A model generated the notes under the pieces. It saw nothing but the letters and a program-made list of their open reading frames with translations. It had not been told where the DNA came from and searched no databases. From Candidatus Nitrospira nitrosa (GTDB lineage Bacteria > Nitrospirota > Nitrospiria > Nitrospirales > Nitrospiraceae), in contig NZ_CZQA01000001.1 of the NCBI RefSeq assembly GCF_001458735.1, forward strand, positions 868,001-932,000: a stretch of DNA of 64,000 bases, read 5' to 3'. This document shows, one piece after another, positions 1 to 64,000 of this stretch (position 1 is the stretch's first letter; each line of letters begins with the position of its first letter). The position numbers were made by a program, and so were the translations under genes.

Positions 1-402
1 GAGATGGCTCAGATTGCCTACAAACGGGGGCCGAGCGCGATTGCGGACATCATGATCCCGAAATTATTGAGTCCTGGAACGATCCAGACGAGGCCGGAGC
101 TGGTTCAACGGGTACGCGGAATGATCGAGGGCAACCAAGTCAGTGGCATTGCCGGAGATCTCATGGCGATGGCACAACGGCCTGACTCCGTCCCGTTCCT
201 ACAACGGATACACTGTCCGACTCAAATCATTGTTGGTGAGCTGGATGTACCGACTCCACCTGCCGATGCCCGGCTCATAGCGGAGAGTATTCCCAATGCC
301 CGTTTGGCCATCATTCCGGAAGCAAGCCATCTCTCGAACCTGGAGCAACCTGACCGGTTCAACGAGATCGTCCGCGCTTTTGTTTCGACTGCCACGCGGT
401 AA
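1..402 (+). CDS. alpha/beta hydrolase, C-terminal part (truncated by window start)
   Basis: The reading frame is open from the first base, so the true start lies upstream. The visible 133 residues fit the C-terminal part of an alpha/beta-hydrolase fold enzyme of the 3-oxoadipate enol-lactonase/haloperoxidase type. After a lid-like helical segment comes 'CPTQIIVGELDVPTPP', the strand and turn that carries the acidic catalytic residue (GELD) in this fold. Near the end 'EASHLSNLEQP' carries the catalytic histidine. The nucleophile serine is outside the window. The substrate cannot be told from this fragment. It converges with folE on the other strand, about 180 bases away. Confidence 0.8.
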   Translation, partial: EMAQIAYKRGPSAIADIMIPKLLSPGTIQTRPELVQRVRGMIEGNQVSGIAGDLMAMAQRPDSVPFLQRIHCPTQIIVGELDVPTPPADARLIAESIPNARLAIIPEASHLSNLEQPDRFNEIVRAFVSTATR

Positions 403-412
403 CCGAGCCAAC

Positions 413-580
413 AGCGCATTCAAAACGGCCTTGTTCCTTACTCACCCAACCCCTGCGCGCCACGACGCGCATCCCACCGACCAAGGCCGCCCTCTCGCAC
501 CCGCTGCAAACGAGAGACGTTTCACGCGTTTGAACTCAACTCGAGAACGTCGCTGCCAGGCCTTTTTCAACACCCTGCGA
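413..580. repeat. degenerate copy of the dispersed ~120-bp repeat
   Basis: The end at about 541-580 (gagaacgtcgctgcc, then cctttttcaacaccctgc) matches the reverse complement of the left end of the repeats at 43213 and 32755. The other end near 413-440 (attcaaaacggccttg) is only weakly similar. It lies between two convergent genes, as the better copies lie between genes. No other feature was seen in this interval. Confidence 0.45.
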
Positions 581-584
581 GAAA

Positions 585-1292
585 TCACTCAGGATCGCCG
601 ACACTGCCCCGCCGAATCAATTTCAAAAACTCCTCGCGCGTTTGTGATTGACTGCGGAACGCTCCCAGCATCGAGCTGGTGACGGCAATGGTATTTTGTT
701 TTTCCACTCCCCGCATCATCATGCAGAGATGTCTGGCTTCCACGACGACACCGACACCATGGGCATTCAGCTTTGTACTCAACGTTTCCGCGATTTGCAC
801 GGTCAACCGTTCCTGAACTTGCAGACGCCTGGCGAACATATCAACGATCCGCGGGATCTTGCTGAGCCCGACCACTTTCTTATTGGGCAAATAGCCGACA
901 TGGACTCGGCCAAAAAATGGCAGCAGATGATGTTCGCACATACTGAAGAAGTCGATATCTTTGACGATGACCATTTCGTCGTATTCGATCGGAAAGAGCG
1001 CCCCGTTCAAGAGATGGTCGATATCACGCTGATACCCCTGTGTCATAAAGGCCAGGGCTTTGGCCACTCGCTCAGGGGTCTTGAGCAGCCCATTTCGACT
1101 GGGCTTTTCACCGAGGGCGAGCAGCATCTCCGTGACCAGCGATTGAAGGACCGGTAAGTCCGGAGGCCGTCCACTTCCGTTTGTGTCTTCAACCGATGTC
1201 GCTCTTTTCGCTCGTTTTGGTGACTTTCTCACGATGTTTCCCTTCGCCTTAAATGGCGCCCGTATATTCAAAATAATTGTCTCTCGTTTCAA
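585..1292 (-). CDS. folE: GTP cyclohydrolase I
   Basis: Converts GTP to 7,8-dihydroneopterin triphosphate, the first step towards folate or other pterins, in the cytoplasm. The type I enzyme is recognisable by 'KTPERVAKA' near residue 71, '[14 protein letters not shown]' (zinc ligands C119 and H122) and the third zinc ligand C190 in '[11 protein letters not shown]'. The family is about 190-220 residues, and here the first ~20 residues look extra. A GTG at 1232 with AAGGG about eight bases upstream is an attractive alternative start and would remove most of the 44-base overlap with the pterin synthase gene just upstream. The overlap or adjacency indicates translation from one message with that gene. 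Confidence 0.95.
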
Positions 1293-1653
1293 TGACCCCG
1301 ACTTTGTGCAGGCGACCGGGTGGCAGCAGCGGGTTCAGAATGTCCCAGATCACTATGACGAGATTCTCTCCCGTCGTGGTCAATGCAGAGAACGCCGGGT
1401 CACTGTTCAGATCCTGATGATCAAACCGCTTGATGATCGTGTCGGTAACGAGGCGGTCAAGCGAATCCAGACTGCTCGTGCTCTCTCCCGTCGCGGCACG
1501 AATCGTCACCAGGACCACATAGTTATGCCCGTGACCATTCGCATTATTACATTTGCCGAAGGCAGCCCAGTTTTCTTCAGGTGAGAGGAGATCGGTATGC
1601 AACCGATGAGCGGCGCAAAAGCGATAGCGTCTGGTCACAAATAGCTGTGACAT
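1249..1653 (-). CDS. 6-pyruvoyl-tetrahydropterin synthase/QueD family protein
   Basis: Takes the dihydroneopterin triphosphate made by FolE and cleaves its side chain; members make 6-pyruvoyl-tetrahydropterin, 6-carboxytetrahydropterin (QueD) or folate precursors. The zinc histidines are H16 in 'CAAHRL' and H41/H43 in 'NGHGHNY'. The catalytic cysteine C35 is kept in '[14 protein letters not shown]', and the Asp-His pair of the triad appears in 'FDHQDLN'. This motif is closer to PTPS proper than to the usual QueD motif, but substrate choice is not proven. At 134 residues it has the usual length. Its 3' end overlaps the long form of folE, so the two form a pterin operon. Confidence 0.85.
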
Positions 1654-1687
1654 TCAATCCGGTGACTCGTGTTGTGGGTGAAAAAGC

Positions 1688-1716
1688 TAAGACTGCTCGA
1701 TGTTCGAGCAGTCTTA
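1688..1716 (-). terminator. rho-independent terminator (minus strand)
   Basis: A perfect 13-bp inverted repeat (taagactgctcga / tcgagcagtctta) has a 3-base loop. Read on the minus strand it is followed by AGCTTTTTC, a U-tract. It sits after the Fe-S carrier gene and before the pterin synthase gene, so it should end transcripts of the run coming from higher coordinates. Confidence 0.85.
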
Positions 1717-1765
1717 GACAGGAGAGTTCATGATCGGCATCCCTACGGTCAGCCCGTAGCCACGC

Positions 1766-2092
1766 TTAGGCGCTAAAGGAGCTGCCGCAGCCGCACGTCG
1801 TTTTGGCCTGGGGGTTCTTGATCGAAAAGCCTGAGCCCTGCACGCTGTCGACGTAATCCACTTCCGCGCCCTGCAGCAAGGGAGCACTTTGTGAATCCAT
1901 GATGAGTTTCACCTCACCCTTTTCGATGATAGTATCATCCTCGGCCATCTTGGATTCAAAGGCCATCCCATATTGATAGCCATGACATCCACCGCCGCGT
2001 ACATAGACTCGCAACCCGACGATATCCTTTTCCTCGGCCATCAATTCCTTAATCTTTTGTTCCGCCACCGCCGTTATATTAACCATTGTCAT
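1766..2092 (-). CDS. erpA: A-type iron-sulfur carrier protein (ErpA/IscA/HesB family)
   Basis: Carries and inserts Fe-S clusters into client proteins. The 108-residue length is typical. The three invariant cysteines are present: C36 in 'GGGCHGYQYG' and C100/C102 in 'TTCGCGSSFSA'. 'MDSQSAPLLQGAEVDYVDS' is the usual middle motif. A start at the first or second ATG (MTM) is possible; AGGAGG lies just upstream. Its immediate upstream neighbours encode a 2Fe-2S ferredoxin and a 4Fe-4S NuoF-like subunit, which are plausible clients. Assignment to ErpA rather than IscA is tentative. Confidence 0.9.
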   Translation of the reverse strand: MTMVNITAVAEQKIKELMAEEKDIVGLRVYVRGGGCHGYQYGMAFESKMAEDDTIIEKGEVKLIMDSQSAPLLQGAEVDYVDSVQGSGFSIKNPQAKTTCGCGSSFSA

Positions 2093-2161
2093 CCTCCTCT
2101 ATGGATCGTTCCAGCCTGTTCGGCTGGCTAGAATGTTAGTCTAACACCTCTTCTTCCAATA

Positions 2162-2497
2162 TCAACCCCTTGCCTCTGATGCCGCTCGCTGCGGTTCCTC
2201 CCATTTGGCTTCCGGCACGCGCACCACGACGTCTCCCAGCACACGAGCCTGACAGGCCAACCGATGCCATGGCTCCGTCAATGCTTCACGATCCAGCAGG
2301 TCTTGCTCGTCGAAATCGATCTCTGAGAGATGCTCCTGCCCCATCTGCACCTCGACCCGGCACGTCGTGCAGGACGCGTTCCCACCGCAATCGTGATTCA
2401 GGCGAAATCCCAATTCCTTGGCGGCATCAAGCAGTGAGATGTTCTCCTCAACCTCTCCACTTCGCCCGTCCGTGTGAAGAAACGTCACTCGTGGCAT
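2162..2497 (-). CDS. 2Fe-2S ferredoxin (adrenodoxin/Isc-type)
   Basis: Small soluble electron carrier of 111 residues. The cluster cysteines are in 'DCGGNASCTTC' (C-x5-C-x2-C) with the last in 'LACQA', the pattern of adrenodoxin-type rather than plant-type spacing. The start at 2497 (MPRVTFLHTDG) was chosen because AGGAG is 6 bases upstream; a longer frame begins at 2551 but would overlap the NuoF-like gene. The stop of that gene lies next to this ribosome-binding site, so the two are probably translationally linked. The pairing suggests that electrons pass between NAD(P)H and this ferredoxin, which is inference. Confidence 0.9.
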   Translation of the reverse strand: MPRVTFLHTDGRSGEVEENISLLDAAKELGFRLNHDCGGNASCTTCRVEVQMGQEHLSEIDFDEQDLLDREALTEPWHRLACQARVLGDVVVRVPEAKWEEPQRAASEARG

Positions 2498-2505
2498 GAC
2501 GTCTC

Positions 2506-3828
2506 CTAGGAATGGGTGACGATCCCAGGCGGTGTTCCCTGATAGGGACACCGCTGCAGCCGAATATGGTCTTCGTATTCGTGACGGAACAGCTTCAAAC
2601 TGCTTTGCACCAACACCGACGCACCGGTGACAAGCGTGCAGTACCCAGTGCCTTTGACGAAGCCACAGAGTTGCAACATGCTGTCGAGGTCTTTTTGAGT
2701 GCCCTCTCCGGATTCAATCTTGGTCATCAAGATGGCCAGGTTGTTCGTACCCATACGGCACGGAGGACACTGCCCACAGCTCTCATTCTTGAAAAAATTC
2801 GAAAAGTGCAGCGTCTTGGCCACCATGCACGTCGCATCGTCCACGACGATCATCCCAGCCGAACCTAACCCCGTCCCGGCTTTCTTCAGTGAATCGAAGT
2901 CCATCATGAGATCAAGCTGATCCGCCGTCACCATTGGGAAAGCCGGACCACCTGGGAACACGGCCTTGATCTTGCGGCCGCCTGCCACGCCACCGCCGCA
3001 TTGTTCGATCATCTCACGGATAGTTACGCCCATGGGCATTTCATACACGCCAGGTCGATTAACCGCTCCGCTCAACGAAAACATCATCGTCCCTGGACAC
3101 TTCTCCGTCCCTACCTGCGTGAACCACGAGGCGCCCTTATAGAGAATCCGTGGAATGTTGCACAGCGTCTCCACGTTGTTGACGAGGGTCGGCTTGCCAT
3201 AGAGGCCGAAATCCGTCGGATAGAACGGGGGCTTCTGCCGCGGCATCGCGGGACGGCCCTGCATCGATTCCAACATCGCGGTCTCTTCCCCGGCGACATA
3301 ACTCCCATGACCGTCAAAAATCTCTAATTCGATATCAACCCCACTCCCCAGGACATTTTTTCCAAGAAGTCCTCGCTCCTTGGCTTGGGCCAGGGCTTTC
3401 TTTAGATTTTGCTGTTCCTCATGGTACTCATGGTTCACGTAAATGAAGGAAGCTTTCGCTTGCACCGTGAAAGAGGCGATCAGACAACCTTCGATCAATT
3501 GGTGCGGCAACGTTTTCAACAAATGACGGTCCTTAAATGTGCCGGGCTCGTGCTCGCCGGCATTGCAGACAAAGTACCGCTCTTTCACCCGATGATTCAG
3601 AACCTTGTCCCATTTGATCCCGGTTGGAAATCCAGCTCCACCCCGCCCACGTAGACCGGACTTCTTCAGCTCATCAATGACTTGAGCCGCGTTCAGCTCC
3701 TTGACACAACGCTTCCATGCCTCATAGCCGCCGACCTTGAGGTACCCCTCAATCTCCCAGGGAGCCCCATCTAACTTTTGAACAAGGCGTGGTTCTGTAG
3801 CAGTAGACATAGCTGTCCTGTCAGTCAC
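2506..3828 (-). CDS. NuoF-like NADH-binding FMN/4Fe-4S subunit
   Basis: Related to the 51-kDa subunit of complex I, HoxF and FdhB. It has the NADH/FMN region 'GRGGAGFPTGIKW' near residues 60-72, the acidic 'NAGEHEPGTFKDR' loop, 'GSYVAGEETAMLESMQG' and the C-terminal 4Fe-4S motif 'ESCGQCPPCRMGT' with a later cysteine in 'LQLCGF'. At about 435-440 residues it is full length for NuoF, but no NuoE or NuoG lies next to it; the partner gene is a 2Fe-2S ferredoxin. It may therefore be a NAD(P)H:ferredoxin-type oxidoreductase rather than part of complex I, though the sequence alone cannot settle this. An internal ATG at 3810 (MSTATEP) is an alternative start. Confidence 0.9.
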   Translation of the reverse strand: MTDRTAMSTATEPRLVQKLDGAPWEIEGYLKVGGYEAWKRCVKELNAAQVIDELKKSGLRGRGGAGFPTGIKWDKVLNHRVKERYFVCNAGEHEPGTFKDRHLLKTLPHQLIEGCLIASFTVQAKASFIYVNHEYHEEQQNLKKALAQAKERGLLGKNVLGSGVDIELEIFDGHGSYVAGEETAMLESMQGRPAMPRQKPPFYPTDFGLYGKPTLVNNVETLCNIPRILYKGASWFTQVGTEKCPGTMMFSLSGAVNRPGVYEMPMGVTIREMIEQCGGGVAGGRKIKAVFPGGPAFPMVTADQLDLMMDFDSLKKAGTGLGSAGMIVVDDATCMVAKTLHFSNFFKNESCGQCPPCRMGTNNLAILMTKIESGEGTQKDLDSMLQLCGFVKGTGYCTLVTGASVLVQSSLKLFRHEYEDHIRLQRCPYQGTPPGIVTHS

Positions 3829-3985
3829 TCCTCACAATAGAGGCAGTACTATACGGCCCTGCCTCTTCCTCCGTCAAGGCAACCAGCTGTAAATGGGCCT
3901 GAATCTCAACCAGTTAGGACTAGGGGCCTAGTCAAAACCTAGGCAAGGAGGGGCAGAAGACATGAAAAAGAGGTGATGGAAACTG

Positions 3986-4011
3986 CGCCGGTGGGAGTTT
4001 CCCCACCGGCG
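3986..4011 (-). terminator. probable terminator hairpin (minus strand)
   Basis: A 10-bp GC-rich stem (cgccggtggg / cccaccggcg) with a 6-base loop lies 15 bases after the stop of the membrane protein gene. Read on the minus strand it is followed by a short AGTTTCC and then CTTTTTC. The U-tract is weak, so termination strength is uncertain. Confidence 0.6.
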
Positions 4012-4025
4012 ACGCAACAAAGGCT

Positions 4026-4613
4026 CTATCGGAAGTGGCTGCCGGCTCCCATGAAGAACAGCATGGGAATCGAGAGCATGAAGTTCACGCGGGAAGCCAG
4101 CAAGGCTGTGCGGCCCCACTGCGCCATCTCGGGCGGCGCCGGAGTGCCCTGCGCAGCTGCGGTGACAGCGGCAATAATCTTCTTCTGGTTCGGCCAGATA
4201 ATGCCGTGGACATTGCCCATCATGATGATGCCGAGCAACCCACCGATCGCTAAGGCCACCGCTCCGGTGCCACCTTTGTGATACATGTGGCCATACAAGA
4301 GCACGCCAGCCAGCACCGTCACAGTGGCTCCGTGCCGGAACCAATTGAGCGCAGCCGGCATCAGCTTCGGTATCACGATGTTCTTTGTCGGCCCATCCAG
4401 GCTTTTCAAGAACGAGGCATTGATCAGGTTGAAGAAATACAAGAGCCCGATCCAGGTGATGCCGGCTAGGAAGTGCACCCAGCGAAGGATGATCTGGCCC
4501 CAGTCTGCCTCACCCGCGCCAATACCCGTTAACCCCATATATATCATGATCAACACGACGGTCATGGCAAAGCCCACGCCCATCGTCTGCATCGGATCTT
4601 CAAGAAATTTCAT
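4026..4613 (-). CDS. membrane protein related to the urate-oxidase (PuuD) N-terminal domain
   Basis: A 195-residue integral membrane protein with about five hydrophobic segments: 'MGVGFAMTVVLIMIYMGL', the stretch after 'WVHF', 'TVTVLAGVLLYGH', 'VALAIGGLLGIIMMGN' and 'VNFMLSIPMLFFMG'. Histidines at the membrane segments ('RWVHFLAGITWIG', 'WFRHGATV', 'YGHMYHKGG', 'NVHGIIWP') could ligate haem, as proposed for the membrane domain of cytochrome-c-dependent urate oxidase. There is no cytochrome c domain here, so urate oxidation should not be assumed; an electron-transfer role is inferred. It lies between malate dehydrogenase and the NuoF-like gene on the same strand. AGAGGGAG precedes the start. 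Confidence 0.7.
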   Translation of the reverse strand: MKFLEDPMQTMGVGFAMTVVLIMIYMGLTGIGAGEADWGQIILRWVHFLAGITWIGLLYFFNLINASFLKSLDGPTKNIVIPKLMPAALNWFRHGATVTVLAGVLLYGHMYHKGGTGAVALAIGGLLGIIMMGNVHGIIWPNQKKIIAAVTAAAQGTPAPPEMAQWGRTALLASRVNFMLSIPMLFFMGAGSHFR

Positions 4614-4758
4614 AGCTCCCTCTCGTTAAAACTGTTGACGGTCTATGCGATGTCTGTACGACAGCTTTTCTCCGAATGTCAAGCGTAGGGATCGGCGTGG
4701 TCGACATATGAGGTAGCGACCAGCAAATCTATCGATACATGGTTGAGGAGGTGTACTC

Positions 4759-5697
4759 TTAGGCCATCAATCGATCGACAGTGATACAGAGCTCTCGAAC
4801 AGCATTGGCTGAGACCTCCAACGCAGCTCGTTCCTCACTAGTCAGTTCGTATTCCACAATCTGTTCGGCTCCGCCCCGTCCAATCTTCGTCGGTACCCCC
4901 ACGATGACGTTCTTGAGGCCATACTCACCCTCGCAGAGCACCGCGCAGGGCATCACCCGCTTTTCATCCTTGTGAATGGCTTCAACCATCGCGACAGCTG
5001 AAGCAGACGGTGCATAAAACGCACTGCCCGTTTTCAACAGGCCCACGATCTCGGCTCCCCCATCACGCGTGCGTTTGACAATGGCCTCCAGCTTGTCTTT
5101 CGACATGAGTTCGGATACCGGTTTTCCCTTCACGGTCGTATAGCGTGGCAGCGGGACCATCGTATCCCCATGTCCCCCTAAAACCATCGCCTCGACCTCC
5201 GTCGATGGCACGTTCAGTTCTTGGGCGATAAACGTGCGCATTCTGGCCGAGTCCAATACGCCGGCCATCCCGATGATTTTCGATTTGGGGAGCCCACTGA
5301 CAGCACGTGCCACGTGCACCATGGCATCCAAGGGATTGGTCACGAGAATCAGGATAATGTTTGGCGACCGGGATACCAGCTCCGTGACGACGGATTTCAC
5401 GATCTTCGCGTTCGTGGCCAACAACTCGTCGCGACTCATACCGGGCTTTCTCGCCATGCCGGATGTGATTACGGCGATCTCTGACCCAGCTGTCTCCGCG
5501 TACCCGTTGGTGCCAACTACTTGGGTGCTGTACCCACAGACCGGCCCCGCCTGGGAAATATCGAGCGCTTTCCCTTGGGGAACCCCTTGGGCGATATCGA
5601 GGAGTACGACGTCGTAGAGATTCTTTTCGGCCAATCGTTGCGCTGTCGTTCCACCGACGTTTCCTGCCCCCACCACTGTGATTTTCGGTCGTGTCAT
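4759..5697 (-). CDS. mdh: malate dehydrogenase (LDH-like type)
   Basis: Interconverts malate and oxaloacetate with NAD(H) in the TCA or reverse TCA cycle. The 312-residue protein has the Rossmann motif '[18 protein letters not shown]', the NAD-ribose aspartate in 'VVLLDIAQG', the substrate loop '[18 protein letters not shown]', the '[10 protein letters not shown]' helix and the catalytic histidine in '[15 protein letters not shown]'. This is the LDH-like tetrameric group. The start is one of two adjacent ATGs (5700 or 5697) behind GAGGTGG; an open frame runs to 5766, but its extra residues look like non-coding repeat sequence (gtgaagcgtgaagcg). Confidence 0.95.
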
Positions 5698-5762
5698 CAT
5701 TACCACCTCATAAAACGTGAAGCGTGAAGCGTAACGTCCCCTTACCCCCCACTTCTGACCTT

Positions 5763-6170
5763 TCACGCGTGTTCATGTTCAGTCCAACCTGCAACCTTGA
5801 AGTTGATCGTACACACGAAATTATCGTCGTCGTAGAAGTTGACCTTAATCTTCTTTTTGCCATATGTGTTTGCCAGAAACTCCTCCGGATTGTCCACAAG
5901 AGCCTGAAAGCTACCCGGCGGATACTCCCCGAGATCATGAAAGACTACGATCATTCCTTCTTTCACTTCTTGTAATACTTTCACCCGACAACGTGGATAG
6001 ACTTCCCAGAATTTGGCCTCGATCATGTCCTTCGTCGGCTCCGGGCGGTCTTCACCCGGTTTCACGGTCTGACCGAACTTGGCAAGTCGGCGCACATAGG
6101 GGTATTGATGGCCGGTGAACAGCTTATAGAGCCATGGAGGAACCGTGGGCCTGTCGATTGAATTCGTCAT
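5763..6170 (-). CDS. conserved-looking hypothetical protein, 135 aa
   Basis: Not recognised. It is a soluble, charged protein with no signal peptide or transmembrane segment. It has aromatic-rich stretches ('[16 protein letters not shown]', '[17 protein letters not shown]') and a single cysteine pair far apart. It starts 12 bases after the NorD-like gene and is followed by mdh on the same strand, so all three are probably co-transcribed. The codon pattern matches the neighbours. No function is proposed. Confidence 0.75.
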
Positions 6171-6182
6171 GCTTGTGATCCG

Positions 6183-9167
6183 TTACGCCGTCAATCGCTG
6201 GTAGATCCTTGGCAGTTTGGTGGGAAGGGCATCGATGCTGTCGATGACACGGTAATGCACCTCCCCATACATGCGGCGCAGATAGTTGTCGGCTTCCTTG
6301 TCAACCGTCACGCAGAACGTCTCGACGCCCCGTTGCCTGGCTTCCCGGAGTGCCACTTTCGTATCTTCCAAGGCATAGTCGTCTTTGTACTGTTCATCCA
6401 ACGGCCGGCCGTCACTCAATAAGATGAGGATGCGGGTTTTCACCGAGCGCGCCAATAATTTGGCCGTGGCATGGCGGATGGCTGCCCCATCTCGGTTTTG
6501 GTGGCGAGGGGCTACGCTTCCTAACCGGTGAGCCGTCGCCGCGCCCAGCCGATCATCAAAGTCCTTGATCGTCAGAAACTCGACGTGCGCGCGCCCTTGG
6601 CTGGAGTAGGCGTAGAGGCCATATTGATCGCCGACCGCTTCAAGAGCTTCACAGAGCAGCACGAGTCCTTCCTTTTCAATATCGATCACCCTCCGCCCGT
6701 TGTCGAGCGTGCGACTTGTTGAGCCGCTGATATCGACGAGGAAGGCGACCGCCACATCGCGCTCGTGCTTTTCCCGCCTGATATACACATGGTCGTCTCC
6801 CTCGACCCCGACCCGTTGTTCTCCGATCCGTCGGACGATGGCATCGAGATCCACGTCCTCCCCATCCATTTGTCCCGCGATACGGCGGAACGCAGCAGGA
6901 CGTAACTGCTCAAAAAATCGGCGCAGAGATTTGACCGTGCTCTGACGAGCGGCGAGCGTTGTCGCTACGAATTCATCCGATCCGCGATCGGCCGGCCCTT
7001 CCACGACACGGCACCAATTCGGCCGATAGTCGTCGATTCGACAGTCCCACTCTGGATAGAAGATCACCCGCTCGTCTTGAGAGGTCATCCCCTGGAGTGG
7101 TTGCCGCTCACCTTCAACCGCGAGACACTCCTCCACGACCGACTGTAATGAGCGCCCACCACCCATGATCCCAGATGCCCGACGTTCTTGATCGCTGAGT
7201 CTGCCTTGGCTCGGCAGTTGGTCCGACTCCACCGATTGCCCTTCGACGCGCTCCTCACTCCACGTGACGAACTCCGGATGCATCGCACCGCGATAGGCTA
7301 CTTCCGCCACAGCTTGGTAGGTCTCGCCCGTTTGTTTGGGTTGTATCTCTTGTGGTTCTGGCTCCTTTGCTTCTTCCTGCTGCTCGACAGTGATCATCTC
7401 GCCACGAGCCACCAGAAGCTCTTCCATGCGAGTATAGACGGCATCAACCGCACGAACCGTGTCTTCTGCTACTGCGGTGGGCTTTAAAACGGACTGGCAC
7501 ATGCCCCACAGTAAAGACACTTCTTCCCGCACCGCCTTGGGTACGACAGCTTCTTCTGCTTCACCCGTGGAGAGCCTCAAGAGACAATCAACTATCAGTT
7601 CTTTCGCGGTCACCCCTTGGGCCGGATCACGCGGTGTGATCGCCTCGCCTGCCAGCCGCACGAGGTCAGGCCGAAGGCCTGGATATTCGGTTTGCAACAG
7701 ATACTCAACGCGTGCGTCTTCCAAGACGATCCAGAGGTCTCGGACAAGAACGGGATGCGGGTAGCACTCAAAGAGGGCTGCGAGGGTTTCGGGTCTTCCC
7801 CTCTTTGACTGACCATACCGGTGCTGAACCGTTTCGACAAGATCCGCCAGCGATTCAAGCTTCAGTCCGTAAGTACCAAACTCCAAGTGCCCGGCTTCAT
7901 GAGCCGCCATCACGATATACAAGCGCTCGTTCTCCGCAGCCGTTTGATATCGACGCAGCAGCGCCGGCAATGAAATGGTCCGACCGTCGGCACTGACCGT
8001 CGCGCGAGCTTGGGAAGTGACAGAATCTGGGAGCGCCGCCACGGCAACCTCAGTTCCACAGAGTCCTTGTACGAACAGCTTGACCCTTCGTGCAACCTGT
8101 CGAAAGGGGACACCGCTCAATGCGACTTCAACCGAACCAAGCGCCTTCTGTGATTCCGCCGCAAAATAGGCTCGGGCCCCGTCCGGACTATAGGCGAGCA
8201 CCTCCATGCCGGCTTTGAACCAATTCTCAAATCGCGCGACCGCTTCGGGCCCGCCCCCGATGAGTCCCACGAGTTCCGGAGCTCGATGAAGATACTGGAC
8301 GGTCGCTTCCGCGTCCTTCTCGGCCAGCAAGACCCCGTATTGCAAAACCTTGATCCGCCACTCCAGTGACGGCAGTACCCGCATCGCCGCCGGCGACGTG
8401 GCAAGCCACGTGAGACTCGACTCCGGTGAATGGTCTGCGAGCGCGAGACAAAGAGCTATGACCCGCCCGCGAACGGCCTCGTCCTCAATGTCTCTGAGGA
8501 TCATCGGGCTGGTTCTGAGAAATTCCATCGTCGCCATATAGTCCGGTTTTCCCAGACTATTGGTACCCACAAGCTTCATTCCCAGCATCGTCCAGCTGCG
8601 CACGTATTCGAGCGAAAGCACGGACACCAAGGTGGAAATGTGGTGGATAAACTCAAGTCCGACGACGACATTGATGTGCGTCAGCTCAATCCCAACGTCG
8701 AGCCACCGTCTCAGTTGGTCGGAGGGAACAGAGGCGACAATTTGTGGAGCCTGGCGTATGAACTCCAGTGCGACGTTGGCATCTTGTTCAGCAATCTCAA
8801 GACCGATCGTCAAGACTTCGGATCGGGCCTCAGGCTGTTCAATCAGTCCAAGGACCAACGGGCTTTCCTTGAAATACTTGAGTGCGGATGCGCCGGATGA
8901 TTCCGCTAATGTACTGCCAAGGTCCAGCCACAATATGAGAGGTGACAGTCCGCTCCTTCGGTCCAGTTCCGGAAGTGTTCCTATCGCCGCGCAGGCGGCT
9001 TTTGGGGAAAACTCCTCGAGTTCGTTCAGGAGCGTCAGAACCTGTGCACACACGTCTGGTTTGCCCGTCTCATGGACCAAACGCGTCACAAGACTCTCCG
9101 CAACCGTCGGACCCAATTCCGACGACAACCGGTCTCGCAAAATCTGTCGACTCGACACGTCCGTCAT
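6183..9167 (-). CDS. NorD/CbbO-like VWA-domain protein
   Basis: A 994-residue protein. The C-terminal ~200 residues are a von Willebrand A domain with the MIDAS motif 'VDISGSTS', followed by 'LLSDGRPLDE'. The middle has 'AAHEAGHLEFGTYG' near residue 425 and a helical, acidic linker, as in NorD/CbbO proteins that work with a MoxR-type AAA+ ATPase (NorQ/CbbQ) to insert cofactors or activate enzymes. The N-terminal ~330 residues contain repeated units like 'ALEFIRQAPQIVA' and 'ATVQYLHRAPELVG', about 35 residues apart, a helical-repeat array. No MoxR/CbbQ partner is in the window. The target enzyme is unknown. The start ATG at 9167 has no strong ribosome site. Confidence 0.85.
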   Translation of the reverse strand: MTDVSSRQILRDRLSSELGPTVAESLVTRLVHETGKPDVCAQVLTLLNELEEFSPKAACAAIGTLPELDRRSGLSPLILWLDLGSTLAESSGASALKYFKESPLVLGLIEQPEARSEVLTIGLEIAEQDANVALEFIRQAPQIVASVPSDQLRRWLDVGIELTHINVVVGLEFIHHISTLVSVLSLEYVRSWTMLGMKLVGTNSLGKPDYMATMEFLRTSPMILRDIEDEAVRGRVIALCLALADHSPESSLTWLATSPAAMRVLPSLEWRIKVLQYGVLLAEKDAEATVQYLHRAPELVGLIGGGPEAVARFENWFKAGMEVLAYSPDGARAYFAAESQKALGSVEVALSGVPFRQVARRVKLFVQGLCGTEVAVAALPDSVTSQARATVSADGRTISLPALLRRYQTAAENERLYIVMAAHEAGHLEFGTYGLKLESLADLVETVQHRYGQSKRGRPETLAALFECYPHPVLVRDLWIVLEDARVEYLLQTEYPGLRPDLVRLAGEAITPRDPAQGVTAKELIVDCLLRLSTGEAEEAVVPKAVREEVSLLWGMCQSVLKPTAVAEDTVRAVDAVYTRMEELLVARGEMITVEQQEEAKEPEPQEIQPKQTGETYQAVAEVAYRGAMHPEFVTWSEERVEGQSVESDQLPSQGRLSDQERRASGIMGGGRSLQSVVEECLAVEGERQPLQGMTSQDERVIFYPEWDCRIDDYRPNWCRVVEGPADRGSDEFVATTLAARQSTVKSLRRFFEQLRPAAFRRIAGQMDGEDVDLDAIVRRIGEQRVGVEGDDHVYIRREKHERDVAVAFLVDISGSTSRTLDNGRRVIDIEKEGLVLLCEALEAVGDQYGLYAYSSQGRAHVEFLTIKDFDDRLGAATAHRLGSVAPRHQNRDGAAIRHATAKLLARSVKTRILILLSDGRPLDEQYKDDYALEDTKVALREARQRGVETFCVTVDKEADNYLRRMYGEVHYRVIDSIDALPTKLPRIYQRLTA

Positions 9168-9266
9168 GATTTACTAACAGAATCAGCGTGAAGAGCGGAT
9201 TGTAAAGGAGCGAATTATCCTTGTAAACTAGCGGTTCTGCCCATTGTGGCTCACAGGAGGAGATGC

Positions 9267-9707
9267 ATGGCGGAACCGACACCAGAAAGCCTCGAGAAAA
9301 TCCAGAAGTTCATCACGGGGTTTGCAGAAAAAAGTGGAACGACGATGCATCCCAATGCCGCCGTGACGGAAGCGGTGGTCAAGGGATTGGCGTCCCATAT
9401 CGATGAACTGGGCAAACCGCTCTGTCCATGTAATTTCTATAAGGACAAAGAGGCCGAAGCCAAGCTCCGACGCTGGATCTGCGCGTGCGACGAAATGCAG
9501 ATCTACAAATACTGTCACTGCCTCCTGTTTGTGCGGGAAGATGGAATGCCTATTACGGAATATTTGCCGGAGGGTCACGAAGGTCGCGAGGTGTACGGGC
9601 TGATTACCGATCCAACTCCCGACAAAGGTCGTGCCCTCAAACACAAGGCGATCCCAGTCCTTACCGCCCAGGACGAATCAGCTACGGCGTCGGCGCCCTC
9701 AACATGA
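9267..9707 (+). CDS. ftrB: ferredoxin-thioredoxin reductase catalytic (beta) subunit
   Basis: Reduces thioredoxin-like proteins with electrons from ferredoxin through a 4Fe-4S cluster next to a redox disulfide. All six signature cysteines are present in the pattern CPC-x16-CxC-x8-CHC: 'LCPCNFYKD', 'WICACDE' and 'KYCHCLLF'. At 146 residues it is slightly longer than plant FTR-beta. The start at 9267 (MAEPTPES) is 6 bases after AGGAGG; an in-frame start at 9246 lacks such a site. No variable alpha subunit is visible nearby. The stop overlaps the start of the next gene (ATGA). It is transcribed away from the NorD-like gene. Confidence 0.9.
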   Translation: MAEPTPESLEKIQKFITGFAEKSGTTMHPNAAVTEAVVKGLASHIDELGKPLCPCNFYKDKEAEAKLRRWICACDEMQIYKYCHCLLFVREDGMPITEYLPEGHEGREVYGLITDPTPDKGRALKHKAIPVLTAQDESATASAPST

Positions 9708-10318
9708 TACGGCGTCATTGTGATTTTAGATGCTGGCTTGCATGCTTCCTGCTGATAAGCTGCTCGCTCGTGGACTCAGCAGAGGCTGCTGTCCCGAGCC
9801 CCCCGAATCCATCAACCTTCAATGAGAAAGAGTTATTCGCCTACAAAGCCAAAGGACATGGGAGCGCGGCAGGACAGGTGTTTTTGCGTACTGTTTCAGG
9901 CAAAGCGGTCACTCAAGCCGGTGCATCGATCGTATTGATTCCTATCACATCCTATACTCGCGCGTGGTTCGATAAGCAGGTGAGAGAGAGCACATGCTCA
10001 TCAAAAGGTGGAGCATCGTCTGAAACCCGTGCGACGCAGACGTCAACCGTCGACTGTTTTCGTGGGGTCATGGATCAACTACTGACGGACAAACGCCTGC
10101 TTCCCTATCTACGTGTGACGCGAGCCAACCCGACCGGTCACTTTTGGTTCACGAAAGTTCCCGCAGGCCGCTATTATGTGGTAAGCCTGCTCGAAGGCAG
10201 TGGTGGAGCTCACCAAGATGAGCGAGCGGTGGGGATCGCCTGGTTGACTCTTGAGCTTGATGCCGATGAAAAGGCGACAAACCTGGTGGTCACCGATTGC
10301 AAAAGCAGCCTCTGCTAA
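9704..10318 (+). CDS. secreted hypothetical protein with a beta-sandwich-like domain
   Basis: Starts in a 4-base ATGA overlap with the thioredoxin reductase gene, so it is probably translationally coupled. Residues 1-28 look like a signal peptide (basic start, then 'CWLACFLLISCSLVDSAEA'). The mature part has 'GQVFLRTVSGKAVTQAGASI' and 'GHFWFTKVPAGRYYVVSLLE', the strand pattern of carboxypeptidase-regulatory-like domains that are often found in periplasmic or surface proteins. Six cysteines after the signal could form disulfides. Family and function were not recognised with certainty. Confidence 0.75.
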   Translation: MIRRHCDFRCWLACFLLISCSLVDSAEAAVPSPPNPSTFNEKELFAYKAKGHGSAAGQVFLRTVSGKAVTQAGASIVLIPITSYTRAWFDKQVRESTCSSKGGASSETRATQTSTVDCFRGVMDQLLTDKRLLPYLRVTRANPTGHFWFTKVPAGRYYVVSLLEGSGGAHQDERAVGIAWLTLELDADEKATNLVVTDCKSSLC

Positions 10319-10370
10319 GCGACCGCCTCCATCATTGCTGGTCTGTCCGGTTCACCTATAGAGGTAGGCG

Positions 10371-11054
10371 ATGAGAATCCTACTAGTCGAAGATGATGCG
10401 GATTTGGCTCAGTTTATCCGAAAAGGATTGAAAGAAGAGCGGCATGCGGTCGATGTGGCCAATGACGGTGAAGCGGGCTTAGCACTGGCGTTGGACAACC
10501 CCTACGATCTCGTGATTCTCGACATCATGCTGCCCAAACTGGACGGTCTGACTGTCTGCCGCCGGATCCGTGACAAGGGCCTCTCCACCCCCGTGCTCCT
10601 GTTGACGGCACGCAACACGGTTGAAACGAAAGTTTCTGCGTATGACACGGGTGCGGATCAGTTTTTGGAGAAGCCGTTCGCATTCGTGGAATTGCTCGCC
10701 CGGGTTCGGGCCCTCTTGCGACGGGGCGGCTCTCAACAGCTGGCGCACCTTCAAGCGGCCGATCTTCGATTAGATCCGGCTTCGCACCGCGTCTGGCGTG
10801 CCGATCACGAAATCGCTCTCACCAATAAGGAGTACGCACTTCTCGAGTTTCTGCTGCGGAACAAGAATCGCGTGCTCACTCGAACGGCCATCATCGAGCA
10901 CGTGTGGGATATCAGTTATGACCCCATGACGAATATCGTCGACGCCCATATCCGCGCTCTTCGCGCCAAGATCGATCGAGATTATTCCCCTCCCTTGATC
11001 GCCACGGTTCGCGGCGCCGGGTACATGCTAGAAGAGCCGGACGCCTCCGCATGA
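10371..11054 (+). CDS. OmpR-family response regulator
   Basis: A 227-residue DNA-binding regulator. The receiver domain occupies residues 1-115, with the acidic pair in 'LLVEDDADLA', the phospho-acceptor aspartate D51 in 'DLVILDIMLPKLDG', the switch threonine in 'LLLTARN' and the conserved lysine in 'LEKPFAF'. The C-terminal winged helix (about 130-225) has 'LTNKEYALLEFLLRNKNRVLTR' and 'VDAHIRALRAKID'. It overlaps the sensor kinase gene by 4 bases, so they form one operon. It resembles the CopR/QseB group; the signal is unknown. Confidence 0.93.
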   Translation: MRILLVEDDADLAQFIRKGLKEERHAVDVANDGEAGLALALDNPYDLVILDIMLPKLDGLTVCRRIRDKGLSTPVLLLTARNTVETKVSAYDTGADQFLEKPFAFVELLARVRALLRRGGSQQLAHLQAADLRLDPASHRVWRADHEIALTNKEYALLEFLLRNKNRVLTRTAIIEHVWDISYDPMTNIVDAHIRALRAKIDRDYSPPLIATVRGAGYMLEEPDASA

Positions 11055-12490
11055 AATCTCTGCGCAGTCTGATCAGTTGGTCCGCCTTCGTCCTGATGGC
11101 CGGGCTTCTCCTGTTTTCCGGGCTCGTATATGCCGCCAGTGAAACCCTATTGCAACGGTTCGTCGACGGACGTCTGCTGGTCCTGGCGGAGAGTCTGGCC
11201 GAGTTTGTGGAGCAATATCCGGATATCCTCGAACGGCATGACCGTACCATTGCCCCCACGAATGAATTGACCCAAAGTCCAACGGAACAACATGTGCTGC
11301 CCGATGTCACACACGCCCTTCGAATCTTTTCAACTGACGGCCGACTCCTGTGGAGCAGTCCTCATGCTTCCCCACAAGACTCGCTGTCTCCCCGCGTACT
11401 AGAGCGAGTTCGGATTTCAACCCTCGTCTTCGACACACTGACCGCGCCGGACGGCACCCCTGCTCGACATCTCTTCCTCCCTCTTGTCGTACAGGGTGGT
11501 CGCCTCCGGTACGTGCTGCAGGCGGAAACATCCTTGCTGCACCATCATGAAACGCTCCGTGGGCTCGTGTTCTTGCTCAGCCTTGGATCCGGCGCCACGT
11601 TGTTTATGGCTTGGGTAGGAAGCCTCTGGCTGGCCCAAAAAGTGCTGGCTCCGATCGAAACACTGTGCAAAGGAGCCGAGACCATGTCGGAAGCCGATCT
11701 GGGGAAACGCTTGGCGCTCGATTCACCCTATCGAGAGTTTCGGCGACTCACCCAGGCGGTGAATTCTGTCTTGGACCAGTTCCAGCGTGGGAGTGAAGTG
11801 CAGCGAAATTTTTGCGAAATCGCCGCCCACGAAATGAAAACACCCTTGACCATCCTCCAGGGAAATCTGGAAGTGGCCCTCATGAAAGCCAGGACAACCG
11901 AGGAGTATCATGAGGTCCTGCTCAACAACCTCCAGCAGGTCGACCGGCTTATCGCCTTAACCCGCCCCTTGCTGACACTGGCGAAATTCACCAGTAGCAA
12001 GCCGCCCGTCAATCTCCTCCCGCTTGCGTTGGAGCCATTGATTCAGGAGCTCATAGATGAATTGATGCTCTTGGCGGATGACCGTCAGATCACGTTGACG
12101 TTCGAGCCTCAACCAGTACCGCCCGTGCTCGGCGACGCACAGTGGCTCAAGCAAGCCCTGATCAACCTGCTGGACAACGCGCTACGGTACACGCCCTCAG
12201 GCGGATCCGTGACCGTTCGTCTGCAGACAGTTGGACGTGAGGTCTCCATCGCCGTCGAAGATACCGGCCATGGCATCGAACCGGAGAATATCCCGCATCT
12301 CTTCGAGCGCTTCTACCGAACCGATTGGGCGCGAGCGAAAGATGCCGCCGGGACGGGTCTTGGGCTCCCCATTGTGAAGGAAATCATGGAAACCCACGGC
12401 GGAAGCATCTCCGTCACCAGTGACGTCAACAAGGGCTCCGTTTTCACTCTGCGGCTACCGGCGCTTGGTCAGCAAACACCTTCGGCTTAA
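11051..12490 (+). CDS. sensor histidine kinase (partner of the regulator at 10371)
   Basis: A 479-residue inner-membrane kinase. TM1 is 'FVLMAGLLLFSGLVYA' (residues 13-28) and TM2 lies near 178-198, bracketing a periplasmic sensor of about 145 residues. Then come a HAMP segment, the phospho-acceptor H-box 'AAHEMKTPLTILQG', the N-box 'LINLLDNALRYTP', G1 'VEDTGHGIEP', the F-box 'FERFYR' and G2 'GTGLGLPIVKEI'. All motifs look intact. The ATGA overlap with the regulator gene shows the pair is coupled. The sensor domain gives no ligand clue. Confidence 0.93.
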   Translation: MKSLRSLISWSAFVLMAGLLLFSGLVYAASETLLQRFVDGRLLVLAESLAEFVEQYPDILERHDRTIAPTNELTQSPTEQHVLPDVTHALRIFSTDGRLLWSSPHASPQDSLSPRVLERVRISTLVFDTLTAPDGTPARHLFLPLVVQGGRLRYVLQAETSLLHHHETLRGLVFLLSLGSGATLFMAWVGSLWLAQKVLAPIETLCKGAETMSEADLGKRLALDSPYREFRRLTQAVNSVLDQFQRGSEVQRNFCEIAAHEMKTPLTILQGNLEVALMKARTTEEYHEVLLNNLQQVDRLIALTRPLLTLAKFTSSKPPVNLLPLALEPLIQELIDELMLLADDRQITLTFEPQPVPPVLGDAQWLKQALINLLDNALRYTPSGGSVTVRLQTVGREVSIAVEDTGHGIEPENIPHLFERFYRTDWARAKDAAGTGLGLPIVKEIMETHGGSISVTSDVNKGSVFTLRLPALGQQTPSA

Positions 12491-12798
12491 CTGCCCATCA
12501 ACACACGACACTCCTCCACAAGCCACATTCTCGCGTCTTTGCTTTCTGCTCGGCAAAGTGATTTGGCTAATGTGACGGTTTGACAAATACCTTCCTCGCC
12601 ACCGTGTTCCCACCGCTGCAGGTTGGAGGTTTCAGGGAGACTCAGGATTGAGCATCCGCAAACTATTTAGGGTTAGACCACAGAACGAATCCTGGACGGG
12701 TTTATCGGCACCGCAAATCCGAACAGGCATCGGGTCGGCGAGCGACTTTTATTTACTGGTTGCGGAGATAACGAAACCCATTCAGTACATGATGGAGG
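12491..12798. other. intergenic, no gene supported
   Basis: About 310 bases lie between two convergent genes. A 72-codon frame starting at 12648 runs on into the antisense of the M48 gene and has no ribosome site or recognisable product. No strong terminator hairpin was seen. Confidence 0.6.
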
Positions 12799-13989
12799 TT
12801 ATGGCGTACTCTGGACAGGGTCCGTCGTTTGATGAGACGGCTCACCACATATTGAGCGGGTACTGACCCAATCAGCATCTGGCAAGAAAGTGGCTGGTTT
12901 CGTAGAGGCCTTGTTGCTCAGAGAGGCTAACCTCTTGATGCGATCCTCGGTGGAAGGGTGAGTCGAAAGATAAGCCCAGACGCCCGATGGATTGAGGGTC
13001 TTCTCATTCATGATCTGGTAAAAAGCGATCATATCTTGCGGATCGATGCCAGCGGCCTGCAGCATGTGGATGCCCAGTGCATCAGCTTCCTCCTCAAATT
13101 GTCGACCGTACTGCAACCGACCTAAGGTGCGCGCCCCCTCCAATCCATAGGCCATCGCCCCAGAAAAGTCTCCGGCAATCATGGCCAATAGAAGGCTTGT
13201 GGAGGCCTGCTCGATCATTGCTCTGGTGGTATGGCGTTTGAGAATATGCTGCAGCTCGTGGGCGAGCACCCCGGCGAATTGCCCGGGCGTTTCTGTTCGC
13301 TCCAGCAATCCACTGAAGACCACAATATACCCGCCAGGTAGAGCAAACGCGTTCATCGTTGGCTCACGGACAACAATGACGCGCATGACATAGGGCGACT
13401 GTGCCTGGCCCATCAGTGCAGCGAGAATGGTATCCAGCGTGTGTGTTCGGGCTGGATCCACGCAGCGGGAAGACGAAGGAGCCAGTTGCTCGATCACGGC
13501 GTCGCTTAAGCGGGTTTCCCATTCCACTGGGACTCGTGGCGCGATGACCGATGCCAGCCCAGGAATCCCCCACAGATACAGCGCGCCCCCGATAACGAGT
13601 ACGGCAAACGCGGCTACGACTGTAAGACGGGCACGGACTCCGCGATGGAGCGGATTGTGCAAATGCGTTGTCTGTACAGGAACTATCGTGTGCAGAGCGT
13701 TCAAGAAGGCGGGATCCGAAATTACGAGAACCTGAGCGGGTTCGGCTCCATATTCCAGACGGACCGGCTCACCCTTGTAGGCGCCTTGCGTTTGGCAGAT
13801 ACCGGCATAGGGCCACCTCAGTGTACGACCATCCTCCCCCATAATCTGGAGGGCATGGGCTGATACATGCACGGTGACCTGCTGTCGGGTGGCAGTTTTC
13901 CCGTCCAGATAATATCCGACCCAGGTCATGGAGGGCGTAACACTAGCCAAGGTCGAACCCGGTATCGAGAAACCCATCGAGACCTTCAC
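12799..13989 (-). CDS. M48-family zinc metalloprotease (membrane-anchored)
   Basis: A 396-residue protein. The zinc-binding 'AHELQHILKRH' lies in the middle, with the third ligand downstream in 'FEEEADALGIHML', as in M48 peptidases (HtpX/Oma1/BepA relatives). An N-terminal ~105-residue domain of beta-strands precedes one transmembrane helix ('VVAAFAVLVIGGALYLWG', about 122-139), so the protease domain probably faces the periplasm or is membrane-tethered. The start is a GTG that overlaps the stop of the upstream gene (GTGA); ATG at 13977 is an alternative. A role in envelope protein quality control is likely from family knowledge. Confidence 0.88.
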   Translation of the reverse strand: MKVSMGFSIPGSTLASVTPSMTWVGYYLDGKTATRQQVTVHVSAHALQIMGEDGRTLRWPYAGICQTQGAYKGEPVRLEYGAEPAQVLVISDPAFLNALHTIVPVQTTHLHNPLHRGVRARLTVVAAFAVLVIGGALYLWGIPGLASVIAPRVPVEWETRLSDAVIEQLAPSSSRCVDPARTHTLDTILAALMGQAQSPYVMRVIVVREPTMNAFALPGGYIVVFSGLLERTETPGQFAGVLAHELQHILKRHTTRAMIEQASTSLLLAMIAGDFSGAMAYGLEGARTLGRLQYGRQFEEEADALGIHMLQAAGIDPQDMIAFYQIMNEKTLNPSGVWAYLSTHPSTEDRIKRLASLSNKASTKPATFLPDADWVSTRSICGEPSHQTTDPVQSTP

Positions 13990-15110
13990 CCGTTGTCGAC
14001 GCTACTTGCAGTAGCCTGAGTGAGTGTATCGAGATTGGCGGGCCCCGTGAAGGTCAAGTGCTCGAAGATAAAGTGTGCATTTCGAATGGTGGTCCACGGC
14101 CATGCAAACCCCAAGGTGAACACGAGCAAACACACATTCACGAGTTTCAGGCGGCACAACTCCCCCCCGGTTCCCGTGAAGGCAAATCGGCTCTCGGCGA
14201 AGGAGGTGTGTTCCCAGTAATACCGCTGTCGCTTCGCGCTGTACCAAAACCAGTTCAACCCGAATGCGAACGGGGTGAGCAGAACAGCCAGACAGAAGTC
14301 CTTCGCCAGATCCCGACCCTGTCCGTCAAAGTGAAACGACTGATTGCCGACACGGGAATGGGAAATGAGAAAGGTCTGGCGGCGGGCATCATAAAATGGG
14401 TAGTAAGTCCCCACCGTGATCACATTCAAGAGTGCGCCGGTGAGATAGAGTTTGATGTATTGCCAGGCAGATCCCACAAACGAGCAACGAATGCCCCTCC
14501 AGGATGTTCGCGTGAGACGATACCGGCGCGCACCCACGGTGGCGATAGGAATAAAGATCACAAACAAGGCGCCGGCAAGAAACCGCGCGGAGGCCTGTAT
14601 CCAGACCTCCATCCCAAGGAGCTGTGGTCCCATCGCAAGACAAGCATAGGGGATGCCGAACACCGCGGTCGCCTTCAGAAAACCCCGGAAGAGTTCCGGT
14701 CCCGTGCCATGATACGCAAAGCGATCGCCGGCGAATTCGGTCTGGCTGAAGAGGTACTTCCGCACACGCGCCTTGGCCCAGAACATATACAGTCCACACG
14801 TGATAAGCGTGAGGAAGGTATTGACGAGAGAAATCCCAAAGAGAGACTCACCCTTCCCCGTGAAAGCAAACCGCCGAGGTTGCGGGAAATCTCCTTGTGC
14901 AGACGTTTCAAGAGGATCCTCTGCAACAGTAGAGACAGGACTCGCGGGCTGTTTTGCCTTGGCGGCCACTACGACAAACGGTGTGCGGCACCGTTGACAG
15001 TGCGCTCGCATGCGAGCTTCGAGCTTGTGGGCATTCCGAACTCGGTGCCGGGTGCGACATTGGTGACACGTCAGATGCAGTCCCTTGTCTGCTTGGAACA
15101 AGCCGAACAT
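13986..15110 (-). CDS. DUF898 (YjgN-like) membrane protein with N-terminal zinc ribbon
   Basis: The first ~50 residues hold a four-cysteine zinc ribbon ('LTCHQCRTRH' and 'AHCQRCRTPF') of the MJ0042 type. The rest is a DUF898 membrane domain, with repeated 'F.FTGKGESLFGI' / 'FAYHGTGPELFRGFLKA' / 'FHFDGQGRDLAKDF' / 'FAFTGTGGELCRLKLVN' units, each preceding hydrophobic helices. YjgN-type proteins have no settled function. It is coupled to the M48 gene by a 4-base overlap, suggesting a joint envelope role. AAGGAG lies upstream of the ATG at 15110. Confidence 0.85.
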   Translation of the reverse strand: MFGLFQADKGLHLTCHQCRTRHRVRNAHKLEARMRAHCQRCRTPFVVVAAKAKQPASPVSTVAEDPLETSAQGDFPQPRRFAFTGKGESLFGISLVNTFLTLITCGLYMFWAKARVRKYLFSQTEFAGDRFAYHGTGPELFRGFLKATAVFGIPYACLAMGPQLLGMEVWIQASARFLAGALFVIFIPIATVGARRYRLTRTSWRGIRCSFVGSAWQYIKLYLTGALLNVITVGTYYPFYDARRQTFLISHSRVGNQSFHFDGQGRDLAKDFCLAVLLTPFAFGLNWFWYSAKRQRYYWEHTSFAESRFAFTGTGGELCRLKLVNVCLLVFTLGFAWPWTTIRNAHFIFEHLTFTGPANLDTLTQATASSVDNG

Positions 15111-15172
15111 AGGTCACTCCTTCTCAACCTTGTTAGTGAGCCGTCTTGTCGGCCAATTCACTACCCGCCACC

Positions 15173-15766
15173 TCATAGTACCGGCTGGAGTTGATTGTGC
15201 GGACCTTCCGGTCGCGAGGTCGCGCGTGTCGGGAGGAGAGATTTATAGGTGCCGGTTGGATCCGCATACCCTGCCTCGACAATCTGCCACTGTTGCTGGC
15301 GCCTGTCCAAACGAACGTGCACCACCGCGCTCCCCGTTGTCCCGGAAACCATGAGGTGAAACTCTCCCGATCCTCCCTGCTCGTCCACCTGAATATGACT
15401 CTTCGGGAACCAGTCAAATTCCATCTCCGCACCCACGAGCTGCTCGATTTGTGGGTTGTGACGGACAAAAGCTTTGGACAGTTCATACGGCTCAGAAATC
15501 CTCAAGCCCTGCCAGACGCCATAACTGCCAAGGCCCGTCAGGATACAGAGCAGCACGCGTAGCCCGATGGAGAGCGGAACATTGACGATAGCTTCCGTCG
15601 CCCAATGTGCACGGGATGCGCAAGGAGTGGTGGCTCGATGTGAGGGAGAGAGCACCAGATTCGCATGGCAGCCCGTGCAGCTCACCTGTGTCACTCTTGA
15701 CTGATCCGCAATAGCCTCAATCTTTTGCTGGTGCTCGCAGATGGGACAGATGACGGTCATCGGCAC
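15173..15766 (-). CDS. zinc-ribbon membrane protein with Coa1-like domain
   Basis: 197 residues. The N-terminus has a zinc ribbon ('CPICEHQQ' and 'SCTGCHANL'). A transmembrane helix follows near residues 68-84 ('IGLRVLLCILTGLGSYGVW'). The C-terminal half contains 'SGEFHLMVSGTTGSAVVHV' then 'WQIVEAGY', the pattern I associate with cytochrome-oxidase-assembly Coa1-like domains; this is a similarity judgement made by eye. It is the first gene of the three-gene minus-strand run with DUF898 and M48, all of which carry membrane segments. Confidence 0.7.
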   Translation of the reverse strand: MPMTVICPICEHQQKIEAIADQSRVTQVSCTGCHANLVLSPSHRATTPCASRAHWATEAIVNVPLSIGLRVLLCILTGLGSYGVWQGLRISEPYELSKAFVRHNPQIEQLVGAEMEFDWFPKSHIQVDEQGGSGEFHLMVSGTTGSAVVHVRLDRRQQQWQIVEAGYADPTGTYKSLLPTRATSRPEGPHNQLQPVL

Positions 15767-16001
15767 TTCATGGCCTCCCTATTCGTCAGGGGCGGTTGCT
15801 CCGCTCAGCCCTCAACTGCTCCGGGATCAAACCCGTTGTGTCTTCAACAATGAGCGTTCATTGTTAAGGATATCCGAAAATTTACCCCCGGCAAGATAAC
15901 CTAAGGAAGATCTTATTAATTCTCACTTTTGCCCAGTCACCTCTCAAACCATTAGAGATTCGACTGGCTCTCAAGTGAAACTCTGAATTAATCAGACCTT
16001 C

Positions 16002-16869
16002 TTAGGTGTTCTGTCTCAGCATGTGATGGGTTGGGTTAGCGGTGAAACGTTCTGGTTCTTGTGTCCAGATGTTGCCGATGTCTTCGAAGGGCGTGAGGCC
16101 TTTGAGGGTTGTGAGCCGCCGCCCATCGTTATAGGCGTTGATGAAGTCGTCCAGGGAGGCTTGATCTTGGTGAGGCGGTGCTCGATCCCGTGTGCGTTGC
16201 ATTGCATGTCGAACCTATGGGTGAGGTATGTGGCGGTCGGGCCGTCAGCGTCGCGCGGTGGAAACGTGAACCGGATGCCATTGTCCGTCAGCACGGTGTG
16301 GATTTTGTAGGGAACCGCTGCGATCAGCGCGACGAGGAAGGCTGCGCCGTGCCCCGGTTCGCATGGTGCACAAGCTGGACGAAGACGAACGTGCTGGTAC
16401 GGTCGATCGCCACATACAGGGACAGCTTGCCTTCCGTCGTTCCGACCTCGGCGATGTCGATATGAAAGTAGCCAATGGGGTATGTCTTGAACTTCTTCTT
16501 CGGTTGCTTGTCTCCCGTCACTTCAGGTAACCGGCTGATCCCGTGGCGCTGTAAGCAACGATGGAATGACGATCGGGTCAGGTGTGGGATCGTGGCGTGC
16601 AAGGCGTAGAGGCAGTCATCCAGTGGCCGCAGCGTCTGTTGCCGGAAGGCGACAATAATGGCTTCTTCTTTACTCGATAGCGTGGTGGACTTGGCATGCT
16701 TGGGGCCGGTGGGCAGATCGTTGACAGACGTGCGCCTCTTCCACTTGGCCACCGTTTTCGGATTGATCCCGTACCGGCTGGCCAGCAGGATCAGGCTCTC
16801 TTGACTCTGTTGGATTGCTCGACGCACCGCCGCTGTCGTGCGGGCGCTCCCGTGGAGTACTTATCCCAT
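16002..16869 (-). pseudogene. IS481-family transposase, disrupted
   Basis: The remains of a single transposase can be read from 16869 down to 16002. Codon 3 is a stop (ATG GGA TAA, where family members have a CAA). The N-terminal part runs intact through the HTH ('LASRYGINPKTVAKWKRR') and the first catalytic Asp region ('GYFHIDIAEVGTTEG'). A one-base deletion near 16345 shifts the frame; the sequence resumes as 'IHTVLTDNGIRFT', with the second Asp. A deletion of roughly 90 bases near 16150 then removes the part with the catalytic Glu, and the third frame ends 'LTTLKGLTPFEDI'. It cannot encode an active enzyme. Confidence 0.9.
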
Positions 16870-16925
16870 CACGCATCCTTCCATTGATGGCTGAAGAGTA
16901 CACCATCACATACTGGGACTAAACA
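16007..16925 (-). mobile_element. decayed IS481-family insertion sequence
   Basis: The ends form an imperfect inverted repeat of about 23 bases beginning with TGTT: left end 16007-16029 (tgttctgtctcagcatgtga...) and right end 16903-16925, whose complement reads tgtttagtcccagtatgtga.... They match at about 19 of 23 positions. The element is 919 bp, shorter than usual for the family because of the internal deletion. No convincing target-site duplication was found in the flanks. The transposase stop codon lies a few bases outside the left repeat as drawn, so that boundary may be off by several bases. Confidence 0.85.
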
Positions 16926-17024
16926 CTAGTTAAGACCATGTCTTCCCACAGGTCGTACGATTGAGAATAGGAGACCAGGAAGTACCAAGGGTATAGATAC
17001 GGTGGCGGACCTCATAGGAGGAAA

Positions 17025-17219
17025 TCATGAAGGTCGTGGGCATACCAAATTGGAGGATTGAAGACCGGGGCCGAATGTTTTCGGCATTGCCATAGACAAT
17101 ACCCATATTTCCCAGGCAGTTTCTCCAGCTTCCCGGACATTTGTCGCGCTCTGCCCTCCGCCAGCTAACTGCGCAGTTTCTTGAACAGATACGCGTTCCA
17201 TAGATGAAGAACTCTTCAT
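17025..17219 (-). CDS. possible small protein, 64 aa (doubtful)
   Basis: A 64-codon frame starts with an ATG preceded by GAGGAGATC, a good ribosome site. The product is polar at its start (MKSSSSMERV), with no domain, signal or transmembrane segment. On the opposite strand at 17030 a 21-codon frame also begins behind AGGAGGAAATC, so the region has facing start-like signals. Neither is supported beyond the ribosome site. Confidence 0.25.
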   Translation of the reverse strand: MKSSSSMERVSVQETAQLAGGGQSATNVREAGETAWEIWVLSMAMPKTFGPGLQSSNLVCPRPS

Positions 17220-17288
17220 GATCTCCTCATGGCGGCTTCATCTTGAAGGGGTATCTTTGTAGAAACGGAAAGGGGGTGAGGAACGATC

Positions 17289-17369
17289 ATGGTGTCATTT
17301 ATAGAAGTATTCATCTTGGTCAGCATTGTTGGAGTGTTGTACGCGATGTTGCAGCTTTCGCGCGGGTAA
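17289..17369 (+). CDS. possible 26-residue membrane peptide
   Basis: A 26-codon frame encodes MVSFIEVFILVSIVG and then VLYAMLQLSRG, almost entirely one hydrophobic helix with an acidic residue near the start and Arg at the end. AGGGGGTGAGG lies 9-19 bases upstream. Small single-helix proteins of this type are common regulators or respiratory subunits, but no family is recognised and chance cannot be excluded. Confidence 0.35.
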   Translation: MVSFIEVFILVSIVGVLYAMLQLSRG

Positions 17370-17730
17370 TCGCTGTCGCCAAGTTGTTGGGTAGTGACCC
17401 TACCTTGACGGCAGACCGCGCGGTATTGGAGTTGGGAAGGTCTACCTCCCGTGGAGGTCCCAGTAGAAACCTATCACGGTTTCACTGGGGAGAGGACGGG
17501 CAACATCAGAAACGGATCCTTTCTGACCTTCCCGTAGGATCAAACTGGGCATACAGAACGCGCGGGGGAGTGGGGTAGTGCCAGCAGCGAAGGATGTGAC
17601 TCTATCACTTCCGTCGTCGTCTTCCAGACTCGGTCAGAGGGAAAGTGGGGGTACTCCAAAATGACCGGAATGTTCTCTGCTCTCTGACCATGAAACCATC
17701 CCCTCCCTTAAACGACGGTCGCTCTCCCTA

Positions 17731-18204
17731 TTACTTCCTCTCCTTGATCGCCCGTTCAACTTCGCGCCCTGCTTCACGAGCCTTGATGGAATCACGGCGA
17801 TCATGCTGCTTTTTTCCCTTCGCCAATCCGAGTTCAACCTTCGCCTGGCCTCGTTCTGAAAAGTAGATCCGGAGAGGGATCAGCGTGAGCCCTTTCTGCT
17901 GCGTCTTTCCGAGGAGCTTGTTGATCTCCTTTCGATGAAGAAGCAATTTACGGGTTCTGACCGGGTCATGGTTCATAATATTGCCATGACTGTAGGGACT
18001 AATATGGCAATGGTAGAGAAAGACCTCGCCGTCTTTGACACCCGCATAACTGTCTTGTAGGTTCACGCGTCTGTCCCGAAGCGATTTCACCTCAGTGCCT
18101 TTGAGCACAATCCCGACCTCGAATTTTTCTTCGATAAAATAGTCGTGATACGCCTTCCGATTGGTAGCCACCACCTTCTGCTGATCCTCTTTGTCTTTCG
18201 CCAT
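17731..18204 (-). CDS. smpB: SsrA-binding protein SmpB
   Basis: Binds tmRNA and brings it to stalled ribosomes for trans-translation. The 157-residue product shows '[29 protein letters not shown]', '[25 protein letters not shown]', '[12 protein letters not shown]' and the basic C-terminal tail '[20 protein letters not shown]', all diagnostic. The start is ATG at 18204; a TTG six bases upstream is in frame but less likely. tmRNA itself was not found in the window. Confidence 0.97.
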
Positions 18205-18256
18205 ACCCAAACACCAATACCTTGATCTCGATCACCGCTCGCGCCTATGATGCGAG

Positions 18257-18760
18257 ATGGCTCGCCCCGGCACTCTCGATTCCTTCGGCACGATTCTGTC
18301 TGGTCTATCCAAACGGCTTGGCCTTGAATCGAGGCTGGTGGAACTACGCTTACAACATCAGTGGAGCGATATCGTCGGCGAGCCTATGGCGTCCCACACC
18401 TGGCCGGCCAACATTCGCTTCAAAAAGCTGTATCTGATCGTCAGAAACTCCGTCTGGCTTCAACAATTGACCTTTCTCAAACCGGCTCTCCTGACAAAAC
18501 TACAGGCCGATGCCGGCCCGGAGCTTGTGACGGACATTGTCGGTCGCGTCGGAGAACTTCCGCGCGATCGGGAGGCACCCTCTGTTGATCCCGATTCTGA
18601 TATCCGACCGGTACCGTCTGAGAGCGCATGGGCTGAGGTTGTCACCCATACCACGACCATCCAAGATTCCTCTCTTCGTGAGCGATTTAGAGAGGTGATA
18701 TCGCGATACCCCGCTCAGGTTCCGCCTCGATCGGCAAAGGGTCCGTCACGCGCCCCTTGA
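18257..18760 (+). CDS. dciA: DUF721 protein, DciA-type helicase loader
   Basis: DciA is the ancestral loader of the replicative helicase DnaB in bacteria lacking DnaC/DnaI. The N-terminal ~95 residues fit the KH-like DUF721 domain ('LRLQHQWSDIVGEPMASHTWP' then 'LYLIVRNSVWLQQLTFLK'). The C-terminal ~70 residues are polar and low in complexity. Position beside gyrA/gyrB/dnaN/dnaA supports the role. It converges with the minus-strand gene at 18687, and the two coding ends overlap by 74 bases. Confidence 0.85.
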   Translation: MARPGTLDSFGTILSGLSKRLGLESRLVELRLQHQWSDIVGEPMASHTWPANIRFKKLYLIVRNSVWLQQLTFLKPALLTKLQADAGPELVTDIVGRVGELPRDREAPSVDPDSDIRPVPSESAWAEVVTHTTTIQDSSLRERFREVISRYPAQVPPRSAKGPSRAP

Positions 18761-19274
18761 ATAAGACCCGTGTTTCACTAGAAATTCGTCCGTCCTGTGG
18801 CATTGGACCTAGACCACCGTCTTCCTCTTGATCCAGCAAGCGATAATATCCGCGTATGGACTTTTCATAGTCTTTTACCACGGATGCGTCTCCCGCGAGA
18901 TACTTGGCGAGGACATCCGGATCGGTCCAGCCATGATCATCAAAGACGTAAATCATGATTTGCTTGTACGGCCCACTGGGGTCGCCGGGTGTCGTGGGAT
19001 AGATCTTCATCCGGGCAAAGTCATGCGTTTGGTGGCCGACCTTTCGAAAGCGCTTGACCAGGGACTCAACCTCAGCGTCGGTTGTCCCGCGGGGAACATC
19101 CGTCGCGACGAGCACACCCGACTGGGCACCAACGGTATAGGGAGGAATCGATCGATCCGGGCGGCTCAGATACATACCCCCCCAGATCAAGGCGAACGAT
19201 CCGACAAATACGCTGAGCGCAAACTTGACGACGATGTCGAGGGGCTTCTTTGCCTTTTGGTCACTCGGAGGCAT
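18687..19274 (-). CDS. hypothetical single-pass membrane protein
   Basis: 195 residues from ATG 19274 (MPPSDQKAKK). A longer open frame to 19472 would run into gyrA and is not credible. Residues about 10-32 form a transmembrane helix ('FALSVFVGSFALIWGGMYL'). The rest is soluble and probably periplasmic, with 'IMIYVFDDHGWTDPDVLAKYL' recognisable as a structured segment, but no family was identified. It starts 50 bases after gyrA in the same orientation. Its last 74 bases overlap the end of dciA on the other strand. Confidence 0.75.
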   Translation of the reverse strand: MPPSDQKAKKPLDIVVKFALSVFVGSFALIWGGMYLSRPDRSIPPYTVGAQSGVLVATDVPRGTTDAEVESLVKRFRKVGHQTHDFARMKIYPTTPGDPSGPYKQIMIYVFDDHGWTDPDVLAKYLAGDASVVKDYEKSIRGYYRLLDQEEDGGLGPMPQDGRISSETRVLFKGRVTDPLPIEAEPERGIAISPL

Positions 19275-19323
19275 AGCAGAAGACAATGGCCTGGGCCTTG
19301 AAGGATCGGCGGACTTGATCCGA

Positions 19324-21801
19324 TCAGTTCTCGGGAGTGTCCTCCGAGGCGGCATCCTCCCGTTCAACGGTCTCCGCCAATCTGGCCACCGCGACGACTC
19401 GGTCTCCCTCCCCATCGAGATCCAGAATGCGAACACCCTGAGTGTTCCGTCCGATTTCTCGGATATCATCAACCTTGCAGCGCAACACTTTCCCCTGCGC
19501 AGCCATCAACATGATCTGATCGTCATCGCGTACTTGCAGGAACCCCACGGCCAACCCGTTGCGCTCGGTGGTCTTGACGCTGATAATGCCCTTTCCACCA
19601 CGACCTTGCACTCGATATTCGCCTACCGGTGTCCGCTTGCCGTAGCCGCCTTCCGTCACGGTCAAAATCGAGGTGGTCGAGTCTGGAGTCATGGTTTCCA
19701 TCCCGATGACTTCGTTGCCCTCTTCCAGCGTGATCCCCTTCACACCATGCGCCATCCGACCCATCGACCGCACTTCTTCTTCTTTGAATCGAATTGTAAT
19801 ACCTTGTCGTGTTCCCAATAGAATTTCACGCTGTCCGTCTGTCAGCTGCACTCCGATCAACTTGTCACCACCTTCGAGTCCCAACGCAATGATCCCGCCC
19901 TGCCTGGGGTTGCTGAACGCAGACAATTCCGTCTTCTTGATACTCCCCTTTTTCGTCGCCATCACGACATAGCGGTCATCACGAAACTCTTTGACCGGCA
20001 AGGTCGCGGTCACTTTTTCACTCCCGGCCAACGCAAGGAGATTGACGAGTGCTTTTCCTTTCGCGGACCGACTGGCCTCAGGAATCTCATGGACTTTCAG
20101 CCAAAAGACTTTCCCCGCATCAGTAAAAAAGAGCAACGAATCATGGGTGGAGGCGGAAAAAAGCGTCTCGACGAAATCCTCATCCTTGATACCCATCCCG
20201 ATCTTGCCTTTCCCTCCACGTCGCTGAGCCCGGTAGAGGGACACGGCATTCCGCTTGATGTATCCCGAATGAGAAATGGTGACGATTACTTCTTCCGCTG
20301 CAATCAGATCTTCGAGACTGATTTCGGCTTCTTCCTTGACGATCTGGGTTCGGCGATCATCTTTGTACGTTTCACGAATCTCAGTGAGCTCGTTCTTGAT
20401 GATGGTCCGCACCAACGACTCGCTGGCCAGCACGGATCTCAGATATTCAATCTGCTTCAGAACCTCCTGGTACTCTTCGACGAGTTTGGCCCGCTCCAGC
20501 TGCGTCAAGCGCTGCAGCCGCATGTCAAGAATCGCAGTGGCTTGGATCTCGCTCAGGCCAAACTCCCGCATCAACCCTGCACGGGCTTCGTCCGGCGATT
20601 GCGATCGTCTGATGAGTGCGATGACGGCATCCAGATGATCCAGTGCGATCTTGAGTCCTTCAAGTATATGCGCGCGTTCCTCCGCTTTCCTGAGCTCGAA
20701 GGCGGTCCGTCGTACGACGACTTCGCGTCGATGTTCAAGGAAATGACGAAGGATCTGCTTGAGCGTGAGAATCTCAGGGCGATTGTTCACCAGCGCCAAC
20801 ATGATAACGCCGAAGGTCGTTTCGAGTTGGGTATGCTTATACAGATTATTCAAGACCACCAGGGGTATTTCGTTCCGTTTGAGCTCGATCACCACCCGCA
20901 CCCCTTCGCGATCAGACGATTCGTCTCGGAGATCGGAGATGCCCTTGATGCGATCGTCCTGGATCAAGTCCGCAATTTTTTCGATCAATTTGGCTTTATT
21001 GACCTGATAGGGAATTTCCGTGACGATGAGCCGTTCTCGCTCCGTGCGTTCATCGGTCTCGACCACGACTTTTGCCCGCAGTGTCAGAAGTCCGCGTCCG
21101 GTCTCATAGGCTTCCTTAATTCCACCCATGCCATAGATGAAACCAGCCGTAGGAAAATCCGGCCCAGGGATCTTCTGCATCAACTGGGCGATCGTCACAT
21201 CGGGATTCTCCAACAGGAGGAGCAAGCCATCGATGATTTCACGGATATTGTGTGTGGGAATGTTGGTCGCATAACCGACCGCAATGCCCCCCGCCCCATT
21301 GATCAAGAGGTTCGGAACTCTCGTGGGAAGCACCAGTGGTTCTTGCCGTGACTCGTCATAGTTCGGGCCGAAATCAACGGTTTCTTTGTCGATATCGGCC
21401 AACATCTCCTCAGCCAGCTTCGTCATACGGGCCTCGGTGTACCGCATGGCCGCCGCTGAGTCTCCGTCCATCGACCCATAGTTGCCCTGGCCGTCCACGA
21501 GGGGATAGCGCATATTGAAGCCTTGCGCCATCCGCACAAGGGTGTCGTAGATCGCCGAATCCCCATGGGGGTGATAGTTTCCCATGATTTCGCCGACGAT
21601 CTTGGCTGATTTGCGGTAGGCCCGATTGGAGGCCAAGCCCATTTCACTCATGCCGAAGAGGATCCGCCGATGCACCGGTTTCAACCCATCACGGACATCG
21701 GGCAATGCCCTCCCCACGATGACGCTCATGGCGTAATCGAGGTAGGAGGACTTCATCTCGTCTTCGATCGCGATATGACCTAACCGTTCATCAGGGGGCA
21801 T
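19324..21801 (-). CDS. gyrA: DNA gyrase subunit A
   Basis: The 825-residue cutting and rejoining subunit of gyrase, which introduces negative supercoils. The N-terminus 'SYLDYAMSVIVGRALPDVRDGLKPVHRRIL' is typical, and the active-site tyrosine lies in 'AAAMRYTEARMT'. The quinolone-determining region reads 'HPHGDSAIYDTLVRMAQ', with Ser and Asp at the usual sensitive positions. The C-terminal domain keeps the GyrA box 'QRRGGKG', which distinguishes gyrase from topoisomerase IV. It lies downstream of gyrB on the same strand. Confidence 0.98.
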   Translation of the reverse strand: MPPDERLGHIAIEDEMKSSYLDYAMSVIVGRALPDVRDGLKPVHRRILFGMSEMGLASNRAYRKSAKIVGEIMGNYHPHGDSAIYDTLVRMAQGFNMRYPLVDGQGNYGSMDGDSAAAMRYTEARMTKLAEEMLADIDKETVDFGPNYDESRQEPLVLPTRVPNLLINGAGGIAVGYATNIPTHNIREIIDGLLLLLENPDVTIAQLMQKIPGPDFPTAGFIYGMGGIKEAYETGRGLLTLRAKVVVETDERTERERLIVTEIPYQVNKAKLIEKIADLIQDDRIKGISDLRDESSDREGVRVVIELKRNEIPLVVLNNLYKHTQLETTFGVIMLALVNNRPEILTLKQILRHFLEHRREVVVRRTAFELRKAEERAHILEGLKIALDHLDAVIALIRRSQSPDEARAGLMREFGLSEIQATAILDMRLQRLTQLERAKLVEEYQEVLKQIEYLRSVLASESLVRTIIKNELTEIRETYKDDRRTQIVKEEAEISLEDLIAAEEVIVTISHSGYIKRNAVSLYRAQRRGGKGKIGMGIKDEDFVETLFSASTHDSLLFFTDAGKVFWLKVHEIPEASRSAKGKALVNLLALAGSEKVTATLPVKEFRDDRYVVMATKKGSIKKTELSAFSNPRQGGIIALGLEGGDKLIGVQLTDGQREILLGTRQGITIRFKEEEVRSMGRMAHGVKGITLEEGNEVIGMETMTPDSTTSILTVTEGGYGKRTPVGEYRVQGRGGKGIISVKTTERNGLAVGFLQVRDDDQIMLMAAQGKVLRCKVDDIREIGRNTQGVRILDLDGEGDRVVAVARLAETVEREDAASEDTPEN

Positions 21802-21819
21802 CTAGTTCTCCACGAATGC

Positions 21820-21937
21820 TGACAATGGTCACCGGCTTCGTTCTCGGCTCGAAAAGTTCCTCAACGTACCCCAGAGGGTACGCCTCCGGTCTTTTCTTGC
21901 CTACGGCCATGCCGGATGTTTATTTTGAGCATCCTAA
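21820..21937. repeat. copy of the ~120-bp dispersed repeat (between gyrA and gyrB)
   Basis: The core 'cctcaacgtaccccagaggg' followed by tacgcctc is identical to the copy at 43213. The left flank gaatgctgacaa pairs with ttttgagcatcc at the right end. The 163-base gyrB-gyrA gap consists largely of this element. Confidence 0.7.
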
Positions 21938-21964
21938 TAGTGAAAGGACATCCGCAGCTACGTC

Positions 21965-24436
<2,472 letters not shown>

Positions 24437-24576
24437 CTACCTATTCCATCCTCGTGATCAGAGGACTTAAGTCAGTTTGGGACAAAGCTTTCGTCCATGG
24501 GGTAACACCTAGGATTCGATCTGTGGAGCCGTCCAGAAATAGAGGAACTATGATCGTGAGTGCGTGCAGCATTCCG

Positions 24577-25710
24577 CTAAATCTTCACCGGCATGACCAC
24601 GCACTTGAAACCGGGGCTTTCCGGTTCCTGCACCAGACAGGGACTCAGCGGCGTCTCCATCTGGAGGGAAATCGTTTCACCCTCCATCACACTAAAGACA
24701 TCCAAGAGGTAGCGAGCATTGAAGCCGGTCGTCAGGATTTCTCCCTCATAGCGGGCGGGTAATTCCTCCGTCGCTTCGCCGAAATCAGGGCTGGCAGAAA
24801 ATAGCGTCATCTTGCCGGGTCCAAAGGAAAGCTTTACCGCGCTGGCCTTGTCTTTCGACAGGACCGACACACGACGCAGAGCACTCTCCAAATCCGTTCG
24901 AGTGACACTGATGGTCTTGCCTCCATCTTTTGGGATCACCTGTTGGTAGTTCGGATAATTGCCCTCCATCAGCCGTGACGTCAGGAGTAGGCCGCTCTTT
25001 CGAAAGATCATGAGATTTTTCGAAAACCCGATGAGCGGTTCACCATCTCCGCCTTCTTCCAAGAGATGGCGAATCTCGTGCGCAGCTTTCTTGGGAATAA
25101 TCGCTTTCATTTCCTGGGGAGCGCCCGTCGCCTTGGCCCCCGCTTTGCCGACCTCCTGTTCTGCGACAGCCAGACGGTGGCCGTCCGTGCCGACTAATCG
25201 GAGGGTGGTCTTCTTTTCAGTGACAATCAAGTTGACGAGGAGTCCGTTGAGAATATACCGGGCATCATTGTCTCCGGCGGCAAACAGCGTCTTTCGAATC
25301 AATTCGAGCAACCCGTCTCCAGCCAACGGCATTAAGCCCTCTCGCTCGATTGCCGGTAACGCCGGATAATCGGAGCTGGGGAGGCCCACGATTTTGAACT
25401 GGCTTCTCCCAGCCTGAATCGTCGTCCAGTTATTGTCCGTCGCCGTCAGCTCGATGTCACCAGCCGGCAACTCCTTCACGATTTCAAAGAGTTTCCTAGC
25501 GGAGATGGTCACCCCTCCTGTCGACAACACCGTCGCCTTGTACAGACCTCTCATGCCAAGCTCAAGGTCTGTCGCCACGATCTCTACTCCGTCCTGCTTG
25601 GCTTCCAACAGGATATTCGACAGAATCGGCATGGTGTTGCGTTTTTCCACGACGCCCTGCACACGCTGAAGGCCCGTCAATAACTCATCTCGCCCGATCC
25701 GTACTTTCAT
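24577..25710 (-). CDS. dnaN: DNA polymerase III beta sliding clamp
   Basis: A 377-residue ring-forming processivity factor. Recognisable elements include 'NTMPILSNILLEAK', 'ATDLELGMRG', 'VSGGVTISARKLFEIVKELP'-type early-domain sequence, 'GTDGHRLAVAEQE' and the C-terminal 'CVVMPVKI' (the family ends in M-P-x-R/K-L/I). The start at 25710 (MKVRIGRDELL) has GGGGGAG seven bases upstream; an in-frame start at 25725 is less likely. It lies immediately downstream of dnaA, 23 bases away. Confidence 0.97.
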   Translation of the reverse strand: MKVRIGRDELLTGLQRVQGVVEKRNTMPILSNILLEAKQDGVEIVATDLELGMRGLYKATVLSTGGVTISARKLFEIVKELPAGDIELTATDNNWTTIQAGRSQFKIVGLPSSDYPALPAIEREGLMPLAGDGLLELIRKTLFAAGDNDARYILNGLLVNLIVTEKKTTLRLVGTDGHRLAVAEQEVGKAGAKATGAPQEMKAIIPKKAAHEIRHLLEEGGDGEPLIGFSKNLMIFRKSGLLLTSRLMEGNYPNYQQVIPKDGGKTISVTRTDLESALRRVSVLSKDKASAVKLSFGPGKMTLFSASPDFGEATEELPARYEGEILTTGFNARYLLDVFSVMEGETISLQMETPLSPCLVQEPESPGFKCVVMPVKI

Positions 25711-25733
25711 GGAATGCTCCCCCATCGACGTCG

Positions 25734-27077
25734 CTAACTGCGAAGGATCTGCTCTTTCAATGATTCGATCGTCGTCTGCAATCCTGTATCGGTCTCCTTG
25801 GCTTTCGTCACCTGGCGGCAGGCGTGAATAATGGTCGTATGGTCTTTCCCACCGAATTGCCGCCCAATTTCAGGGTATGAAGCGTCCGTCAGTTCCCGAC
25901 AGAGATACATCGCAATCTGTCGAGGATGCACGAGGGTCTTGCTTCGGCGTCGAGATTTTAGTTCCGCGATCTTGACGTGAAATTGAGCGCAGACGGCCTC
26001 CTGGATGTCATCCATCGCCACAACTTTTTTCTTATCTCCAATGAGGTCCCGCAGAACAGTTTTTGCCAGGTCGAGACTAATGACTTGCCCGGTGAGCGAA
26101 GCATAGGCCCCTAGCCGGACGAGGCTTCCCTCTAATTCCCGGATGTTGCTCTTCATGGTGGTTGAAAGAAACTGGATCACATCCTCGGGAAGTTTGACTC
26201 CTTCATCCTCTGATTTTTTCCTCAAAATCGCGATTCGTGTCTCGACATCCGGAGGCTGTAAGTCTGCGATCAGGCCCCACTCAAATCGGGAGCGTAACCG
26301 TTCCTCGATATCGGGCATGTCCTTCGGAAACCGATCACTCGACAGCACAATTTGTTTATGGCCTTCATAGAGCGCGTTGAACGTATGGAAAAACTCTTCC
26401 TGTGTCCGTTCCTTCCCGACGAGAAATTGAATATCATCGATCATCAGCATGTCGATGTGTCGGTAGCGCTTTCGGAGATCCATCATTTTATCGTAACGGA
26501 TCGAGTTAATGACCTCGTTTGTGAACTGCTCAGTCGTTAAGTAGGCAATTCGGAGGTCTCTCTGTTCCGCCACATGATTCCCTATGGCGTTGAGGAGATG
26601 CGTTTTTCCGAGTCCCACACCGCCATAGATAAACAAAGGGTTGTAGGTTTGCCCTGGTTGCTCCGCCACCGCCATACAAGCCGCATGGGCAAACTGATTT
26701 CCGGCCCCGACCACAAAATTCCGGAACGTATATTTTGGGTTCAGGAGAATACCACGCCGTGGTTTTGGTGGGGACTGCCCCTTTCCCCCTTGTGCCGAGG
26801 ATGGTGGCTCGGTCGGAGATGCTGTTGCCCTCTCACGCACAATAAACGCGACAGTCAGAGGTTCACCCCCACTTGCGATTGCCACAGCTTCAGTAAGGAG
26901 AGCTCCATAGTGTGTCTCCAACCACTCTCCAAAGAACTTATTAGGCACCCCGAGGTAAACCGTTGAATTTTCAGCTCGATCAAATTGTACCGGCAGAAAC
27001 CAGGTATCGAAAACCTGTTTAGGGACCTTCTGTTGAACGTACTCAAGGGCCTCATCCCATTCAATTTCTATACTCAT
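25734..27077 (-). CDS. dnaA: chromosomal replication initiator protein DnaA
   Basis: A 447-residue AAA+ initiator. Domain I is 'WDEALEYVQQKVPKQVFDTWFLP', followed by a short linker of about 25 residues. The Walker A is 'IYGGVGLGKTHLLNAIG', the Walker B 'MLMIDDIQFLVGKERTQEEFFHTF' and the sensor segment 'SSDRFPKDM'. The C-terminal DNA-binding domain carries the signature 'GGKDHTTIIHACRQV'. The AT-rich, DnaA-box-bearing region directly upstream is the likely origin and autoregulatory site. Confidence 0.98.
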   Translation of the reverse strand: MSIEIEWDEALEYVQQKVPKQVFDTWFLPVQFDRAENSTVYLGVPNKFFGEWLETHYGALLTEAVAIASGGEPLTVAFIVRERATASPTEPPSSAQGGKGQSPPKPRRGILLNPKYTFRNFVVGAGNQFAHAACMAVAEQPGQTYNPLFIYGGVGLGKTHLLNAIGNHVAEQRDLRIAYLTTEQFTNEVINSIRYDKMMDLRKRYRHIDMLMIDDIQFLVGKERTQEEFFHTFNALYEGHKQIVLSSDRFPKDMPDIEERLRSRFEWGLIADLQPPDVETRIAILRKKSEDEGVKLPEDVIQFLSTTMKSNIRELEGSLVRLGAYASLTGQVISLDLAKTVLRDLIGDKKKVVAMDDIQEAVCAQFHVKIAELKSRRRSKTLVHPRQIAMYLCRELTDASYPEIGRQFGGKDHTTIIHACRQVTKAKETDTGLQTTIESLKEQILRS

Positions 27078-27397
27078 AAGCCGGATTCACTCTCTATACA
27101 CAGGATTACGCACACTTGTGGATAAGTACTCATTTTCTTCGTTTTTCTACTATAAAGAAGGTCCGATGAATAGGATCGCTAGCCACATTCTGTTGAGGTG
27201 ATACTCCTTCTTAAAAATCTATTCACCGGATACTCACATATTCTTCCGGCTCCCCACAGAGGCTCTCCCCAAGGTTATCTAGAAGTGATTGGTGAAAATT
27301 TTCAAATACAATCAAACACTTTCACACTATCCACACTATCCACTTCATTACTCCTAATCCGACGACGACGAATTTTCTTTATTAAGGAACATCGGAG
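27078..27397. other. putative chromosomal replication origin (oriC)
   Basis: About 320 gene-free bases lie upstream of dnaA, markedly AT-rich compared with the rest of the window. Candidate DnaA boxes are a perfect one at 27117-27125 (TGTGGATAA, minus orientation), CTATACACA at 27094-27102, and a tandem pair CTATCCACA/CTATCCACT at 27327-27344. T-rich runs at 27131-27150 and 27200-27245 could be unwinding sites. The gyrA-gyrB-dnaN-dnaA gene order next to it fits an origin. The exact unwinding site cannot be placed by eye. Confidence 0.8.
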
Positions 27398-27619
27398 TTA
27401 CAGAGTAATAACCTGCTGATTTTCTATAATAACCTCCAATAGTTCGCTGTATGACAATGCTGTTCCCTTCTCCTTTGAACAACCAGGTATACTCTCTACT
27501 ACCCTTCCTGCTACAGAATTCTTTTCAACTGCAATAACAGTAACGTCCTTTGTCTTTGGATACAAAAATGGCGAGATCCTCTCTTGTGATGATCGAACTA
27601 AATACACAACTGAATCCAT
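27398..27619 (-). CDS. DsrH/TusB-like small protein
   Basis: 73 residues from ATG 27619 (MDSVVYLVRSS), which has GAAAGAG about 5 bases upstream; a longer frame to 27652 overlaps the gene before it. The pattern of alternating strands and the ending 'YSELLEVIIENQQVITL' resemble DsrH/TusB. A cysteine is at position 47, not near residue 20 where TusB/DsrH usually has one. Being third after DsrE- and DsrF-like genes is the best support. The segment is AT-rich relative to neighbours. Confidence 0.55.
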   Translation of the reverse strand: MDSVVYLVRSSQERISPFLYPKTKDVTVIAVEKNSVAGRVVESIPGCSKEKGTALSYSELLEVIIENQQVITL

Positions 27620-27633
27620 GAGAACTCTTTCAG

Positions 27634-27975
27634 TTAAAAAACGAGTGTGCAATCCATAGACTTAATAACAGCAGCCACCGCATCCTCTGACTCACACTGA
27701 ACTGAGAATTTCCCACTTAACGCTGAAATATCAAATACTTTTGGGACTATAAAAGGGATATCAAGTTGCTCAATCGAGGGAAGATACTTCTCAAGAATAT
27801 CAAGATCAATAATGTCATCGATATCGTTAGTTAGTAAGCGGACAGCCTCACCGAGCAAGATAACGGTCGTAACATGAGATCCAGCGACAAGGCCGAGGGC
27901 AATCCGTAATGCCTCAACCGGCCTATGTGTGATACGAGGATCTTCTTGAATGACAACGGCGACGTTTTTAGCCAC
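27634..27975 (-). CDS. DsrF/TusC-like protein (DsrE superfamily)
   Basis: 113 residues with the DsrE-superfamily layout: 'VAVVIQEDPRITHRPVEALRIALGLVAG', then 'VTTVILLGEAVRLLT', then a C-terminal helix and strand. These proteins form hexameric sulfur-relay complexes (TusBCD, DsrEFH). It sits 17 bases after the DsrE-like gene and 14 before the DsrH-like one, all in the same direction, so they form an operon. The codons are AT-rich compared with hisS and dnaA. Sulfur transfer is inferred from family and order. Confidence 0.65.
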   Translation of the reverse strand: MAKNVAVVIQEDPRITHRPVEALRIALGLVAGSHVTTVILLGEAVRLLTNDIDDIIDLDILEKYLPSIEQLDIPFIVPKVFDISALSGKFSVQCESEDAVAAVIKSMDCTLVF

Positions 27976-27992
27976 AGGAGATTCAAATCAGC

Positions 27993-28310
27993 TTACGTAA
28001 AGGAAATAAACGGCTTACAAGCATCAATGAGACCAGAGAGAACGACTAATCCACATAACGTGAATTCTTTTTCAACATTCACAGTTGAAACGTGATGTTG
28101 TTGGCAACCATATGCACAGACAAACATTCGGACTCCTGCCCGAGCAAGATCTCGATAAGGTTGAGACATCATATTTTTGACTCCCTCATCGATGAGATAA
28201 AGATACACCTCATGACCGGCATCTAATGCCGCGTGGGCGAGTCCAGTGACCGTCTCAGAGCTTTGATCTTCCGGAGGGAGGGCTAGAAGGAACCCAACTT
28301 TTCTCTTCAC
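27993..28310 (-). CDS. DsrE/TusD-like sulfurtransferase-family protein
   Basis: 105 residues with 'KVGFLLALPPEDQSSETVTGLAHAALDAGHEVYLYLIDEGVKN', a good DsrE-fold start. A cysteine at 86 in 'FTLCGLVVLSGL' lies about where the persulfide-carrying cysteine of TusD/DsrE is found; C65 and C69 are extra. First gene of a three-gene DsrE-F-H-like operon lying between oriC and hisS. Whether it serves tRNA thiolation or sulfur oxidation cannot be told; no dsrAB, tusE or mnmA is in the window. Confidence 0.7.
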   Translation of the reverse strand: MKRKVGFLLALPPEDQSSETVTGLAHAALDAGHEVYLYLIDEGVKNMMSQPYRDLARAGVRMFVCAYGCQQHHVSTVNVEKEFTLCGLVVLSGLIDACKPFISFT

Positions 28311-28417
28311 AAGTTAATTCACAGGAATTTATGTGAATATTCAGTGTATTCGATAAGTTATCAACGAATATGAGACTAAGTGGTTTTGAGGGGAAAGTCA
28401 ATGCCTAAAAACAGCAC

Positions 28418-29686
28418 TCAAGAAGGCAAAAGAAGAGGTTGTATCTGGTTGGAAAGAGATGCCAGGAGAACGTCATACTGACTCTTGGATTCCATATTCC
28501 GGAGCAGAGCTACTCCTTTTGTCACCTCATCGTCGCCGAGTATCAGAGTGAAGTGGCAGCTGAGTCGGTCGGCTTGGCGAAGGTGGGCTTTTAAGGTTGT
28601 TGAACGAAAGTCAGAGACCGCTGATATTCCAGCGAGGCGAAGTTCTTCGAGAGCGGTGACCCCGGCGACAGATCCTTGAGCACCAAAGCCCGCCACATAG
28701 ATAGTCTTATCATGAGACGATAGGGATTTCTGAGAGTCTGGTAACAACATGGCGATACGTTCGAGTCCAACAGCAAAACCGACCGCGGGAGTCGAAGTAC
28801 CTCCAAGTGTTTCCACGAGCCCGTCGTACCGCCCCCCTGCTCCAACGGCATTCTGGGCTCCAAGGTTGGTCGCGGTGACCTCGAAGGTTGTGAGGTTGTA
28901 ATAATCGAGGCCTCGAACCAGCCGGTGGTTCAGGGAATACGGTATCTTGATAAGATCGAGCCCGGCAAGAACTTGAGTAAAGTAGGAACGTGCGGTCTCT
29001 GAAAGGGATTCGGAGAGACGAGGGGCCGGTTCTGTGATGTTGCGACATTCAGGAACTTTGCAATCGAGGACGCGCAGCGGGTTCGCCATGATGCGGTGTT
29101 TACAATTCCCGCACAAACCAGCATTGTGTTCTTTTAAATACTCGACGAGGATCGGACGATAGGCTTCCCGATCAGCGGCCTGGCCTAGGTTATTGATTTC
29201 GAGGGTAAGACTAGGAAGGCCGAGGTCATGGAGGATCCGCCATAAAAGCGCAATAACTTCAACATCAGCTCGAGGATCCGCCATTCCATATGATTCCACA
29301 CCGAATTGGTTAAACTGCCTCAGCCGGCCGGCCTGGGGGCGTTCATGGCGGAACATTGGCCCAGTATAGAAATATTTTTGAGGCACCGGGATCGAGGCGC
29401 GATTGTGCTCGACATAAGCCCGAACAGTACCGGCAGTTCCCTCCGGTCGAAGAGTCAATGAGGTGCCGTCCCGGTCTTGAAATGTATACATCTCTTTCTC
29501 AACGATGTCCGTGGATGCACCGATACTACGTGCAAATAATGTGGTCACCTCAAAGATCGGAATACGAATTTCATGAAATCCGTATCTGGTCGCCCATCGC
29601 CTCGCAGACTCTTCGATGAATCGCCAGCGAGGGGTTTCTTCCGGTAATAGATCTTTGACGCCTTTAATCCCTTTAATTACGGACAC
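28418..29686 (-). CDS. hisS: histidyl-tRNA synthetase
   Basis: Charges tRNA-His. A 422-residue class II synthetase with motif 2 'TLRPEGTAGTVRAYVEHN' and 'YTGPMFRHERPQAGRLRQFNQFGVE', the HisRS-specific 'LVRGLDYYNLTTFEV' and motif 3 'AVGFAVGLERIAMLL'. The C-terminal anticodon-binding domain is complete. The ATG at 29686 is preceded by AAGGAGATGA. It reads towards the origin, against the plus-strand genes that follow. Confidence 0.97.
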   Translation of the reverse strand: MSVIKGIKGVKDLLPEETPRWRFIEESARRWATRYGFHEIRIPIFEVTTLFARSIGASTDIVEKEMYTFQDRDGTSLTLRPEGTAGTVRAYVEHNRASIPVPQKYFYTGPMFRHERPQAGRLRQFNQFGVESYGMADPRADVEVIALLWRILHDLGLPSLTLEINNLGQAADREAYRPILVEYLKEHNAGLCGNCKHRIMANPLRVLDCKVPECRNITEPAPRLSESLSETARSYFTQVLAGLDLIKIPYSLNHRLVRGLDYYNLTTFEVTATNLGAQNAVGAGGRYDGLVETLGGTSTPAVGFAVGLERIAMLLPDSQKSLSSHDKTIYVAGFGAQGSVAGVTALEELRLAGISAVSDFRSTTLKAHLRQADRLSCHFTLILGDDEVTKGVALLRNMESKSQYDVLLASLSNQIQPLLLPS

Positions 29687-29804
29687 GGAGTCATCTCCTT
29701 AACGTATGTGCCTGTCATGCTGCGGAGTTCGCGCGGACTATAGCGGCGGCCTCGGCGGCAAGTCAACGGCGTGAAGCTTGCACCGTTCCACATCGAGAGG
29801 TATA

Positions 29805-31307
29805 GTGCCCACCTCTATGAACCAAGATCAATCAGGGCGTCGGGTCTTGGCCTTGGCCCCCATGCCTCCTGAGAAGTCCGCCTATGCGTTGGCACGGTAC
29901 AGCCGTTCTCCAGACTCCATCGAGCAGAGTATTCGATGGGTGTATGGACACTCGTCGGAAAAATTCTGGGAGCAGTTTTATTTTGATTACGGACATGCGT
30001 CGATCGCCGACCTTGGACACGTCATAGTCTGCTTTGAGGAGATTTCGGAACTCGCCGCGATTCGCCTGGAAGATGAACCGCTGTGGGACGGTCAGGCAAA
30101 ATCCAGCCGCTATCAAAACTTTGCTTCGAGCCGATGGTTCATCCCAGGCCAAATTCGTGGAAGTGAAACCGAGGCTCTGTATGAAGGGATTCTTCGAAGC
30201 CTTGGTGATGTGTACCGGCTCCTGCACGAGCCTTTGACGCAATTCCTTGGCGACCGCGAGCCACGGCCTGAGTCGATGAAACAGGCCGACTATGACCGGA
30301 CGATTGCGGCCAGAGCCTTTGACGTTACGAGATATTTACTTCCCCTTGCGGCCAAGACCAATGTCGGCCAGGTCGTCAGTATCCGGACGTTGGAGAAACA
30401 GATCACGCGGCTCCTGTCGTCGCAGCTCCCGGAGTTACGGGCGATCGGGGAAGATTTGAAGGATGCCTGTCAACGTCCACCGGTAAATGTATGGAGTGAC
30501 CTCTGTGGACAGACGGGAGGAGGGCTGAGCGACCCTCTGGCGCCGACCCTGGCTCGGCATGCCAAAGCAAATGTCTACCAAGAAACTGTGTATGCCGATC
30601 TTGCTCGCCATGCGAAAGAAGCCCTACGCGGCACGGGGTTGGATCAGCCTGGGACGTGGGGAGCGGTGGAGTCGGTCGAGCTGGTGGACCCTCATCATCC
30701 GGTCGACGAAATTGTCGCGACGCTGCTCTACCGTGTCTCACAGGCGCCGTACCGAAAAATACTCGAGGTGGTGAGAGAGTGGACTGAGAAGGAAAAACAG
30801 GCGACCATCGAGGTGGCCATGAGACAGCGTGGTCCATACGATGAGCTGATCAAAGAGTTCCGCAGCGGCTATGCCTTCACCTTCGACATCCTGATGGATA
30901 TCGGTGCGTGGCGGGACATGCATCGCCATCGACGGTGCCAGCAAGTGCAACAGAATTTCACCACCGTACATGGTTACGATGTCCCACAGGCGTTGATCGA
31001 TGCCGGGTTGGATCAGGAGTATCGGCAGGCCATGGATGCTGTGCGCCAGGATATCGAATCGCTGAGGAAGAAGGACCAGGAAGCCTCGCTCTACGCCATT
31101 CCATTTGGCTTCAAAGTCCGGTGCTTGTTTAAAATGGACTATGCGGAAGCGGAATATATCAGCAAGCTCCGGTCCGGCGTGAAAGGCCATTGGTCGTACA
31201 GAACGGTGGCCTGGCAGATGAAGCAACAACTGGCCAAGAAGTTTCCCTTCCTCGGCGAACAAATCCAGGCGACCCCGCCTGATGTCGAAGACGCGCTGAC
31301 TCGATAA
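29805..31307 (+). CDS. double-length ThyX-family (flavin-dependent thymidylate synthase-like) protein
   Basis: About 500 residues, twice the length of ThyX. The first half has 'YGHASIADLGHVIVCFEEIS' and 'KSSRYQNF', echoing ThyX 'GHxSxxEH' and 'SxRY'. The second half has 'IGAWRDMHRHRRCQQVQQNF', echoing the RHR part of the ThyX motif. Neither half has the full RHRxxSxNExSxRY motif, so the active site may be split between halves, or catalysis may be lost or changed. GTG 29805 follows AGAGG at good spacing; ATG 29817 is the alternative. A TPR gene follows 16 bases later. Thymidylate synthesis is possible, not shown. Confidence 0.75.
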   Translation: MPTSMNQDQSGRRVLALAPMPPEKSAYALARYSRSPDSIEQSIRWVYGHSSEKFWEQFYFDYGHASIADLGHVIVCFEEISELAAIRLEDEPLWDGQAKSSRYQNFASSRWFIPGQIRGSETEALYEGILRSLGDVYRLLHEPLTQFLGDREPRPESMKQADYDRTIAARAFDVTRYLLPLAAKTNVGQVVSIRTLEKQITRLLSSQLPELRAIGEDLKDACQRPPVNVWSDLCGQTGGGLSDPLAPTLARHAKANVYQETVYADLARHAKEALRGTGLDQPGTWGAVESVELVDPHHPVDEIVATLLYRVSQAPYRKILEVVREWTEKEKQATIEVAMRQRGPYDELIKEFRSGYAFTFDILMDIGAWRDMHRHRRCQQVQQNFTTVHGYDVPQALIDAGLDQEYRQAMDAVRQDIESLRKKDQEASLYAIPFGFKVRCLFKMDYAEAEYISKLRSGVKGHWSYRTVAWQMKQQLAKKFPFLGEQIQATPPDVEDALTR

Positions 31308-31323
31308 GATCCTCGTACCGCTC

Positions 31324-32355
31324 ATGCACACCCATCAGGAACAATGTGAAGCCGCCATTGTGGCTGGATCTTGGGACACTCTCTTTACCAAGGCTCTGGC
31401 TTGGAGCCGAGATCCGGACGGAGCGAAGGACCCGCGCCCTCTCTTTGCCCGGAATGTGGTGTACCTCGTGCAGGGTCGTTTTGCCGAGGCGTGGAAGACC
31501 CATGCGCTCTGTCTTGAAGCCCAGGAACACATTGCGGCCGTTGGGAGTTGGGTGAACGACCTGCTCGAGCGGTATGGAGACAGCGGCTATGCCTATCTCG
31601 TCAAAGGCTTGTTTCTCGCCCAGTCCGGGCAATCCGAACAATCGATGGGGTCATACGCAGGGGCTGCAAGATTACTTCCACAATCTGCCTATCCGCACTA
31701 CTTCCTCGCGCAGATTCACGAACGGGCCGGTCATCTCGAGATGGCGATCAAAGAGTATCGTGAAGCGGTCCGACTGGCTCCGGACTATGCGCCGGCTCGG
31801 ATGAATCTGGGTGTGGCCTATCAAGACCAAGGGCGGCTGGAGATGGCGATCAAAGAGTACCGTGAGGTGATCAAGCTCACCCCGAGCGATTCCGCCGCGC
31901 ATTCCAATCTCGGCTGTGCCCTGGCTGAGCAGGGGAAGATGGAACCGGCGGTGCAATCCTACAAGACGGCGTTGAAGCTGAACCCCCAGGACGCCGAAAT
32001 ATATTTTGCATTGGGCGGCCTCTACGAAACACGCGGTCGTCTGGACCTGGCGCAACGAAGCTATCAAGATGCGCTCAATGCCGATCCTGATTTTGGCGCC
32101 GCTCACTCCGCCCTCGGGTGGCTCGCGTTAGGCAAACATCGACTTCAAGAAGCGGCGGACATTTTCAGCCGGGCACTCAAGTGCAACGAGGAAGATGCGC
32201 GAGCCTATCATGGCATCGCGGAGATCTATGCGATCCGCGGAAAACGCCAGAGTGCGATGGAAAACTACACAAAGGCGCTGAAGTACTATCGCGATCCCGA
32301 AAAGCGAAATCAAATTATGAATCAACTGTTCCTGGAAGGGCAGGTAGGGGATTGA
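31324..32355 (+). CDS. TPR-repeat protein
   Basis: 343 residues with about six consecutive tetratricopeptide repeats from residue ~105 to 330 (for example 'LEMAIKEYREAVRLAPDYAPARMNLGVAY'). Two adjacent repeats share near-identical DNA, 'atggcgatcaaagagta', at 31742 and 31844, pointing to recent duplication. The N-terminal ~100 residues are a distinct helical domain. There is no signal peptide, so it is probably cytoplasmic and acts in protein-protein contacts. It follows the ThyX-like gene by 16 bases, an apparent operon. Confidence 0.85.
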   Translation: MHTHQEQCEAAIVAGSWDTLFTKALAWSRDPDGAKDPRPLFARNVVYLVQGRFAEAWKTHALCLEAQEHIAAVGSWVNDLLERYGDSGYAYLVKGLFLAQSGQSEQSMGSYAGAARLLPQSAYPHYFLAQIHERAGHLEMAIKEYREAVRLAPDYAPARMNLGVAYQDQGRLEMAIKEYREVIKLTPSDSAAHSNLGCALAEQGKMEPAVQSYKTALKLNPQDAEIYFALGGLYETRGRLDLAQRSYQDALNADPDFGAAHSALGWLALGKHRLQEAADIFSRALKCNEEDARAYHGIAEIYAIRGKRQSAMENYTKALKYYRDPEKRNQIMNQLFLEGQVGD

Positions 32356-32472
32356 GAATGATGGGTAGGTTGGTTCTTAGAGCCTATGGATGCAATGTCA
32401 TGGCGGAATATTGGGAGACAAAAGCTGGGAAATACCGTAGTGAGGATGAAGGAGACTTAGGGTAGGACTATA

Positions 32473-32742
32473 CTACAGCTCCCGGATCGCGCCCTGCAGC
32501 ACCGTAATCTGCGTGGTGGGATCGCCCGTCGCTTGCAGCTCGTTGCGGATCTGATCCTTGAGATAAGATGAATAGCCGACGCGGTCGATGAGGAAGTCGA
32601 GAAAGCGTTCGGCCGGCAATAAGCTCTGTTCCTTCAGTTCGTCGATGGTCTCGTCGCTCACAGGGACGTACGTGCTACCGATATGGAAGACCACGTTGTA
32701 GTGGCGTCCTGTCGCAATTCTCTCAAATCTCAAGCCCTTCAC
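32473..32742 (-). CDS. hypothetical protein, 89 aa
   Basis: Starts with GTG behind a strong GAGGAGGATCC. The product is soluble and charged ('RHYNVVFHIGSTYVPVSDETIDELKEQ', 'ERFLDFLIDRVGYSSYLKDQIRNEL'); no family was recognised. It stands alone in convergent orientation to the TPR gene, with a ~120-bp repeat just upstream of it. Codon use looks normal. Confidence 0.65.
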   Translation of the reverse strand: MKGLRFERIATGRHYNVVFHIGSTYVPVSDETIDELKEQSLLPAERFLDFLIDRVGYSSYLKDQIRNELQATGDPTTQITVLQGAIREL

Positions 32743-32754
32743 GGATCCTCCTCG

Positions 32755-32878
32755 GCAGGATGTTGAAAAAACCAGCCAGCTTCATTCTCGCATCGCTCAA
32801 TGCCTCAACATACCCGGAAGTATGCCCCAGCATCTCACTCACTGCGGCCTCGCTGGACGGTCTTTGTGAGCATCCTGC
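32755..32878. repeat. copy of the ~120-bp dispersed repeat with inverted ends
   Basis: Begins gcaggatgttgaaaaa and ends gagcatcctgc, so the termini are complementary over about 8 bases (gcaggatg/catcctgc). The interior (ttctcgcatcgctc, cctcaacatacc, cactcactgcggcctcgctgg) lines up with the copies at 43213, 21820 and, reversed, 34626. Confidence 0.8.
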
Positions 32879-33026
32879 AAGTGCTAAGAGAAACGGTGCA
32901 TTCTAGACAAGGTCGAGTCGTGAAGACAAGGGCAACCTTCAACCTACCCCAGTGTGGACAGTGATGGCGATGGGCATTTATCATGACCACCCTATTGATT
33001 GGACCTATCGGTGAGATGAAACTGTG

Positions 33027-34505
33027 ATGACCGCGGCGGAGCTGATCGAATCGTGGATTGTAAACCTTGAAGGCGAGCAAGCGCGTCTGGTTGAAAGGGG
33101 ACAGGATGCTCCGATTACTGCGTCCCAGGGCCGATTCGTCAGGACGACCGGTGGACTGCATCTATACGAATTTGTCGTGCCCAATGGGGTCAGGATGCCG
33201 ATCGACCTTCCGATCTCGCTCGTCCCTGCCGATGACACGGATACGACCGAGGGAATTGTACTATGTCAAACGGGGCGATCAATTCTGGTTCAACTGGTCG
33301 ATCACCTCGGAAGTGAAGACCCTTCTGTCACACTAGTTCCAGACCAAGCTGGATTGGTTGGTACGGCGGTGGCTCGTCTGAAAGAGATTCTGGCGAAGCC
33401 TGATCTGTACCACCTTGGGCCGGCCGAGCGGTTGGCGGCGCTCCTCCAGATGCCGGCCGTGGAGGTGGGAACATCTTCCGCTAGCTCCTCCGTCTTCACG
33501 ACTGTGTGGTCAGATGACCAAGCGATCCGTCGGCAGAAGCTTGGGGCTCTGGCAATGGACCTGGTTCGAGCCAACAAGCGTATCCTGTTGCTTAGCCCCA
33601 GCCATGAAGCCAGTGATGAGCTTGTCGGGATGGTAGGGCGCACCATGAAGGCGGGCGGATTGAACCCCAGAACATGGGTGACGCGCTATGAACTGCCGAT
33701 TGTCCCGCAAGCCGCTGGCCTTGACCTTCAAGAGCTGGGCTTTGAAGCACAGATGCATCAATTCTATGCCAAGTCACAGGGCGATAAGGCTTCGTTGAGG
33801 CAAAAATACGACCGGTTTCGAGAGTTGGCTCCGTTTCTGTCCCAGAAGGAGGCAAAACAAAGGGATTTGGATGAAGTCCGGCTCTTGGAATGGCGCCTGG
33901 TGACGCAGTTCCGAGAGTTTCAGGTCAAGCTGGCTGGGGTCGACACCACGCTCAAAGAATTTGAAACGCTCCCACTGTTTCAGCGTCTCGCGATGCAGGC
34001 CGTTGGGAAAAACGTGGACTCGCTCAAACAGTACCGTGCCCTGTATCAGAGTCAGCTGGATCGCCTGAACAGCGAGATTGATGTTGCAAAAGGGCGGATT
34101 CAGCAGTTGGTTCCGGAAGCTGCAGTGCCTCGAGGACAGCGTGCTGAGTGTGAGGACCTTAAGGAGCAGATTACGAAACTCGGTGGGACCAAGAAAGTCC
34201 GTGAGCTCCTCGCGGCTGAGGAAAATCCGAATCGCCAGGCCTTTGTCCAGAATCGACGGCTGGTTGCCGCAACGCCTACGCGAGTCGCGACCGATCCGTT
34301 GTTCGACCGCGTGCGGTTCGATGTGCTCATGGTCGATGAGGCTCCGCAGATTGCGGTGCCGTCACTGCTGGCCGCGGCTGGACTCGTCCGTGAACGCATT
34401 ATTGTCAGCGGCGATCCTCAGGACATCAGTACAGCTGGGCAATGGGCGATGCCTCAAGAGGGGGCCCGGACTGCTTTGGAAACCCCTCCCGTACCTCTTG
34501 CTTGA
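33027..34505 (+). CDS. SF1 helicase-like protein lacking a P-loop and the second RecA domain
   Basis: 492 residues from ATG 33027 (a GTG precedes it). 'ANKRILLLSPSHEASDELVG' is like motif Ia of DNA2/NAM7-type SF1 helicases. 'FDVLMVDEAPQIAVPSLLAA' is a Walker-B-like motif II, and 'RIIVSGDPQDIS' is motif III. The place where a Walker A (GxxGTGKT) should be reads 'VGTSSASSSVFTTVWSDDQ', with no lysine or glycine pattern. The protein stops soon after motif III, so motifs IV-VI are missing. A coiled-coil-like stretch lies at about 250-390. It may be a non-catalytic relative or a decayed helicase; codon use shows no decay. Confidence 0.7.
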   Translation: MTAAELIESWIVNLEGEQARLVERGQDAPITASQGRFVRTTGGLHLYEFVVPNGVRMPIDLPISLVPADDTDTTEGIVLCQTGRSILVQLVDHLGSEDPSVTLVPDQAGLVGTAVARLKEILAKPDLYHLGPAERLAALLQMPAVEVGTSSASSSVFTTVWSDDQAIRRQKLGALAMDLVRANKRILLLSPSHEASDELVGMVGRTMKAGGLNPRTWVTRYELPIVPQAAGLDLQELGFEAQMHQFYAKSQGDKASLRQKYDRFRELAPFLSQKEAKQRDLDEVRLLEWRLVTQFREFQVKLAGVDTTLKEFETLPLFQRLAMQAVGKNVDSLKQYRALYQSQLDRLNSEIDVAKGRIQQLVPEAAVPRGQRAECEDLKEQITKLGGTKKVRELLAAEENPNRQAFVQNRRLVAATPTRVATDPLFDRVRFDVLMVDEAPQIAVPSLLAAAGLVRERIIVSGDPQDISTAGQWAMPQEGARTALETPPVPLA

Positions 34506-34625
34506 CGTGGGTGAGGAGAATTCAGGATAATCGCCCGTCTCGCGGTATGGCATGCAAGGGGAGTTTATGCATGGACGTCAGTAAGCCGCAAAGGCCACAT
34601 GGTTCAGGTGGCAATCGAACTCCAC

Positions 34626-34749
34626 GCAGGCTGCTCAAAATGGGTTCCACCAAGGCCGCAACGAGCGAGGGTCCGAGGCGTACGGGAGGGTAGTACGTCG
34701 AGGATCCGAGCGATGTGAGAACGACGGTGGAAGCCATTTTCAGCAGCCT
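34626..34749. repeat. inverted copy of the ~120-bp dispersed repeat
   Basis: The terminal inverted repeats are aggctgctcaaaatgg and, complemented, aggctgctgaaaatgg (15 of 16 match). The interior is the reverse complement of the family core (caaggccgcaacgagcgagg, aggcgtac, gtacgtcgagg, gagcgatgtgagaacg). It lies between the helicase-like gene and tRNA-Leu, ending 5 bases before the tRNA. Confidence 0.85.
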
Positions 34750-34754
34750 CTAGA

Positions 34755-34840
34755 GCCGAAGTGGTGGAATGGCAGACACGCCAGCCTCAGGAGCTGGTGC
34801 TCGCAAGGGCGTCCGGGTTCAACTCCCGGCTTCGGCACCA
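34755..34840 (+). tRNA. tRNA-Leu (anticodon CAG), CCA encoded
   Basis: The acceptor stem is gccgaag/cttcggc followed by A and an encoded CCA. The anticodon arm is ccagc-ctcagga-gctgg with anticodon CAG at 34788-34790. A long variable arm (tgctcgcaagggcgtc) fits a leucine class II tRNA, and the T arm is ccggg-ttcaact-cccgg. All stems pair well. Confidence 0.95.
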
Positions 34841-34960
34841 CAACACGTTTCCCTTTCCTGACCAAAAAGTGCATCGTTAAACCCCATCAGGCGTCTGGCT
34901 GGGCTGAATGGGGAAGTAACTCTTGAGTGAACAGACCGTTATCTACCCAATGAGGAACCG

Positions 34961-35233
34961 GTGATCATGGTCTCACCAGGAGTGTACCGTCACCATAAGG
35001 GTCAGCAGTATGAAGTCTTGGGGGTTGCCAGACATTCAGAAACGGAAGAGGAGTTTGTCGTGTACCGGGCTTTGTATGGCGATCGAGGCCTCTGGATAAG
35101 ACCCCTTGCCATGTTTACCGAGAGCGTCGAGAAGGGGGGCATATCTGTTCCGCGCTTTTCACGAATAGATGAGAACACAGGAGAAGACGAGACGGGAGGG
35201 TGGATGAGATCGTCTCAGACTCCTACTTCTTAA
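34961..35233 (+). CDS. DUF1653 family protein
   Basis: About 88-90 residues. The diagnostic segment is 'GVYRHHKGQQYEVLGVARHSETEEEFVVYRALYGDRGLWIRPLAMF', then 'VPRFSRI', the whole DUF1653 domain, which has no known biochemical function. Either GTG 34961 (GAGGAACC upstream) or ATG 34967 is the start. A polar tail of about 20 residues extends past the domain. It lies downstream of tRNA-Leu, apparently alone. Confidence 0.85.
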   Translation: MIMVSPGVYRHHKGQQYEVLGVARHSETEEEFVVYRALYGDRGLWIRPLAMFTESVEKGGISVPRFSRIDENTGEDETGGWMRSSQTPTS

Positions 35234-35525
35234 CCCAGCGACACCCGTGCAAGACCTTCCTTGCCTGACATAATGAAATCTATCTCGCGTGACGCCTGTG
35301 TTGACTCATGGCCAGTCAATCACTACTTCTTACAACGTTCCACGTATCATCCGCAGTCTCCAAAATGGTATTTTGATGACAGCTCGGTCAGGTTCGACAA
35401 CAATGAACTGTGTCTTGAGGGATTCACTTGCGGAGAATGGGAAGGTACAAGAAGCCGCTATCAGGTTATTTCTGGCGAGTCGGTCGGCGTCACGAAAAAT
35501 GATTAGGATGAAAGGTGGGGATGTC

Positions 35526-36080
35526 ATGATGCGACTTGTGCTCGCAGGAGTCTTACTTCTGATCCATGCGACAATTGCGACGGCGGTGGAACCGCTGACT
35601 AATGCTCCGAAGCCAGTTGTCCCCCAGAGATCGATCCCACTCGCTGGGGAGGAACCCTACGAAGCGTTAAAGCGAGGAGACTACCGAGGTGCGGCTGGAC
35701 TCTTCCGTCCGCAGGCGGAAAAGGGGGATGTGCGGGCGCAGTACAATCTTGGGCTTCTCTATGCCAGCGGGTTGGGGGTGATGCAAGACAATCAGGCGGC
35801 CTTGAAATGGCATCGCCTGGCGGCGGGCCAGGGCCACGCCGGGGCGCAAAACGAACTGGCGCAGATGTACGCCAAGGGACAGGGGGTTCAACCAGATTCA
35901 GTGCGGGCCTATGTGTGGTACAGCGTCGCTGGGGAGTCCTCAACCGGCGGGTCAAAAACGGAAATCATCAAGGACCGGGACCATATGGCGAAGCGTATGA
36001 CGCCTGCTCAGATCCAAAAAGCCGAAGACCTGACCAAACAATGTCTCGAATCGCAATTCAAGAAGTGTGGTGAGAAGTAG
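35526..36080 (+). CDS. secreted Sel1-repeat protein
   Basis: 184 residues from ATGATG at 35526. A signal peptide of about 20 residues ('MMRLVLAGVLLLIHATIATA') precedes a proline-rich linker and then Sel1-like repeats: 'AQYNLGLLYASGLGVMQDNQAALKWHRLAAGQG', 'AQNELAQMYAKGQGVQPDSVRAYVWYSVA'. These form a helical scaffold used in protein contacts. It is probably periplasmic. GGTGGGG precedes the start. No operon partner was seen. Confidence 0.85.
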   Translation: MMRLVLAGVLLLIHATIATAVEPLTNAPKPVVPQRSIPLAGEEPYEALKRGDYRGAAGLFRPQAEKGDVRAQYNLGLLYASGLGVMQDNQAALKWHRLAAGQGHAGAQNELAQMYAKGQGVQPDSVRAYVWYSVAGESSTGGSKTEIIKDRDHMAKRMTPAQIQKAEDLTKQCLESQFKKCGEK

Positions 36081-36237
36081 AGCGGTCACCAGGGTCTGAA
36101 CTCACCCCTTGGCCTACGAAACCAGTTCCGCCATAGAAGTAGCGACTACGACCGCACCGACTTCGTTACTCCTCCACATGTGTTCTTCCATTCTCACTCA
36201 AGACACTGCGAGAGCCTCTCACCTAGCTTGATAGGTG

Positions 36238-36254
36238 ATGTATCAATGATACAT
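36238..36254. promoter_or_regulatory. palindromic operator upstream of the vapB-like gene
   Basis: atgtatcaatgatacat is an 8-bp perfect inverted repeat around one central base, ending 10 bases before the antitoxin start codon and followed by another catacat half-site. VapB-type antitoxins repress their own promoters through such palindromes, so this is the likely operator. Confidence 0.65.
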
Positions 36255-36264
36255 ATTCATACAT

Positions 36265-36456
36265 ATGAGAACCACGCTCAACATTGATGACCAGCTTCTC
36301 GCGCGCGCGGTGAAATTGACCGGAGTTCAAGAAAAAACGCAGCTGGTCCGCTTGGGACTTGAGGCCTTGATTTCACGCGAAGCGGCTAAGCGACTTGCTC
36401 GGCTTGGAGGCAGCGAGCCTCGTCTCAAAACTGTCCACCGACGCCGGTCGATGTAG
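36265..36456 (+). CDS. VapB-type antitoxin (orphan)
   Basis: 63 residues: 'MRTTLNIDDQLLARAVKLTG' is a ribbon-helix-helix DNA-binding start typical of the VapB/DUF2191 group, followed by 'EKTQLVRLGLEALISREAAKRLARLGG' and a basic tail. Such antitoxins normally precede a PIN-domain VapC gene. No VapC is present: the sequence after the stop has only a short 'LALIDTA'-like trace before non-coding DNA. It may be a solitary regulator or a remnant. A palindromic operator lies directly upstream. Confidence 0.8.
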   Translation: MRTTLNIDDQLLARAVKLTGVQEKTQLVRLGLEALISREAAKRLARLGGSEPRLKTVHRRRSM

Positions 36457-36582
36457 TCCTACTCGCACTGATCGATACTGCTACTCATCCTGACAGTTGC
36501 CTTTGGTCAGGGTCATAAGCGTCAGCTTCCACCTTGCGTTCATCAGAAAAATCCGTAGAATCTGGCACGGATGCAGCACATA

Positions 36583-36611
36583 CGTTCGTGGTGAGCCAGT
36601 CGAACCAGGAA
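36583..36611 (+). repeat. 29-bp direct repeat, left copy
   Basis: cgttcgtggtgagccagtcg followed by aaccaggaa, matching the copy at 37882 at 28 of 29 bases. The two copies bracket the TIR-FGE gene. Short repeats of the form ttcgtggtgagcctgtcgaa are, to my knowledge, scattered in many bacterial genomes, so the bracketing may be coincidental. Confidence 0.8.
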
Positions 36612-36639
36612 AGAATTTTGTGTCCAGCATCCGCATTGT

Positions 36640-37848
36640 GTGGCCATGAGCAAGATCCTAATTTCCTATCGCCGAGAGGATAGTGCCGATGTCACCGGTC
36701 GTATCTATGACCGACTTATCCAGGTGTTTCCACAGTCGGTCTTTCGAGATGTGGATTCGATTCCCTTGGGTATCGACTTTCGGACCTATTTGGATGAGCA
36801 GGTGGCCAAGTGCGATGTGTTTCTAGCGGTGATCGGACGGGACTGGCTCAGAGGGAAGGGGCGCAAGGGGAAGTCCAGGCTTGAAGACCCTGGGGATTAC
36901 GTTCGGATTGAAATAGAATCGGCGTTGAAACGGCAGATTCCGGTAATTCCCTTGTTGGTCAGTGGTGCCAAGATGCCTCCAGCAGAGCGGCTTCCAGCCA
37001 GTATTCAAGGCGTGTCCTACCGAAACGGCATTGTCGTCCGTCCTGATCCGGACTTTCATAAAGACATGGATCGGTTGCTTGCTAAGCTGATGCCGCCAGT
37101 TCGAGTCCTCAGTGAGCCTCAGTCGGAAACGGCTACTCTAACCAAGTCTCCATCTGTTGGGACAAAGCACATTGACCCTGCGGCACCAGTGGATATGGTG
37201 AAGGTTCGCAAAGGACTCTTCTTGTACGGCATTAATGAAAAACGCGAGACGATCTACCATGACTATTGGATCGACAAATACCCCGTGACCAATGAGAAGT
37301 ATCGGGCCTTCATTGAGGCGGGTGGTTATGAAAATCAGGCATGCTGGTCACCGGAAGGGTGGAAGTGGAAGACCGAAAAGAATATTACCCGTCCAGCATA
37401 TTGGTATGACAGCAAATGGGACAAACCCAATCATCCTGTCGTTGGCGTCAGCTATTACGAGGCGGAAGCCTATGCGAAATGGGCAGGCAAGCGGCTTCCG
37501 ACCGAGCAGGAATGGGAAAAGGCCGCCCGAGGCGAGGATGGGCGTCGGTATCCATGGGGTGAAGAATTCGATAAACAGAAGTGCAACAGTTATGAATCTG
37601 CTTATACGACCCCGGTCAGCCAGTATCCTCAAGGGGCCAGCCCTTACGGCTGCTACGACATGGCGGGGAATGTGTGGGAGTGGTGCACAAGAGGGTATGA
37701 CGAACAGAAGAAAGATACTCGCGTTATTAGGGGTGGATCATGGGGCTCTAGCTCTGGCATGTTATGTGTGTCCTACCGGGATTTGCGCGATCCAGACATC
37801 CGCTTCACCGACATGGGTTTTCGTCTAATCCAGGACATTAACGAGTAA
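36640..37848 (+). CDS. TIR domain - FGE-sulfatase (formylglycine-generating-enzyme-like) fusion
   Basis: 402 residues. Residues 1-150 form a bacterial TIR domain ('KILISYRREDSADVTGRIYDRL', 'FRDVDSIPLGIDFRTYLDEQVAKCDVFLAVIG', 'DYVRIEIESALKRQIPVIPLLV'); the glutamate in 'RIEIESAL' sits where the NADase glutamate of TIR enzymes is found. Residues ~195-400 are an FGE-sulfatase/C-type-lectin fold ('DYWIDKYPVTNEKYRAFIEA', 'RLPTEQEWEKAARG', 'GNVWEWC', 'RVIRGGSWGSSSGMLC', 'MGFRLIQD'). The C-terminal 'RGGSW...GFRL' segment occupies the position of the variable region in diversity-generating retroelement targets. No reverse transcriptase is in the window. A role in defence or signalling is inferred. 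Confidence 0.85.
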   Translation: MAMSKILISYRREDSADVTGRIYDRLIQVFPQSVFRDVDSIPLGIDFRTYLDEQVAKCDVFLAVIGRDWLRGKGRKGKSRLEDPGDYVRIEIESALKRQIPVIPLLVSGAKMPPAERLPASIQGVSYRNGIVVRPDPDFHKDMDRLLAKLMPPVRVLSEPQSETATLTKSPSVGTKHIDPAAPVDMVKVRKGLFLYGINEKRETIYHDYWIDKYPVTNEKYRAFIEAGGYENQACWSPEGWKWKTEKNITRPAYWYDSKWDKPNHPVVGVSYYEAEAYAKWAGKRLPTEQEWEKAARGEDGRRYPWGEEFDKQKCNSYESAYTTPVSQYPQGASPYGCYDMAGNVWEWCTRGYDEQKKDTRVIRGGSWGSSSGMLCVSYRDLRDPDIRFTDMGFRLIQDINE

Positions 37849-37881
37849 TCCTCTCCACGTTGTTCTTAGACCCGTTGCCGT

Positions 37882-37910
37882 CGTTCGTGGTGAGCCTGTC
37901 GAACCAGGAA
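37882..37910 (+). repeat. 29-bp direct repeat, right copy
   Basis: cgttcgtggtgagcctgtcg followed by aaccaggaa, differing from the copy at 36583 by one base (t for a at position 16). It lies 33 bases after the stop of the TIR-FGE gene. Confidence 0.8.
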
Positions 37911-37930
37911 CAGATTTCCCAGTCACAGCG

Positions 37931-39250
37931 CTACGCCACGCGTAGATTTCTGATCTCTCCCAATGTTTTCTCGATTTCAGCTGTTGAATTGATAAGGTTC
38001 GGCGCCAGCCTGGCGTATTTCGTCGCGTAGGGCGTCACACTGCCGACGATGCCGCGCTGCCGAAGTCTCTCCACGACCTGGCGAGGTGACATTCCCGCCA
38101 CCTCAAAACAGACGATTCCAGCCGACAGGTCCTGTGACATCGGTGTGTGCAGGGTGACATGTGGCATGGCGATCAAGCCTTGCTTCAGCTGCTGGTTCAA
38201 CTCGTAGATGCGCTGTGTCACTCGGGATTTTCCAATGGCCTGATGAAACGTGAAGGCTTCGTCCAGCGCCCAACGATGTTCGAAGGAATGGAACCCACCC
38301 GGGGTCATGTGGACTGATGGCGGGAGATCCTTCGATGATTTGTTCTCCATCCACAGGTCATAGGCCTGACTACTAAACGTTGGGATCGTGGCCCTGGCGA
38401 TTGGCCAGGCCTTCGGATGGCCCCAGACGAGGCCGGTGCCGCGTGGGCCGAACATCCATTTGTGGGTCCCAGCCGCCAGAAAATCGCAGCCGAGCTCACT
38501 GACGCGGAAGTCTTCGACTCCTAAGGCATGGACCCCATCCACGCAGAAGATGATCCGGTCCCGCTCGTCTCTTGAACGATTGATGGACTGGATGGCTAAC
38601 GCCATCTCATGAATCGGTAGTTTGAGCCCCGTGCTGGAATGGACCCAGGTGACGGCCACGATGCGCGTCATCGGGGTGATGCCCTTGCGCAACGACTCGA
38701 CGATTTCATCGCGAGACACTGTCTTGAGCGAGCGATAGAGGTGAATCTGTCGCACCATGGCGCCGGTCCGTTCAGCGCGGAGACGCAGCGCGGTTTCCGT
38801 CGAATAGTGGTCATGGGTCGTGGTCAAAATTTCCTGTTCGTTCCCTAGCTTGAGCCCGCCATAAAGGAGACCCAGCCCCATCGTCGTGCTGTCGGTCAAG
38901 GCGATATCGGTGGGATTGGCCCCCAGATACTCGGCAGCGGCTTGGAGCACCATCGCTTCCTGTTTCTCTTCATGGTCGAACCAATAGCCGATGGGGTCGG
39001 CATCCAGGCCGGCACGATGTCGTTCGATCGCCTCACGCACCGGGGTGGGATGGGATGCAAGGAAGAACGCAGCCAAGTGGATAAGCTGTGGACAGAGGGG
39101 GAACTGCGTCCTGATGTTCTCCCAGCTCTCAAACTTGCCCTGTGGTGATGATGGATTGGCCAGCGCACAAGGACGCGCATCGGCGAGTAGTGCTGCACCT
39201 AATGCGAGGCCTGTTCGTACCAGAAAGTCTCGGCGTCCCAGGTTGGTCAT
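37931..39250 (-). CDS. Tat-exported class V aminotransferase-like protein
   Basis: 439 residues. It opens with a twin-arginine signal 'GRRDFLVRTGLALGAALLADA' (residues 5-25), so it is probably exported folded, with PLP, to the periplasm. The PLP-dependent fold type I domain shows 'DSTTMGLGLLYGGLKL', 'VTWVHSSTGLKLPIHEM', 'FCVDGVHALG' and the PLP lysine in 'AAGTHKWMFGPRGTG'. This resembles isopenicillin-N epimerase and cysteine desulfurase relatives, but substrate and reaction are unknown. GGAGGAATT precedes the ATG at 39250. Confidence 0.88.
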   Translation of the reverse strand: MTNLGRRDFLVRTGLALGAALLADARPCALANPSSPQGKFESWENIRTQFPLCPQLIHLAAFFLASHPTPVREAIERHRAGLDADPIGYWFDHEEKQEAMVLQAAAEYLGANPTDIALTDSTTMGLGLLYGGLKLGNEQEILTTTHDHYSTETALRLRAERTGAMVRQIHLYRSLKTVSRDEIVESLRKGITPMTRIVAVTWVHSSTGLKLPIHEMALAIQSINRSRDERDRIIFCVDGVHALGVEDFRVSELGCDFLAAGTHKWMFGPRGTGLVWGHPKAWPIARATIPTFSSQAYDLWMENKSSKDLPPSVHMTPGGFHSFEHRWALDEAFTFHQAIGKSRVTQRIYELNQQLKQGLIAMPHVTLHTPMSQDLSAGIVCFEVAGMSPRQVVERLRQRGIVGSVTPYATKYARLAPNLINSTAEIEKTLGEIRNLRVA

Positions 39251-39332
39251 GCCAATTCCTCCTTCGTGATGGGTCTACGGTACTCTACTGCTTGTGCTGA
39301 AAATCAGGCAAGGAAAGATGAGACGAACACAA

Positions 39333-39362
39333 TGCCCACGGTTGGAACTCCAGCCGTGGGCA
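39333..39362 (-). terminator. hairpin after gcvP (possible terminator, minus strand)
   Basis: A 13-bp stem tgcccacggttgg/ccagccgtgggca (one T-G wobble) has a 4-base loop, 23 bases after the gcvP stop. No clear U-tract follows on the minus strand, so it may be a processing or weak termination signal. Confidence 0.5.
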
Positions 39363-39385
39363 AGAGGTGGAGAAAGACTCTTCGG

Positions 39386-42274
39386 TTAGGACTGATAGCT
39401 TTCGATCGGCGGACAGCTGCAGACGAGATGGCGGTCGCCGTAGGCTTCATCGATGCGGCTGACGCTCGGCCAAAACTTGCTCTGTTTGACCCAGGGGGCA
39501 GGAAACGCGGCTTGTTCGCGGCTATAGGGTCGGTTCCACTCTGTGGCGGTGACGCTCGCCGCGGTATGAGGCGCGTTCTTCAGCACGTTGTTGGTTCGTG
39601 GTTGGCGCCCGTCGACGATCTCCTGAATCTCGGCGCGGATCAAGGTCAACGCCTCGCAGAGACGATCGAGTTCATGCTTCGATTCGCTCTCCGTCGGTTC
39701 GACCATGAGCGTACCAGCCACGGGAAATGACACGGTTGGTGCATGGAAGCCGTAGTCCATCAGTCGCTTAGCAACATCCATTGCCTCAACGCCGGCGCTC
39801 TCCTTGAACTCGCGCAGGTCCAAAATGAATTCATGCGCCACCAATCCTGTCTCTCCCCGATACAGGATCGAATAGTACTTCTCCAGACGCTTCGCCATGT
39901 AGTTGGCGTTGAGGATAGCCACCTGGGTCGCCTTGGTCAGACCCTCGCGTCCCATCATGGCGATATAGGTCCAGGAGATCGGAAGAATACCTGGACTGCC
40001 AAAGGGCGCCGCTGATACGGGGCCGATGGTCTGCGGGCCACCGAGCTTGACCACGGGGTGCCCCGGCAGAAACGGGACCAGGTGCCGTGCGACGCCAATG
40101 GGTCCCACCCCCGGTCCGCCGCCGCCGTGGGGAATACAAAACGTCTTATGGAGATTCAGATGGCAGACATCAGCCCCAATGTCGCCCAGACGGCAGAGGC
40201 CGACCATGGCGTTCATATTGGCTCCATCGATATACACCTGTCCCCCGTGGGTATGGACAATTTGGCAAATGCGCCGCACGCTGGCCTCAAACACACCATG
40301 CGTGGAGGGATAGGTCAGCATCAACGCCGCCAATCGATCTCGGTATTGCGCCGCTTTGGCTTCTAGATCCGCGACATCCACATTCCCGTTCCGATCGCAG
40401 GCGACGACGACCACGGTCATGCCGACCATCGCGGCGGAAGCCGGATTCGTCCCATGGGCTGAGACGGGGATCAAACAGACATTGCGGTGTCCATCACCCT
40501 TTGACCTATGGTACGCCCGAATCACCATCAAGCCGGAGTACTCGCCCTGAGAGCCCGCATTCGGTTGAAGGGAGAAGGCCGCAAATCCTGCGATCTCGGC
40601 CAACCAACCTTCCAGCTGACGAAACAGGGTTTGATAGCCACGGGTTTGATCACCTGGGGCAAACGGATGCAGACGGGCGAACTCGGGCCAGGTCACCGGC
40701 AGCATTTCTGATGTGGCGTTGAGCTTCATTGTGCAGGAGCCCAACGGGATCATTGAGTGTACGAGCGAGAGGTCTCGCGCCTGGAGTCGATAGAGATAGC
40801 GGAGCATTTCGTGTTCAGAGTGATAGCGGTGGAACACCTCATGCGTGAGATACGGACTGATCCGCATCAGTGGCGCGGGATATTTCAGATCAACGGAGGA
40901 GACGATGTCTGAGAGGCGAAACGGCAACTGGTCGTGGCCGACGAAGATCTGTAGGAGGCGGTGCACCTCCTGCTCGGAGCTGACTTCGTCGAGCGATAGG
41001 CCGATGGAGCCGTCTTCGTACTGTCGGAAATTGATTCCTTGTGCCTCTGCTCTCGCGTGGATCTGCTCGGCTTGGAGCTTGGATACCGGTACTCGAATCG
41101 TATCGAAAAAGACCTTGGGCAACACCTCAAAGCCCAGCTGACGCAGGCCTTCCGCGAGCAATAACGTCAGGCCATGGACCCGTTCGGCGATGCGGCGCAA
41201 CCCATCCGGCCCATGGTAGACCGCGAACATGGCCGCCATCACCGCCAGCAAGACCTGGGCGGTACAGATATTACTCGTGGCCTTTTCCCGTCGGATGTGT
41301 TGCTCGCGTGTTTGAAGGGAGAGTCGGATAGCCAGCTTGCCGGTGACATCTTTGGAGACGCCGACGAGTCGACCAGGCATCTGCCGTTTGAACTCTTCTT
41401 TGGTCGCTAGAAAGGCGGCATGGGGTCCACCGAAGCCGATCGGGACGCCGAACCGTTGAGTCGAACCGACGGCAATATCGGCACCGAATTCTCCGGGTGA
41501 ACGGAGTACCGTGAGTGCGAGCAGATCGGTGGCCACGACGACCAGAACCCCGCCCTCATGGGCCTGGGTCACCAATGCGCTGAAATCGCCCACATACCCA
41601 TCCGTGGCCGGGTACTGCAGGAGGATGCCGCACAGCTCTGGGCGCGCACAATCAGCGGCCGAGGGGACTCCCGTTCTGAGGACGATGCCCAGGGGCTCAG
41701 CCCTGGTCTGCAACACAGCGAGAGTTTGCGGATGACAATCGCGCGAGACGAAGAACTCATGGCGTTCCTGGCCGGCATGGCGGGCGATCGCGTAACACAT
41801 CGCCATCGCCTCAGCGGCCGCCGTTGCTTCATCCAACAGGGACGCATTGGCCAGCGGGAGACCGGTCAGATCCCCGACCATGGTCTGAAAGGTGACAAGA
41901 GCCTCCAAGCGGCCTTGCGAGATCTCAGCTTGGTACGGAGTGTATTGCGTATACCAAGCCGGATTTTCGAGAATGTTCCGTTGAATCACCCCAGGTGTGA
42001 CACAGTCGTAGTACCCCATGCCGATCAGCGATCGATAAACCTTGTTCTGGGCTGCGATGCCCTGGAGTCGCGCAAGAACGGCTTGCTCGCCCTCACCGTT
42101 GGGAATGTCCAGGGCTTGCCGAAGACGGATATCAGGTGGAACGGTCGTATCGACGAGTGTGTCGAGCGACTGCTGGCCTAAGATGGCCAGCATCTCTTGA
42201 ATATCGGCATCGGCAGGACCAAGGTGTCGATGCACAAAGTCATCGGTCGGTTGAAGCCACGTCGGACTGTTCAT
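39386..42274 (-). CDS. gcvP: glycine dehydrogenase (decarboxylating), glycine cleavage P-protein
   Basis: Decarboxylates glycine and passes the aminomethyl group to the H-protein lipoyl arm. The 962-residue single-chain form starts at ATG 42274 ([20 protein letters not shown]), although the frame is open to 42361. Family motifs include '[22 protein letters not shown]', '[17 protein letters not shown]' and '[22 protein letters not shown]'; the PLP lysine lies in '[18 protein letters not shown]'. gcvT, gcvH and the L-protein gene are not in the window, so it is unlinked here. Confidence 0.97.
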
Positions 42275-42576
42275 AACGTCATCCATCCTCTGTTCGGTTT
42301 TCGAGACCGCAACCCCAGCGCAAGATGCACTGTTCGTCGCGTTGACCGGGTACCCTACCATGGGATCACCACATTTCCAAGCGATCTGATCCGCTTCCCG
42401 TGGGGACTGTTCATGGTGATAAGCGTTGATCGATCAGGCGTGAGGCCCATGTTCAGCCTCAGGAACTATTCGGTTTATTCCCAAATGCAAGCGACCGTGC
42501 ACCGCCTCGCTCTTTCGTTGCTTTTTCAAGAATTCACGCTATTGTGGGGTGATCAATCGAGTCCGGAGCGTTGACC
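42275..42576. other. intergenic between divergent gcvP and hypothetical gene
   Basis: About 300 bases should hold both promoters. I looked for a glycine riboswitch on the gcvP side and saw no convincing match. The first ~90 bases are also open in the gcvP frame, but they lack resemblance to the family. Confidence 0.5.
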
Positions 42577-43212
42577 ATGACCATCACAAGTCGAAGCTCC
42601 AGTCAGGATTCCGCCAAGCCATCCACTGGCCGGTCGCTTAAGGGACCGGTACTTGTCGCTACGCTGACGCTCGGCCTCCTGGCCGTAGGTGGATACGTGA
42701 TCTTCAACGGCCAAGGGATACCGACTACGTTTTTGTCACCGCATACTCAACGAACGGCATCGCTGACGGAGCACCAGTCGAACTCCAGGGCGACGGATAT
42801 GCGCCTCACTCGTGAAGGAATCGATCGGCTCCTTGGGGCTCTCGACGACGCCGTCCGGAAAAAGGATGTCGATGGAGTCCTCCGCCACATTTCGTATGAT
42901 GCGACGATCACTATCCATATGAAGCAAGGTCCACAACACCAAACGGCCTTGCTGACCAGGGACGACTATCGCAAGACACTGGCCATGGCGTTTGCCTTCC
43001 CAAGCGATAATGATTTCGCGCGTACGAATACGTCGGTCTCGTTGGCTGCGGATGAGCGAAGTGCCAAGGTGTCCTTCAAGTCCACTGAGACCCTTAGACC
43101 GGCCAATCATGAATTCAAGGCGGAAGGCGAAGAGACCCTGGTGTTTACTATCCGTGATGGGAAACCCATGATTACCTCTGTGGAGCAGACCTTCCCCGGC
43201 GACTCGACCTAG
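42577..43212 (+). CDS. hypothetical membrane-anchored protein with NTF2/SnoaL-like domain
   Basis: 211 residues. A transmembrane helix lies near residues 23-43 ('GPVLVATLTLGLLAVGGYVI'). The following ~125 residues, starting 'LTREGIDRLLGALDDAVRKKDVDGVLRHISYDATITI', have the helix-strand pattern of NTF2-like (SnoaL/DUF4440) domains. Such domains bind small ligands or act as adaptors. The start is ATG 42577; a TTG two codons earlier is in frame. One ~120-bp repeat begins at its stop codon. Confidence 0.7.
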   Translation: MTITSRSSSQDSAKPSTGRSLKGPVLVATLTLGLLAVGGYVIFNGQGIPTTFLSPHTQRTASLTEHQSNSRATDMRLTREGIDRLLGALDDAVRKKDVDGVLRHISYDATITIHMKQGPQHQTALLTRDDYRKTLAMAFAFPSDNDFARTNTSVSLAADERSAKVSFKSTETLRPANHEFKAEGEETLVFTIRDGKPMITSVEQTFPGDST

Positions 43213-43337
43213 GCAGGATGTTGAAAAAGCCCGCCAGCAGCGTTCTCGCATCGTTCAGACCCTCAACGTACCCCAGAGGGTACGCCTCGGCCCTCCACTC
43301 GCTGTGGCCTTGCTGATGGATCTTTTGAACATCCTGC
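43213..43337. repeat. copy of the ~120-bp dispersed repeat with inverted ends
   Basis: Starts gcaggatgttgaaaaagccc and ends ttgaacatcctgc; the ends pair as gcaggatgtt/aacatcctgc (10 bases). The interior holds gttctcgcatcg, the palindromic core gtaccccagagggtac and ccactcgctgtggccttgctg. This is the best-preserved copy and begins directly after the stop codon of the preceding gene. Confidence 0.85.
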
Positions 43338-43485
43338 GGGATACGTTCAGTGATCTCTGAGGCCGAAATAGTTTTTCATCAACCCGCTATCGCTCCGTGA
43401 ACGATCAAGATTCTTGGTGAGCTCCAAGATTCATGGTGCGTCGTTTGGTATAATCACCCCCTGATCAATCTTTGTAGGAGTAGGT

Positions 43486-44157
43486 ATGCGGGTGCTTGTT
43501 CTCGAAGACGAAACCAAAGTCGGGTGCTTCATCCAGCGGGCATTGGAAGAAGAAAGTTATGCCGTCGATCTTTGTGAAGACGGAGCGAAGGGGCTAGAGA
43601 TGGCATTGGCGACCGACTATGATCTCTTGGTGGTTGATGTCATGTTGCCGGGCATGTCCGGGTTGGATGTGCTCAAGAATATTCGTCGTGAACGGATCCA
43701 AACGCCGGTCCTGATTCTGTCTGCTCAATCGCAGATCGACCAGAGAGTCAAAGGGCTGGATGCCGGTGCCGACGACTATCTCACGAAGCCATTCGCCATC
43801 GATGAGCTCTTGGCACGAGTTCGTGCCTTACTGCGCCGTGGTGCCACAGAAAGTCCGGGAGTGCTCCAAGTCGACGACTTGATGCTCAACCCGGCCACGC
43901 GTGAGGTAACACGAGGCGGGCAACGCATCGAGGTGACTCTGAAAGAGTACGCCCTGCTGGAATACTTGATGCGTCATACCGGTCGAGTACTCACTCGACC
44001 AATGATCTCCGAACACGTATGGAATCAGGACTTCGATACGTTTACGAATGTCATCGACGTCTATGTGAACTATCTTCGCAACAAGATCGATCGCGGTCGG
44101 ACGAAGAAATTGATCCATACCATCCGCGGAAGCGGATACATGCTCAAGGCCGACTGA
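43486..44157 (+). CDS. OmpR-family response regulator
   Basis: 223 residues. The receiver has 'VLVLEDETKVGCF', the phospho-acceptor aspartate D51 in 'DLLVVDVMLPGMSG', 'ILSAQSQ' at the switch position and the lysine in 'LTKPFAI'. The winged-helix output domain has 'LKEYALLEYLMRHTGRVLTR' and 'VDVYVNYLRNKID'. It resembles CusR/CopR-type regulators. TAGGAG lies six bases before the start. The kinase gene follows after 260 bases, and then an HtrA protease gene. Confidence 0.93.
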   Translation: MRVLVLEDETKVGCFIQRALEEESYAVDLCEDGAKGLEMALATDYDLLVVDVMLPGMSGLDVLKNIRRERIQTPVLILSAQSQIDQRVKGLDAGADDYLTKPFAIDELLARVRALLRRGATESPGVLQVDDLMLNPATREVTRGGQRIEVTLKEYALLEYLMRHTGRVLTRPMISEHVWNQDFDTFTNVIDVYVNYLRNKIDRGRTKKLIHTIRGSGYMLKAD

Positions 44158-44169
44158 TCCGCAGTATTG

Positions 44170-44418
44170 ATGAGCGCTTCTACGACAACCGTTGATACGC
44201 GACAACGACAAGCCTGGCCATGGTTTGCTTGTGGCCGGTCGGGCAAGCTCGCCCTTCGCGACCTCACCCTACTGTTTCAAGCCCACTTCAGGCCCTCAAA
44301 GCTCCGCGTACCCGTCTCCTGTCGCGTCTTGGCGGTTTCGTCCCTGGCAGGAGCCCAACAGGGGCACCGAGGCTGCGTGGCGATGCTCGTTCGCCCTTGC
44401 CGGTCGGGAGGTGTCTGA
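44170..44418 (+). CDS. possible 82-aa protein between regulator and kinase (doubtful)
   Basis: A frame of 82 codons starts 12 bases after the regulator stop and its TGA overlaps the ATG of the kinase (TGATG), the arrangement expected of coupled genes. However, the product is arginine- and cysteine-rich without a recognisable domain. No good ribosome site precedes it; the strong GGGAGG just before the kinase start makes coupling unnecessary. It may be non-coding. Confidence 0.3.
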   Translation: MSASTTTVDTRQRQAWPWFACGRSGKLALRDLTLLFQAHFRPSKLRVPVSCRVLAVSSLAGAQQGHRGCVAMLVRPCRSGGV

Positions 44419-45821
44419 TGCCTCTACGTGTTCGGTTGACCCTGTGGTATGGGACTGTGCTTGCTCTGGTCTTGATCGTGTTCTCCATAATGCTCTATGC
44501 CATTACGGCCAGAAATCTTCGCGACACTGTTGATGAATCGTTGGAGGACACGGCGACGACGGCCGTACGCTTGCTCGAAACGAATGGATTTCTTCCTCTG
44601 ATCGATGAAGAGGTACTGCTCTCTCAGTTTCCGGAGCTGACGCGAATCGATAAGTTTTTCCAGATCTTCAGCCCGTCTGGCACCATCACCATTCGCTCCC
44701 CGAATATCAAAGAACACGAGGTTCCGCTGAGCCGGACGGCCCTTGATGCCGCGTTTGCCGGAAAGAGTATTTATGAGTCGGCCAAATATCCCAAGGAACC
44801 TCCCTTGCGGTTGATTTCTATGCCGATCATGTACCGAGGCAACCTGTTGTATATCGTGCAGGTTGGGACCTCGATGGAGTCAGTCGGAGAGACGCTCCAT
44901 CGATTCCTCATCCTCGTTCTGGTGGCGATCCCGATTGCCTTGTCCGTGTCGCTCGCCGGGGGCTGGTTTCTGGCCGGACGAGCGCTCCGCCCGGTCGATA
45001 GGATTACTCTGGCTGCGCAACGGATTGCCGCGGGGGATCTCAGTCAGCGGCTCAGTATACCTGTGGCTTACGATGAGATCGGGCGTCTGGCGGCCACCTT
45101 CAACAACATGATTGGCCGGTTGGATGCGTCATTTCGGCAGATTCGTCAATTTACCAGCGATGCGTCGCATGAGTTGAGAACACCCCTCACCGTGATGAAG
45201 GGCGAAACAGATCTGGTACTCCGGAAATCTCGTCCGCTCGGAGACTACAAGGCGGTGCTGGAGAGCAACCTCGAAGAGATCGATCGGATGACCCGTATCG
45301 TGGATGAACTGTTATTTCTCTCCCGTGCCGATATGGGGGAGGTGAAGGTCGAGTCCATGCCGGTGGTCCTGCAGTCCTTGGTGGAAGACGTTCATCGCCA
45401 GGCGAAGTTGCTGGGACAGGAACGCCATGTCGAAGTAGTGCTGGGAACCATCACGCCGGTCATTGTCCAAGGGGATGATCTGCGGCTTCGTGAATTGCTG
45501 CTGAATCTGGTTGAGAATGCGATGAAGTATTCCAATCCTGGCGGCAAAGTCGAAATCTCACTGTTGAGGGACGGCCAGGAAGCGCGGCTGTCCATCACCG
45601 ATCATGGGATCGGCATCGCCCCGGCCGACCAGAAGAAGATTTTTCAACGGTTTTTCCGCACGGATGTGGCTCGCGCCCATACCAAGAAGGGGACAGGGCT
45701 TGGTCTTGCCATCTGCGCTTGGATCGCAGATCTCCATAAGGGACGGGTTGAGGTCAAGAGTGATCTCGGCCAGGGATCGACCTTTACGGTCGTATTGCCG
45801 CTTGTGACTCTTCCAGCTTAG
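44418..45821 (+). CDS. sensor histidine kinase (partner of the regulator at 43486)
   Basis: 467 residues from ATG 44418 with GGGAGGTGTCTG upstream. TM1 is 'YGTVLALVLIVFSIMLYAI' (about 11-29) and TM2 about 160-185; between them lies a periplasmic domain of ~130 residues. A HAMP domain ('GRALRPVDRITLAAQRIAAG') is followed by the H-box 'FTSDASHELRTPLTVMKGE', N-box 'LLNLVENAMKYSNP', 'ITDHGIGIAP' and 'GTGLGLAICAWI'. It resembles CusS-like kinases. The htrA gene downstream suggests an envelope-stress response, which is inference. Confidence 0.93.
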   Translation: MPLRVRLTLWYGTVLALVLIVFSIMLYAITARNLRDTVDESLEDTATTAVRLLETNGFLPLIDEEVLLSQFPELTRIDKFFQIFSPSGTITIRSPNIKEHEVPLSRTALDAAFAGKSIYESAKYPKEPPLRLISMPIMYRGNLLYIVQVGTSMESVGETLHRFLILVLVAIPIALSVSLAGGWFLAGRALRPVDRITLAAQRIAAGDLSQRLSIPVAYDEIGRLAATFNNMIGRLDASFRQIRQFTSDASHELRTPLTVMKGETDLVLRKSRPLGDYKAVLESNLEEIDRMTRIVDELLFLSRADMGEVKVESMPVVLQSLVEDVHRQAKLLGQERHVEVVLGTITPVIVQGDDLRLRELLLNLVENAMKYSNPGGKVEISLLRDGQEARLSITDHGIGIAPADQKKIFQRFFRTDVARAHTKKGTGLGLAICAWIADLHKGRVEVKSDLGQGSTFTVVLPLVTLPA

Positions 45822-45959
45822 CCACGTTTAATCCTCGATTAATCTCCCTCTCATCACCGGTTGTTAGTTCTAATACTCGGTACCGACCAACAGGTCGTGT
45901 AGTGATGAGTTTGAAGCGTCTCAAGAACGTCATCCGCAGCGTGACGAAGGAGGGTTATC

Positions 45960-47444
45960 ATGTCATCGCATTTCCATCCTACGATGGGTTCTCTTCTCGG
46001 AATCGGACTTGTGAGCGGGGCTTTAATTTGGGCCGGTCATTCACTCACTGCGTCCCATGCATCCAATGCCTTGTCACAGCGCGCCACGGTGGCCGCCGTT
46101 GCGCCACCGGCACCTGGCTTTACAGATGTTGCCAAGCGAGTGACTCCGGCGGTTGTGAACATTACGACGATCATGACGGAGAATGTGGCGGACGGCTCCC
46201 CTGTTCCGGACGAGTTGCGAGAGCGAATGGAGGAGTTCTTTGGGAAACCATTCGGACCGCGTGGTCGGCGACCTGGCGATCCATTTGACCAGCGAGCGCC
46301 TCGGAGAGGGCAAGGATCCGGCGTGATCATTTCATCGGATGGCTATCTTGTGACCAATAATCATGTGATTGCTCAGGCCCGAGAGGTTAACGTCACACTT
46401 CCCGACAAGCGGGAATTTAAGGGTACGATCATCGGGGTGGATCCGAAGAGTGACCTCGCTGTGATCAAGATCAATGCCGATCATCTTCCGACCGTGACCT
46501 GGGGTGACGCGTCGAGTCTGCAAGTCGGTGAGTATGTCTTGGCGGTTGGCAATCCCTTTGGGCTCAATTCCACTGTCACCCTCGGGATCGTGAGCGCGGT
46601 GGGTCGCGGTCAGATGGGCATCACCCAGTACGAGGATTTTATTCAGACGGATGCCGCCATTAATCCGGGCAACTCAGGCGGTGCACTGGTGAATACAAAA
46701 GGAGAGCTGGTGGGCATCAACACGGCCATTTTTTCACAGACCGGAGGGTATCAGGGTGTCGGGTTCGCCGTGTCGACCACGATGGCCAAGCCGATTTATG
46801 AGAGTCTGATCAAAACCGGCAAGGTCGTCCGAGGATATCTTGGGATTGGACTTCAGGGATTGAACCAGGATCTGGCCACGGCATTCGGTCTCAAGGATGC
46901 GAAAGGCGCGTTGATCAGTGATGTGAAAGCAGGGAGTCCCGCGGATCACGCCGGCCTGAAGCAGGGAGATGTGATCGTCGGCTATCAAGGGACTTCGGTG
47001 GAAGATGGTGTCGCGTTACAACGACTCGTCACCAGGACCACTGTTGGTGCCAACGTGACCCTCAACGTCATTCGCGATGGACATGAACGTGAAGTGACCG
47101 TCAGGGTCGGTGCGCAGCCTGAGGAATCTAAAGTCGCGAAGGTGCAGCACGGAGGTTCCGACGATGCGTTGTCGGGCCTCGTGGTTGAGGAGCTTGATCA
47201 GGACCGGGCAAGACAATTTGGATTCCACGGAGTGCAAGGTGTTGTGGTGACAAGGGTTGATCCGGATAGCAGTGCCGAGAAGTCCGGTCTCTCTGCAGGT
47301 GATGTGATCCAAGAAATGAATCGGCAACCGATCAGATCAGTCAAAGATTTTGAAAAGGCATCCGCAGACCTTAAGAAGGGAGTCAACGTCCTGATGCTGA
47401 TTAATCGCCGAGGGAATGCACTGTTTCTCTCCGTGAAGGTGTGA
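45960..47444 (+). CDS. HtrA/DegP-family periplasmic serine protease with two PDZ domains
   Basis: 494 residues. A signal or anchor segment ('MGSLLGIGLVSGALIWAGH') is followed by a trypsin-like domain with the catalytic triad His in 'YLVTNNHVIAQ', Asp in 'DPKSDLAVIKI' and Ser in 'AAINPGNSGGALVN'. PDZ1 ('YLGIGLQGLNQDLATAFGL') and PDZ2 ('GLVVEELDQDRARQFGF', 'VVVTRVDPDSSAEKSGL') follow. This layout degrades or chaperones misfolded envelope proteins. AAGGAGGG precedes the ATG. It lies 138 bases after the kinase gene in the same direction, so it may be a target of that two-component system. Confidence 0.95.
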   Translation: MSSHFHPTMGSLLGIGLVSGALIWAGHSLTASHASNALSQRATVAAVAPPAPGFTDVAKRVTPAVVNITTIMTENVADGSPVPDELRERMEEFFGKPFGPRGRRPGDPFDQRAPRRGQGSGVIISSDGYLVTNNHVIAQAREVNVTLPDKREFKGTIIGVDPKSDLAVIKINADHLPTVTWGDASSLQVGEYVLAVGNPFGLNSTVTLGIVSAVGRGQMGITQYEDFIQTDAAINPGNSGGALVNTKGELVGINTAIFSQTGGYQGVGFAVSTTMAKPIYESLIKTGKVVRGYLGIGLQGLNQDLATAFGLKDAKGALISDVKAGSPADHAGLKQGDVIVGYQGTSVEDGVALQRLVTRTTVGANVTLNVIRDGHEREVTVRVGAQPEESKVAKVQHGGSDDALSGLVVEELDQDRARQFGFHGVQGVVVTRVDPDSSAEKSGLSAGDVIQEMNRQPIRSVKDFEKASADLKKGVNVLMLINRRGNALFLSVKV

Positions 47445-47471
47445 GTCTGGGCATACGCTTTCAGCAGCGGG

Positions 47472-47489
47472 GCGTGTCCGTGGACACGC
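47472..47489. terminator. GC-rich hairpin between htrA and rimO
   Basis: An 8-bp perfect inverted repeat, gcgtgtcc/ggacacgc, has a 2-base loop and lies between two convergent genes. No U-tract follows on either strand, so its role as a terminator is uncertain. Confidence 0.4.
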
Positions 47490-47564
47490 TCCGCTTGCCG
47501 TTATCGGTTCGGACTTCACGATGGGTATGGACGACACTGACGCTACGTGAGGGAAAGAATGCGG

Positions 47565-49007
47565 TCATTGCCCGGGCGGTGAAAGGATGCGTCCGACGAG
47601 ATCGAAACCCGCCGCATCGGTGATCTCGACTCTGCAGAAGTCACCAGGTGTCGGATCTGAAGCCTTGCCACCAGCATCGGCTGAGTCCTCGTCGACATAG
47701 ACGACGCCGTCTATTTCAGGCGCAAGTCCTTCATGGCGCCCTTCGAGAACGCCTTCCGTTTCGTCGGATCGCCCATCAATAAGGACATCGAGGATTGATC
47801 CAATCGCGGCTCTGCCTTTGGCAGAGGCAATTGCTTCTTGAACAGAGAGGATGATATTCCGGCGGTCATCCATCACCTCTCGTTCGACTTTATCGTCTAA
47901 ATCAGCTGCCGGAGTTTGGTCCTCATCCGAATACACAAACACTGCGACTCGGTCGAACTCTGCCTGTTCGACAAAGTCGCGCAGCTCAGTGAACGCGGCG
48001 TCAGTTTCTCCTGGAAATCCGACAATGAAGGCCGTCCGGAAGGTGACTCCGGGGATGCGGGTCCGGATACGATCGACAAGTGATTCGATGGCCGCACGAT
48101 TTCCCAGACGATGCATGCGGGTGAGCATGCGATCATTGATATGCTGGAGCGGCATATCGATATACTTGGTGATCTTGTCTTCCCCGGCATAGAGGTCCAG
48201 TAACTCATCCGTGACTTGTTGAGGGTAGAGGTAAAAAGGCCGGATCCAGTGCAGGCCATCCACTTTGACCAAGTCACGAAGGAGCGACACGAGGCCTTGG
48301 CGAAGGCCGAGATCGACACCATAGTTGATGGTGTCTTGTGAGATGAGGTTGATCTCCTTGACCCCTTCCGCGGCGAGCCGACGTGCTTCTGCCACGATCG
48401 ATTCCACCGGTCGGCTGCGCTGTTTCCCACGCATCAACGGAATCGCGCAGAATGTACAGTTGCGATTGCAGCCTTCGGCGATTTTGACGTAGGCGCTGTG
48501 CTGCTTGCCGAGTCGTAGACGGGGGGCCAATTCATCGTACAAATAGGGAGGCTGACTGATCCAGAGGCGTTGCCGTCGCTTTTTAGGAGCCAACAGGTCT
48601 CGGCAAATCTCCGCGATCTTGCCGAATTCACCAGTGCCGACGACCCCGTCCAATTCCGGTAATTCTTTCAACAAGTCTCCCTGATACCGCTGGGCCAAGC
48701 AGCCTGCGGCGATCAGGACGCGGCAGCGTCCGGTCTTTTTGAGATGCCCATGTTCGAGGATCGTGTTGATCGATTCCTGTTTCGCTTCTTCTATGAAGCC
48801 GCAGGTATTGACGATGACCACTTCGGCTTGTTTTGGATCGTCGGTGAGTTGAAACCCGTCCGTAACCAACGTCCCGAGCATGATTTCTGAATCGACCTGA
48901 TTCTTCGAGCAGCCCAGGTTGACGAAACCGATGGTCGTTGCGGCACGGTTGACGCGAGTGGTCTTCGTGGAGCGCGCGCGCTTTGGAGTAATCAAGGGTT
49001 GTGACAT
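47565..49007 (-). CDS. rimO: ribosomal protein S12 methylthiotransferase
   Basis: A radical SAM enzyme that adds a methylthio group to an Asp of ribosomal protein S12. The N-terminal domain shows 'GFVNLGCSKNQVDSEIMLG' (RimO-type rather than MiaB-type) and 'VIVNTCGFIEEAKQESI'. The SAM cluster motif is 'EGCNRNCTFCAIPLMRGKQRSR' (C-x3-C-x2-C), and the TRAM domain is at the end. The 480-residue length is slightly long, from an extra ~20-residue N-terminus; a later start is possible, but no better ATG was noted before 'IGFVNLGC'. Confidence 0.95.
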   Translation of the reverse strand: MSQPLITPKRARSTKTTRVNRAATTIGFVNLGCSKNQVDSEIMLGTLVTDGFQLTDDPKQAEVVIVNTCGFIEEAKQESINTILEHGHLKKTGRCRVLIAAGCLAQRYQGDLLKELPELDGVVGTGEFGKIAEICRDLLAPKKRRQRLWISQPPYLYDELAPRLRLGKQHSAYVKIAEGCNRNCTFCAIPLMRGKQRSRPVESIVAEARRLAAEGVKEINLISQDTINYGVDLGLRQGLVSLLRDLVKVDGLHWIRPFYLYPQQVTDELLDLYAGEDKITKYIDMPLQHINDRMLTRMHRLGNRAAIESLVDRIRTRIPGVTFRTAFIVGFPGETDAAFTELRDFVEQAEFDRVAVFVYSDEDQTPAADLDDKVEREVMDDRRNIILSVQEAIASAKGRAAIGSILDVLIDGRSDETEGVLEGRHEGLAPEIDGVVYVDEDSADAGGKASDPTPGDFCRVEITDAAGFDLVGRILSPPGQ

Positions 49008-49088
49008 GTCAGGCAGTCTACGGGAGGGTTAAAAAGGCTGTCAATGAGACCCTTGCGGGGCCCAATGAATTCCCCTACAGTGTCCCGC

Positions 49089-49625
49089 ATGATTCGCACC
49101 TTTCAGGGCATTAAACCCACGATCCCTCAGTCCTGTTTTATCGAGACGACGGCGGTTGTGATCGGTGATGTCGTCATGGGGGAAGAGTGCAGTGTGTGGT
49201 TCAATGCCGTGATCCGAGGCGATGTGCACTACATTCGGATCGGGAGTCGGACCAACATACAAGACATCTGCATGTTGCATGTGACACACGACACTCATCC
49301 CCTGATCATCGGCAGTAACGTCACGATCGGGCACAACGTGGTGCTGCACGGCTGTACGATTCAGGATCGTGTGTTGGTTGGCATGGGTGCCATCATCATG
49401 GACGGTGCGGTGATCGGGGAGGACTCGGTGGTGGGAGCCGGAGCGCTGGTTGTCGAAGGGACGATTGTGCCGCCGAAGAGCGTAATCCTCGGGTCGCCTG
49501 CGAAGGTCAAGCGACCGGTCACCGAGGAGGAATTAGCCTGGATCAGGGAATCGGCGGGAAACTATGTTCGATATGCCAGGCAGTACATGGGCGATCCAGC
49601 TAAGAAGACCGGATTTGAGATCTGA
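49089..49625 (+). CDS. gamma-carbonic-anhydrase-like hexapeptide-repeat protein
   Basis: 178 residues from ATG 49089 (MIRTFQGIKP), where family alignment would begin; the frame is open to ATG 49044, and start choice is uncertain because neither has a strong ribosome site. Left-handed beta-helix hexapeptides run through the middle ('AVVIGDVVMGEECSVWFNAVIRGD'). The metal histidines are in 'LHVTHDTHP' and 'IGHNVVLHG'. YrdA/PaaY/CaiE relatives bind zinc, and some hydrate CO2. The C-terminal helix is present. Confidence 0.88.
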   Translation: MIRTFQGIKPTIPQSCFIETTAVVIGDVVMGEECSVWFNAVIRGDVHYIRIGSRTNIQDICMLHVTHDTHPLIIGSNVTIGHNVVLHGCTIQDRVLVGMGAIIMDGAVIGEDSVVGAGALVVEGTIVPPKSVILGSPAKVKRPVTEEELAWIRESAGNYVRYARQYMGDPAKKTGFEI

Positions 49626-49652
49626 TACATCTCAAGTGTCGACTCCAGATCC

Positions 49653-50354
49653 TCACCTCTCAGTCCTACCAACCTTAATGAGGCAGACCGGATCTCCTAC
49701 GAGCGCCGTGGCATAATGTTTTCGATCCACGCGATACGGAACCTTGTGTCTATGGCACCAGTCTGCAATCCAAATAACTTCCTCGCTCGACGTCGTGACA
49801 AGACCGGGCAACGTTAGCTTCGGCATGCAGCGGTTGACGATGGATTGGACAATCCGTCGCTCTTTCTGAAATCTCGCAGGATCGAATGTAACCGGATCCG
49901 CCCGCCCGTACGACAACGGCGCCAAGTGAGGAAATCTTTCCGGATCGTTGAGCACGCTGACCATGCACAGATGGTCGAACCGGCCTCGTGCTGATCCGGC
50001 ATCGCGAGCAAGGAAGCGCACGGGTAGGTCACGACAAGCACGGTTGAGCACCGTAACTTCAGATCGCCGGAGATTATAGGGCTCAACGTGGCGTTCACGG
50101 TCAATGGACTCTGCGATCAGCACGGGGAGCTCCGCGACACCAGCTCCGATGTACAGACTTCGGCCACCACGCGATAGTTTTCCTACGAGGGCCTCGGCTA
50201 TCTTCGTTCCCAGTCGCCGGCAGGGTTCCCGCTTCGCTCGCCAGAACTCATCACCACCCTCGTAGCAGTAGACGGACTCTAGGCGCTTGTAATCGAGGCG
50301 ATCAAATACAGAAGTGATAGCCTGACGAGTTGAGTCAGAGGGGTGTTTTCGCAT
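49653..50354 (-). CDS. hypothetical protein, possible methyltransferase-like fold
   Basis: 233 residues. 'GGRSLYIGAGVAELPVLIAESIDRERHVEPYNLRRSEVTVLNRAC' resembles a glycine-rich SAM- or nucleotide-binding strand-loop-helix followed by an acidic second strand, but no specific family was recognised. It has no signal or transmembrane segment. It is transcribed away from the DUF433 toxin-antitoxin pair. Function unknown. Confidence 0.65.
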   Translation of the reverse strand: MRKHPSDSTRQAITSVFDRLDYKRLESVYCYEGGDEFWRAKREPCRRLGTKIAEALVGKLSRGGRSLYIGAGVAELPVLIAESIDRERHVEPYNLRRSEVTVLNRACRDLPVRFLARDAGSARGRFDHLCMVSVLNDPERFPHLAPLSYGRADPVTFDPARFQKERRIVQSIVNRCMPKLTLPGLVTTSSEEVIWIADWCHRHKVPYRVDRKHYATALVGDPVCLIKVGRTER

Positions 50355-50446
50355 GCCTGCTATCTTATGTCACAGGAGCATACTAAAAGCGATGTTGTCT
50401 TTCTTCTCTTGACCGGTTGTCCCCTTGGGGTTATAAGCTTGGCGTA

Positions 50447-51169
50447 ATGAGTAATAAGAGGTCTCCAACATTTTCCAAGCCTATTGATATCCGCGAAGTC
50501 GCCACCTATGGCATAACCGAAGCCGCCCACTACCTGCGCATCCCACGCACGACCATTCGCGACTGGATGTCCGGCCGACATTACCGTAGCAATGCGGGAG
50601 ATCGCTTCTCTAGGCCAATCATCCATGTCCCCAATCCCCCAGTAAAGTTGCTGTCATTCATGAATCTGGTTGAAATTCATGTACTGGATGCCATCCGCCG
50701 CAAGCATGATATCCCCCTAGAGAAAGTGAGAACGGCGGTCAACTATCTCACCAAACAGTTTCCCTCGCGTCATCCACTTGCCGATCAAGAGTTTGTCACA
50801 GACGGGTTGAATCTCTTCATCAAGAAATTCAGCCGGCTGATTAACATTTCCCAGGAGGGGCAACTAGCTATCGAAGAAGTGCTGCAGGCACACCTCCATC
50901 GAATTGAGCGGGACCTCCACGGGATTCCCGTCAGACTGTACCCGTTCACCCGGAAGCGAGATCTACAAGAAGAACCGAGGTCGGTTGTCATTGACCCGCA
51001 AGTGTCCTTTGGCCGGCCGGTCCTGGTAGGGACTGGTATTCCAACAGCGGTGATTGCTGAACGTTATAAAGCCGGTGAATCAATGGATGCGCTCGCAGAG
51101 GACTATGGACGCCAGCGAGCTGAAATCGAAGAAGCGATCAGATGTGAGCTCACCATCGAAGCCGCCTGA
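50447..51169 (+). CDS. DUF433-family antitoxin with N-terminal HTH
   Basis: 240 residues from ATG 50447. The N-terminal 'YGITEAAHYLRIPRTTIRDWMSG' is a MerR-like helix-turn-helix. The C-terminal ~70 residues ('SVVIDPQVSFGRPVLVGTGIPTAVIAERYKAGESMDALAEDYG') are DUF433, the antitoxin domain typically paired with PIN-like DUF5615 toxins. Its end overlaps the toxin gene by 65 bases, a strong sign of coupling. It probably neutralises the toxin and represses the pair. Confidence 0.85.
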   Translation: MSNKRSPTFSKPIDIREVATYGITEAAHYLRIPRTTIRDWMSGRHYRSNAGDRFSRPIIHVPNPPVKLLSFMNLVEIHVLDAIRRKHDIPLEKVRTAVNYLTKQFPSRHPLADQEFVTDGLNLFIKKFSRLINISQEGQLAIEEVLQAHLHRIERDLHGIPVRLYPFTRKRDLQEEPRSVVIDPQVSFGRPVLVGTGIPTAVIAERYKAGESMDALAEDYGRQRAEIEEAIRCELTIEAA

Positions 51170-51554
51170 ACCTCCTGTCTTTTTCCTCGACCGCTCTCTT
51201 GGGAAGATACGCATTGCTACCGCACTCCGCCAGACCGGTGCCATCGTCCACATTCACGACGATTACTTCCCGCCTAATGCTAAAGATGAGGATTGGTTAA
51301 CCAGAGTCGGGCGTAACGGCTGGATCGTTCTGACTAAAGATCACCGCATCAGATATAGAAATCTCGAACGAGAGGCATTGATGAATGCGGGTGTCGGCGC
51401 ATTTATCCTGACGGCGGGTGATCTCCAGGGCGACGAAATGGCGAAGATCTTTGTGAAGGCCTTGCCGGCCATTGCGAAATTTCTCCGAAAACACAAGAAG
51501 CCGTTCATCGCCAGAGTGGTACGAGATGGCTCGGTCTCGTTGCTCTTTCGATAG
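51105..51554 (+). CDS. PIN-like toxin (DUF5615/Mut7-C-like)
   Basis: 149 residues from ATG 51105 (AGAGG upstream), overlapping the antitoxin gene; GTG 51144 would be an alternative. After ~30 polar residues the domain starts 'FFLDRSLGKIRIATALRQTGAIVHIHDDYFPP', then 'DEDWLTRVGRNGWIVLTKDHRIRYRNLER', the PIN-like arrangement with acidic residues that bind metal for RNA cleavage. Family knowledge makes it a probable ribonuclease toxin paired with the DUF433 protein. It faces the SIR2 gene. Confidence 0.82.
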   Translation: MDASELKSKKRSDVSSPSKPPEPPVFFLDRSLGKIRIATALRQTGAIVHIHDDYFPPNAKDEDWLTRVGRNGWIVLTKDHRIRYRNLEREALMNAGVGAFILTAGDLQGDEMAKIFVKALPAIAKFLRKHKKPFIARVVRDGSVSLLFR

Positions 51555-51659
51555 GCTCATACCATCTTCCTGCGAGTAATTTACAATTGATCCTGGAACA
51601 CTCAGTTGAGGAACGACTTGTGAGACCCCGCTGATTGCAGGGTGTTACTCACATCGCTA

Positions 51660-54600
51660 TCACATCCCCCGTCTCCGGAAATATTCTCGTAGTCGCTGGT
51701 ATCGGGCATCATGCGCAAGCTGTGGTGCGGCTTGCGCGATTTGGTCCAAACATTTCCCTAATTCCCGAGGGGCCCATTGCTGATCCACAATTACAGCATT
51801 CAGCAGACAGAGTGCATCTGCAGGAAATCTATTGCACAAATCCGACTCATGTAACAGATCCACGACGTAGTCCGGGTGTTCAATCGGCCGCAGCCAGTCT
51901 TGCACCGCAGCCAATGCCACCGCGAATTCGCCTCGGGCGGCAATGACCAACCGAGTCAAGGATTCGGCGATTCGCGGGGTGGCGAGGTCACGGGATTTTG
52001 GCCAGACCTCTTGCCAGAACGGCTGGACACGGTTCTTCCAGTAGTCCTCGCGCTGGTCGGACGCTCCTTCAAGTGCCTGGGACAGCGCCTGTGCGCATTT
52101 CTCAAGCCCTTCTTGAGGCAGCGCCCCAAGGGCGGATCGGAACTCATCCCCGATGTAGCCTTCCGTCGGCCCGAGCGCTGCGTACGTCAGGAAGTGTGCG
52201 AACTGCTGGCGATGTTCGCCTAGGTCAGCATAGTGTCTTGCGCTTTCCAGGAACTGCGGTTTGAATGCAATTAACAAGGGCTGGTACAAGCGTGGAGACC
52301 ACAGAAAACCTTCCCATACAGCTTTCGCTTCGCTGGGGTTGTCCCAACTGAATAAGGGCAACAGATATTGCTCGGCCCAGGTTCGTTCAACCCGGAAGAG
52401 CGCGATCAATTGCGAACCCAGCAGCACTCGGCCGTGGCGGAAGCGGTCTAGCTGCACATCGCAGATTTCTGTAAAGAAGGGCTTAATGTCGGCTGGAAGC
52501 TGATCGTTGTCGTTCGGGTTCCGTTTGAACCAACGGTTGATCAGCGCCTGCGTGACACGCCCGACCGGATGATTGATGGCTTCGGTAACAGGCTGATCAA
52601 TCGGCTCGCCATTGCTTGTCATCCCGGTGCCTGTTTCGAGTGGCAGAGCTAGAACCCGGCGGCACAGGTTCAGCAGAATTTCCTCGTGCTGATTGATCGA
52701 CTTTGATACGGTCTCAATCCACCACGCTACACCGTGGGCAAGCTCCTGAATGACAGGATCAGGCATGGTTTGCACCAGAGGTGCGGCGTAACGCCAGGAC
52801 CTCAACACCATGCCTTCTTCGCTCCAGACCTGCAGAGCTTCCCGCCATCGCCCAACTGGCCATACATCTTTCCTCGCTAGATCGTATAGCGCGTATAGGC
52901 CGTGAAAGAAGCGAGTGCGGCAGACGTCGCGCCACGTGTCCTCGTAGAAGGGGCGCCGTTCGGGCTGCGGCTTTGTGAGCCATTCAACGAGTTCACGGCG
53001 CGTTCGAGGTGCAATGTCAACATCCCGGCTGTCTTCATGGTCTGGATCGCCAGTGCCGCTCATCCAGTAGGAAAACTCGTCACGCTCGTTGGCCGCCAAC
53101 TGCCATTGAGGGTAGGCATTGGACAGTTCCGCTAAACGCGCCGCTGCGCGCGCTCCCAGCGTGAGGCCCGAAGCATTCAATTTGGCCAAATGTAGCCAGA
53201 CCGAACGAGCCACCAAGTCATGCCACCGTTCTAGTTCCAGATCATCCCGGTACATCTCTCGCCGTGGGCCGACCAAGATGGCGGCCTCCAGGCATTCCTG
53301 AGCAGCTCCAGCCAATTTGTGTCCCTGCAGAACGACCAGTCTGAACACCTCCCGCCCCGTATCGGTGGACCACAGCCACCAGGCGTCATCGGCCAACAGC
53401 CAATCCACCCACTGCTGAGGCGAGATGCAACCATCATGGCTAGCAGCAAATAGGGCGAGTCGTTTGAAGGTGGGATAGGGTAGTTCAAACCAGCCCTGAG
53501 CAATCCGTGAGGCGCGCGTACTGTCGATACCACGCACCGCCAACCACGCATCGCGCAACAATTCGATCAGGCTTACCCAGTCGTGGAACCCCCGGTTCTG
53601 CCAGTGAGGAGTAATGGACGGTAGATCCCAGTGTGATCGGTCACTGCGGTCGTTGGCCTCGCCCAGCTCGCGCAACAGATCCAGCGCATCGCGTAACAGT
53701 TGCTGGAAGTCCTCTAATAGCTGCGGCAAGGAAGACGCCCAATGCTCGTCCGCAAGGTCGCACAGGGTTGTATGCACGTGATCGGCAGCCAGCACCAGCT
53801 CCCAATCCACCAATTGTTGCAAGCGTTTAGGTTCGCCCTGGTTTTCTTCTTTGCCACTCCAGTGAAACGGCTTCTTCAAGGCCACTTTGGGAGAGAGCAG
53901 CTCGCGCAACTCCAGACGCAGCGTGGCAGTCAGCCCCTCTCGCTTCAGCCGACCTTTCCAGCGATAGAGGTCGGGATCAGGCCACGGTAATTTCACACGC
54001 CCGCTGAGCAACAGGCGCCACAACGTGCGCATTAAGGGGCTTGGAATGGCCTTGGGCGCTTGTGATCGGATCTCCTCCAGCTCTGTGGTCTTGCCGTCTT
54101 GCTCTAGTGAAGCAAAGTGATCCAGTCTGCGCTCGATTAGCCACAGCCAGCGCTCGTGTAACTGCCCCCCCCGTTGCGCGATCCAGATGACCAATCTCGG
54201 GTCATCCAGATGGCGCGTGAGCCAGCGAGCCAGATGAAACATCACGTCGTCCCACTGGCTGTCGGTGATGCCACCGGCAGCCAGCAGCATTGGTGGCGCG
54301 AGGTCATAGGGCGCTGGTCGGCGAATCAGGCTAAAGCGCAATTTGGTGTCCATCTCATCGCGTGGAGGCACGTCGAAGCGGGCCAGATCGCTGTGCTGAA
54401 AGCGTTCGTCCGAGAAGGCCACTAGCAACCAGTCTAGCGAAGGGACGGGGTTAAAGTCGGCAAAACGCTTAGTCGGGAGTCCTGACTTGTCCGACAAGGC
54501 CCATAACATCCGGCCCACGAAATCGTCTTGCTGCGTGCTTGCTGAAGGCTGTGCTAGAGCGTGGCTGACAATGATGCGCTCTTTTCCAAGTACGCCATCG

Positions 54601-55484
54601 CGGTAAGTATCCGCCCAGGCGTGCAAGGTTTTGTGCAGTGCCGAATGGTCATGACTGCCGACAGGCACTTGGTAGAGGATTGGTATGACACCCTTGGCCT
54701 CCCACTCGATAGTCCTGCGGTGTTCCTGTCCAGCGTCGCAATCGCCCAACGCCCAGGCTTGCGGCGTGACTTCGCCCAACATCCGGTCGGCAGCCAACGC
54801 ATCCATCATATAGCGCAACACCGGATCGTTAATGCTGTAACCAACAAAGCAGACTATATAGTTGCGGAACAGTTCGCTCACGAAACGAGCTGCCCAACGT
54901 TCGATGAGGTAAGCCTGGCCGAAATCACCACTAGTGACCACCAGCCTATTCAGAGCCGTGTCTTCCGACTTTTGGGATAACAGGCCGTGCAAGTAGACGA
55001 GGCCATTCCAGCGGCTGTTCTTCGGTATCGGCAACATTGGCGCGGCATAGGCCTGGAACGCGTGGCCCATGCGTTTGGCCGCCGTATGAAACATACGGTC
55101 GAAGTTGGTGGTGACCAGCCGCAGCGCGCCTTCACGGCTGCGCGCCAGTCGCAACAGTGCCGCCTGTGTATCGGTAGCACCCTTTCGACGCAGGTTTGGC
55201 TTCAGCGCTTGCTCAAGTGCACGGCGGACGGCCAAGCGCTGTCCCGGCAAACGTCGCTCCAGCAGGTCGAGAGTAGCGTCGAACTGCCCGCGATCGAAGG
55301 CCTCGCGCTCGATGTCCGAGAGTGGCGTGCCGGTCAGTTTGTAGATCTGCTCCACCAACCCTTTGAAACCAGGCAGGCCAGCGGGATAGGAAATTCCGGC
55401 GCCGCAGAAGAACACCACGCGGCCCTCCTCGTGCGCCTGCAAGAGCGCATCGGGGATGTCGGGGCCGTTTGTGACGAATTGCAT
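51660..55484 (-). CDS. large SIR2-domain protein, probable antiphage effector (defence-associated sirtuin type)
   Basis: 1274 residues. The N-terminal ~290 residues are a SIR2_2 domain: 'FFCGAGISYPAGLPGF' (NAD-binding GAGIS, 28-32), 'VTTNFDRMFH' near 125, the histidine in 'VYLHGLL' near 165 and 'FVGYSINDPVLRYMM' near 217. The remaining ~980 residues are helical, tryptophan-rich and without a P-loop, similar in layout to SIR2-DUF4020/Dsr1-type defence sirtuins, which deplete NAD+ on phage infection. Family assignment of the C-terminal part is by architecture only. It is next to a toxin-antitoxin pair in an accessory segment. The start has GCAGGA immediately upstream. Confidence 0.82.
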   Translation of the reverse strand: MQFVTNGPDIPDALLQAHEEGRVVFFCGAGISYPAGLPGFKGLVEQIYKLTGTPLSDIEREAFDRGQFDATLDLLERRLPGQRLAVRRALEQALKPNLRRKGATDTQAALLRLARSREGALRLVTTNFDRMFHTAAKRMGHAFQAYAAPMLPIPKNSRWNGLVYLHGLLSQKSEDTALNRLVVTSGDFGQAYLIERWAARFVSELFRNYIVCFVGYSINDPVLRYMMDALAADRMLGEVTPQAWALGDCDAGQEHRRTIEWEAKGVIPILYQVPVGSHDHSALHKTLHAWADTYRDGVLGKERIIVSHALAQPSASTQQDDFVGRMLWALSDKSGLPTKRFADFNPVPSLDWLLVAFSDERFQHSDLARFDVPPRDEMDTKLRFSLIRRPAPYDLAPPMLLAAGGITDSQWDDVMFHLARWLTRHLDDPRLVIWIAQRGGQLHERWLWLIERRLDHFASLEQDGKTTELEEIRSQAPKAIPSPLMRTLWRLLLSGRVKLPWPDPDLYRWKGRLKREGLTATLRLELRELLSPKVALKKPFHWSGKEENQGEPKRLQQLVDWELVLAADHVHTTLCDLADEHWASSLPQLLEDFQQLLRDALDLLRELGEANDRSDRSHWDLPSITPHWQNRGFHDWVSLIELLRDAWLAVRGIDSTRASRIAQGWFELPYPTFKRLALFAASHDGCISPQQWVDWLLADDAWWLWSTDTGREVFRLVVLQGHKLAGAAQECLEAAILVGPRREMYRDDLELERWHDLVARSVWLHLAKLNASGLTLGARAAARLAELSNAYPQWQLAANERDEFSYWMSGTGDPDHEDSRDVDIAPRTRRELVEWLTKPQPERRPFYEDTWRDVCRTRFFHGLYALYDLARKDVWPVGRWREALQVWSEEGMVLRSWRYAAPLVQTMPDPVIQELAHGVAWWIETVSKSINQHEEILLNLCRRVLALPLETGTGMTSNGEPIDQPVTEAINHPVGRVTQALINRWFKRNPNDNDQLPADIKPFFTEICDVQLDRFRHGRVLLGSQLIALFRVERTWAEQYLLPLFSWDNPSEAKAVWEGFLWSPRLYQPLLIAFKPQFLESARHYADLGEHRQQFAHFLTYAALGPTEGYIGDEFRSALGALPQEGLEKCAQALSQALEGASDQREDYWKNRVQPFWQEVWPKSRDLATPRIAESLTRLVIAARGEFAVALAAVQDWLRPIEHPDYVVDLLHESDLCNRFPADALCLLNAVIVDQQWAPRELGKCLDQIAQAAPQLAHDARYQRLREYFRRRGM

Positions 55485-55868
55485 TCCTGCTGCTTTCTAT
55501 CCAATGCGCGTGTGCATGTGAGTGACAGGGATTTCAGTGGGCCTAACTATTTGGCATGCTGACCGGTATCGTACGCGCTGACGCGCTATATGCTGGAGCG
55601 AGATGCTTGTCCTTGGTCATAATCTTGTCACGAACGATCCTAGCACCGCGTAGGTTAAAGGCCAATCGAAAGTGGCCACCTGTTCTTGCAATTGTTCGTG
55701 GGGTTTTGAACGAGGTGTCGCGGGATATATTGGAGAGAGAATCTCAGAAATGTGTGTCGATCGACCTCACGAATTCCTCTTTGGCCGGAAACCGATTCGT
55801 CGCTTGGTTGTTCAGACGGTGGTTGAAGCAGCGGTTAGTCTAGCCATGTCAGTTCATGAAAGCTACGT
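55485..55868. other. 384-base gap without a supported gene
   Basis: Two overlapping frames (55556 and 55672, plus strand) have neither recognisable products nor good ribosome sites. No tRNA, repeat or attachment site was recognised. It marks the border between the SIR2 gene and the housekeeping block that begins with the M28 peptidase. Confidence 0.55.
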
Positions 55869-56750
55869 TCAGGAGGAACTGGCCGTGGTGGAAATGGCTG
55901 CTGTCACCCCGTCAGCCACAGCAGCGATGAAGTCGAGATTCAGCGTCTCGAGCGTGTCGGTTGGACGGTGATAGTTTGGATTACGGAAGTTCGCGGTGTC
56001 GGTCAGCATGACGGCAGGAAAGCCCTGTTCCCAGAACGACGTGTGGTCGCTCCGTCTGGTGTCCGGGAGCTTTTCTCCATTGCCCGGCACGACCAACGGT
56101 ACAATCGGAAGATGTAACTTCATGGCTTGGGCAACAGAACTGGTTAGCAGGTGTGATCGTTCATTGCCGATGACGGCCAAAAAATTTCCCGTTGTGGGTA
56201 CTGCGATTGGAATGCCAGGAGGGATTTTCTGTGAATTGGGTTGATGGCTTGCATAGCCGACACATTCCAAGACGATGGCTCCATGGATGGTTTCACCATT
56301 CTTTTGTAAAAGAGAGGTGTACGCCCGGCTACCAAGAAGGTCTTCTTCCTCTAAGTTAAACGCGATGAAGCGGATCGGTCTGGCTAATCTCATGGTTCTG
56401 ACTTGGCGAGCCACGTGAAGTATGACGGCGAGCGCGCTGGCATTATCGTCAGCACCTGGAGACCCTTCAACAGTATCAAAGTGTGCGGCAAGGATCAGCG
56501 GTGGTGCAGCTGGTGACGCCTCACGCTCAGGAAACACCGTGCCGATCACATTGTGTGAAGTGCCACTCAAGGCTGGGAAGGATTGCGTGGTTACGGTCAA
56601 CCCAGCTTCCGAGAAACGACGGTGCAGATAGGCTTCCGTCTGTCGTAGGCGGCTCGGTGAGGTGAGGGGATGACGTTCCCCCACCAGGGCCTGAAGATCT
56701 TCTCTGAGTTGATGTCGATCGATGGGCACAGAACTGGTTTCCAGCTGCAA
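55869..56750 (-). CDS. M28-family metallopeptidase
   Basis: 293 residues. The co-catalytic zinc ligands are in 'LAAHFDTVEGSPGADDNASA' (His, Asp), 'NLEEEDLLGS' (Glu pair), and 'DTRRSDHTSFWEQGFPAVMLTDTANFRNPNYHRPTDT' (Asp, His). The family includes aminopeptidases and glutaminyl cyclases; no signal peptide is visible, so it is probably cytoplasmic. It begins 5 bases after argB ends, in the same direction, and is likely the last gene of the argB-hslU-hslV-xerC-trmFO run. Confidence 0.88.
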   Translation of the reverse strand: MQLETSSVPIDRHQLREDLQALVGERHPLTSPSRLRQTEAYLHRRFSEAGLTVTTQSFPALSGTSHNVIGTVFPEREASPAAPPLILAAHFDTVEGSPGADDNASALAVILHVARQVRTMRLARPIRFIAFNLEEEDLLGSRAYTSLLQKNGETIHGAIVLECVGYASHQPNSQKIPPGIPIAVPTTGNFLAVIGNERSHLLTSSVAQAMKLHLPIVPLVVPGNGEKLPDTRRSDHTSFWEQGFPAVMLTDTANFRNPNYHRPTDTLETLNLDFIAAVADGVTAAISTTASSS

Positions 56751-56755
56751 GCGGG

Positions 56756-57652
56756 TTAGGTCACGATTTCGGTGCCGATACCCTTCCGCGTGAAGATTTC
56801 AAGGAGGACCGCGTGCGGAATCCGTCCATCAATAATGTGAGCTTTTCCGACCCCATCACCCAAAGCATCCAGGCAGGCATGAACCTTTGGGATCATCCCT
56901 TCTGTGATGATTCCCTTCTTCATCATGCGCTGCACATCTTTGCGGGAGACAGTTGAGAGGTGGCGTCCGTTCGCGTCACGAATGCCTTTGATATCGGTCA
57001 TCATCAGGAGCTTTTCTGCTCGTAACGCGCCGGCTATGGCTCCCGCGACAAGATCGGCGTTGATGTTGTAAGTATTGCCCTCGCGATCCGTGCCGATGGG
57101 CGCGATGATCGGGATGTAATGATCCTCTTGGAGGTTCCGTAACAGGCCCGGATCGACCTTTTCGATATCCCCGACCAATCCAAAATCGCCTTTCGCATCT
57201 TCCTCATCCAGGTCGCGATCGAGACTTTCCGCCCAGGCTTTGGCTGTCAGCGGTTTGCTAAGGATGAGCCCTCCGTCCTTCCCGCTCAACCCGACTGCGC
57301 TGCCACCATGCCGGGTGATCAGGTCAGTGAGTTCCATGTTGATTTTCCCGGCGAGGACCATCTCCACGATTTCCATCGTGGCGGCGTCGGTGATCCGGAC
57401 ACCATGGCGGAACTTCGCTTGAATGCCCAGTCGGTCCAGCATCTTGTCGATTTGCGGTCCGCCGCCGTGAATGATGACCGGGTTGATGCCGACATACTTC
57501 AGTAGGACGACGTCTTGCGCAAACCGCTCTTTGAGTGACGGGTCTGTCATCGCGTGGCCGCCATATTTCACGACCACGGTTTTTCCTCGAAATGTCCGGA
57601 TGTACGGCAGGGCTTCGATCAGGACATCGGCTTTCTTGATGAGTTTATTCAT
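56756..57652 (-). CDS. argB: acetylglutamate kinase
   Basis: Phosphorylates N-acetylglutamate in arginine synthesis. 298 residues with 'VVKYGGHAMTDPSLKERFAQDVVLLKYVGINPVIIHGGGPQI', 'NINADLVAGAIAGAL' and 'KLLMMTDIKGIRDANG'. The N-terminal 'LIEALPYIRTFRGKTVV' helix is the type found in arginine-inhibited hexameric enzymes, so feedback inhibition is likely. No other arg gene is in the window. It starts about 30 bases after hslU. Confidence 0.97.
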   Translation of the reverse strand: MNKLIKKADVLIEALPYIRTFRGKTVVVKYGGHAMTDPSLKERFAQDVVLLKYVGINPVIIHGGGPQIDKMLDRLGIQAKFRHGVRITDAATMEIVEMVLAGKINMELTDLITRHGGSAVGLSGKDGGLILSKPLTAKAWAESLDRDLDEEDAKGDFGLVGDIEKVDPGLLRNLQEDHYIPIIAPIGTDREGNTYNINADLVAGAIAGALRAEKLLMMTDIKGIRDANGRHLSTVSRKDVQRMMKKGIITEGMIPKVHACLDALGDGVGKAHIIDGRIPHAVLLEIFTRKGIGTEIVT

Positions 57653-57681
57653 GCGCCACTCCCGACGATTGGTCCGCAGAC

Positions 57682-59082
57682 TTATAGAATATACCGGCTC
57701 AAATCCTGGTCTTTGACGATGTCCTTCAATCGATCCCGGACATAGGCGGCGGTGATGTTGATGCGCTTGTCAGGCCAGCCTGGTCCCTCGAAAGAAATTT
57801 CTTCCAACAACCGTTCCATGATGGTGAAGAGGCGACGGGCCCCGATGTTCTCGGTCCGTTCATTCACTTGGACTGCGATCTCCGCGATTTCCTCCAAGCC
57901 GTCCTTAGCGAATTCGATCGCCAGTCCTTCTGTAGCCAGTAAGGCCTGATATTGGCGGACCAATGCCCCCTGTGGTTCCGTGAGAATGCGGACGAAGTCC
58001 TCTTTCGAGAGGGGGCTGAGTTCCACACGAATCGGGAAACGCCCTTGGAGTTCTGGAATGAGATCGGACGGCTTCGCGACATGGAAGGCTCCGGCGGCGA
58101 TAAAGAGGATGTGATCGGTCACGACCGGGCCATGTTTCGTGTTGACGGTGCAGCCTTCTACGATTGGAAGCAAGTCTCGTTGGACGCCTTCCCTGGACAC
58201 ATCAGGTCCACTGGAGCGCTCGCACCCGGCGATTTTGTCGATCTCGTCGAGAAAGACGATTCCCGTTTGTTCCACCTTATTGATCGCTTCACGCGTGGTG
58301 TCGTCCATATCAATCAATTTCTGGGCTTCCTCTTGTGTCAGGTGTTTCAGCGCTTCGGGCACTTTCATGAGCCGCTTTTTCTTTTTGCCCTGGAACATGC
58401 CACCCAGCATGTCACGAAGATTGTTCTCGAGGTCATCCAACCCACCTACATTGGAGATGACGCCGACCGGAACTCCCCGCTCTTTGACTTCCATTTCAAC
58501 GGTTCGTTCATCCATCTTGCCTTCTCGTAGTTGGAGACGGAGCTTCGATCGGGTCGCTTCGTTGGAGTCAGGAGGGGCTTGGGTGGCTGTCTCCGTCGTG
58601 CTGTCCACGAATCCTGGCCGAGGCGGGGGCGGAGGCAAGAGGAGATCGAGCAAGCGCTCCTCAGCTTGCTGTTCGGCTTTGTGTTGCACGAACGCCAGGC
58701 GTTGGGTCTTGACCATATTGATGGCCAGCTCGGTGAGGTCACGAATAATCGATTCCACATCGCGCCCCACATACCCCACTTCGGTGAACTTCGAGGCTTC
58801 AACCTTGATGAACGGAGCCTCAGCCAGCTTGGCCAGCCGTCGGGCAATTTCCGTTTTGCCCACCCCCGTCGGCCCGATCATGATGATGTTCTTCGGCATG
58901 ACCTCATCGCGAAGGTCGGGCGATAGTTGCTGACGTCTCCAACGGTTGCGAAGGGCGATAGCCACCATGCGCTTCGCATCCTTTTGTCCGATGACATACC
59001 GGTTCAGTTCTTCGACGATCTGACGGGGAGTGAGACTATTGAGATTCAATGCGACTGGCTCCGTCGTGAGCGGCTTCATCAT
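57682..59082 (-). CDS. hslU: ATP-dependent protease ATPase subunit HslU
   Basis: The 466-residue unfoldase ring of the HslUV protease. Walker A is '[17 protein letters not shown]', the pore motif lies in '[11 protein letters not shown]', Walker B is '[12 protein letters not shown]', and the C-terminal 'LSRYIL' inserts into HslV to activate it. The intermediate domain spans about 110-240 and has the proline-rich 'LPPPPPRP'. The start (ATGATG) is 7 bases after the hslV stop, with AAGGAT upstream. Confidence 0.98.
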
Positions 59083-59088
59083 TGTGGA

Positions 59089-59625
59089 TTATCCTTGAAG
59101 TTCTTCAACAAGAATCTGTTGGTTGGTGTAGATGTCAATAGAACCTGCGATGGTCATGGCTTCGGTGACGATCACCGGGGCTTCTAGCTGTGAATGGCGG
59201 AGCAATCCTCTGGCCGCTGCCAACGCATAGGGACCACCCGAGCCGATTGCCAGAATGCCGTCTTCCGGCTCGACGACGTCGCCGGTCCCGGTAATGATGA
59301 ACGACTGCTCACGCCCGGCCACGGCCAGGAGGGCTTCCAGACGGCGAAGCACGCGATCCGTCCGCCAATCTTTTGCCAGCTCAACCGCGGCCCTTGTGAG
59401 ATTTCCGCGATATTCCTCCAATTTGCTCTCGAATTTTTCAAAGAGTGTGAACGCGTCCGCCGTGGCTCCCGCAAACCCCGCCAGAACCTGATCGTGATGC
59501 AAGCGCCGAATCTTTTTGGCGTTATGTTTCATGACCGTGGTGCCGACGGTGACTTGGCCGTCACAGCCCATGGCAACTCGTCCGTTGCGACGGACACAGA
59601 GAACGGTCGTCGACCGGATTTTCAT
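59089..59625 (-). CDS. hslV: ATP-dependent protease peptidase subunit HslV
   Basis: The 178-residue proteasome-like peptidase. The nucleophile threonine starts the mature chain '[21 protein letters not shown]'; here five residues (MKIRS) precede it and must be removed, longer than the single Met of the E. coli protein. '[15 protein letters not shown]' and '[15 protein letters not shown]' are typical. The gene overlaps xerC upstream by 4 bases and hslU follows at 7 bases. Confidence 0.97.
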
Positions 59626-60560
59626 GATGACTTGTGATCCTTTCCATGTGGGGGGCGAGTCGCCTGTGCGCGAGGATGGGCCCGGTCGTAGACCGCGAGC
59701 AGTTGGTCCATCGCCACATGTGTATACTTTTGTGTGGTGCTTAGTGATGCATGGCCGAGCAGTTCCTGGATTGATCGGAGATCAGCTCCTTCATCGAGGA
59801 GATGGGTCGCGTAGGAATGCCGGAGGGTGTGGGGACTGACTCCTCCACCCACGAGGCGGCTGGAGTACAGGGCGACCATCTTGGCGACACTTCTGGTGGT
59901 CAGCCGCCCACCACGATGATTCAGAAACATCGGAGACGACGGATGACGATTGCGAGGAGTCGGCTTCAAGGACATACGATACTCGCGGATGGCCTGCAGA
60001 GCGACATCCCCTATTGGGACCAGCCGTTCCTTCCTACCTTTCCCTTTTAAACTCACGATGCCGTCTGCTTCGTCGAGATCATTGAGATTGATCCCGACCA
60101 CTTCGCTGACGCGCGCGCCGGTCGAATACATCGATTCCAGTAGAGCGCGGTCACGGAGGGAGAGGGGCGAGGGTCCAGTGGGAAACGTCATGAGGGATGC
60201 CGCATCATCCTTGGTCAGCACGCGCGGGAGGCGTTTGGGCAGTCTCGGGCTTCTCAGCGTTTCGGTCGGATTGGTTTTCACGAGCTCTTCACGGAGGAGG
60301 AAGCGAAAGAAACTGCGCAGGCTTGCCAACTTTCTCGCGAGGGATGCCGCTTTCTCACCTCGGCGGTCTAACGAGTGGAGATGGGCACGAATGTCGTCGG
60401 TGGAAATCGTCTCGACGCGAATTGGCGAAGTGTCCTTCTTCGTTCGTCTGAGGAATCCGGTGAACTGTTGAAGGTCGGAGCGATAGTTGCGGATCGTCTC
60501 AGGGGACGCATTCTGTTCGACCTGGAGGTACATTACGAAAGCCTTGATTGCGTCTTCCAT
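59622..60560 (-). CDS. xerC: tyrosine recombinase XerC
   Basis: Resolves chromosome dimers at dif. 312 residues with an N-terminal SAM-like domain ('[23 protein letters not shown]') and a catalytic domain with Arg in '[13 protein letters not shown]', Lys in 'LKGKGRKER', '[27 protein letters not shown]' and the nucleophile Tyr in 'STTQKYTHV'. All catalytic residues are present. The gene order trmFO-xerC-hslV-hslU matches that known in Firmicutes and others, which supports XerC rather than a phage integrase. It overlaps trmFO by 28 bases. Confidence 0.93.
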
Positions 60561-61849
60561 GCGTCAAAATCCTCAAGGGCTCGCTGACTCAGTGCACGGC
60601 GCTTCTTCTCCTTGTCCCTTGGAGAGTTCGCCAAGGGGGGGAACAGGCCGAAATTGGTGTTCATCGGTTGGAAGTGACGAGGGTCCGATGAGGCGACGTG
60701 AGAAACGAGACATCCATGTGCCGTCGTGGCAGGAGGCGAGATCATCGGATGTCCAGCGAGGGCCCGCGCGGCGTTGATCCCGGCGAGACCACCCATGGCC
60801 GCCGACTCTGTATAGCCTTCCACGCCGACGAGTTGCCCTGCAAAGAAGAGGGAAGCGCGCGCTTTGAATTGTAGGGTATTGAGCAGCAGTTGGGGCGAAT
60901 TGATAAAGGTATTGCGATGCAGACTGCCATAGCGGAGGAATTCGGCTTGTTCGAGGCCAGGGATCATGCGAAAGACGCGCTTCTGTTCCGGGTACGTGAG
61001 TTTGGTTTGAAATCCCACCAAGTTGTAACAGGTACGATGAATATTTTCTGTCCGCAATTGCACCACTGCCGCTGGTTCCACGCCAGTCCGTGGATCTTTG
61101 AGTCCCACCGGTTTCATCGGACCGAACTGCATCGTCTGGCGTCCGCGCTCGGCCAGCACTTCAATCGGTACACAGGCTTCAAAATAGGGTGTCTTCTCGA
61201 ATTCCTTCGGCTGCACCTTCTCTGCCGCCATCATGGCGTCGTAAAAGGCATTGTACTGGTCTGCCGTCATGGGGCAATTCAAATAATCATCTCCGCCTTT
61301 GTCATAACGTGAGGCGCGAAAGACGATCTCCATGTTGATCGAGTCGGCGTCGACGATCGGCGAGATCGCGTCGAAGAAATACAGGTGCTGTGATTTCGTC
61401 GCACCACGGATCGCTTGAGAGAGCTTATCCGATGTGAGGGGGCCAGTCGCAATGATGCAGAGGCAATCCGTCGGGATCTCACTGATTTCTTCGTGGAGAA
61501 TTCTGATGTTCGGATGACCCTCCAGTGCGCGTGTAATGTGCTGCGAGAATACATCACGATCAACGGCCAGTGCTGATCCAGCCGGTACACGAGCTTGCTC
61601 AGCGGAGGCGATGATCAGCGAATTCAGCCGCCGCATCTCTTCCTTCAGAATGCCGGGGGCATTGAGGGGATCGAGAGAGCCGAGTGAATTCGAGCAGACG
61701 AGTTCGGCTAGCCCACCAGTTTTGTGCGCCTTCGTCATCTCTTTCGGGCGCATTTCGTAGAGTGTGACCTTGGCGCCACGAGTCGCCGCTTGCCAGGCCG
61801 CTTCCGACCCAGCTAGACCCCCGCCTACGATAACAATGTCGTCACGCAT
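60533..61849 (-). CDS. trmFO: methylenetetrahydrofolate-tRNA-(uracil-5-)-methyltransferase
   Basis: An FAD enzyme that makes m5U54 in tRNA using folate. 438 residues from ATG 61849 (MRDDIVIVGGGLAGSEAAWQ), with the GxGxxG FAD motif at the very start; an in-frame ATG at 61888 adds 13 unlikely residues. 'TGGLAELVCSNSLGS', 'RASRYDKGGDDYLNCPMT' and 'GQLVGVEGYTESAAMGGLAGINAAR' are typical of the family. It is first in the run with xerC, hslV, hslU, argB and the M28 gene. Confidence 0.96.
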   Translation of the reverse strand: MRDDIVIVGGGLAGSEAAWQAATRGAKVTLYEMRPKEMTKAHKTGGLAELVCSNSLGSLDPLNAPGILKEEMRRLNSLIIASAEQARVPAGSALAVDRDVFSQHITRALEGHPNIRILHEEISEIPTDCLCIIATGPLTSDKLSQAIRGATKSQHLYFFDAISPIVDADSINMEIVFRASRYDKGGDDYLNCPMTADQYNAFYDAMMAAEKVQPKEFEKTPYFEACVPIEVLAERGRQTMQFGPMKPVGLKDPRTGVEPAAVVQLRTENIHRTCYNLVGFQTKLTYPEQKRVFRMIPGLEQAEFLRYGSLHRNTFINSPQLLLNTLQFKARASLFFAGQLVGVEGYTESAAMGGLAGINAARALAGHPMISPPATTAHGCLVSHVASSDPRHFQPMNTNFGLFPPLANSPRDKEKKRRALSQRALEDFDAWKTQSRLS

Positions 61850-62292
61850 GTGCTCGGAACATCCAATAGTTGGAGAATGAAGGCGCATTGTACGAATCGA
61901 TTTTTTGCTCTGTCAAGGAAAAGGGCTGGTGAGTTCGTGAGGTGTCTTCGCAATCTGTTTGTGTGGTCCGATAAGACTCATGCAAATGGATTTGGACAAG
62001 ATATAGTTGGGTTCCGATGATGGTCTGTCGAAGAGCTTGCCCCGAACAGATTGAGTTACCGATTTTGCAAAGTTCCTGCTGGCTTCATGAGGTTGTGGGG
62101 GTGGAGATATACCCCCGATGCTGCCCTAAGCGGTATATTCGCGACATGAGATGTTGCTGAAGGTCGCCCTGTACCTCGATAAGCTTCCACGCTTGTCGAA
62201 TGGCACGTGTTGAGAGTAATCCACCCCTGCGTTGACTGCTCACAAGGCGCAGTGCTAATGTTTACCCTCGTTTCTGACCCCTTCTCGGGTTT
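61850..62292. other. intergenic, no gene seen
   Basis: Contains the presumed trmFO promoter on the minus strand and the region before tRNA-Val. A small hairpin gggggt-ggagatat-accccc lies near 62097-62116. No coding region or RNA gene was recognised. Confidence 0.55.
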
Positions 62293-62367
62293 GGGCGATT
62301 AGCTCAGTGGTAGAGCGCTTCCTTCACACGGAAGAGGCCACAGGTTCGATACCTGTATCGCCCACCA
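62293..62367 (+). tRNA. tRNA-Val (anticodon CAC), CCA encoded
   Basis: The acceptor stem is gggcgat/atcgccc followed by A and CCA. The D arm contains 'agctcagtggtagagcg'. The anticodon arm is cttcc-ttcacac-ggaag, with anticodon CAC at 62325-62327. The T arm is caggt-tcgatac-ctg. All stems pair. Confidence 0.95.
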
Positions 62368-62551
62368 TCTCCTTCCTCCTTTCCGTCCAGAGCTCTCTTT
62401 CGACCGTGGCAGCACCGTTCTAGGCTGCTGCTTGCCAAACCCCTCGATTCCTGGACAGAAACCGGGTTGTCGGCTAGACTTCAGGTTGTCTTTTGTGTGG
62501 TGTCTGGTTCGAGATTCCAGTACGAGGCGTCGAAACAAGCGAGGTTATGCT

Positions 62552-62893
62552 ATGAGAGGAACTGTGACAGGTATCGGAGTCCTAACCCTGCTGTTGATGG
62601 CAACCGGTTGCAGCACGACACACCAACAGAGTGCCGGGGCGAATGGACGTGAATACACTCCCCCGACGAGTATTTATAATATCCTGGATAGCACCGCCTT
62701 GGTCTATTCCACTCCGGCTGCGGGATCAGCCGTCAATGACCATCCGCTTCGGTGGTTGGGTTTCATTGCGCATCCGATCGGCCACGCCTTTGATTATGCA
62801 ATCAATCGCCCGATGTATACGATCGGTGGCAGCTCTCCCTACCTCCATGGGTATACGGCTGAAGATAGTATGTTGGACGCCCAGCGCCAGTAG
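62552..62893 (+). CDS. small lipoprotein, hypothetical
   Basis: 113 residues from ATG 62552 (GAGGT upstream); the longer open frame to 62432 is not convincing. The signal ends in the lipobox 'LLLMATGC', so Cys20 should be lipidated. The mature chain contains 'PLRWLGFIAHPIGHAFDYAINRPMYTIGG', a short hydrophobic-aromatic segment. I did not recognise a family beyond an outer-membrane-type lipoprotein. A strong terminator follows at 62921. Confidence 0.75.
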   Translation: MRGTVTGIGVLTLLLMATGCSTTHQQSAGANGREYTPPTSIYNILDSTALVYSTPAAGSAVNDHPLRWLGFIAHPIGHAFDYAINRPMYTIGGSSPYLHGYTAEDSMLDAQRQ

Positions 62894-62920
62894 GTCGGGG
62901 TATCTGATCGTATAAGGATG

Positions 62921-62954
62921 AAGCCCGCTCTTCGTATGAAGAGCGGGCTTTTTT
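62921..62954 (+). terminator. strong rho-independent terminator
   Basis: A 12-bp perfect stem, aagcccgctctt/aagagcgggctt, has a 6-base loop and is followed by TTTT then GTCTCT. It ends transcription after the small lipoprotein gene, before the next lipoprotein gene starts at 63003. Confidence 0.93.
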
Positions 62955-63002
62955 GTCTCTGCTTTGCTCGAATCAGTTCCAATCGTGCTATTGTTTTCCC
63001 CG

Positions 63003-64000
63003 ATGCGTCGTCCCTTCCTGAGGTCAATCCGATACTGGCTCTTGACCGGCCTGCTCGTGCCAATGGGGCTCACTTTGGGATGCGCGGGATCAGATGCACC
63101 TGTGCGGCCTCCGCTGCCTCCCTCCAAGAGCGACCTTGTGCTCTTGGCCTCGACAGCCCTCTGTGAGCGCAAGGCGGACTTCTTGCTCAAACATCCCTCC
63201 GCAGCGCAGCTCTCAAGAGACTGGGGAAGCGGTCAGGAACTCACCATTGCCGGAGAGCGTAGTGCCTCGCACGGAGACGAATCCTATTTTTTCGATGAAG
63301 ACGGTGTGTTGGTGGGGGCGCTCTTTACGTTTCCTCGAGGCCTCGACTTGGCCCCCTACTCGGTGCTGCGTGATACGCTCTTCCGGCTCAAACCCGCGCT
63401 TGAGTTCTATCTGAACGTGGCCCAATTGGAAACAAGAACGAACATGGAGAGCAGCTCGCTTCTGGAGACCGGTGATGAAAAAAGCACCACGCAATATCTT
63501 GTGACCGGATTGCGGGACCATCCGATCCTGCTCCAGGCTTCTTTTACAATCGACCCCTATGTGCGACTGTTTTCCCCCTACCGGCGAGAATTTCTTGACC
63601 GACTTCGTCAACCGGTTGGGGGTACCGGAGGCCAAATTATGGAGAGTCAGGGGACGGAGGATAAGGAACCCTTCCCCTCATTGCAACAATTCGCACGGGG
63701 GCAAACGGCGCAGCTCGCCTATTGCGGTGAGAAGAACTATGACATTGCCGCGGATGCCTATCAGCGAGCCATTCGGAGTGGGTTCACAAACAAGGTCTGG
63801 CTGGCCGAAGCCCGCCATAAACTCGGAGTGGCTTTGCTCATCAAGGGGCAGGTGGAACAGGCGAAAGCCGAGTTGCTCCAGTCACTCACGCTCAGGCCAA
63901 ATGTCCCGGAAGTGTTGAATAACCTGGGCACGGTCCATGTCAAACTAGGCGACAAGGCCGCCGGATTGAATTCGTTTGAGCGCGCGATCGTCCTGCGCCC
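63003..64000 (+). CDS. TPR-containing lipoprotein, truncated by window end
   Basis: The frame from ATG 63003 stays open to the last base (332 codons visible). A signal with arginines at its start ends in 'VPMGLTLGC', a lipobox, so the protein is likely a lipoprotein. Residues ~40-200 form a mostly beta domain ('DESYFFDEDGVLVGALFTFPRGLDLAPYSVLRDTLF') that I do not recognise. From ~230 onwards TPR-like repeats start ('GEKNYDIAADAYQRAIRSGF', 'AEARHKLGVALLIKGQVEQAKAELLQSLTLRP', 'VLNNLGTVHVKLGDKAAGLNSFERAIVL'). No ribosome site is evident before the ATG, so the start may be later. Confidence 0.75.
   Translation, partial: MRRPFLRSIRYWLLTGLLVPMGLTLGCAGSDAPVRPPLPPSKSDLVLLASTALCERKADFLLKHPSAAQLSRDWGSGQELTIAGERSASHGDESYFFDEDGVLVGALFTFPRGLDLAPYSVLRDTLFRLKPALEFYLNVAQLETRTNMESSSLLETGDEKSTTQYLVTGLRDHPILLQASFTIDPYVRLFSPYRREFLDRLRQPVGGTGGQIMESQGTEDKEPFPSLQQFARGQTAQLAYCGEKNYDIAADAYQRAIRSGFTNKVWLAEARHKLGVALLIKGQVEQAKAELLQSLTLRPNVPEVLNNLGTVHVKLGDKAAGLNSFERAIVLR

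Follow-up and report, generated by a model that had tools for sequence, protein, structure and literature searches.

Is the TIR-FGE gene near the middle of this stretch, which encodes a TIR domain joined to an FGE-sulfatase domain and is flanked by two 29-bp repeats, a target of a diversity-generating retroelement (DGR), and, if so, where is its writer? The gene was studied in a window of 64,000 nucleotides from Candidatus Nitrospira nitrosa, corresponding to C1:868001–932000 of a 4.42-Mb genome (G000) that is assembled in 15 contigs and is 99.99% complete. The features discussed below are collected in Table 1.

Table 1. Features of the TIR-FGE locus, in window coordinates.
Feature	Position	Strand	Basis or remark
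vapB-like antitoxin gene (neighbour, outside the receptor)	36265–36456	+	DNA identity to relatives
Promoter-like element of the TIR-FGE gene, TTGCGT-16 nt-TAGAAT	36534–36561	+	Conservation; promoter role putative
Hairpin repeat copy 1 (REP-like)	36583–36611	+	28 of 29 bases shared with copy 2; follows the promoter-like element and precedes the start codon
TIR-FGE gene	36640 (GTG)/36646 (ATG)–37848	+	402/400 aa
TIR domain	36646–37095	+	Pfam TIR_2, SARM1 alignment, structure model
Putative catalytic Glu, E89	codon 36910–36912	+	SARM1 alignment; conservation
Variable linker	37096–37185	+	pLDDT <50 at residues 158–175
FGE-sulfatase/C-type lectin fold domain	37192–37830	+	Pfam, structure model
DGR variable region (VR), core	37729–37827	+	Codon pattern, matches to template repeats
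Hairpin repeat copy 2 (REP-like)	37882–37910	+	Between TIR-FGE and aminotransferase genes
PvdN-like class V aminotransferase gene	37931–39250	−	Conserved synteny anchor

Domain structure and putative active site

The ATG is the likelier start of the gene, since the homologues begin with MSK, MSR or MTK. The N-terminal domain of the product matches Pfam TIR_2 (residues 6–134, 44.5 bits versus a cut-off of 28) and the C-terminal domain matches FGE-sulfatase (residues 185–397, 197.8 bits). A structure model based on an alignment of 70 sequences has a mean pLDDT of 90.8; a model based on 14 close homologues alone reached 53.6. Residues 1–151 of the model can be superposed onto SARM1 TIR structures (137 residues; Z 17.1, rmsd 2.2). 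Residues 178–398 match the DGR variable protein TvpA (2y3c; Z 25.1, rmsd 2.3) and EgtB (Z 29.9), with FGE matched as well. The domain assignment of the sequence-only reading, a TIR domain joined to an FGE-sulfatase/C-type lectin fold, is thus confirmed by both Pfam and the structure model.

The stretch of SARM1 containing its catalytic glutamate, DWVHKEIVTAL, pairs with DYVRIEIESAL in the TIR-FGE protein, which places E89 (numbered from the ATG) at the TIR active site. This residue is unchanged across 14 homologues. The protein therefore shares with SARM1 the TIR fold and the position of the catalytic glutamate, the two features of a TIR NADase, but SARM1 is eukaryotic, is about 25% identical and has a different sensor. 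Structure prediction had been suggested as a check for an intact NADase glutamate; it returned a SARM1-like fold, and the glutamate is aligned. By analogy, the TIR-FGE protein is most likely a putative NAD-cleaving or signalling immune sensor.

Formylglycine-generating enzyme requires two cysteines. The TIR-FGE protein has a lone cysteine in RGGSWGSSSGMLCVSYRDLRDPDIRFTDMGFRLIQDINE, its C-terminal RGGS segment, at a position where arginine is usual in homologues, and the FGE cysteine pair is absent. As this segment, which bears the pair in FGE, contains one cysteine, FGE activity appears unlikely.

A nearly identical TIR domain (75–78% identity) is also found joined to other C-termini, which include cadherin-like repeats and TPR (L138, L139, L140 and L142). 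These fusions of the same TIR to different C-termini are module shuffling within the genus.

The C-terminal variable region

The homologues have in common the pattern RGGSWxxxPxxLRxSxRxxxxxxxRxxxxGFRLVQD, in which the x sites are highly variable. In a codon test of 15 homologues, the mean entropies at bases 1, 2 and 3 were 1.59, 1.55 and 0.84 for the 15 variable VR codons; the corresponding values for 40 variable codons in the rest of the gene were 1.31, 1.32 and 1.38 (p = 3e-6). C occupies the third position in 151 of 224 VR cases, compared to 141 of 582 elsewhere in the gene. Variable first and second bases combined with a third base that is mostly C are the outcome given by AAC codons in a template. 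The similarity to template repeats (TRs) runs a little beyond the VR core on both sides, to about 37716–37836. When compared with the TR of a relative, G012, the VR of G000 is mismatched at 21 of 29 adenines and at 23 of 70 other bases (p = 3e-4); when compared with its nearest TR, it has 21 off-template changes in 68 positions, which makes it the second most decayed among the VRs compared. The features of a DGR variable protein that are present here are a C-type lectin fold with a C-terminal VR, adenine-biased TR mismatches and a fixed third base. As judged from these sequence patterns, the C-terminal segment is the VR of a DGR.

Writers and rewritten receptors in related genomes

Seventy-nine genomes of the same genus were searched for reverse transcriptases (RTs) and then scanned for template-like matches to the VRs. 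Cassettes consisting of bAvd, RT and TR were found in four genomes (G012, G011, G058 and G066), partial or broken DGR cassettes in another four (G017, whose record is partly masked, G020, G060 and G036), and a second cassette type in G015, G054 and G058. In the first four genomes, and partly in G020, the TRs adjoin bAvd (PF22296) and an RT with an IGNxTSQ motif, which corresponds to the SQ motif that marks DGR RTs (PMC3521204). Several cassettes adjoin STAND-type FGE targets. The TIR-FGE genes are located on other contigs and are thus trans targets.

The cleanest case is the TIR-FGE VR of G020, which differs from its own TR, located on another contig, at 0 of 71 non-adenine and 13 of 28 adenine positions. 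The VR of G009 relates similarly to the TR of G036 (mismatches at 0/68 non-adenine and 12/31 adenine positions). The cleanest pair is formed by the sister genomes G016 and G017, with 5 mismatches in the 1,089 bases of the gene before the VR (0.5%) versus 16 in the 100 columns of the VR, 14 of them at TR adenines; a one-base insertion within the G016 VR shifts the frame. Variation in this pair is centred on the C-terminal segment, the point that an alignment of related strains had been proposed to check. The suggestion that RGGSW...GFRL coincides with the position written by DGRs is borne out by the codon pattern, the TR matches of the relatives and this pair.

In an explanation without any DGR, the surface loops of an FGE/EgtB-like fold would owe their divergence to ordinary positive selection or to recombination. 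The scaffold residues (RGGSW, R and GFR) are indeed general in FGE proteins, and variation between them is seen in distant homologues too, but such divergence is at odds with the fixed third bases, the adenine-specific TR mismatches, the G020 counts and the G016/G017 pair. It is already contradicted by the TR matches and we consider it hardly credible.

The presence of an RT is no guarantee of rewriting, as G012 has a DGR, yet its TIR-FGE VR shows 25 off-template changes. Decaying DGRs also occur in the genus: a TR lies beside a broken RT in G036 (L288, G036:C189). G056 contains a TR (L293, G056:C54), and a DGR RT was not found in that genome.

An orphan, fixed target in the source genome

No RT and no template lies in the window, as originally reported, and the whole G000 assembly likewise yielded no DGR RT and no template. 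A search of this assembly with the DGR RT of G012 gave zero matches of any kind, hence no DGR-clade RT with the (I/V/L)GxxxSQ motif, and searches with VR and TR DNA matched FGE coding regions and, apart from these, only short sequences by chance; a whole-genome search for a DGR-type RT and a matching TR, which had been advocated, was thus negative for both. Between the TIR-FGE and aminotransferase genes, where the spacing in relatives would lead one to expect a DGR RT, none was found. The only RTs of G000 are Drt5, which exceeds the NCBIfam cut-off, and a Drt4/6-like protein, neither of which is a DGR RT; these two defence RTs are encoded at G000:C8:295765 and G000:C12:112047. Of the two possibilities offered by the sequence-only reading, diversification by an RT elsewhere in the genome is not upheld, whereas a once-variable receptor that is now fixed is strongly supported by the VR evidence in relatives.

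The VR allele is common to G000 and G034, with codon differences that are 10 synonymous and 6 nonsynonymous, while ∼20–27% of positions differ between the two TIR-FGE genes outside the VR; this argument for a frozen allele uses a single relative, whose TIR-FGE gene is frameshifted. The likeliest history suggested by this comparison is that the VR was written once, became fixed before G000 and G034 split, and was kept thereafter.

A second orphan DGR target of G000, a DUF4062-nSTAND1-FGE protein of 914 aa, is encoded outside the window (G000:C1:113341–116085; L159 4341–7085). Its VR is the only match to TR DNA in G000 and is much younger than the TIR-FGE VR, with 5 off-template changes in 69 positions relative to its nearest TR. 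A copy of the hairpin repeat described below is located ∼130 bp upstream of this gene.

The low count in this second target is one reason to consider whether the TIR-FGE gene is still an active target, rewritten in trans by a DGR on a phage, on a plasmid, in an unassembled stretch or in sister strains. Another is that several genomes lack a matching DGR RT although their VRs fit a known TR almost perfectly (no non-adenine mismatches in G009; 3/70 in G001), so that the loss or import of the writer would be recent there. A DGR could sit in a gap of the assembly (one assembly, 15 contigs), or other strains could carry it on a phage or plasmid. However, the TIR-FGE VR is decayed even with respect to its nearest TR, its allele is found in both G000 and G034, and the nearly complete genome has no DGR RT. 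Continued rewriting thus seems unlikely.

Proposed role and relation to known systems

Our preferred reading, to which we assign a probability of about 0.85, is that the TIR-FGE protein belongs to a Nitrospira family of trans DGR targets and is now an orphan with a fixed VR. Comparison with the relatives shows that, in an ancestor, a bAvd/RT/TR retroelement located elsewhere in the genome rewrote the lectin-fold VR. The writer and the template were then lost from the present genome, as seen in the assembly examined, and the remaining VR appears to change by ordinary, partly purifying substitution, as seen relative to one relative. The lectin-fold C-terminus may, by analogy, be a ligand-sensing surface. 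Binding of a ligand to this domain would most likely assemble or activate the N-terminal TIR, which would then cleave NAD+ or make a nucleotide signal against phages or other invaders.

Receptors of this kind are already known. The DGR-diversified conflict-system sensors of Thiohalocapsa PB-PSB1, described in work on multicellular bacteria (PMC10907252), also have a C-terminal CLec/FGE VR, TIR and STAND effectors and trans targets; DGR components are lost at some of their loci and MITE-like hairpin repeats occur at DGR loci. In contrast, the Nitrospira protein is a two-domain TIR-FGE protein without an NTPase and is mostly found in genomes without any matching RT. Cyanobacterial remote variable proteins, some of which have TIR-like N-termini (PMC7517822), are likewise encoded far from the RT, with an N-terminal signalling domain grafted onto the CLec domain, but they belong to another phylum, and the present TIR-FGE genome has no DGR. 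The FGS-domain conflict effectors of iSTAND/VMAP systems (PMC7159879) also tie an FGE-type C-type lectin domain to DGRs and TIR-type effectors; the TIR-FGE protein differs in having no MoxR-vWA or STAND domain. Treponema denticola TvpA has the same FGE-type C-type lectin fold with a C-terminal VR, but no TIR domain. The fixation of DGR targets has been raised earlier as a possibility (PMC3521204; PMC7517822). A literature search, thin on subscription journals, found no paper on the Nitrospira TIR-FGE family, and the family and its frozen members appear to be undescribed.

The TIR-FGE protein illustrates that a DGR-tuned TIR receptor can outlive its writer. Its family forms a natural series, which extends from perfect template matches (G020, G009) through VRs with 3–10 off-template changes to the old fixed allele of G000 and G034. 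This series makes the former ligand of the receptor, and the retention of a selected specificity after DGR loss, directly testable. More tentatively, Nitrospira DGRs might act as an episodic, temporary mutator, in which writer cassettes come and go while tuned receptors are long kept as fixed heritable specificities; the orphan VR proteins would then be a fossil trace of antigens selected in the past.

Flanking hairpin repeats

The gene is indeed enclosed by near-identical direct repeats, as first described. With up to 3 mismatches allowed, these two copies are the only ones in the window, with 0 expected from shuffles. The initial reading also considered that the 29-mer might be scattered genome-wide. 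This does not hold for the near-exact core, which occurs twice in the genome, both times flanking TIR-FGE, but it does hold for a looser family, TTCGNNNTGAGCNNGTCGAA, with 8 perfect and 14 perfect-or-near copies. The family consensus, TTCG-NNN-TGAGC-NN-GTCGAA-NNN, is palindromic. Its 3-bp stem covaries, with three main types (TGG/CCA, TGC/GCA and CCC/GGG), and is complementary in 81 of 96 distinct copies from the loci collected. The repeats are thus REP-like, being dispersed intergenic palindromes with compensatory stem changes. Inverted hairpin doublets, ∼52 nt apart, are frequent in Nitrospira loci (including L123–L139), and the copies per genome range from none to about 40. No copy was found near any of the six Y1 transposase-family genes of the genome, giving no link to a RAYT, and no mobilising transposase emerged for the family. 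A text search of the literature returned no paper with the hairpin sequence.

In most relatives examined, the −10 element is preserved 65–98 nt 5′ of the ATG; it is at −65 to −69 where the leader has no repeat copy and at −93 to −98 where it has one (G000, G056 and G020). The left copy is placed downstream of the promoter-like element and upstream of the start codon, which argues that the 29-mers are not cassette ends. A mobile cassette bounded by the repeats and carrying the TIR-FGE gene would fit with the two flanking copies resembling each other more than other genomic copies, with the frameshifted G009 homologue likewise having a copy on either side, and with a hairpin doublet filling the junction in G075, which has no TIR-FGE gene. 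However, the repeats do not enclose the promoter-like element, which G075 has retained despite lacking the gene, and the left copy is part of the leader. Nor is a repeat found within 1.5 kb of many homologues (L027, L028, L029, L031 and L033), and of 40 other copies sampled, just one is near an FGE gene. We regard such a cassette as quite improbable. The same dispersal of a palindromic family, outer promoter-like element and leader position speak against the repeats as part of the device; they are REP-like hairpins, one located in the leader and the other in the spacer downstream of the gene.

At 7 of 19 TIR-FGE loci, a copy lies no more than about 110 bp from the gene, which is above the genomic density, and 3 of the 8 perfect G000 copies are no further than about 130 bp from one or other of its two DGR-target genes. 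An apparent enrichment at FGE genes results partly from the choice of loci, as the 1/40 figure for further copies indicates. A role of the downstream hairpin as a DGR cruciform was considered and dropped, since the copies are dispersed and the G017 target, recently written and with an RT in its genome, has no copy within 1.5 kb.

Conservation of the locus

About a dozen relatives have TIR-FGE close to a PvdN-like aminotransferase gene, which points to an old position. At the same junction in G075, vapB, the aminotransferase gene and the promoter-like element are all present but TIR-FGE is missing. The DNA of the vapB-like gene is 86% identical in G075 and 76–77% identical in G016 and G017. No recognisable vapC partner lies beside the vapB-like gene of the window. 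In G016 and G017, a toxin-like ORF follows vapB, and TIR-FGE is located on the other side of vapB.
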